Below are positions 1 to 27,782 of a stretch of DNA of 27,782 bases, one piece after another; position 1 is the stretch's first letter, and the number at the start of each line of letters is the position of its first letter. Location of the stretch: NCBI GenBank assembly GCA_016291895.1, contig JAEEZO010000026.1:1-27782 (forward strand). The letters are read 5' to 3'. The translations under genes were made by a program, and so were the position numbers. The notes beneath the pieces are model-generated. The model saw only the letters and a program-made list of their open reading frames with translations, searched no databases and was not told where the DNA came from. This DNA comes from Caryophanales bacterium (GTDB taxonomy: Bacteria > Bacillota_I > Bacilli_A > RF39 > UBA660).

Positions 1-2
1 AT

Positions 3-266
3 AAAGAAAATATGATTACTTATTTTGATGATGGGGTAAAAACGATTATTGATTTAAAAAATGGTATTATTAATCGTGAAAATGATGAATATCAATATGT
101 AATTGATTTATCTAAATATCATATAAATATTCATTTAAATAAAGAAAATGTTGATTTAGAAATAAGAGTAAATATTCTTGAAAAGAAGTATAATTTAGAG
201 CATTTATATATCAAGTATTTGCTTGTTGATGAAAATATAACTAATGAGTTTGAAATTAAATTGTAG
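3..266 (+). CDS. C-terminal part of a DUF1934/YwiB-like protein (5' end outside the window)
   Basis: The frame is open to the window edge and stops at 264-266, so this is the 3' end of a longer gene. The 87 visible residues show alternating hydrophobic beta-strand patterns and end in ENITNEFEIKL. This resembles the end of the small beta-barrel DUF1934 family (B. subtilis YwiB), whose gene often sits beside argS and rpoE in Bacillota. The position directly before rpoE supports that reading. The resemblance is by pattern only, without an alignment. The ATG at 12 has no convincing ribosome-binding site and is probably internal. Function is unknown. Confidence 0.45.
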   Translation, partial: KENMITYFDDGVKTIIDLKNGIINRENDEYQYVIDLSKYHINIHLNKENVDLEIRVNILEKKYNLEHLYIKYLLVDENITNEFEIKL

Positions 267-283
267 AAATATATAATTATATA

Positions 284-312
284 TTGATTTTATATATAAA
301 AAATGATATAAG
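284..312 (+). promoter_or_regulatory. Promoter of the rpoE-prfA-prmC operon
   Basis: A -35-like TTGATT (284-289) and TATAAG (307-312) are separated by 17 nt, and TGA just before the -10 makes it an extended -10. Transcription would start near 319, about 24 nt before the rpoE start. GGAGG at 334-338 is the ribosome-binding site. No terminator with a G/C stem is visible between this promoter and the upstream gene. Confidence 0.5.
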
Positions 313-342
313 TTTGTTGTTTATAACGTAATTGGAGGAGTT

Positions 343-786
343 ATGAGAGGAATTAAAAAAGCAGATGTAGCTAACATGTCTTATAAGGATGTTGCGTATA
401 TAATTTTAGAAAAAAGAAAAAGAGGATTAAATACTTTAGATTTATTTAATGCTATTGGTGAATTACTAAATTTACCAAAAAGCGTAATAGACCAAAAAAT
501 TGGTGATTTTTATACTTCTTTAATGACGGATAAAAGATTCGCAATGCTTGACGGTTTATGGGATTTAAGAGAGCATCATACATCAGATAAAGTTATTCAT
601 AAAATTAATGATGATGACGAAGAAGTTACAGAAATAGATGAAGAAACTAATGACTATGATGATGAAGAAGAAGAGGAAGACTCTTTTGATGCAGAAAATA
701 CTGATGATGATTACGAATCAGATGATGATGATTTAGCAGACTTAGTTGTAATAGATGAAGACGAAATGGAAGAAGATATTAATTAA
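343..786 (+). CDS. rpoE: RNA polymerase delta subunit
   Basis: A 147-residue protein with the two-part layout of the Bacillota delta subunit. Residues about 1-80 form the HARE-HTH-type globular domain (YKDVAYIILEKRKRGLNTLDLFNAIGELL), and residues about 85-147 are almost entirely Asp/Glu. Delta binds core RNA polymerase, displaces nucleic acid through its acidic tail, and increases recycling and promoter selectivity. GGAGG lies 4 nt before the ATG. It is the first gene of a run with prfA (11-nt gap) and prmC (4-nt overlap). In many Bacilli pyrG follows rpoE, but here prfA takes that place. Confidence 0.93.
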   Translation: MRGIKKADVANMSYKDVAYIILEKRKRGLNTLDLFNAIGELLNLPKSVIDQKIGDFYTSLMTDKRFAMLDGLWDLREHHTSDKVIHKINDDDEEVTEIDEETNDYDDEEEEEDSFDAENTDDDYESDDDDLADLVVIDEDEMEEDIN

Positions 787-797
787 TTGGTGATAGT

Positions 798-1856
798 ATG
801 ATAGAAAGATTAGAAATAATAGAACAAAGATATAATGATATTAATAAACTTCTATTAGATCCAAATGTAGTATCAGACATTAATAAATATCGTGAGTTAT
901 CTAAGGAATTATCTTCAATAGAAGAAACCGTTAATTGTTATCATGATTATAAAAAAACATTAAATGACTTAGAAGAAGCTCATGAAATGACAAAAGATCC
1001 TGAACTTGCTGATTTTGCAAGAGAAGAAATTGAAAATCTTCAAAATCAAAAAAATGAACTTGAAGGAAAACTAGAAATATTATTAATTCCAAAAGATGAA
1101 AATGATGGAAAGAATATTATTGTTGAAATAAGAGGAGCTGCTGGTGGAGATGAAGCTAATATCTTTGCTGGTGACCTTTATAGAATGTATTCAAGATATG
1201 CTGAAAAACAAGGATGGAAAACCCAAATATTGGATGCTTCTGAAGGAACAGCAGGTGGTTTTGCGCAAGTAGAGTTTTCAATTAAAGGTGATAACGTTTA
1301 TGGAAAGCTTAAATATGAGTCAGGAGCACATAGAGTTCAAAGAATACCAGTAACAGAATCTAATGGAAGAATTCAAACATCAACGGCAACTGTAGTAGTT
1401 ATGCCAGAAGCTGAAGAATTTGATTATGAACTTAATATGGATGAAATAAGAATAGATATAACTCGTGCCTCAGGTAAAGGAGGACAAGGTGTTAATACAA
1501 CAGATTCTGCAGTACGTGTTACCCATTTACCTACAGGAATTATTGTTTATTCCCAAACTGAAAGAAGTCAAATTCAAAATAAAGAAACGGCCCTTAAGAT
1601 TCTTAAAACACGTTTATATGATTTGAAGTTACGTGAAAAAGAAGAAAAAGAAGGTGCTGAAAGAAGAAGTAAGATTGGTACTGGAGATCGTTCTGAAAAA
1701 ATAAGAACGTATAATTATCCACAAAATAGAGTAACTGATCATCGTATTGGATATTCAACAATGCATCTTGATCGTATAATGGAAGGCGAACTTGATGAAG
1801 TTATTGATGCTTTGATTGCTGAAGATCAAAGAAGAAAGTTAAATGGCGAAGAATGA
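798..1856 (+). CDS. prfA: Peptide chain release factor 1
   Basis: This 352-residue protein releases finished peptides at UAA and UAG. The GGQ tripeptide that enters the peptidyl-transferase centre is at residues 228-230 (SGKGGQGVNT). The codon-reading tripeptide is P184-V185-T186, the P-x-T form of RF1 rather than the SPF of RF2. Length is typical of the family. GGTGAT serves as ribosome-binding site. The stop codon is TGA within ATGA, so the last 4 bases overlap the start of prmC, the methylase that modifies the GGQ glutamine of this protein. Ending RF1 with a UGA means RF2 is needed to finish it. Confidence 0.97.
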   Translation: MIERLEIIEQRYNDINKLLLDPNVVSDINKYRELSKELSSIEETVNCYHDYKKTLNDLEEAHEMTKDPELADFAREEIENLQNQKNELEGKLEILLIPKDENDGKNIIVEIRGAAGGDEANIFAGDLYRMYSRYAEKQGWKTQILDASEGTAGGFAQVEFSIKGDNVYGKLKYESGAHRVQRIPVTESNGRIQTSTATVVVMPEAEEFDYELNMDEIRIDITRASGKGGQGVNTTDSAVRVTHLPTGIIVYSQTERSQIQNKETALKILKTRLYDLKLREKEEKEGAERRSKIGTGDRSEKIRTYNYPQNRVTDHRIGYSTMHLDRIMEGELDEVIDALIAEDQRRKLNGEE

Positions 1857-2674
1857 CAGTAGATGAATTGTTGCTAGATGCATATAAATTTATCCATAAA
1901 GAAGAAGCAAGATTACTATTAAGTATCTTGCTTAATTACAATGTGCTGGAGTTAAATCTTCATCTAAAAGATAAAGTAGATGATAAGATTGTTGAAAAGT
2001 TTAAACATGCCGTTATTTTATTAAAACAAGGTGAGCCACTTCAATATGTTTTATCTAACGCACCTTTTTATGGATATGATTATTATGTTAATAAGAATGT
2101 ATTAATACCAAGATTTGATACGGAAGTATTAGTTGATAAAGCTAATGAATTAATAAAAGCAAACTTTGATAATAATGAAGTTAAATTACTAGATTTATGC
2201 ACAGGTAGTGGATGTATTGGAATAACATTAAAACTATTAAATGATAGTTTAGATGTAACATTATCAGATATTAGTAAAGAGGCTTTAGAAGTAGCTGAGA
2301 TTAATAAAAATAAGTATAAACTTGATATTAAGTTAATTGAAAGTGATTTGTTTAATAACATTACTGATAAGTATGATGTAATTACATGTAATCCGCCATA
2401 TATTGGTTATGAAGAAGAAATCATGGATTTGGTAAAAAATAACGAACCTCATCTTGCCTTATATGCTAAAGATGATGGTTTATACTTCTACAAGTTAATA
2501 TTTGAAGAAATTAAAAGTCATTTAAATGATAAATACTTACTTTTATTTGAACTTAATAGTGAAAAGAGTAAAGAGATATATTCTTTGGCAAAAGAGTCAT
2601 TTGACAGTAGTGAAATATCGATTATAAAGGACTTAGGCAATAGAGATAGAGTGTTAATTGTTAATCATAATTAA
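1853..2674 (+). CDS. prmC: Release factor glutamine N5-methyltransferase
   Basis: PrmC uses S-adenosylmethionine to methylate the Gln of the GGQ loop of RF1 and RF2. The 273-residue protein has an N-terminal helical part, the SAM-binding motif LLDLCTGSGCIGI near residues 112-124, and the signature NPPY at 180-183 that holds the target glutamine. It overlaps prfA by ATGA, a common arrangement indicating coupled translation. The gene's stop codon lies inside the right arm of a strong terminator hairpin, so the operon ends here. Confidence 0.96.
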   Translation: MTVDELLLDAYKFIHKEEARLLLSILLNYNVLELNLHLKDKVDDKIVEKFKHAVILLKQGEPLQYVLSNAPFYGYDYYVNKNVLIPRFDTEVLVDKANELIKANFDNNEVKLLDLCTGSGCIGITLKLLNDSLDVTLSDISKEALEVAEINKNKYKLDIKLIESDLFNNITDKYDVITCNPPYIGYEEEIMDLVKNNEPHLALYAKDDGLYFYKLIFEEIKSHLNDKYLLLFELNSEKSKEIYSLAKESFDSSEISIIKDLGNRDRVLIVNHN

Positions 2675-2686
2675 CACTCTTTAATA
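2649..2686 (+). terminator. Intrinsic terminator of rpoE-prfA-prmC
   Basis: Perfect 11-bp stem GAGTGTTAATT (2649-2659) / AATTAACACTC (2669-2679) with a 9-nt loop, followed by a short T-rich run. The last codons and TAA of prmC (2672-2674) are part of the stem. Confidence 0.75.
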
Positions 2687-2706
2687 TTGTCTATAACCCC
2701 AATTAT

Positions 2707-2736
2707 ATTGACAATATTTGTCAATTATGGTATGAT
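2707..2736 (+). promoter_or_regulatory. Strong sigma-A promoter with a palindrome over its -35
   Basis: Consensus TTGACA (2708-2713) and TATGAT (2731-2736) with a 17-nt spacer; start predicted near 2743. The -35 lies in a perfect 19-bp palindrome, ATTGACAA (2707-2714), TAT, TTGTCAAT (2718-2725). It could be a repressor operator or simply the product of A/T-rich sequence. Confidence 0.7.
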
Positions 2737-2758
2737 AACGGCGTAAATGGAGGGATTT

Positions 2759-3913
2759 ATGGCTACGTTTGATAATATAACGTTAGAAATAATAGAAGAT
2801 TCTGCTGATAAAACTGGTTTTCCAGCTAAAGCTAGAATTCAATATAACGGATTTGATAAAGAAGTTAAACAATCAGATATTGAGATGATTTTAAGTTTAT
2901 TCTTAACCCAAGAAAAAAGTTCTTTAACTCCAATTGAGTTTATTAATAAAGTAAGAGGGTCAAAGAAAGACGATAAAAAAGAAGAAAAGAAAGAACCAGA
3001 TCCAGACAAGAAACCTAAACCAGAACCAGATCCTGGAAAAGATTCTCCTGAACCTGGAAAAGATTCTGAAGAAGAAAAAGATAAGAAGAAAAGACGTAAA
3101 AAGAAAGACGATAAAGATAAAGATGATAAAAAAGAAGGTAAAGGTCGTATTGTTGTAAAAACAGTTGCTACCCTTGGTGCCCTTGCTATTATTGCAGTAG
3201 GTGGATGGCATGTATATAAACATATAATTCCAAAAAGTACACTAGATAATAATGATGGACCAGATCTTACCCCAACACCAAGAATAGAACAACAAGTAAC
3301 GGAAGAACCAAAAGAACCAATTATTGATGCTGAAATTCCAGGTGATGAGTTATTACCTTATGTAAATAGAGGTAGTTCTGACTGGATTGCTATGAGTGAT
3401 GATGAGTATTTAAATGCTTTAAATGCTCAAACAATTGCTTGCCAAATGAATATGCCTGAAATTAGTATTTTCCTTGAAAATGGAGTACTTGAAGGTGAAA
3501 AACATGTTTCTCATATCGAAAACTCATTTAGAAAGCAATCTCCTGATTTCTGTATCGTTGAATACTTTAATCAATGTCGTAATGATGTTGTTAATGCTGC
3601 TTATGATACTAAAAATAGAGATAATGTTAAAATAATGCAAGATATTCATATGAGAGAATTATATTTATTCATTACAAATCAAACAGGTGTAACATTAAAT
3701 ACTAGTGAAGGACAAAAAACATTCTATTGGAATACAATATCTGATGAAGCTCGTAATGCTATATTAGATGTGTTCTTTGGATTAACAATTTCACTTGATC
3801 ATAGTTATGTTCTATCAATTGATGGAGCTACATTTACACCAGAGCAATTAGGTCAATTATACGAAGCAGAACTAGCAAGATTAACATTAATCAATCCAAC
3901 ATTTAGAAAATAA
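2759..3913 (+). CDS. Single-pass membrane protein with charged K/D/E/P linker, unknown function
   Basis: A 384-residue protein of no recognised family. Residues 1-65 form a small folded, probably cytosolic part. Residues about 66-128 are a low-complexity linker of Lys, Asp, Glu and Pro with repeated PDP/PEP/PGKDS units, ending in a very basic stretch. A single hydrophobic segment follows (about 131-155, TVATLGALAIIAVGG). The 230-residue remainder is mixed alpha/beta-like, carries three Cys and is probably outside the cell. The start at 2759 is preferred because GGAGGG lies 5-10 nt before it; an in-frame ATG at 2747 is only about 4 nt from the predicted transcription start and has no ribosome-binding site. 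It stands alone between two terminators. Confidence 0.8.
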   Translation: MATFDNITLEIIEDSADKTGFPAKARIQYNGFDKEVKQSDIEMILSLFLTQEKSSLTPIEFINKVRGSKKDDKKEEKKEPDPDKKPKPEPDPGKDSPEPGKDSEEEKDKKKRRKKKDDKDKDDKKEGKGRIVVKTVATLGALAIIAVGGWHVYKHIIPKSTLDNNDGPDLTPTPRIEQQVTEEPKEPIIDAEIPGDELLPYVNRGSSDWIAMSDDEYLNALNAQTIACQMNMPEISIFLENGVLEGEKHVSHIENSFRKQSPDFCIVEYFNQCRNDVVNAAYDTKNRDNVKIMQDIHMRELYLFITNQTGVTLNTSEGQKTFYWNTISDEARNAILDVFFGLTISLDHSYVLSIDGATFTPEQLGQLYEAELARLTLINPTFRK

Positions 3914-3917
3914 AAAG

Positions 3918-3945
3918 AGGATGCTAATGCATCCTTTTTATTTTT
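3918..3945 (+). terminator. Intrinsic terminator of the membrane-protein gene
   Basis: AGGATGC (3918-3924), TAAT loop, GCATCCT (3929-3935), then TTTTTATTTTT. The T-tract runs into the -35 of the next promoter. Confidence 0.85.
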
Positions 3946-3972
3946 GACTTTATAGATTATTTATTATATACT
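3944..3972 (+). promoter_or_regulatory. Promoter of fba-murA
   Basis: TTGACT (3944-3949) and TATACT (3967-3972) with a 17-nt spacer. The predicted start near 3979 gives a leader of about 9 nt. Confidence 0.6.
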
Positions 3973-3987
3973 TTCTTTGGTGATATT

Positions 3988-4821
3988 ATGTTAGTTAATT
4001 CTTATGAAATGCTTATGAAAGCTAAGAAAAATAACAGTGTTGTTTTTCATTTCAATATAAATAATCTAGAGTGGACAAAGATCATTTTAGAGAAATGTAA
4101 TGATGATAATTTAGATGTTATTTTAGGAGTCTCAGAAGGGGCTATAAAATATATGGGAGGATACAATGTTGTATCATCCCTAGTTAAATCTTTAATAAAT
4201 GATTTAGATATTAAAAATAATGTATGCTTACATTTAGATCATGGTAGTAGTTTTGACAGTTGTAAAAAAGCGATTGATGCTGGTTTTACCTCAGTTATGA
4301 TTGATGCTTCTAAATATGAATATTCGGAAAATGTTAGAATAACTCGTGATGTCGTTAATTATGCTCATGCAAGAGGTGTTACTGTTGAAGCAGAAATCGG
4401 TCATGTAGGCGGTATTGAAGATAACGTATGTAGTAATATTCTTTTAACAAATAAAGAAGATTGCTTACGTTTTGTTAATGATACTGGTATTGATTCCTTA
4501 GCGCCTGCTATTGGAACAGTTCATGGTATTTATAAAGGTGAATTAAATATTGATTATAATTTAATAAAAGAACTTCATGATAGTTTATCTATTCCCCTTG
4601 TTATGCATGGTGGTAGTGGCTTATCTCTTGAAGTATTAAAGAAATGTGTAGAATGTGGTATTAACAAGATAAATGTTAACTCGGATCTACAAAAAGTATG
4701 GCATGACGCTGTTTTAGAGTTTATTAATTCTAGTAGTGAATATGATCCAAGAAAAGTAATAATGTCTGGACGCGACGCCATAATTAAAGAAATAGATAAT
4801 AAATTAAGTATATTAAAATAG
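3988..4821 (+). CDS. fba: Class II fructose-1,6-bisphosphate aldolase
   Basis: This zinc enzyme interconverts fructose-1,6-bisphosphate with dihydroxyacetone phosphate and glyceraldehyde-3-phosphate in glycolysis. The 277-residue protein has H82-L-D84-H85-G (catalytic Asp and a zinc His), VEAEIGHVGG at 133-142, H179 in GTVHGIYKG and H207 in VMHGGSG (further zinc ligands), with the GGSG phosphate loop. Close relatives act on tagatose-bisphosphate, which sequence alone does not exclude, but pairing with murA (10-nt gap) matches the fbaA/murZ neighbourhood of Bacillus. GGTGAT at 3979-3984 supports the start. Confidence 0.93.
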   Translation: MLVNSYEMLMKAKKNNSVVFHFNINNLEWTKIILEKCNDDNLDVILGVSEGAIKYMGGYNVVSSLVKSLINDLDIKNNVCLHLDHGSSFDSCKKAIDAGFTSVMIDASKYEYSENVRITRDVVNYAHARGVTVEAEIGHVGGIEDNVCSNILLTNKEDCLRFVNDTGIDSLAPAIGTVHGIYKGELNIDYNLIKELHDSLSIPLVMHGGSGLSLEVLKKCVECGINKINVNSDLQKVWHDAVLEFINSSSEYDPRKVIMSGRDAIIKEIDNKLSILK

Positions 4822-4831
4822 AGAGGTATAT

Positions 4832-6085
4832 ATGAAAATTCTTGAAGTAGAAGGAAAACTTCCTCTTACGGGATCAATTAATATAGGTGGTGCTAAAAAT
4901 AGTGCTGTAGCACTTATTCCTGCCTGTATCTTATCTAATAATTTAACAACATTAACAAATGTACCTGATATTACAGATATTAATGTATTAGAAGAAATAT
5001 TAAACTATTTAAATGTTAAAACAAATAGAGCTAGTCAAAGTATCGTAATCGATCCATCTAATATGACAAACTCCTTAATACCAGATGATTTATCTAGTAA
5101 ATTAAGAGCTTCATATTATTTTATGGCAAGTTTGCTAGCAAAATATAAGAAAGTAGAAATGTATTTCCCAGGTGGATGCCAAATAGGAAGTCGTCCTATT
5201 GATCAAACTTTAAAAGTGTTTAAAGCTTTGGGAGCTAAAGTTAAAGAAAAAGATAGTTTATTTAGAATTTCTGCTAAAAAACTTGTAGGAGCTACCGTTA
5301 CTCTTGATATGCCAAGTGTAGGAGCAACAGTTAATGGTATTATTGTATCTACTTTATGTGAAGGAGAAACCATAATTAATAATGCGGCTCGTGAGCCAGA
5401 AATATGTGATCTTGCGGATATGCTAAATAAAATGGGAGCTAAGATAACAGGAGCTGGTACTAGTACTATTAAAATAGTAGGTGTTAAAGAATTAGATGGA
5501 TGTTTCCATAATGTTGTACCTGATAGAATAGAAGCAGGTACATATGTTATTTTAGGTTGTTTAATGGGAGAATATCTTCATATTAATAATATTGTCCCTG
5601 ATCATTTAAAAGCTTTAACCGATAAACTTATGGAAATGGGAGCAGATATTGTTATTAATGATGATAATATCATCGCTAATAAAAGTGATAATTTAACTGG
5701 AGTTTCTATTGAAACAAAGGGTTATCCTGGCTTTGCAACAGATCTTCAGCAACCATTTGTTACTTTATTAACGCAAGCAAGTGGTGTTAGTGAAGTTGAT
5801 GAAAATATTTATGAAAACCGTTATATGAACACTATTTATTTAAATAAAATGGGTGCTAATATTAATGTTTCAGGTCGTCATGCTACAATTAATGGTAAAA
5901 CGAAGTTAGTTGGTACTGAAGTTGAAGCAACGGATTTAAGAGCAGGAGCATCTTTATTACTTGCAGCTTTAACTGCTAAAGGTAAGACAAAGATTCTTCA
6001 TGCTGACTATATTTTACGTGGATATGAAGATTTAATTGAAAAATTAACGAATATTGGCGCAAAAATAAAGATATCTGAAGAATAA
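4832..6085 (+). CDS. murA: UDP-N-acetylglucosamine 1-carboxyvinyltransferase
   Basis: MurA transfers enolpyruvate from PEP to UDP-GlcNAc, the first committed step of peptidoglycan synthesis in the cytoplasm. The 417-residue protein keeps the family hallmarks: N-terminal INIGGAKNSAV, and the PEP-binding loop PGGCQIGSRPIDQ with Cys116, the residue attacked by fosfomycin in the family. D-rich RAGASLLLAAL near the C-terminus is also typical. GAGAGG at 4821-4826 precedes the ATG, and the gene follows fba by 10 nt, so the two are co-transcribed. Bacillota often have two murA paralogues; a second could lie outside the window. Confidence 0.96.
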   Translation: MKILEVEGKLPLTGSINIGGAKNSAVALIPACILSNNLTTLTNVPDITDINVLEEILNYLNVKTNRASQSIVIDPSNMTNSLIPDDLSSKLRASYYFMASLLAKYKKVEMYFPGGCQIGSRPIDQTLKVFKALGAKVKEKDSLFRISAKKLVGATVTLDMPSVGATVNGIIVSTLCEGETIINNAAREPEICDLADMLNKMGAKITGAGTSTIKIVGVKELDGCFHNVVPDRIEAGTYVILGCLMGEYLHINNIVPDHLKALTDKLMEMGADIVINDDNIIANKSDNLTGVSIETKGYPGFATDLQQPFVTLLTQASGVSEVDENIYENRYMNTIYLNKMGANINVSGRHATINGKTKLVGTEVEATDLRAGASLLLAALTAKGKTKILHADYILRGYEDLIEKLTNIGAKIKISEE

Positions 6086-6089
6086 ATAC

Positions 6090-6118
6090 TTGATTTTATT
6101 ATTTTAACTTGTTATAAT
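6090..6118 (+). promoter_or_regulatory. Promoter of rpmE
   Basis: TTGATT (6090-6095) and perfect TATAAT (6113-6118), 17-nt spacer. The start near 6125 gives a leader of about 45 nt, longer than most in this window. The leader holds a short weak hairpin, GGTAAT (6124-6129) / ATTACT (6134-6139). Confidence 0.65.
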
Positions 6119-6170
6119 AACTTGGTAATTTGTATTACTATGATTAAATTCATGGCGAAAGGAGTATATT

Positions 6171-6386
6171 ATGGCAAAGAAAGAATCTAATGAAAAAAGA
6201 GTAGAATATCAAGATTGTGTAGTTACTTGTGCTTGTGGAAACACTTTCAATACAAAATCAGTTAAAAAGGAAATTAATGTTGAAGTTTGTTCAGCTTGTC
6301 ATCCTTTTTATACAGGTAAACAATCAAGAGGTTCTAAAACTGGACGTGTTGATAAATTCAACAAAAAATATGGTTTTGAAAATTAG
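6171..6386 (+). CDS. rpmE: Ribosomal protein L31 (zinc-binding form)
   Basis: A 71-residue large-subunit protein that bridges the subunits at the central protuberance. It is the cysteine-containing C+ form: C20-A-C22 and C40-S-A-C43 supply the zinc ligands, with an additional Cys16, followed by the conserved HPFYTGKQ. In other Bacillota the zinc-free paralogue replaces this form under zinc shortage; none is present here. AAAGGAG 7 nt before the ATG supports the start. The gene has its own promoter and terminator. Confidence 0.96.
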
Positions 6387-6410
6387 TTAACTTTAGTTAA
6401 CTTTTTTTTT
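6385..6410 (+). terminator. Intrinsic terminator of rpmE
   Basis: AGTTAAC (6385-6391), TTTA loop, GTTAACT (6396-6402), then an uninterrupted T-tract to 6410. The TAG stop of rpmE (6384-6386) runs into the left arm. Confidence 0.8.
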
Positions 6411-6416
6411 GTCTTT

Positions 6417-6425
6417 TGATATAAT
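6417..6425 (+). promoter_or_regulatory. Extended -10 promoter of rpiB
   Basis: TGATATAAT follows the rpmE terminator by 6 nt. The only -35 candidate at 17-nt spacing is TTAACT (6397-6402), inside the terminator stem. A start near 6432 leaves about 10 nt before the rpiB ATG. Confidence 0.5.
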
Positions 6426-6441
6426 TATTTTGGTGATAATA

Positions 6442-6885
6442 ATGAAATTAGGTTTTGCTTCTGATCATCGTGGTTTTGCATTAAAGAACAAGTTAATGGA
6501 GTTCTTAAAAAATGATTATGAAATAATTGATTGTGGTACTTATAGTGAAGAATCATGTGATTATCCTGATTATGCTAAAGTCTTAGGTGAAAAGATTGTT
6601 AACAAAGAAGTCGATTATGGTATTGCGATATGTGGCAGTGGTATTGGTATAAGTATTGCATGCAATAAAATTAAAGGCGTTTATTGTGCTAAAGTAAATA
6701 ATCCTCTTGAAGCAGAGTATACAAGACTTGATAATAATACTAATTGTGTTGCCTTTACAGCAGAAACAGATTTTGAAGAAGCTAAAAAGATAGTATTAAC
6801 GTTTATAACAACAGAGTTTTCTAATGAAGAAAGACATATTAGAAGAATTAATAAAGTTAAGGAAATAGAAGAAAATAATGGTTAA
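6442..6885 (+). CDS. rpiB: Ribose-5-phosphate isomerase B
   Basis: RpiB interconverts ribose-5-phosphate and ribulose-5-phosphate in the pentose phosphate pathway. The 147-residue protein has the N-terminal phosphate-binding SDHRG (7-11) and the active-site loop ICGSGIGIS with Cys64, followed by CNKIKGVYCA. The family also contains galactose-6-phosphate isomerase subunits (LacA/LacB), but a single gene without a partner favours RpiB. The ATG at 6442 has GGTGAT 4 nt upstream; an in-frame ATG at 6409 lies in the upstream terminator's T-tract and before the predicted transcription start. It overlaps the next gene by 8 nt. Confidence 0.93.
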   Translation: MKLGFASDHRGFALKNKLMEFLKNDYEIIDCGTYSEESCDYPDYAKVLGEKIVNKEVDYGIAICGSGIGISIACNKIKGVYCAKVNNPLEAEYTRLDNNTNCVAFTAETDFEEAKKIVLTFITTEFSNEERHIRRINKVKEIEENNG

Positions 6886-7066
6886 ATTTAGTTTATATAT
6901 ATTTAGTTTAATTGTTGTTATGTATGCAATTGATGGTGTTAATATCAATGCTATCTTTAAGAAAAATCAAGTTATGAAAGCAAGATTATTCTATTTTATT
7001 ATTATTTTATGTATGACATATTTATTAGCTAATTTTATGTATGATTTCACAACTGTTTTTAAATAA
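6878..7066 (+). CDS. Small membrane protein, DUF1146 (YwzB) family
   Basis: A 62-residue protein with two hydrophobic helices (about 3-20 and 38-56) separated by a short basic loop. The pattern IFKKNQVMKARLFYFIIILCMTYLLANFMYD matches DUF1146 of Bacilli (B. subtilis YwzB: LKPNxVxQARLL then a second helix ending NFFLDY). YwzB lies near wall and ATP-synthase genes in Bacillus and its function is unknown. The start codon lies inside the end of rpiB (8-nt overlap) without a strong ribosome-binding site, suggesting translation coupled to rpiB. Confidence 0.75.
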   Translation: MVKFSLYIFSLIVVMYAIDGVNINAIFKKNQVMKARLFYFIIILCMTYLLANFMYDFTTVFK

Positions 7067-7088
7067 GAAGCTTTAAAGCTTCTTTTTG
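7065..7088 (+). terminator. Intrinsic terminator of rpiB-DUF1146
   Basis: AAGAAGC (7065-7071), TTTAAA, GCTTCTT (7078-7084), then T's to 7087. The last two bases of the TAA stop (7064-7066) are in the stem. Confidence 0.8.
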
Positions 7089-7097
7089 TCTAATTTA

Positions 7098-7126
7098 ATG
7101 ACATTTTATTTATTATTTGTTATAAT
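7098..7126 (+). promoter_or_regulatory. Promoter of tagO/wecA-type gene
   Basis: ATGACA (7098-7103), 17-nt spacer, perfect TATAAT (7121-7126) with TGT before it (extended -10). The start near 7133 gives a leader of about 11 nt. Confidence 0.65.
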
Positions 7127-7143
7127 TTTAGAGGTGAGGTTTT

Positions 7144-8199
7144 ATGAAGAATGAAATATATAGAAGTTTATTAATTGTTGGTGTTACAATGATTTTTGCT
7201 GTTTTAATAATTCCTATAGTTAAAAAGATAGCAGAACATGTTGGAGCCCTTGATATTCCTAATGAAAGAAAGGTTCATAAAAAACCAATACCAAGATTAG
7301 GTGGTCTTGGAATATATATGAGTTTTTTATTTGGATATATGTTATTTGGACATGAAAGTCTCCAAATGAATTCTATTTTGATTGGTAGTTTTATTATTGT
7401 ATTAACAGGTATTATTGATGATATTAAACCTATTAGAGCTTTACCTAAGTTAATAGGACAATTTGCATCAGCAGCCGTTATCGTTTTCTATGGAAAAATA
7501 TTACTAACTGATGTAACAATCTTTGGACAATATCTTGAATTTGGATTCTTAGCTTATCCAATTACATTACTCTTTATTGTCGCGTGTACCAATATCATTA
7601 ATTTGATAGATGGTTTAGATGGATTAAGTGGTGGTATTTCAAGTATATTCTATTTATCAACCGTTATTATTTGTTTCTTCCAACAAAGATTTGTTGGTTT
7701 AGAATTCTTAATAGCTTTAATTGCTCTTGGAAGTACATTAGGATTCTTATTCCATAACTTTAATCCAGCGAAGATCTTTGCGGGTGATTCTGGAGCCATG
7801 TTTATGGGTTATACGATTGCCATTATTTCGTTATTAGGATTTAAGACAACAGCAATGACATCAGTTTTTGTTCCACTAGCAATTCTTGCTGTACCAATTC
7901 TTGATACATTATTTGCAATCTTAAGACGTTTAATTAATCATAAACATATATATGATGCTGATAAGGAACACTTACATCATCAATTACTAAAGATGAACTT
8001 TTCTCATCGTACGACAGTATTAATTATTTATTTAATAACTGCTTTATTTGCAACAGCGTCTATTCTTTATACATTAAAAGATAATAAAGATGTCTTTATT
8101 GGAAGAATTATCTATATTATTCTTGCTATTGTTGTAATAATCTTTGTATGTAAGACAGATATTATTGTTAAACATAATATTATTAAGAAAAAGAAATGA
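7144..8199 (+). CDS. tagO: Undecaprenyl-phosphate N-acetylglucosaminyl-1-phosphate transferase (TagO/WecA type)
   Basis: This integral membrane enzyme moves GlcNAc-1-phosphate from UDP-GlcNAc to undecaprenyl phosphate, the first step of wall teichoic acid or related surface glycan synthesis. The 351-residue protein has about ten hydrophobic helices and the family motifs D37-I-P-N-E-R-K-x-H45...PIPRLGG (37-54), GIIDD, N153-L-I-D156-G-L-D159-GLSGG, FAGDSGAMFMG, and the cytosolic loop DKEHLHHQLL that separates this group from MraY. In Bacillus tagO lies near the hpf-secA-prfB block, and hpf and secA follow here too. No glycan-polymer genes are in the window, so the final product is unknown. Confidence 0.9.
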   Translation: MKNEIYRSLLIVGVTMIFAVLIIPIVKKIAEHVGALDIPNERKVHKKPIPRLGGLGIYMSFLFGYMLFGHESLQMNSILIGSFIIVLTGIIDDIKPIRALPKLIGQFASAAVIVFYGKILLTDVTIFGQYLEFGFLAYPITLLFIVACTNIINLIDGLDGLSGGISSIFYLSTVIICFFQQRFVGLEFLIALIALGSTLGFLFHNFNPAKIFAGDSGAMFMGYTIAIISLLGFKTTAMTSVFVPLAILAVPILDTLFAILRRLINHKHIYDADKEHLHHQLLKMNFSHRTTVLIIYLITALFATASILYTLKDNKDVFIGRIIYIILAIVVIIFVCKTDIIVKHNIIKKKK

Positions 8200-8221
8200 T
8201 TGGGTAACCAATCTTTTTTTT
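8198..8221 (+). terminator. Intrinsic terminator of the tagO-type gene
   Basis: GATTGG (8198-8203), GTAA loop, CCAATC (8208-8213), then eight T's. The TGA stop (8197-8199) extends into the stem. Confidence 0.85.
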
Positions 8222-8222
8222 A

Positions 8223-8231
8223 TGATATGAT
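8223..8231 (+). promoter_or_regulatory. Extended -10 promoter of the cold-shock gene
   Basis: TGATATGAT directly after the preceding T-tract. No convincing -35 is visible. A start near 8238 gives a leader of about 11 nt before the GTG. Confidence 0.45.
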
Positions 8232-8248
8232 TATTATAAGGAGCTCAT

Positions 8249-8461
8249 GTGATAGGAAAAGTTAGATGGTTTGATTATCAAAAAGGTTATGGTTTTATAG
8301 AAAGTAATAATAAAGATATTTATGTACATTATAAAGCAATTAAGATGCATGGTTTTAGGAATCTAAAAGAGAATCAAGGAGTAGAATTTGATTTAGTAAA
8401 TTCTAAATATGGGTTGAAAGCTCATAATGTTCATATTATTAAAGAAGAAATTGATGTGTAA
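8249..8461 (+). CDS. Cold-shock-domain protein
   Basis: A 70-residue OB-fold protein that probably binds single-stranded RNA or DNA. The RNP1 motif is KGYGFIE and RNP2 is IYVHY, a variant of the usual VFVHF, after a GKVRWF N-terminus. It starts with GTG at 8249; AAGGAG (8238-8243) fixes this, because the ATG at 8247 meets TGA at once. Cold-shock proteins often have long structured leaders, but here only about 11 nt are predicted, so cold-responsive leader control looks unlikely. The gene has its own predicted promoter, and no terminator separates it from hpf. Confidence 0.85.
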   Translation: MIGKVRWFDYQKGYGFIESNNKDIYVHYKAIKMHGFRNLKENQGVEFDLVNSKYGLKAHNVHIIKEEIDV

Positions 8462-8488
8462 AAGATGGAAAAATAATAATGTTTATGG

Positions 8489-8499
8489 TATATTATAAT
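8489..8499 (+). promoter_or_regulatory. Probable -10 region of hpf
   Basis: Two overlapping candidates: TATATT (8489-8494) preceded by TGG, and perfect TATAAT (8494-8499). No clear -35. Either gives a leader of about 10-15 nt. Confidence 0.4.
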
Positions 8500-8515
8500 T
8501 ACAGGAGATGATAAT

Positions 8516-9034
8516 ATGGAAGTAAATGTTCGTGGAACAAAAATTGAAATAACAGAGTCAATGCGTAACTATGTTAATGAAAAGCTAGGAAAGTTAGATA
8601 AGTATATTTCCCTTGATGGTGTACGTGCTAATGTACTTGTTAAAGTAAGAAATTATACTCAAAAAGTTGAGGTAACTATTCCTCTTAAAACATTAATTTT
8701 AAGAGCAGAAGCTGAAGAACAAGATTTTTATTCAGCAGTTGATAATGTAATTAATAAGTTAGAACGTCAAATTAGAAAAAATAAAACGAAACTTCAAAAG
8801 AGAGAGAAAAAAGGTCTTAAAGAATTAAATGTTGAAGATGCCATTGAAATACCTGATGATACAGAAGTTGTTAAACGTAAAAAGATAGATTTAAAATTAA
8901 TGAGTCAAGAAGAAGCTATTCTTCAAATGAATTTATTAGGACACAATTTCTTCTTATATAAAGATGAAGAAACAGATATGCCTGCTGTTGTTTATAAAAG
9001 AAAAGATGGCGGCTATGGAGTTATCGAAAGTTAA
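8516..9034 (+). CDS. hpf: Ribosome hibernation promoting factor, long form
   Basis: A 172-residue HPF/RaiA-family protein. The N-terminal domain (about 1-100; EVNVRGTKIEITESMRNYVNEKLGKLDKYI) binds the small subunit decoding region. The C-terminal domain (about 118-172; RKKIDLKLMSQEEAILQMNLLGHNFFLYKDEET) dimerises to pair two 70S ribosomes into 100S particles. The presence of both domains marks the long form typical of Bacillota. AGGAGATGAT precedes the ATG. In Bacillus hpf is followed by secA, as it is here. Confidence 0.95.
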   Translation: MEVNVRGTKIEITESMRNYVNEKLGKLDKYISLDGVRANVLVKVRNYTQKVEVTIPLKTLILRAEAEEQDFYSAVDNVINKLERQIRKNKTKLQKREKKGLKELNVEDAIEIPDDTEVVKRKKIDLKLMSQEEAILQMNLLGHNFFLYKDEETDMPAVVYKRKDGGYGVIES

Positions 9035-9040
9035 TTAAAG

Positions 9041-9069
9041 AGATGATAGTTCGCTATCATCTTTTTTTT
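9041..9069 (+). terminator. Intrinsic terminator of hpf with a TTCG tetraloop
   Basis: Perfect 9-bp stem AGATGATAG (9041-9049) / CTATCATCT (9054-9062) closed by TTCG, the stable UUCG loop in RNA, then eight T's. Confidence 0.9.
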
Positions 9070-9103
9070 GAATGTAAAAAAGATAGTATATATCATGTTT
9101 TTT

Positions 9104-9112
9104 TGATAAAAT
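9104..9112 (+). promoter_or_regulatory. Possible extended -10 of secA
   Basis: TGATAAAAT about 20 nt before the GTG start, with no clear -35. A start near 9119 would fall at the ribosome-binding site GGAAGTGAT (9120-9128). Confidence 0.3.
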
Positions 9113-9131
9113 ATATAAAGGAAGTGATATT

Positions 9132-11627
9132 GTGGAATTATTAAAAAGATTATTTGATCATGAATATAAAGAAATGAAGAAATTCAAAAAGATTGCTGAT
9201 GAGATTATGGCACTTGATGAAGAGTATTCAAAATTAAAAGATAAAGACTTAGCAAAGAAGACAGAGGAATTTAAAGAAAGACTAGCAAACGGAGAAACGT
9301 TAGATGATATCTTAGTTCCTGCTTTTGCTACAGTTCGTGAAATGGCATGGAGAAAATTAGGAGAAAAACCTTTCTATGTACAAATCTTAGGTGGTATTGC
9401 AATTCATTTTGGTAATATTGCTGAACTTCGTACAGGTGAAGGAAAAACCTTAGTTACAACAATGCCAGCATACCTTAATGCCTTAACAGGAAAAGGTGTT
9501 CATGTTGTTACTGTTAACGAATACTTAACGGTTCGTAATGCTGAATGGATGGGACCAATATATGAATCATTAGGTGTTTCTGTTGGTATTAATAGACGTG
9601 ATTTATCTCCTCAAGAGAAAAGAGAAGAATATGCAAAAGATATTTTATATACAACAAATAATGAATTAGGATTCGATTATCTACGTGATAATATGGTTGT
9701 TCAAGCTGATAATCGTGTTCAAAGAGGGCTTAATTATGCAATCATCGATGAGGTTGACTCTATCTTAATTGATGAAGCAAGAACCCCACTTATTATTTCA
9801 GGTGGAAAATTAAATAGTAAGAATTTATATTTAGATGCTGATCATTTTGTTAAATCATTAAAGAGTGAAGTTGAATATAACTATGATGAAAAGACAAAGA
9901 ATGTAACTCTTACTGATGATGGTGTTGCAAAAGCCGAAAAATACTTTAAACTTGATAATTTATATAGCTTAGATAATAACGAATTAGTTCATTACATTAA
10001 TCAAGCTTTAAAGGCTAATTATTCAATGAAAAAAGATGTTGATTATGTTGTTCAAGAAGGTGAAGTATTAATCGTAGATCCATTTACAGGACGTATCATG
10101 AAAGGTCGTCAATGGAGTGATGGACTTCATCAAGCTGTTGAAGCTAAAGAAGGTGTAACGATTAATGAGGAGACAAAAACCGTTGCTACTATTACCTTCC
10201 AGAACTTATTTAGAATGTATGAAAAGTTATCTGGTATGACAGGTACTGCTAAAACAGAAGAAGAAGAATTTAGAAACATCTATAACATGTATGTAATTGT
10301 TATTCCAACAAATAAACCAATTGCTCGTGTAGATTACGCTGATTTGTTATATCCAACATTAAAAGGTAAATATAATGCTATCGTTAATCAAATTGAAGAA
10401 ATTCATAAAACAGGGCAACCTATTCTAGTTGGTACTGTTGCTATTGAAAACAGTGAATTAATTAGTGCGATGTTATCTAAAAAAGGTATTAAGCATGAAG
10501 TATTAAATGCTAAGAACCATGCTCGTGAAGCTGAAATCATTAGTCATGCTGGTGAAAAAGGTGCAGTAACTATTGCAACCAATATGGCTGGTCGTGGTAC
10601 CGATATTAAGTTAACTGATGAAACTAAAAAATTAGGTGGTTTATATGTTGTTGGTACAGAAAGACATGAATCTCGTCGTATTGATAATCAGTTAAGAGGA
10701 CGTTCTGGTCGTCAAGGAGACCCAGGTGCTAGTCAATTCTTTGTATCAATGGAAGATGATTTGATGGTACGTTTCGGAACTGATCGTATTAAGAATATGT
10801 TACATTCTCTAGGTATGCCTGAAGATATGCCAATTAGAAGTAAGATATTCACTAACTCTCTTAGTACAGCTCAAGCTAAAGTAGAAGGTAATAACTTTGA
10901 TATTCGTAAACAATTACTACAATATGATGATGTAATGAATACTCAAAGAGAAGATATTTATAATCGTAGAAATGAAATTCTTGATAATGAATCTATTCAT
11001 GAAACAGTATTAAATACTTTCTATAATCATATTGCAGATATTGTTGAAAACCATATACCACCAGAGAATTATTTAACAGATAAAGACTTATCTGATATTG
11101 TTAATTATGCAAATCAAAATTTACTACTTAAACATATGAATTTTGATGAATTAAAAGACAAATCAACTGATGAAGTTATTGAAACAATTCATAATAAAGT
11201 AGTTAAGGAATATGAAAATAAATTAAGTAAAATTCCTAATGAGATTACTGATGAATTTGAAAAAGCAATTAGTTTAAATGTTATTGATAAATACTGGACA
11301 GAAAACATTAATGCCTTATCTCAATTAAGAGAAAGTGTTATGATGCGTGGTTATGGTGGAGATGATCCATTAAGAGCATATTCTGTAGAAGGAAAGAATA
11401 TGTATGATGCAATGTTAGTAAACATTGATAAAGATATTACATTATTCTTACTAAAAGCTGAAATAAGACAAAATGTTGAAAGAAAAGAAGTAGTTAAAAA
11501 TAAATTAACTAATGATGGAGATACAACTACTAAAACAAGACAAGCTAAAAGTGAAAAAGTAGGAAGAAATGATCCGTGTCCATGTGGCAGTGGAAAGAAA
11601 TACAAAAACTGTCATGGTAAAAAATAA
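9132..11627 (+). CDS. secA: Preprotein translocase motor ATPase SecA
   Basis: SecA drives unfolded preproteins through SecYEG using ATP. The 831-residue protein has Walker A GEGKT near 103, the DEAD-like box D206-E-V-D209 followed by SILIDEARTPLIISG, the second nucleotide-binding domain (NMAGRGTDIKL, QLRGRSGRQGDPG), a helical scaffold, and a C-terminal zinc SEC-C tail GRNDPCPCGSGKKYKNCHG. The zinc tail suggests SecB-like or ribosome/lipid contacts, although Bacillota usually lack SecB. GTG start, fixed by GGAAGTGAT. Usually followed by prfB in Bacilli, but a terminator and an unrelated gene follow here. Confidence 0.98.
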   Translation: MELLKRLFDHEYKEMKKFKKIADEIMALDEEYSKLKDKDLAKKTEEFKERLANGETLDDILVPAFATVREMAWRKLGEKPFYVQILGGIAIHFGNIAELRTGEGKTLVTTMPAYLNALTGKGVHVVTVNEYLTVRNAEWMGPIYESLGVSVGINRRDLSPQEKREEYAKDILYTTNNELGFDYLRDNMVVQADNRVQRGLNYAIIDEVDSILIDEARTPLIISGGKLNSKNLYLDADHFVKSLKSEVEYNYDEKTKNVTLTDDGVAKAEKYFKLDNLYSLDNNELVHYINQALKANYSMKKDVDYVVQEGEVLIVDPFTGRIMKGRQWSDGLHQAVEAKEGVTINEETKTVATITFQNLFRMYEKLSGMTGTAKTEEEEFRNIYNMYVIVIPTNKPIARVDYADLLYPTLKGKYNAIVNQIEEIHKTGQPILVGTVAIENSELISAMLSKKGIKHEVLNAKNHAREAEIISHAGEKGAVTIATNMAGRGTDIKLTDETKKLGGLYVVGTERHESRRIDNQLRGRSGRQGDPGASQFFVSMEDDLMVRFGTDRIKNMLHSLGMPEDMPIRSKIFTNSLSTAQAKVEGNNFDIRKQLLQYDDVMNTQREDIYNRRNEILDNESIHETVLNTFYNHIADIVENHIPPENYLTDKDLSDIVNYANQNLLLKHMNFDELKDKSTDEVIETIHNKVVKEYENKLSKIPNEITDEFEKAISLNVIDKYWTENINALSQLRESVMMRGYGGDDPLRAYSVEGKNMYDAMLVNIDKDITLFLLKAEIRQNVERKEVVKNKLTNDGDTTTKTRQAKSEKVGRNDPCPCGSGKKYKNCHGKK

Positions 11628-11629
11628 AT

Positions 11630-11652
11630 AAAAGCCCAAAAGGGCTTTTTTT
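11630..11652 (+). terminator. Intrinsic terminator of secA
   Basis: AAAGCCC (11631-11637), AAAA loop, GGGCTTT (11642-11648), T-tract to 11652. Confidence 0.92.
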
Positions 11653-11667
11653 ATTTACATACTTTTA

Positions 11668-11695
11668 TTGGAGTAATTTAGTTTTATGATACAAT
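11668..11695 (+). promoter_or_regulatory. Promoter of the HD-GNAT-GNAT operon
   Basis: TTGGAG (11668-11673), 16-nt spacer, TACAAT (11690-11695) with TGA before it. The start near 11702 coincides with an in-frame ATG, which is therefore not the start codon. Confidence 0.45.
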
Positions 11696-11713
11696 AAATA
11701 TATGGAGGGTTTT

Positions 11714-12319
11714 GTGAGAGAGGAAGTTTTTAGTGTTGAATTAGAGAGATTTCAAGATCAAAATGTAAGAGCTAGTGCTGAAGTAATATTAAATATGATA
11801 CCTGATTATTTCTTTGAGATACCTGCATCATCATCAGGAAAGTATCATCCCATTTTCTCTTTAGGAGAAGGTGGTTTAGTACGTCATGTTAAAGTAGCAA
11901 TGAGAATCTTAGAAGAAATGTTTAGAGATGAAGCTTTTGGTACTTTTGATGAATATACCAAAGATTTAATTAGAATGGCTTTACTTCTTCATGATGGTTT
12001 TAAATCAGGAATAACTAACGTGTGTCATACTTGTAATGAACATCCCGTTCTTATGAGTAATTTTATCTTAGAAAATAAAGATAAGTTATTTATTAGTGAA
12101 GAAGATGCCATGTTTGTTTCAAGATTAATTCTTACCCATATGGGACCTTGGAATAAAGATCGAGCTGGTAATGTTATTATGCCTGTACCAGAAACAAGAG
12201 AAGAATTATTAGTTCATTTATGTGATTATATTGCATCAAGAAACTTCTTAAATGTTTATTTTGAAAATAATGAAATTGCTGATAGTGTTAATCGTGAAAA
12301 AGTATTCTTAAAAAAATAA
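11714..12319 (+). CDS. HD-domain metal-dependent hydrolase
   Basis: A 201-residue protein with the HD superfamily metal-site pattern: H58 (VRHVKVA), H93-D94 (LLLHDGFKSG), H110 (NEHPV), H142 (LTHMGPW) and D171 (LCDYIASR). This five-position arrangement suggests a phosphohydrolase, possibly on nucleotides or cyclic nucleotides; the substrate cannot be read from sequence. The C-terminal CDYIASR is common in HD proteins near nucleic-acid metabolism. The GTG at 11714 has GGAGGG 4 nt upstream and is preferred over an in-frame ATG at 11702. It begins a run with two acetyltransferases (gaps of 24 and 13 nt). Confidence 0.8.
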   Translation: MREEVFSVELERFQDQNVRASAEVILNMIPDYFFEIPASSSGKYHPIFSLGEGGLVRHVKVAMRILEEMFRDEAFGTFDEYTKDLIRMALLLHDGFKSGITNVCHTCNEHPVLMSNFILENKDKLFISEEDAMFVSRLILTHMGPWNKDRAGNVIMPVPETREELLVHLCDYIASRNFLNVYFENNEIADSVNREKVFLKK

Positions 12320-12343
12320 TTAATTTATAGGAGATGGTTTTAT

Positions 12344-12871
12344 ATGGTATATAGATTACCGACATTAGATGATTATGATCTATTAAAAGAATATGTTATA
12401 GAACATTATTCTAATCATGAAAAAAGTATTAGTGCGAGTTTAGGTATGACTAATATGGACTTTAAAGAATGGGTAGAAAAAGTTAATCGTAATGCCAATA
12501 AAGCCGATGATGAATGGGGAAGATACTATTTATATTTAGTATTTGACAATAATAAATTAATTGGTTTATTAAATATAAGATTTGAGTTACCAATAGATTA
12601 TCGTAATCAATATGGTGATATTGGATATGGAGTAAGACCTAGCGAAAGAAGAAAAGGTTATGCTACCAAGATGTTAAAGTATGCTTTATCTATTTGTAAA
12701 GAAAAAGGAATGAATGAAGTAATTGTTGGCTGTTATAAAGACAATTTTGGCTCAAATAAGACGATTTTAAAGAATAATGGTATGTTATATCGAACAACTA
12801 CTGAAGACCTTGTATTAAGCGATAAATGGGCAATAACATTAGATAATAATTACTATAAGATAACTTTATAA
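12344..12871 (+). CDS. GNAT-family N-acetyltransferase
   Basis: A 175-residue acyl-CoA-dependent transferase. The core acetyl-CoA motif is IGYGVRPSERRKGYATKMLKYAL (about 91-113), with the R/Q-x-x-G-x-A loop as RRKGYA. The final beta-strands NEVIVGCYKDNFGSNKTILKNNGM fit the family's motif B. The acceptor is unknown; the layout resembles the RimJ/RimL-like group that acts on amino groups. AGGAG at 12329-12333 supports the start. Confidence 0.85.
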   Translation: MVYRLPTLDDYDLLKEYVIEHYSNHEKSISASLGMTNMDFKEWVEKVNRNANKADDEWGRYYLYLVFDNNKLIGLLNIRFELPIDYRNQYGDIGYGVRPSERRKGYATKMLKYALSICKEKGMNEVIVGCYKDNFGSNKTILKNNGMLYRTTTEDLVLSDKWAITLDNNYYKITL

Positions 12872-12884
12872 AGTAGGAGATATT

Positions 12885-13349
12885 ATGAAAATAAGAAAAG
12901 TAAAAGAAGAAGAGATGGATGTAGCTCTTGATTTAGTTTGGCGTGTTTTCTTAGAATTTGAAGCTCCTGATTATACAGAAGAAGGAATAAAAGAATTCAA
13001 AAAAGCAATTGATGATAAAGAATGGGTATCTAAAAGAGACTTTTGGGGTGCTTTTGATAATAATCAATTATTAGGTGTAATCGCAACAAAAGATTATAAT
13101 CATATCGCTCTATTCTTTGTAGAAGGAATTTATCATAATCAAGGTATAGGAAAAGCATTATATCAAAAGATATGTGAATTAAATACAACAGGAACTTATA
13201 CTGTTAATTCATCTCCTTATGCAAGAGGTGTTTATGAACATCTTGGATTTGTTTATACTGATAGTGTTCAATCAGTTAATGGCTTAATCTATTATCCGAT
13301 GAAAAATGATCATGTTTTAGAAAATAAACTACAAAATAAACATTTGTAG
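12885..13349 (+). CDS. GNAT-family N-acetyltransferase
   Basis: A compact 154-residue GNAT protein. The acetyl-CoA loop is HNQGIGKALYQKI (about 85-97), with RGVYEHLGFVYTD forming motif B and the usual Phe-x-x-x-Gly turn. N-terminal IRKVKEEEMDVALDLVWRVFLEFEAPDY is typical of small-molecule or toxin-type acetyltransferases of Bacilli. The substrate is unknown. It lies 13 nt after the other GNAT gene but is not a close copy of it, so the pair is not a recent duplication. The stop codon lies in the terminator stem. Confidence 0.85.
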   Translation: MKIRKVKEEEMDVALDLVWRVFLEFEAPDYTEEGIKEFKKAIDDKEWVSKRDFWGAFDNNQLLGVIATKDYNHIALFFVEGIYHNQGIGKALYQKICELNTTGTYTVNSSPYARGVYEHLGFVYTDSVQSVNGLIYYPMKNDHVLENKLQNKHL

Positions 13350-13357
13350 TTTTTTTG
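13326..13357 (+). terminator. Intrinsic terminator of the HD-GNAT-GNAT operon
   Basis: Perfect 10-bp stem AAACTACAAA (13326-13335) / TTTGTAGTTT (13343-13352), 7-nt loop, T-tract. The TAG stop of the second GNAT gene (13347-13349) is within the right arm, so the last seven codons overlap the hairpin. Confidence 0.85.
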
Positions 13358-13376
13358 TAAATAAAATGTAATTTGT

Positions 13377-13405
13377 TTGTATTCTTATTTATCTTTTCCT
13401 ATAAT
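13377..13405 (+). promoter_or_regulatory. Promoter of the hypothetical gene at 13425
   Basis: TTGTAT (13377-13382), 17-nt spacer, perfect TATAAT (13400-13405). Start near 13412, leader about 13 nt. Confidence 0.6.
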
Positions 13406-13424
13406 ACTCTCCAAGGAGGATTTT

Positions 13425-13865
13425 GTGGAGAATAAGAAGATGAAGTTTTATGATTTTTTCAAGTTATTTATTGCGGTTCATTTAACGAAAGGAAAGGATT
13501 ATCTAAATATTGATAGTTTTAAAAGGTTTTTAAGAAGACATTATAAGGAAGATCCAGATATTACATCAAAATTAAATAATGCTTTAACAAGATTAGTATC
13601 ATCTAAATTTGTTAAATATGATTTTGATTCTAATAATATATTATTCACTAACAAAGAAGGTATTTTAAAACTAGTAGATAAAACTAAATATAATCTTGAG
13701 TATATTTATAAAGTTGCATCTAGTTATGATGATTATTGTATTGAAGAAACAGCTCGTGCTTATGATATGATGATTGAACCTGAAGCTATCTCTCAATATA
13801 ATAGAGAAATGGATAGAAAGATTGCTGAAGAAATTAGTGGTCATATTAGATTTGGAGGAAGATAG
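13425..13865 (+). CDS. Hypothetical protein, possibly winged-helix-like
   Basis: A 146-residue protein of no recognised family. It is rich in Lys and aromatic residues, has no membrane segment, and by pattern is helical in the first 90 residues (MKFYDFFKLFIAVHL, DSFKRFLRRHYK, SKLNNALTRLVSSKFVKYD). Short strands follow (NNILFTNKEGIL), a layout that could be a winged helix, but this is a guess. AAGGAGG at 13413-13419 lies 5 nt before the GTG at 13425, which fixes the start. An ATG at 13440 is too far away and the frame at 13377 begins within the promoter. It is a single-gene unit with its own terminator. Confidence 0.75.
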   Translation: MENKKMKFYDFFKLFIAVHLTKGKDYLNIDSFKRFLRRHYKEDPDITSKLNNALTRLVSSKFVKYDFDSNNILFTNKEGILKLVDKTKYNLEYIYKVASSYDDYCIEETARAYDMMIEPEAISQYNREMDRKIAEEISGHIRFGGR

Positions 13866-13894
13866 GAAGCATTTTATTATGCTTTCCTTTTTTT
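13864..13894 (+). terminator. Intrinsic terminator of the hypothetical gene
   Basis: AGGAAGCAT (13864-13872) / ATGCTTTCCT (13879-13888) with one bulged T, then seven T's. The stop TAG (13863-13865) enters the stem. Confidence 0.75.
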
Positions 13895-13902
13895 GTTATA
13901 CT
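13894..13902 (+). promoter_or_regulatory. Extended -10 promoter of the Nudix gene
   Basis: TGTTATACT begins in the last base of the preceding T-tract. A second TATAAT (13906-13911) lies just downstream, and no good -35 is seen for either. Start near 13909 or 13918. Confidence 0.4.
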
Positions 13903-13933
13903 TTATATAATAATATTGAATTAAGGAGTTTTT

Positions 13934-14356
13934 ATGGATAAATTTAAAGAAATAAGACCTATTGTATTAGGTATCGCTATTCGTGATAATAAACTATTAG
14001 TAAGTGAAGGATATGATAAAGTTAAAAAACAAACTTTCTATCGTTGTTTAGGTGGAGGAATAGAATTTCAAGAGAAAAGTGAAACAGCCTTAAAAAGAGA
14101 ATTTATGGAAGAATTAGGTATTGATATAGAAGTAGGAGATTTTGTTGGTATTGCTGAAAACATCTTTACTTTTGAAACAAAGAAAGCTCATGAAATTGTT
14201 TTATTCTATAATATTAAAATAAAAGATGAAGATTATAAAGAAAAATATAATATTATGGATGAAAAAGAAAAAACACTAGCTTGTTGGGTAGATATAAATG
14301 ATTTTAAAGATAAAAAGAAAATATTATATCCTGAAGAAATATTTAAATATTTATAA
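13934..14356 (+). CDS. Nudix hydrolase
   Basis: A 140-residue single-domain Nudix protein. The full Nudix box is present at about residues 39-61 (GGGIEFQEKSETALKREFMEELG), including RE and EE for metal binding, so it should be catalytically active on a nucleoside diphosphate linked to another group. The N-terminal IRPIVLGIAIRDNKLLVSEG is typical of the MutT/ADP-ribose-pyrophosphatase-like sets. The substrate is unknown. AAGGAG precedes the ATG. It is a single gene, converging with the glycosidase gene and sharing a bidirectional terminator with it. Confidence 0.9.
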   Translation: MDKFKEIRPIVLGIAIRDNKLLVSEGYDKVKKQTFYRCLGGGIEFQEKSETALKREFMEELGIDIEVGDFVGIAENIFTFETKKAHEIVLFYNIKIKDEDYKEKYNIMDEKEKTLACWVDINDFKDKKKILYPEEIFKYL

Positions 14357-14384
14357 AAAAAAGAGATTAAAATCTCTTTTTTTA
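14355..14384. terminator. Bidirectional intrinsic terminator
   Basis: GAGAT (14363-14367), TAAA loop, ATCTC (14372-14376), flanked by A8 on the left and T7 on the right. It can therefore end both the plus-strand Nudix gene and the minus-strand glycosidase gene, whose stop codon overlaps it. Confidence 0.8.
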
Positions 14385-16052
14385 TTCATTAAAATATCCA
14401 GCAGCAGGAAGAGCTCTACCACCACCAACAACTTTTGTAAACGTTTGTGAATTCTTTGATTTATAGAATAGAGCAACTGAACCACCACCATCAAGATTAG
14501 TTGCAGTTTTACAACCAAGGGATAAGAATTTATCAATCGCAGTATTTCTTCTTTCATGAGTTGAAGTAAATAATACATAGTTATTTTCATTAATCTGACA
14601 AATCATTGTTAATCCTTTATATGAGTTATTTGATCTATCAGGCATACTACTAGAGAAACTTGATAATCTCTTGCCATCTTTAATTACTGGTCCTGCAAAG
14701 TTAAAGGTATTTCTTACTCCAGAATTAATAACTGTTTGTGACCATTTTTGCTTTGCTTCTATTTCGGCTGAACTTGATGCCATATTATCTTCAAATATAA
14801 CCATTTTATTATCTTTAGTAATACCAGTTAAATACCATTGTTTAACAGCTTTATTATATGCATTTCTAACAACTTTGCCATTATTTATGACAATAGTACC
14901 AACTTCAGTTTTATCATAAGGAGGATACTTATTAACACTTGCTGCATCAAAGGTTCCTTTAAGATAGAAACCACTGCCATTAAAGCCAACCATAAGTTTA
15001 TTTTGTAAATTATTTTGATTCATTGATCTTGTCAATAAATCGAGTGGTTTATAAAGATTTTTTCCATATTCAGGGGAAGCTGCTTTATTAAGTTGAGAAT
15101 ATGCATCCTTTGCCCAAATTCTTGTTAAATAGTATCCACCAATCTTGCTTATATATACTTTCAATGTATCAGTTTCTTCTCTAAAAATAACATTTTCACC
15201 ACTTGGTGGCTTTATTGGATCATAGTATCTATTATCAACGATCTTACATTTTAATTCACTAACGTTACCAGCTTCATCATATACTTTAACAGTTAATGTA
15301 TTAGATGTTTTATTAGAACTTGTATATTTATTACTTTCATTACTGTTTAATAAAGTACCATTATCAAAATATTCGTATTTTGTAATATTATGTTCATCTT
15401 TAGCGTCTACTGATAAGACTGTATTATCTTGATTTAGAGTTGCAGTACAAGTTCCAGTTGGCTTTTCTTTATCGATATTTGTTATATTAATTTCTTCTAT
15501 ATATTCTTGATTTTTTACATTGTAAGCTACTATTTTATAAGAACCATTTTTATTAACGGTTATGGAACCTTTAGTATTTCCATATACCTTGCCATCTGGC
15601 ATTAATACTTTACTAAATGTTTCTCCCGTAATTTCGTAAGTTATTGTTACATCAGTATTAGTTATTTCGTTTTTATCTAATGTATAATTAATCGTTAAAT
15701 CATAACTTTCAGGTTCTAAAACCGTTACTTTTCTTGTTAAAACCTTATCGTTATATCGATATATTATTTGATATTCACCAGGACTTCGATTATTAACATT
15801 ATTTATTACTTGTACAGAACTTGTTAAATCATTATTATTTTCATCTATATAACTATAACCAGGTTCTTGATATTCTTCTTTGTATTTAAGTGTTACATCA
15901 CCACCTGTTAAAGTAAATGAATAACTATTTTTCTTTTCTTCATCAGTTGGTGTTTCATTCCCTCCCATAAAGATAAATATAAAGGTTAGAACAATTAAGA
16001 AGATAAGGGCATAAATAATATAATTTAATACATTGTCATTCTTTTTTTTCAT
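14382..16052 (-). CDS. Membrane-anchored phosphodiester glycosidase-family protein with Ig-like domains
   Basis: A 556-residue surface protein, the only minus-strand gene. An uncleaved-looking N-terminal helix (about 11-29, IIYALIFLIVLTFIFIF) anchors it. Residues about 45-113 resemble a DUF5011-type Ig-like domain (GDVTLKYKEEYQEPGYSYID...SPGEYQIIYRYNDK), with one or two further beta-sandwich repeats to about 275. The C-terminal part (about 285-556) matches the phosphodiester glycosidase/NAGPA family (PF09992): NFAGPVIKDGKR, N519-L-D521-GGGS and a closing GGGRALPAAGYF. Such proteins are thought to cleave sugar-phosphodiester bonds, plausibly in wall or teichoic-type polymers, but the substrate is unknown. 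GGAG precedes the ATG on the minus strand. Confidence 0.85.
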   Translation of the reverse strand: MKKKNDNVLNYIIYALIFLIVLTFIFIFMGGNETPTDEEKKNSYSFTLTGGDVTLKYKEEYQEPGYSYIDENNNDLTSSVQVINNVNNRSPGEYQIIYRYNDKVLTRKVTVLEPESYDLTINYTLDKNEITNTDVTITYEITGETFSKVLMPDGKVYGNTKGSITVNKNGSYKIVAYNVKNQEYIEEINITNIDKEKPTGTCTATLNQDNTVLSVDAKDEHNITKYEYFDNGTLLNSNESNKYTSSNKTSNTLTVKVYDEAGNVSELKCKIVDNRYYDPIKPPSGENVIFREETDTLKVYISKIGGYYLTRIWAKDAYSQLNKAASPEYGKNLYKPLDLLTRSMNQNNLQNKLMVGFNGSGFYLKGTFDAASVNKYPPYDKTEVGTIVINNGKVVRNAYNKAVKQWYLTGITKDNKMVIFEDNMASSSAEIEAKQKWSQTVINSGVRNTFNFAGPVIKDGKRLSSFSSSMPDRSNNSYKGLTMICQINENNYVLFTSTHERRNTAIDKFLSLGCKTATNLDGGGSVALFYKSKNSQTFTKVVGGGRALPAAGYFNE

Positions 16053-16080
16053 TTATTACTCCATCTATTGTTACATAATA

Positions 16081-16109
16081 ATTATATATTTTTAGTAATC
16101 GTTTGACAA
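16081..16109 (-). promoter_or_regulatory. Minus-strand promoter of the glycosidase gene
   Basis: Read on the minus strand: TTGTCA (16109-16104), 17-nt spacer, perfect TATAAT (16086-16081). Start near 16074, leader about 22 nt. Its -35 overlaps the plus-strand -35. Confidence 0.6.
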
Positions 16110-16131
16110 TTAAATGTTTTGTATTTATTAT
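16103..16131 (+). promoter_or_regulatory. Plus-strand promoter of the hypothetical-S66 operon
   Basis: Consensus TTGACA (16103-16108), 17-nt spacer, TATTAT (16126-16131). Start near 16138, leader about 12 nt. Confidence 0.65.
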
Positions 16132-16149
16132 AAAGTACTTGAGGTTTAT

Positions 16150-16905
16150 ATGTATGAAGAAAAACTATCTTCTTTAAAAAAAATAGGTATTAAAGTAGAA
16201 GAAAATGAATTTGAAGAAATAATGAATTTATACAACAATATTTTTCTTTTTTTATTAGAAATTGGTGTTATAAAAGATAATGATTTCTCTAATAGATGGC
16301 AATTTATGGATAAAGATCTTTCTTTTATAAACAATAGTTATAAAGATAATAATAATTATAAAATATTTAAAATTGTTGTTTATTTAAAAAGGAATAACTT
16401 ATGTCATTTATTCCCTGTTCATCATTTATATTGGGTTTCTGGAAGACGTGAATTAATACAAGAATTAGATTTTTATCTATCAATTAACATCAGATTTGAT
16501 CATGAAAAATTTATTAGTGAATATATAGAAAATAACACTTATACTATGTCTAATATAATTGAAGATGCATATAAAGATTTAATGATAAATCGATTTGTAG
16601 ATTCTAAGTATAAAAGAATTATAGAATTATTCAAAAACATATATGATAAGTATCAAACTATTCCAAGTAGTGTTGATACTGATTTATTTGAATGGTTTTT
16701 TAATGTATTATATCTACATATTGTAATTGATAAAAAAATTGATAATCTAGATGAAGTATTAATGAATTTAGATTATATTTGTAGTCATATTATAGAGATT
16801 GCTGATATAATAAATATGTATAATCCAAGGTTTAATAGAGAAATGTATCTATTAGTTAAGAGTCTTTATAGGACGAATGATAAACCTAGAATAATTGTTA
16901 AATAA
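16150..16905 (+). CDS. Hypothetical protein
   Basis: A 251-residue protein of no recognised family, Ile-, Asn- and Tyr-rich, soluble, and helical throughout by pattern, with charged and aromatic heptad-like stretches and no clear catalytic motif. A His/Trp-containing patch, CHLFPVHHLYWVSGRRE, at about residues 88-104 is the most distinctive segment. The ATG at 16150 has GAGG at 16141-16144; an in-frame ATG at 16114 lies inside the promoter spacer. It precedes the S66 peptidase gene by 9 nt, so both should be made together, but this alone does not give it a function. Confidence 0.7.
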   Translation: MYEEKLSSLKKIGIKVEENEFEEIMNLYNNIFLFLLEIGVIKDNDFSNRWQFMDKDLSFINNSYKDNNNYKIFKIVVYLKRNNLCHLFPVHHLYWVSGRRELIQELDFYLSINIRFDHEKFISEYIENNTYTMSNIIEDAYKDLMINRFVDSKYKRIIELFKNIYDKYQTIPSSVDTDLFEWFFNVLYLHIVIDKKIDNLDEVLMNLDYICSHIIEIADIINMYNPRFNREMYLLVKSLYRTNDKPRIIVK

Positions 16906-16914
16906 GGAGTTTTT

Positions 16915-17961
16915 ATGATTAAACCAGAAAAATTAAATAGAGGCGATAAAGTAGCGATGGTTAGTCTATCTTGGGGAGGACTAGGTGATACTAAATTTAA
17001 GCATAAATTTTATATAGCTAAAAAAAGATTAGAAGATGAATTTGGACTTGAACTATTTGAAATGCCTCATGCTCTTTCCGGTAGTAAATATGTAGAAGAA
17101 CATCCTGAAGATAGAGCTAAAGATTTAATGGATGCATTTGCTGATCCTAGTGTTAAAGCCATCTTTTGTGCTATAGGTGGTAATGATACTATTAGAACTT
17201 TACCATATATTGATTTTGATGTTATAAGAGAAAATCCTAAAATATTTATGGGTTATTCAGATACAACAATTAATCACTTTATGATGCATAAAGCAGGGCT
17301 AGTATCTTTTTATGGACCAACTGTAATGTGTGAATTTGGTGAATATGTTAAGATGTTTGATTATACTAAAGATGCTGTTAACAGTATATTGTTTGATAAT
17401 ACTCCGAATTTTGAAATTAAATCAAGTCCGGAATGGTGTAGAGAACGTATTGAATGGGATGAGAAAAATATCAATGTAGGAAAAACTCTTATTCCCGAAA
17501 CTCATGGATATGAATTACTTCAAGGAAATGGTCTTGTAACAGGACATCTTTTAGGTGGTTGCATTGATGTTTTTCCAATGGCTTTTGATACATCTATTTG
17601 GCCAACTGACTGGGATGATAAAATATTATTACTTGAAACAAGTGAAGATAAACCAAGCCCTGATTTTGTTTATGATATTTTAAATAATTTAGGTAAACAA
17701 GGTATTTATGATAAAGTAAAAGGCATTATATTTGGTAAACCATATGAAGAGATGTACTATGAAGAATATAAAGAAATCTTAAGAAAAGTACTTAGTGAAT
17801 ATCATAGAAATGATTTACCAGTTTTATATAATATTAATATAGGTCATGCTTTCCCTAATGGTATCTTACCTTTAGGAACAGATGTTACAGTTGATTTTGA
17901 TAATAAGAAAATATATTTAACGGAACAAAGTTTGATTGATTCTAAAATAAAAAGAAAATAG
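16915..17961 (+). CDS. S66-family LD-carboxypeptidase / MccF-like peptidase
   Basis: A 348-residue serine peptidase of family S66. The catalytic triad is readable: S115 in GYSDTT, E241 in LLLETSED and H311 in IGHAFPNG, at almost the spacing of E. coli MccF. The AIGGNDTIR loop (oxyanion region) is also present. S66 enzymes either trim L,D-bonds in muropeptides during wall recycling or, as MccF, cleave microcin C-type peptide-nucleotides and give self-immunity. No signal peptide, so it is cytoplasmic. The size and segments resemble the MccF branch, but no microcin genes are nearby; wall recycling or detoxification is the safer inference. Confidence 0.88.
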   Translation: MIKPEKLNRGDKVAMVSLSWGGLGDTKFKHKFYIAKKRLEDEFGLELFEMPHALSGSKYVEEHPEDRAKDLMDAFADPSVKAIFCAIGGNDTIRTLPYIDFDVIRENPKIFMGYSDTTINHFMMHKAGLVSFYGPTVMCEFGEYVKMFDYTKDAVNSILFDNTPNFEIKSSPEWCRERIEWDEKNINVGKTLIPETHGYELLQGNGLVTGHLLGGCIDVFPMAFDTSIWPTDWDDKILLLETSEDKPSPDFVYDILNNLGKQGIYDKVKGIIFGKPYEEMYYEEYKEILRKVLSEYHRNDLPVLYNINIGHAFPNGILPLGTDVTVDFDNKKIYLTEQSLIDSKIKRK

Positions 17962-17978
17962 TTTTATTTTCTTTTTTT
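17949..17978 (+). terminator. Intrinsic terminator of the hypothetical-S66 operon
   Basis: Perfect 12-bp but A/T-rich stem (one G-C pair) AAAAAGAAAATA (17949-17960), GTTT, TATTTTCTTTTT (17965-17976), T-tract. It contains the last four codons and the stop. Confidence 0.65.
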
Positions 17979-17979
17979 A

Positions 17980-17988
17980 TGTTATATT
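17980..17988 (+). promoter_or_regulatory. Extended -10 promoter of the DUF6935-like pair
   Basis: TGTTATATT directly after the terminator T-tract. Start near 17995, leader about 11 nt, AAGGAGG in it. No usable -35. Confidence 0.45.
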
Positions 17989-18005
17989 AATTAAGGAGGA
18001 TAAAT

Positions 18006-18503
18006 ATGAATATTGAATATAATAAATTAGAAATAACAAAGGAAGAATTATTACAAGCAGATCGTACTAATCCATATAATGTAGCTGCTTTATATGTAAG
18101 AGTTTTATGTTCTTATAATAATCTTAATCAAAATGCTTTTTATGATTTAATGCAAGTGTTATTGGGAGAATATCAACCTTTAAGTGGTATTGCAAAACAA
18201 AGTATTTTAGATCGTTTAATGCAAAATGAAAAATATGAATATATTGGTAAATCATATTTTATTGGGGCTAATCCTAGTAATGATTATACACCAAGTATTC
18301 CATATACAATATCAGTAATGGATGATCCTAACTTTAATCAAGAAGGATATAAAAGATTATTTTTACAAAGTGGAGGAGCTGATTCTAAAAGACCAATTAT
18401 GGTACGACTAGCAAAAGATGGAAATTATTATTTATGGAGTGATTCATATATGGGATTAATGACTGATATTCGTTCTCCTGAATCAAAGAATCCATGGGCT
18501 TAA
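18006..18503 (+). CDS. DUF6935-like protein, unknown function
   Basis: A 165-residue soluble protein. The order of motifs, TNPYNVAALYVRVLCSY, a QPLSGIAKQSILDRL helix, SYFIGANPSNDYTPSIPYTISVMDDP, EGYKRLFLQSGGADSKRPIMVRL and a closing YYLWSDSYMGLMTDIRSPESKNPWA, resembles a family of uncharacterised Bacillota proteins that I recall as DUF6935. The recall is from pattern and is not verified. Members are often encoded beside other short hypotheticals. AAGGAGG lies 6 nt before the ATG. The last 10 bases overlap the next gene, so the two are probably translated together. Confidence 0.75.
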   Translation: MNIEYNKLEITKEELLQADRTNPYNVAALYVRVLCSYNNLNQNAFYDLMQVLLGEYQPLSGIAKQSILDRLMQNEKYEYIGKSYFIGANPSNDYTPSIPYTISVMDDPNFNQEGYKRLFLQSGGADSKRPIMVRLAKDGNYYLWSDSYMGLMTDIRSPESKNPWA

Positions 18504-19048
18504 AAGAGTATTTAATTATTGGTTCTTTGATAATATTAATAATAGTTGTTGTGTTTCTAATTATTAATTATTTAAACCATAATGATAATTATTTAGCAAA
18601 GAAGTTATTAAAAAGAAAACCTATATATCATAATCTTATTGAAATAACTTATTCTAATAGTGGTAATAGTAATGGTAATACTAATTTTATAACAATTGAT
18701 TTAGTAAAAAAGACGATGAGAACCGAATATGCTGATTATCATAATGAACCATTAAGTATATGTGAATATAAATTAGATGAAAATATCCACAATATTGTGG
18801 ATAAAATTAATGAATATAATCTTCAGTCATATCGAAATTTACCAATTGATACGAATTGTATTGCTCTAGATGCTCCTATTAAAACATTAATACTTGTTTA
18901 TAAAGAAGATAATAATGAATACATAACAATTGATTTTAATATGATGATACCCACTAAATCACGTGAAAGATTAAATGAGATCGTAAAAGATATTATTAAC
19001 TTAAAGAATACGAGTAAAGTAGTAAAAAAATATAAAGAGAAAAGATAA
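18494..19048 (+). CDS. Membrane-anchored hypothetical protein
   Basis: A 184-residue protein with one strongly hydrophobic N-terminal helix (about 6-27, YLIIGSLIILIIVVVFLIINYL) and a soluble part that begins with a basic stretch (KKLLKRKP). The remainder has alternating strand patterns (ITYSNSGNSNGNTNFITIDLVKKTMRTEY) and ends very basic (KKYKEKR). Orientation is probably N-in with the domain outside, but there are few cues. Family not recognised. Its start (18494) lies inside the end of the DUF6935-like gene with no clear ribosome-binding site, implying translational coupling. The gene contains a 20-bp DnaA-box-like palindrome. Confidence 0.7.
   Translation: MGLKEYLIIGSLIILIIVVVFLIINYLNHNDNYLAKKLLKRKPIYHNLIEITYSNSGNSNGNTNFITIDLVKKTMRTEYADYHNEPLSICEYKLDENIHNIVDKINEYNLQSYRNLPIDTNCIALDAPIKTLILVYKEDNNEYITIDFNMMIPTKSRERLNEIVKDIINLKNTSKVVKKYKEKR
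18783..18804. repeat. Palindrome with two inverted DnaA-box-like sites
   Basis: Perfect 20-bp palindrome, TATCCACAAT (18784-18793) followed by ATTGTGGATA (18794-18803), inside coding sequence. On the minus strand 18804-18796 reads TTATCCACA, the DnaA-box consensus; on the plus strand 18783-18791 reads ATATCCACA, one mismatch. Whether it is bound by DnaA is unknown. Confidence 0.5.
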
Positions 19049-19062
19049 TTTTCTCTTTTTTT
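19034..19062 (+). terminator. Intrinsic terminator of the DUF6935-like/membrane pair
   Basis: Perfect 10-bp stem AAAGAGAAAA (19034-19043), GATAA, TTTTCTCTTT (19049-19058), T-tract to 19062. The loop contains the TAA stop (19046-19048). Confidence 0.75.
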
Positions 19063-19070
19063 GATATAAT
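19062..19070 (+). promoter_or_regulatory. Extended -10 promoter of the zeta-like gene
   Basis: TGATATAAT shares its first T with the last T of the preceding terminator. Start near 19077, leader about 10 nt with GAGG (19078-19081). Confidence 0.5.
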
Positions 19071-19086
19071 TTAAATAGAGGTTATA

Positions 19087-19983
19087 ATGAATGATTATAA
19101 ACAAAAAGAAAGAGAAGAATTATTAATATCAAGAGGATATAACTATCAAGATGTAATAGAATTATGTAGTTTTGATGTTAACAATCTAGAATTAATTGTT
19201 CAAAGAATATTTGATGACATTAAAAAAGATTGTAAGATGGTTAGTAATCCTATTAGTATTTTTATTGGTGGTCAACCTGGAAGTGGTAAAAGTGTTGAAG
19301 CTTATCGAATTAAAAATAATTTTAATGATGATGGTATTATTGTCATTAATTTAGATAATTATCGTTCATACCATCCTAATTATCAAAAAATGGAAGAATT
19401 AATAAAAAAACATTGGAAAGGAAGATTAGAAACAAACAATGATTCAATGGGTAATGATATTGCAGATTTTACTCATTACTTCGCTAGTGTTGTATCTGAT
19501 AAAATCTTTAAGTTATCAAGTAAAATTGTTGATAATAAAGGTTATAATATTATTTTTGATTGGGGTATGAGACTTCCTCTTGAACCTTTATCAATAATGG
19601 AAGAATTATATGAAAAAGGATATACCATTAATGTTAAATTTGTTGTTGTTTATGAAAAGATAAGTAGAGAAGCTTGTAACTTAAGAGCAATGTATAAAAA
19701 TCAACATATTTTAAGAAAAGTATGTGATGATTTTCATGATTTGTGTGTTAATTCTCTACCTGATAGTGCTAAAACAATTTATAGTGTTGGAACAGATAAA
19801 GGTATTATCAATGATTTTTCTTTAATCGATCGTAATGATAAAGTGATTTGGGATAAAAATAGTAATGAAGATATCAAAGATGTTTATTATAATTATCTTC
19901 ATAATGATATCTATAATAATTATGAGAATAATCTTGATGATGTTATAATCATATGTAGTCTTGAAAGTAAAGGTTTTTTATAA
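19087..19983 (+). CDS. Zeta-toxin-like kinase without a visible antitoxin
   Basis: A 298-residue P-loop protein. Walker A is G61-GQPGSGKS69, followed by LD90-N-Y-R93-SYH96-PNY, the Asp-x-x-Arg-x-x-His-Pro signature of zeta/PezT toxins, and by a helix-rich part with DFTHYFASVVSDKIF and IIFDWGMRLP. Family members phosphorylate UDP-N-acetylglucosamine and so block wall synthesis at MurA. The usual short epsilon or PezA antitoxin gene is absent: the gene has its own promoter and the upstream gene is a membrane protein. It may be a housekeeping or chromosomal zeta-fold kinase with another substrate. The C-terminal about 80 residues are unassigned. Confidence 0.75.
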   Translation: MNDYKQKEREELLISRGYNYQDVIELCSFDVNNLELIVQRIFDDIKKDCKMVSNPISIFIGGQPGSGKSVEAYRIKNNFNDDGIIVINLDNYRSYHPNYQKMEELIKKHWKGRLETNNDSMGNDIADFTHYFASVVSDKIFKLSSKIVDNKGYNIIFDWGMRLPLEPLSIMEELYEKGYTINVKFVVVYEKISREACNLRAMYKNQHILRKVCDDFHDLCVNSLPDSAKTIYSVGTDKGIINDFSLIDRNDKVIWDKNSNEDIKDVYYNYLHNDIYNNYENNLDDVIIICSLESKGFL

Positions 19984-19993
19984 ACCTTTTTTT
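19969..19993 (+). terminator. Intrinsic terminator of the zeta-like gene
   Basis: AAAGGTTT (19969-19976), TTTAT, AAACCTTT (19982-19989), T's to 19993. The stop TAA (19981-19983) lies at the loop-stem border. Confidence 0.8.
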
Positions 19994-20016
19994 AATATAT
20001 AATTGTGTAAAAGAAA

Positions 20017-20046
20017 TTGTATTGCTTTTTATTTAAGGGTTATAAT
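20017..20046 (+). promoter_or_regulatory. Promoter of the permease gene
   Basis: TTGTAT (20017-20022), 18-nt spacer, perfect TATAAT (20041-20046). The -10 sits in a 13-bp palindrome GGTTAT-A-ATAACC (20038-20050), a possible operator. Start near 20053. Confidence 0.5.
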
Positions 20047-20063
20047 AACCTTAAGGAGGAAAA

Positions 20064-21731
20064 ATGAAGAGAAAGAATGGTACGTTATATACCTTAATAA
20101 TAATGTTTTTATTTGTGGCTTTATTAACATGGTTTTTTCCAGTAACGGTTTATCAAACAGAATTTGCTGAACAAGGAATGGCAAGAGTTGGTTTGATGGA
20201 ATTATTTACGTATCCAACGTATACATTTTATAATTTCATATATGTCTTTATATTCTTACTTTTAGTTGGTGGATTATATGGAATCTTAAAGAATATAAAA
20301 GCATATCGTGTATTGGTTGAAAGGATTGCTAATAGAGTAAAAGAAAGAGAACCTTTCTATATAATTGGAACTATTTTAGTTTTATCTATAGTAGTATCAT
20401 TTACAGGTTTAACTTATGAATTATTAGCTATTATGCCATTTATCGCTACAATTGCTTTATTAAATAAAAGAGATAAAGTAACAGCAGCATTAATGACGGT
20501 AGGCCCAATTGTTGTTGGTGCTATTGGAAATACATTCTCAGTACCAATTGCAGGAGTATTTGTAAATGGTCTACAAATTGATTATAAAGATTTATTAGTT
20601 TCAAAAATAATTCTATTATTGTTAAGCTGTGTAGTATTAATAATTGCTGTTTTCTTACATAATAGAAAGACAAAAGAAAAAGAATTAGAAGAAGAATTAT
20701 TCTTTATTCCAGAAAAAGTAACTGATAAAGAAAAAGTACGTGTTTGGCCATTAGTAGTAATCCTTGGTGTTTTTGCTTTAGTTAAACTATTAGGATCAAT
20801 TGGATGGCAAACAATCTTTGGATTATCTTTCTTTGCTGACTTGAAAGGAAAGATTGAGGCATATCCATTATTTAGTAAGTTAATAATGTTTATTGTATTT
20901 GGTTTAACAATTGTTATTATGCTTATTAAATATATTGTTAATAAAAAGAAAGATAAGAGTATTACTTTAAGAAAGTCTATTGGTACATTTGGAGTAGTAG
21001 TATTTGCTATAAGTATTGCTATTTTAACTTTAGTTACAGTAAAAGTATTCTTAGAAGATGCATTTAAAGTAACTACAATCTTTACTAAAGTATATAATTC
21101 TCTTGGCTTTAATAATGTTACAATCAAAGATTTATTTGGTGAAACAGCTGCTCTTGGTGAGTGGACTTATTCTGAATATATCGTTTGGTTATTCGTTCTT
21201 GAATTAGTCTTAATGATAGGATATAAAGTTAAGGCAAGTGATGCTATTGAAAATGCTGGAAATGGTATGAAGAAAGTACTTTATGCTGCAGTTGTTTGTA
21301 TGTTTGCATATACAATCTTAGTATTAACATCAAATAATCCAGTTATGTTATCAATTCTTAAACCATTAATTAATTTAACTAATAGTTCATCTATTGCACC
21401 AGTAATAAGAATCTTTATTTATACATTTGTAACACTTATTAGTTCATTTATGAACTGTGACTTTAGTTATTTAACATATGGAGTATTTAATTTATCATTT
21501 GCAGCAAATAGTTTTGCTGGTAATACAGCAATGCTTCCAATTGTTGGATTAATACATCAAGGGGCAATGGGTTTAGCTCTATTAATAGCTCCAACTAGTA
21601 TTCCAATGTTATTTGCTCTAAATACATTAAATCTTTCTTATAAAGAATGGTTAAAGAAAACATGGTTATTATTTGTAATACTACTATATTTAGTATTAGT
21701 TGCTTCAATAGTAGCATTACTTATATATTAG
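20064..21731 (+). CDS. YfcC/DcuC-like multipass permease
   Basis: A 555-residue membrane protein with roughly a dozen hydrophobic segments. N-terminal LIIMFLFVALLTWFFP is like the start of YfcC-family permeases, and the segments LLLVGGLYGILKNIKAYRVLVERIANRVKERE and FTGLTYELLAIMPFIATIALLNKRDKVTAALMTVGPIVVGAIGNTFS fit the ArsB/NhaD superfamily fold of these carriers. The second half repeats the hairpin theme (SFAGNTAMLPIVGLIHQGAMGLALLIAPTS). Substrates in the family include C4-dicarboxylates, arginine and other amino acids; none can be assigned here. AAGGAGG supports the start. It stands alone. Confidence 0.7.
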   Translation: MKRKNGTLYTLIIMFLFVALLTWFFPVTVYQTEFAEQGMARVGLMELFTYPTYTFYNFIYVFIFLLLVGGLYGILKNIKAYRVLVERIANRVKEREPFYIIGTILVLSIVVSFTGLTYELLAIMPFIATIALLNKRDKVTAALMTVGPIVVGAIGNTFSVPIAGVFVNGLQIDYKDLLVSKIILLLLSCVVLIIAVFLHNRKTKEKELEEELFFIPEKVTDKEKVRVWPLVVILGVFALVKLLGSIGWQTIFGLSFFADLKGKIEAYPLFSKLIMFIVFGLTIVIMLIKYIVNKKKDKSITLRKSIGTFGVVVFAISIAILTLVTVKVFLEDAFKVTTIFTKVYNSLGFNNVTIKDLFGETAALGEWTYSEYIVWLFVLELVLMIGYKVKASDAIENAGNGMKKVLYAAVVCMFAYTILVLTSNNPVMLSILKPLINLTNSSSIAPVIRIFIYTFVTLISSFMNCDFSYLTYGVFNLSFAANSFAGNTAMLPIVGLIHQGAMGLALLIAPTSIPMLFALNTLNLSYKEWLKKTWLLFVILLYLVLVASIVALLIY

Positions 21732-21758
21732 AATGATTCATTGAATCATTCTTTTTTT
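21730..21758 (+). terminator. Intrinsic terminator of the permease gene
   Basis: AGAATGATTCA (21730-21740), T, TGAATCATTCT (21742-21752), then seven T's. The TAG stop (21729-21731) enters the stem. Confidence 0.82.
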
Positions 21759-21760
21759 AT

Positions 21761-21788
21761 TTGTATTTTCTTAAAAATTAAGTATAAT
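21761..21788 (+). promoter_or_regulatory. Promoter of cysS
   Basis: TTGTAT (21761-21766), 16-nt spacer, perfect TATAAT (21783-21788). Start near 21795, leader about 12 nt, too short for a T-box. Confidence 0.6.
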
Positions 21789-21806
21789 ATTTTGTATGGA
21801 GGCTTT

Positions 21807-23195
21807 ATGAGATTATATAATACTTTAACAAGAACAGTTGAAGAATTTAAACCTATGAATGCGAATGTTGTTAAAATGTATACTTGTGGACCAACGGTAT
21901 ATCATTTTGCGCACATAGGAAACTTAAGAAGTTATATTCAAGAAGATATTTTAGAGAAATATTTAAGATATATTGGTTATCGTGTTGATCGTGTAATGAA
22001 TATAACAGATGTTGGTCATTTGACAAGTGATGGCGACACTGGTACAGATAAAATGGTAAATAGTGCCAAAAAAGAACATAAATCTGTACTTGATATTGCT
22101 AAATACTATACAGAGTGTTTCTTCAATGATTGTTGTAAGTTAAATATTCGTAAGCCAGATACAGTTGTACCCGCAACTAGTTTAATTGATCGTTATATTA
22201 TGATGATTGAAAAATTAATTAATGATGGTTATGCCTATCCAAGTGGAGGTAATATTTATTTTGATACTTCTAAATTAAAAGATTATTATGTATTAACTAA
22301 TCATAAAGAAGATGATTTAATGGTTGGGGTACGTGACGATGTAACAGAAGATACTAATAAACGTAATAAAGCAGACTTTGTTTTATGGTTTACTAAATCA
22401 AAATTTGAAGATCAAGAATTAAAATGGGATTCACCATGGGGAGTAGGTTATCCTGGTTGGCATATAGAATGTTCTGGTATCTCTACTAAATACCTAGGAG
22501 AATACCTTGATATTCACTGTGGAGGAGTAGATAATATTTTCCCTCATCACACTAATGAAATCGCTCAATCTGAGGCTTTCTTAGGCCATAAATGGTGTAA
22601 TTATTGGTTTCATGTAGAACACTTGAATGACAAAAATGGTAAAATGAGTAAAAGTAAAGGTGATATCTTAACCGTTGATACTTTAATAAACAAAGGATAT
22701 AATCCTTTATCATATCGTTATTTTGTTTTATCTAGTCATTATCAAAAACCACTTGAATTTAGTTATGAGAATTTAGATGGAGCCGAAAACGCTTATTTAA
22801 AACTAAAATCAAGAATCGCTAAGTTAAGTAATGATGGTAATATAGATCAAGAAAATTATGATTTATTTAATAATCAATTCTTAAAAGCAATGGATGATAA
22901 TTTAAATACATCACTAGCGTTAACAGTAATCTATGATCTATTAAAAAGTGATACAAATGATTTCACTAAGAGATTATTAATAGAAGACTTTGATAGTGTA
23001 CTTTCACTAGATCTTTTAAAAGAAGAAGAGAAAAAAGAAGTTGATGAAGAATACATTAATAAGAAGATCGAAGAAAGACGTATTGCTAAAACTAATAAAG
23101 ACTTTATGCTTGCAGATAAGATTAGAGATGAATTATTACAAGAAGGAATTAAACTTCTTGATACAAGAGAAGGAACTACATATGAGATTATGTAG
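21807..23195 (+). CDS. cysS: Cysteinyl-tRNA synthetase
   Basis: CysRS loads cysteine onto tRNA-Cys. The 462-residue class I enzyme has the HIGH-type motif H36-I-G-N39 and the K279-M-S-K-S283 loop. Zinc ligands that select cysteine are visible: C27 (TCGPTVY), Cys in HIECSGIS and His/Glu in PHHTNEIAQSE. The start at 21807 is used because GGAGG (21798-21802) precedes it and it aligns with the family N-terminus MRLYNT. The in-frame ATG at 21741 lies within the upstream terminator. Many Bacillota control this gene with a T-box, but the leader here leaves no room for one. Confidence 0.97.
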   Translation: MRLYNTLTRTVEEFKPMNANVVKMYTCGPTVYHFAHIGNLRSYIQEDILEKYLRYIGYRVDRVMNITDVGHLTSDGDTGTDKMVNSAKKEHKSVLDIAKYYTECFFNDCCKLNIRKPDTVVPATSLIDRYIMMIEKLINDGYAYPSGGNIYFDTSKLKDYYVLTNHKEDDLMVGVRDDVTEDTNKRNKADFVLWFTKSKFEDQELKWDSPWGVGYPGWHIECSGISTKYLGEYLDIHCGGVDNIFPHHTNEIAQSEAFLGHKWCNYWFHVEHLNDKNGKMSKSKGDILTVDTLINKGYNPLSYRYFVLSSHYQKPLEFSYENLDGAENAYLKLKSRIAKLSNDGNIDQENYDLFNNQFLKAMDDNLNTSLALTVIYDLLKSDTNDFTKRLLIEDFDSVLSLDLLKEEEKKEVDEEYINKKIEERRIAKTNKDFMLADKIRDELLQEGIKLLDTREGTTYEIM

Positions 23196-23208
23196 TTCTC
23201 TCTTTTTT
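23167..23208 (+). terminator. Intrinsic terminator of cysS
   Basis: GAACTACAT (23173-23181), 8-nt loop, ATGTAGTTC (23190-23198), extended by GAGA (23167-23170) / TCTC (23199-23202) with an AG bulge, then T6. The last codons and stop (23193-23195) of cysS lie inside it. Confidence 0.85.
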
Positions 23209-23214
23209 ATTTTG

Positions 23215-23235
23215 TTATTAACATTTTGTTAAAAA
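23215..23235. promoter_or_regulatory. Upstream copy of the putative NrtR operator
   Basis: TTATTAACAT (23215-23224), T, TTGTTAAAAA (23226-23235). It differs at two positions from the perfect 21-bp copy at 23313-23333 and ends 2 nt before the -35 of the NAD operon. Confidence 0.6.
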
Positions 23236-23237
23236 CA

Positions 23238-23266
23238 TTGACAAAGTAGTAATTATGTAGTATATT
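23238..23266 (+). promoter_or_regulatory. Promoter of the NAD salvage operon
   Basis: Consensus TTGACA (23238-23243), 17-nt spacer, TATATT (23261-23266). The predicted start near 23273 gives a leader of about 72 nt, the longest in the window. The leader contains AGAGAG (23277-23282) / CTCTCT (23291-23296), which can pair around an 8-nt loop. Confidence 0.7.
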
Positions 23267-23312
23267 ATAGTTGAAAAGAGAGAAAGAGAGCTCTCTAATA
23301 CTTAGATTTGTG

Positions 23313-23333
23313 TTATTAACAATTTGTTAATAA
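23313..23333. promoter_or_regulatory. Downstream, perfect copy of the putative NrtR operator
   Basis: TTATTAACAA (23313-23322), T, TTGTTAATAA (23324-23333): a perfect 21-bp palindrome with one central base. It lies about 40-60 nt after the predicted transcription start and touches the ribosome-binding site GAGGAGG (23334-23340). Its centre is 98 bp from that of the upstream copy. Confidence 0.7.
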
Positions 23334-23344
23334 GAGGAGGTTTT

Positions 23345-24070
23345 ATGAAAAGTTTACAAGTTGTTACACCACATATGGAATGCTTATTTAATTGCCCATT
23401 TTGTATTGCAAAAGCTCATAATCACGAAAACAATTTTATTGATTATTACCACAAGAAAAAAGAATTATGGCAAAAAAATTTTATTAACGTATTAAAAGAA
23501 AATCCTGATTTAGGTTATGTTGTTATTACTGGAACAAATGAACCTATGCAATCACCAGAGTGTGTACTTGATATCATTAATTTAACAAGAAAGTATCGAC
23601 CTGATATCAAAATTGAAATTCAAACTCGTTGGTACATAGAAAATGATTTATATAACAAATTAGATGTTGTTTGCTACAGTATTTCTAATTATTTCTACTT
23701 AGACAAGATTAAGCCAATGGGTAAAATTAGTCGATATGTCTTTATTTTAACAGATTCTTTTAACAATAAAACTTTACAAGATATTTTAGATATCATTCCA
23801 AAAGAAGTAACACAATTAACATTTAAAACATTACAAAATAGTATTACAAATGATACACCAATTGATGAATGGATTAATAAACATCGAATTGATCCTGAAA
23901 CCCTTAATAATTTAGAAAAAGATATTAAAACTTATCAAGGAGACTTATCTATTAGATTAGACAAGGATTGTATGACAGCAGATAATAGATATAAAGTCTT
24001 TAGAGAAGATGGAGATATCTATAATGACTGGGATGAACTTCCCAAAGAAAAATCAATGATAAAGAAATAG
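23345..24070 (+). CDS. Radical SAM protein heading the NAD salvage operon
   Basis: A 241-residue radical S-adenosylmethionine protein. C13-x3-C17-x2-C20 (ECLFNCPFC) is the canonical 4Fe-4S/SAM cluster motif, and G63-T-N-E66-P67 matches the GGE-type loop that holds SAM. The middle has the strand-helix alternation of the radical SAM barrel, without a SPASM extension. A fourth conserved-looking Cys sits near the C-terminus (RLDKDCMTADNRY). Its reaction is unknown. It is 13 nt before the nicotinamidase gene and shares the operon's promoter and operators, suggesting a role in nicotinamide/NAD metabolism, or an oxygen-sensitive step co-regulated with NAD. The ATG at 23345 follows GAGGAGG. Confidence 0.85.
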   Translation: MKSLQVVTPHMECLFNCPFCIAKAHNHENNFIDYYHKKKELWQKNFINVLKENPDLGYVVITGTNEPMQSPECVLDIINLTRKYRPDIKIEIQTRWYIENDLYNKLDVVCYSISNYFYLDKIKPMGKISRYVFILTDSFNNKTLQDILDIIPKEVTQLTFKTLQNSITNDTPIDEWINKHRIDPETLNNLEKDIKTYQGDLSIRLDKDCMTADNRYKVFREDGDIYNDWDELPKEKSMIKK

Positions 24071-24083
24071 AAAGGAGATTATT

Positions 24084-24659
24084 ATGAAAAGAATGGTATT
24101 TGTTGTTGATATGATTAATGGATTTTGCAAGAGAGGCCCTCTTGCAAATCCAAAAGCTATGGAGATGGTTCCATTATTGCATGACTTTTTAGAAAACTTT
24201 GATGGTGAAAAAATAGAAGCTAGGGATGCGCATACAGAAGATTCAGTAGAATTCTTAATATATCCTATTCATGCTTTAAAAGATGACTATGAAAGTGAAG
24301 GTATTGATGAATTAAAAGATGTTTTATCTGGAGCTAAAATCTTTTATAAAAACTCTACTGATTTAACCGTTATTCCAGGTTTTATCGAATATATTCTTAA
24401 AGAAAAACCAGATGAAATAACAATCACTGGTTGTTGTACAGATATTTGTATTATGCAATATGCCTTGACACTAAAAGCCCTATTTAATCAATATAATATA
24501 GCTTGTGATATAATAATATATGACAACTTAGTTGATACTTATGATAGCCCTGACCATAATAGAAATTATTATCAAGAAGCAGCTCTTAATTTAATGAGAA
24601 ATGCAGGTATTATTGTTAAACATTATGAACAAAATAAAGTTATAAAGAAGGTGAATTAA
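24084..24659 (+). CDS. pncA: Nicotinamidase (isochorismatase-like cysteine hydrolase)
   Basis: It hydrolyses nicotinamide to nicotinate and ammonia, the entry to the Preiss-Handler salvage route. The 191-residue protein has the likely triad D9 (VVDMINGF), K89 (FYKNSTD) and C118 (TGCCTDIC). The metal site reads D48-A-H50...E56...H63, the Asp-His-Glu-His arrangement of the streptococcal nicotinamidases, rather than the D-x-H-x3-H of the E. coli/mycobacterial type. Position directly before pncB (1-nt gap) supports the assignment; other amidohydrolases of the superfamily are less likely. AAAGGAG precedes the ATG. Confidence 0.9.
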   Translation: MKRMVFVVDMINGFCKRGPLANPKAMEMVPLLHDFLENFDGEKIEARDAHTEDSVEFLIYPIHALKDDYESEGIDELKDVLSGAKIFYKNSTDLTVIPGFIEYILKEKPDEITITGCCTDICIMQYALTLKALFNQYNIACDIIIYDNLVDTYDSPDHNRNYYQEAALNLMRNAGIIVKHYEQNKVIKKVN

Positions 24660-24660
24660 G

Positions 24661-26115
24661 ATGAAAAATAATGAAACAATGATTGTTGATATGTATGAAT
24701 TACCTATGAGTCAAACATACTTTGATACGGGAGATAAAGATACTTATGTATATTTTGATGTCTTCTTTAGAAAGAATCCTTTTAATGGTGGTTACACTGT
24801 ATCAGGGGGACTTGATAACATTATTGATTTTATTAATAATTTTCAATATACAGATTCTGATATTGAATATTTAAGAAGTTTAAATAAATATAGTGAAGAA
24901 TTCTTAAGTCAGTTAAAAGGAACAAGATTTACCGGAGACTTATATATGGTTCCTGATGGAACAATCGTTTTCCCTAATGAACCAGTTTTGACTGTAAGAG
25001 CGAAAACAATGGAAGCACAACTATTGGAAACGGCTTTATTACATCATTTTAATACAGGATCTCTTATTACTACAGCAGCTAAAAGAATAACTAATGAAGC
25101 AGGAGATGTTCCTGTTATTGAAGGAGATGATTCAGCATCTGTAATGGAATTTGGTGCTAGAAGATCCCTTAATCCAATGGAATCTGCTAAATATGGCTAT
25201 ATTGGTGGATGTGTTGGAACTTCACTTGTTAAAGCAGGAAAAGAATATAATATTCCTATTTTGGGAACGATGGCTCATTCTTTAGTAACGTTTTATGAGA
25301 ATGAAGAAACTGCTTTTAGAAACTTTGCTAAAAGTAATCCAAATGATTGTGTTTTCTTAGTTGATACATATGATACCTTAAGAGAAGGTGTTCCTAACGC
25401 TATTAAAGTTGCTAATGAATATTTAAAACCTAATAATATTAAATTTAAAGGAATAAGAATTGATAGTGGAGATCTTGCTTATTTATCTAAAGAAGCTAGA
25501 AAGATGCTTGATGAAGCAGGATATACTGATACCGGTATTTGCTTATCAAATGGTCTTAATGAATATACTATTGCGGAATTAAAGAAACAAGGAGCTAAAT
25601 TTAACTCTTTAGGAGTTGGTGATAATATTGCGCAACCTCTTGATCGTGTTGGTGGGGTTTATAAATTAGTGGCTATAGAAAGAGATAATCAAATAATTCC
25701 TCGTATTAAAGTAAGTAATGATAGTATTAAAACGATTAATCCTGGTTATAAAAAATTATATCGTTTCTATGACAAAGATACAGGATATGCTTTAGGTGAT
25801 GTTGTTGCTTTATATGATGAAATAATTGATAAAGATAAATATACTTTAATTCATCCAATTGATACATGGAAAACAAAAGAAATAATTAATTATGTTGTTC
25901 GTGAATTACAAGTACCAATCTTTAAAGGAGGAACTCTTGTTTATCAAGAACCAACTGTTACTGAAAAAAGAGATTATTGTAATAAAGAGTTTAAAACATT
26001 ATATCCAGAGATTACAAGACTTTCTAATCCTCATGAATATTATGTTGATTTATCAAAAGAATTATTAGATTTAAAAAATAAAATGATTAATGAACATCGA
26101 GAAAGGAATAATTAA
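24661..26115 (+). CDS. pncB: Nicotinate phosphoribosyltransferase
   Basis: It joins nicotinate and PRPP to form nicotinate mononucleotide, with ATP hydrolysis. The 484-residue protein has DTGDKDTYVYFDVFFRKNPFNGGYTVSGGL at the N-terminus, G202-T-M-A-H206-S, where His206 is a candidate for the phosphorylated residue, the PRPP region VDTYDTLREGVPNAI, and RIDSGDLAYLS. It belongs to the longer Gram-positive group. It is separated from pncA by one base and from nadE by two, so all are translated from one message. Confidence 0.95.
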   Translation: MKNNETMIVDMYELPMSQTYFDTGDKDTYVYFDVFFRKNPFNGGYTVSGGLDNIIDFINNFQYTDSDIEYLRSLNKYSEEFLSQLKGTRFTGDLYMVPDGTIVFPNEPVLTVRAKTMEAQLLETALLHHFNTGSLITTAAKRITNEAGDVPVIEGDDSASVMEFGARRSLNPMESAKYGYIGGCVGTSLVKAGKEYNIPILGTMAHSLVTFYENEETAFRNFAKSNPNDCVFLVDTYDTLREGVPNAIKVANEYLKPNNIKFKGIRIDSGDLAYLSKEARKMLDEAGYTDTGICLSNGLNEYTIAELKKQGAKFNSLGVGDNIAQPLDRVGGVYKLVAIERDNQIIPRIKVSNDSIKTINPGYKKLYRFYDKDTGYALGDVVALYDEIIDKDKYTLIHPIDTWKTKEIINYVVRELQVPIFKGGTLVYQEPTVTEKRDYCNKEFKTLYPEITRLSNPHEYYVDLSKELLDLKNKMINEHRERNN

Positions 26116-26117
26116 TT

Positions 26118-26858
26118 ATGTTTAATGCGAATGAAGAAGTAAATAAAATATGTGAATTTGTAAGAGATTATTATCAAAAAAGTAATTTAACAGGAGCAGT
26201 TGTTGGAATAAGTGGTGGCAAAGATAGTGCAGTAGTTGCTGCTCTTCTTGTAAAAGCCTTAGGTCCAGAAAATGTTGTTGGTGTAGCCTTACCATGTCAC
26301 TCTAAAGACGAAGACTTAAATGATGCTATTATGTTAAGCGAATATTATGGCTTTAAACTAATTAAACTTGATTTAACAAGTACATATGATAGTTTTGTTA
26401 ATGAAGTAGAAAATGTTACGGGAAGTAATGATTATGATAACGCTAATATTAATTTAAAACCAAGATTACGTATGAGTAGTTTATATTATGTAGCTAGTAT
26501 GTTATCAACAAATGGTAAACGCTTTATTGTAGCAGGTACAAGCAATAAGAGTGAATTATTTGTAGGATACTTCACCAAAGGTGGAGATTCAACTCATGAC
26601 TTTGAAGTAATTAGTGATTTCACAGTATCTGAAGTAATAAAGATAGGAGAAGAATTAAAAGTACCAGAAAAAGTTCTTTATAAGGCCCCTTCTGATGGAT
26701 TATCAGGTAAAACAGATGAAGATAACTTAGGAGTTACTTATCAAGCTATTGAAGATTATATTTATGGAAAAGAACTTGATTCTGAAACACAAGCTAAAAT
26801 AAAAAAATTACATGATAATAATCAACATAAATTTAATATGCCAGCATATCGTAGGTGA
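26118..26858 (+). CDS. nadE: NH3-dependent NAD+ synthetase
   Basis: It amidates nicotinate adenine dinucleotide to NAD+ with ATP. The 246-residue protein has the ATP pyrophosphatase loop I-S32-G-G-K-D-S37, AGTSNKSELFVGYFTKGGDSTHDFEVISD and the C-terminal PSDGLSGKTDEDNLGVTY. The glutaminase (nitrilase) domain of the long form is absent, so it uses free ammonia, which nicotinamidase supplies in part. The missing step between PncB and this enzyme, NadD, is not in the window. It ends with TGA. Confidence 0.96.
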   Translation: MFNANEEVNKICEFVRDYYQKSNLTGAVVGISGGKDSAVVAALLVKALGPENVVGVALPCHSKDEDLNDAIMLSEYYGFKLIKLDLTSTYDSFVNEVENVTGSNDYDNANINLKPRLRMSSLYYVASMLSTNGKRFIVAGTSNKSELFVGYFTKGGDSTHDFEVISDFTVSEVIKIGEELKVPEKVLYKAPSDGLSGKTDEDNLGVTYQAIEDYIYGKELDSETQAKIKKLHDNNQHKFNMPAYRR

Positions 26859-26861
26859 GCT

Positions 26862-27686
26862 ATGTATTCGAGTGAAGAAGAATTCTTAGCGCATTATGAT
26901 CCTAATAAATATGAAAGATTATCAATGTCTACTGATATCTTAATATTTAGTGTATCGGATAAAGAAAAGAATAATTATCGTAAAAGTAATGAAAAGGTAA
27001 TGAGTATCTTACTTGTTAAAAGAGATAATTATCCATATAAGGATAGATGGTGTCTTCCTGGAGGATTCTTAGATCCTAAAAAAGAAACCTTATTGGATTC
27101 TGCTAAGAGAGTATTAAAAAATGAAACAAACTTAGAAGATATTTATTTAGAACAATTATATACTTTTGATTGTTTAAATAGAGATCCTAGAATGCGTGTA
27201 TTATCAACTACTTTTATGGCCTTAATTGATAAAAATGAACTATTAAGTATGATTAATGAAAAATCAAGTTGGTTTAATATTGAAAATATTGATAATAAAG
27301 ACAATTTAGTAACAATAACACTAAGTAATGGAATTGATACATTAAAGTTTTCAGTTCGTAAAACCTTAATTAGTAAAACAACTAATAACTATGAATATCA
27401 TAAAGAAAAGAGTATTCTTGCTTTTGACCATGAAAGTGTTATTGTTTGTGGAATCGATCGAATTAGAAATAAAATAAGAGATACAGATATTATCTTTAAT
27501 TTATTACCTAAGTATTTTACTTTAGGTGATGTTCAAAGAATCTATGAAACAATTCTTAATAAGAAATTATTAGATCCTGCATTTAGAAGAATAATCAAAG
27601 ATAAAGTAATAAAAACAGATATAATTAAAAGTGATGGAGGACATCGACCATCAATTATGTATAAATATAAGGAGAATATAAAATAA
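26862..27686 (+). CDS. nrtR: NrtR-type transcriptional regulator (Nudix sensor plus winged helix)
   Basis: A 274-residue fusion of an N-terminal Nudix domain (about 20-160) and a C-terminal winged helix (about 195-270, LLPKYFTLGDVQRIYETILNKKLLDPAFRRIIKDKV). This is the layout of NrtR, which represses NAD genes and is released by ADP-ribose. The Nudix box is degraded: where active enzymes have REU-x-EE-x-GU, it reads R-V-L-K-N-E-T-N-L, losing two catalytic acids and the Gly, so it should bind but not hydrolyse. It is the fifth gene of the operon and the likely ligand of the two 21-bp palindromes upstream of the operon. Confidence 0.9.
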   Translation: MYSSEEEFLAHYDPNKYERLSMSTDILIFSVSDKEKNNYRKSNEKVMSILLVKRDNYPYKDRWCLPGGFLDPKKETLLDSAKRVLKNETNLEDIYLEQLYTFDCLNRDPRMRVLSTTFMALIDKNELLSMINEKSSWFNIENIDNKDNLVTITLSNGIDTLKFSVRKTLISKTTNNYEYHKEKSILAFDHESVIVCGIDRIRNKIRDTDIIFNLLPKYFTLGDVQRIYETILNKKLLDPAFRRIIKDKVIKTDIIKSDGGHRPSIMYKYKENIK

Positions 27687-27782
27687 TGGAGCTATTTGAT
27701 ATTGTTGATAAAGATCGTAAACCTTTAGGATACACTAAAGAAAGACATGAAGAGTTACTTGATAACGAATATAATGTTGGTG
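27686..27782 (+). CDS. Nudix hydrolase / IPP-isomerase-like protein, N-terminal fragment
   Basis: Starts at ATG 27686, sharing a base with the nrtR stop (TAATG), with AGGAG upstream at about 27669, and runs off the window. The 32 visible residues begin MELFDIVDKDRKPLGYTKERHE, the typical N-terminus of YfcD/isopentenyl-diphosphate-isomerase-like Nudix proteins (ELxDIVDxxxxPLG). The Nudix box itself is beyond the edge, so neither activity nor substrate can be told. As the sixth gene of the NAD operon it might remove a nucleotide by-product, but that is inference. Confidence 0.7.
   Translation, partial: MELFDIVDKDRKPLGYTKERHEELLDNEYNVG

Follow-up and report, generated by a model that had tools for sequence, protein, structure and literature searches.

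A radical SAM protein family linked to NrtR-associated NAD operons, pointing to a radical step in the NAD metabolism of uncultured small-genome bacteria

Results

We found that the NAD salvage operon at the 3′ end of the analysed DNA, a 27,782-nt stretch referred to here as the window, begins with a gene for a small radical SAM (rSAM) protein, and that the relatives of this protein are encoded among NAD genes in every carrier genome located, an association that is more than chance. NAD synthesis and salvage are usually regarded as well mapped, and we know of no step in either that uses a radical SAM enzyme. The enzyme class and the type of operon are both known; their combination and the rSAM family itself appear undescribed, and no description of a radical SAM gene in an NAD operon was found in the open-access literature among the matches listed. 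The linkage points to an as yet unknown radical step in NAD metabolism in uncultured bacteria with small genomes.

The last 4.4 kb of the window carry, on the + strand, rSAM-pncA-pncB-nadE-nrtR followed by a partial ORF, and the coordinates confirm the gene order and the gaps of 13, 1, 2, 3, and -1 nt given in a preliminary description of this DNA. The rSAM gene (23345..24070, 241 aa) is the first of the operon and starts with ATG, with AGGAGG just 5′ of the start. It is followed by pncA (24084..24659), which encodes a predicted nicotinamidase of the isochorismatase family with PF00857 above cutoff in Pfam (43.4 bits, cutoff 27); the nicotinamidase equivalog PRK11609 in NCBIfam was not reached (15.4 bits, cutoff 174). 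The product of pncB (24661..26115) was identified as nicotinate phosphoribosyltransferase through NF006695 (564.8 bits, cutoff 469) and TIGR01513, both above cutoff in NCBIfam, and that of nadE (26118..26858) as a short-form NAD synthase of 246 aa through TIGR00552 (193.7 bits, cutoff 63.65) and PF02540. The regulator gene nrtR (26862..27686) encodes a Nudix domain (NUDIX, PF00293, 39.5 bits, cutoff 21.1) and a winged helix (NrtR_WHD, PF21906, 54.7 bits, cutoff 27), and its product falls below the cutoff of NF050029, the ADPR-responsive repressor equivalog (152.6 against 400 bits). The Nudix-plus-winged-helix protein of the operon is thus nrtR itself. A further ORF overlaps nrtR by 1 nt and is cut by the window end (27686..27782); it had been labelled Nudix in the preliminary description, but its 32 residues inside the window had no Pfam match. 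The operon had been described as a complete salvage operon. Of the Preiss-Handler genes, pncA, pncB, and nadE are present, but no match to NadD was found among the window ORFs of at least 60 aa, so "complete" is too strong.

The NAD operon is set apart from the upstream gene, cysS, by a terminator-like hairpin on the + strand (23172..23199) with an 11-pair stem followed by a T run; four terminator-like sites were found in the region, compared to 0.8 in shuffles. A perfect 21-bp palindrome, TTATTAACAA-T-TTGTTAATAA, lies at 23313..23333 and is the predicted NrtR operator, and an operator-like copy with two mismatches lies further upstream at 23215..23235. Between the two is a promoter-like sequence on the + strand, TTGACA-17-TATATT (23238..23266), which has 11 of 12 matches and is the best in the region, in a scan that overall returned no excess of promoter sites (31 vs 33.6 in shuffles). 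Because of the cysS hairpin and this promoter-like site, the rSAM gene most likely heads the NAD transcript.

To place the palindrome, we scanned the window and nine of the ten carrier loci, excluding G441, whose operon start lies outside its contig. With up to three mismatches allowed, the 1,810 bp lying 5′ of NAD operons gave 18 hits and all other sequence, 143,395 bp, gave 3, against 0.005 upstream hits expected from a first-order Markov control; the consensus derives from the window sequence, which supplies 2 of the 18. Of the three other hits, two lie 5′ of nrtR, and the third falls at the start of pncA in G108, behind the rSAM gene. A hit at this threshold is present in nine of the ten loci, and G157 has solely sites with 4–5 mismatches. 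Given the gene content, we infer that NrtR binds the palindrome, and these operators and the promoter predict that the rSAM family is apparently under the same repressor as the NAD operon. Published NrtR operators are palindromic, with sequences that vary from one lineage to another (PMC6800001), Streptococcus NrtR is released by ADP-ribose (PMC12735969), and NrtR adjoins and probably controls NAD salvage genes, with palindromic operators, as in the window (PMC12735969, PMC6800001). No radical SAM gene appears in the passages and listings covered, unlike in the window operon, and the operator of the window differs from the mycobacterial one as given there (PMC6800001).

The rSAM protein contains the CX3CX2C cluster motif noted earlier, as CLFNCPFC at residues 13–20, and all three cysteines (C13, C17, and C20) are kept in 161 of 161 relatives. 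Residues T62, G63, P67, D206, R215, Y216, R220, and Y226 are likewise invariant over these members. The usual form of the SAM-binding motif in radical SAM enzymes is GGEP; in its place, the family has TGTNEP, with E66 in 160/161. Outside the cluster motif, the only conserved cysteines are C73 (147/161) and C209 (160/161). C209 is the only one in the C-terminal part, with no auxiliary-cluster set, in line with the claim that a SPASM domain is lacking. The window protein scored 25.1 bits (E 2.3e-5) against PF04055, short of the 29.5 cutoff, while a relative from G221 exceeded it at 30 bits. No NCBIfam family reached cutoff for the window protein, which therefore did not fall in a well-known subgroup in that search, and PDB sequence searches returned nothing meaningful.

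The AlphaFold2 model of the protein (pLDDT 85.8) has a partial TIM-barrel fold, and the top 20 Foldseek and 50 VIA matches listed are all radical SAM enzymes by title. Viperins rank first among the matches listed, and SuiB, ChlB, and PFL-activating enzyme are also present. When 34 members were compared with the NCBIfam and PADLOC pVip profiles, the most frequent named match was TIGR04038, a TatD-associated radical SAM protein (33/34 members, best E 4.8e-8), which gave the window protein 15.1 bits against a cutoff of 129.7, over residues 12–94 only. Weak matches to NrdG2 were found in 29/34 members, to the viperin profile NF038283 in 4/34 (best 0.0072), and to pVip in 2/34 (best 0.018); the window protein matched neither of the latter two. 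The model can be matched to viperin, the SAM-dependent nucleotide dehydratase (SAND), over nearly its entire length, and the family, like viperin, has a single CX3CX2C motif and lacks conserved cysteines that could hold a second cluster, but identity is just 10–12%, and the family has TGTNEP in place of GGEP and an NAD operon context. It has one conserved C-terminal cysteine, and therefore no second cluster is expected, unlike in MoaA (GTP 3′,8-cyclase).

With a single sequence as query against 5.8 billion proteins, 191 of 468 candidates were relatives at E ≤ 0.001. With a 34-sequence profile, 231 of 2,279 candidates passed E ≤ 0.01. A profile built on 12 divergent members gave 209 of 2,186 at E ≤ 1, and the lowest row listed, the 120th, was still at 2.2e-103. 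From these counts (best 120 of 209 listed) we read a discrete family of ~200–230 protein clusters, for which genomic contexts come from ten carriers and the window. Those carriers were found in genome samples from the taxa to which the genome of locus L001 belongs: 10/386 genomes of its family matched the profile, of which nine hold members, along with 8/385 of its order and 3/395 of its class (two already counted, one weak). Two genomes with weak matches were excluded: G348 (1.6e-9), a different protein of 400 aa near an NrtR-like gene in the family sample, and G811 (7.4e-8), a 214-aa protein adjoining a kinase-like gene. The union of the samples is ten carrier genomes, all drafts of 0.8–1.4 Mb. 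Of the 386 family genomes, 109 have PncB, among them all nine carriers of that sample, and the rSAM protein was found in none of the 277 without PncB (Fisher 8.9e-6). NadA was found in 0/10 carriers compared to 12/14 control genomes, in draft assemblies; carriers therefore probably depend on salvaged niacin.

Homologues were not scattered among unrelated operons: the rSAM gene lies among NAD genes in 10/10 carriers found. The typical order is pncA-pncB-ADPR-pyrophosphatase-like-nadE-rSAM-PRPP-synthase-like-nadD-cinA-nrtR-nadK. The rSAM gene is 3′ of a nadE-type gene in seven of the ten, follows nadD in two, and heads the operon in G108, just as it does in the window. It overlaps the upstream gene by 4 nt in two carriers, is split into two ORFs in G064, and runs into the contig end in G495. 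The stretches of 7/10 carriers include nadD, and PnuC, the nicotinamide riboside/NMN transporter, was recognised in 1/10 operons. Apart from a 144-aa L001 protein, which is in the reference set, the carriers have no other operon-internal unknown ORF of at least 90 aa. These ten carriers and the recurrent upstream palindrome support the earlier proposal that the function of the radical SAM protein is tied to NAD salvage.

For comparison, we collected NAD operons from 63 of 100 PncB genomes without the rSAM gene, 60 taken around pncB and 3 around NrtR; of 20 loci taken around NrtR genes, the 17 without another NAD gene nearby were dropped. L050 was not scored because its stretch has no pncB, leaving 62 loci with 71 operon-internal unknown ORFs of at least 90 aa. 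The CX3CX2C motif was observed in 13 of these 71 (11 loci), compared to 7/495 ORFs outside the operons in the same loci (Fisher 2.6e-8), an enrichment that was noticed after the fact, is motif-based, and comes from related loci that are not independent. Four of the seven outside ORFs adjoin an operon, one in L057 and three consecutive in L096. Ten proteins, nine of the 13 and L092 x265, which has another cysteine spacing, all matched Radical_SAM in Pfam, nine above cutoff and L104 below. Of ten proteins compared with NCBIfam, none reached a cutoff among the matches listed; the leading names were MoaA or viperin for several, with L064 MiaB-like and L104 RlmN-like. The G118 operon (L113) also holds a protein resembling that of L064, by eye. 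Four other NAD operons place a different rSAM after a precursor-like protein whose tail is conserved as HYxHY...SSSCG...C, and the predicted structure of a second rSAM type was of low confidence (pLDDT 59). Operons without any rSAM otherwise look alike.

Discussion

We tentatively favour, with confidence a little short of even, a dedicated minimal radical SAM enzyme for NAD economy, which would abstract hydrogen from a nucleotide of the NAD pathway and would likely serve in recycling or repair. One [4Fe-4S] cluster would be bound via C13, C17, and C20, SAM would be cleaved, and hydrogen would be abstracted from a phosphorylated, nucleotide-type substrate, with NaMN, NMN, NaAD, NAD(H), ADP-ribose, or an abnormal form as candidates. 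The C-terminal D206, C209, R215, Y216, R220, and Y226 may close the active site, give anion contacts, and provide a donor of hydrogen or electrons. Most probably the enzyme would serve to recycle or repair a derivative beyond the ordinary salvage enzymes, in bacteria seemingly without de novo NAD synthesis; making a modified pyridine nucleotide may be an alternative purpose. Repair or recycling seems likeliest because the operon neighbours presumably recycle ADP-ribose and NMN. Since operons without the rSAM gene are otherwise alike, its step would be an addition to NAD synthesis, not a replacement. Replacement of NAD(P)HX repair was also considered, and PF01256 was not found in 9/10 carriers or in 10/10 non-carriers, which makes the comparison uninformative.

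Several other explanations were weighed. The enzyme could use a free pyridine of host or dietary origin, such as N-methylated nicotinate or nicotinamide, and release nicotinate or nicotinamide to PncA and PncB in anaerobic niacin scavenging. The lack of NadA in the carriers, with the probable dependence on salvage, the position immediately 5′ of pncA in the window and G108, and the occurrence only together with PncB among the 386 family-level genomes are consistent with this, but seven of ten carriers place the gene after a nadE-type gene and not beside pncA, the nearest folds are nucleotide-acting viperins, and PnuC was recognised in a single carrier operon, which leaves scavenging unlikely. 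A maturase or activase role, in which it would modify a protein such as an NAD-pathway enzyme, a peptide, or a tRNA, we consider similarly improbable. It would fit the four operons that pair a different rSAM with a precursor-like protein, the fold matches to SuiB, ChlB, and PFL-activating enzyme, and the weak NrdG2 matches; the rSAM family itself, however, is without a SPASM-like cysteine set, and no recurrent small free-standing ORF was seen near its genes by eye in nine carrier loci.

The viperin-led fold ranking and weak NF038283 and pVip matches also raise the idea of a viperin-like enzyme, housed in the NAD operon, whose product would be a chain-terminating or inhibitory nucleotide with an antiphage or competitive role. 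We regard this as highly improbable, given that the profile matches are weak and absent for the window protein, that the recognised neighbours are NAD genes, and that no relative was confirmed in a viral contig scan. Very unlikely, too, is the possibility that the operon is a permissive landing site and that the rSAM function is unrelated to NAD, its need merely tracking the NrtR signal. The many accessory ORFs (the 71 in 62 scored loci) argue for such a site, while the retention of the gene within the operon in all carriers despite shifted positions, and the over-representation of rSAM-motif ORFs inside operons, argue against it.

The preferred reading, an enzyme acting on an NAD-pathway nucleotide, concerns one family. 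The diversity in the sister operons suggests a wider and rather doubtful possibility, namely that the NrtR-linked NAD operon recruits several radical SAM kinds, which together would form a branch of NAD metabolism that runs on radical chemistry and has not been described, for anaerobic pyridine nucleotide repair or recycling, or for synthesis of a new cofactor derived from NAD or a peptide. As radical SAM types outside this family are over-represented in the same operons, the need may be a general one among apparently niacin-dependent bacteria with small genomes. For the family described here, which in every context examined sits in an NAD operon and behind a predicted NrtR operator, a missing step would be directly testable.

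Viral spread of the family was considered as well. A scan of viral contigs with two peptide patterns gave five stretches, none confirmed as a relative, and a BFVD fold search returned mostly generic phage rSAM proteins.

Further genes of the NAD operons and their genomes

The consecutive order PnuC, NMNAT-like gene, 117–126 aa protein, and radical SAM gene was observed in four of the NAD operons among the fetched loci (L057, L061, L076, and L098). The small protein gene lies between the NMNAT-like and radical SAM genes in each of these, at locus positions 615–971 in L057 and 10451–10822 in L076. Its product combines a leader that varies between copies with a conserved C-terminal-type tail, HYxHY...SSSCG...R..C, and in this resembles a modified-peptide precursor. 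Pfam searches with the L057 and L076 copies returned no matches. A protein cluster of unknown function, with members of 121–156 aa, recurs among the NAD genes of 12 loci (L071, L072, L073, L076, L079, L088, L089, L090, L092, L094, L099, and L104), and a Pfam search with the L079 member likewise returned no matches.

We found PF01256 (NAD(P)HX dehydratase) in only 1 of 20 genomes, comprising 10 carriers of the window's radical SAM family and 10 non-carriers, compared with 14 of 14 control genomes.

Additional observations

Two genomes have three radical SAM genes in a row at the NAD operon, within it in one (L103, 3584–6248) and immediately before it in the other (L096, 5548–8224). One region of G348, a genome not counted as a carrier (region L030, 3611–7106), contains a different, 400-aa radical SAM protein preceded by an NrtR-like gene together with a 180-aa ORF. 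Two similar 175-aa proteins come after the radical SAM protein, the first of which is dCTP deaminase-like according to Pfam. The other genome left out of that count, G811, encodes a weak relative of the window family (33% over 97 aa), whose gene is separated by 1 nt from a neighbour judged by eye to be pyridoxine kinase-like (both within L112, 5807–7280). Elsewhere in the window, a gene at 19087–19983 encodes a Zeta_toxin domain (PF06414, 94.9 bits).
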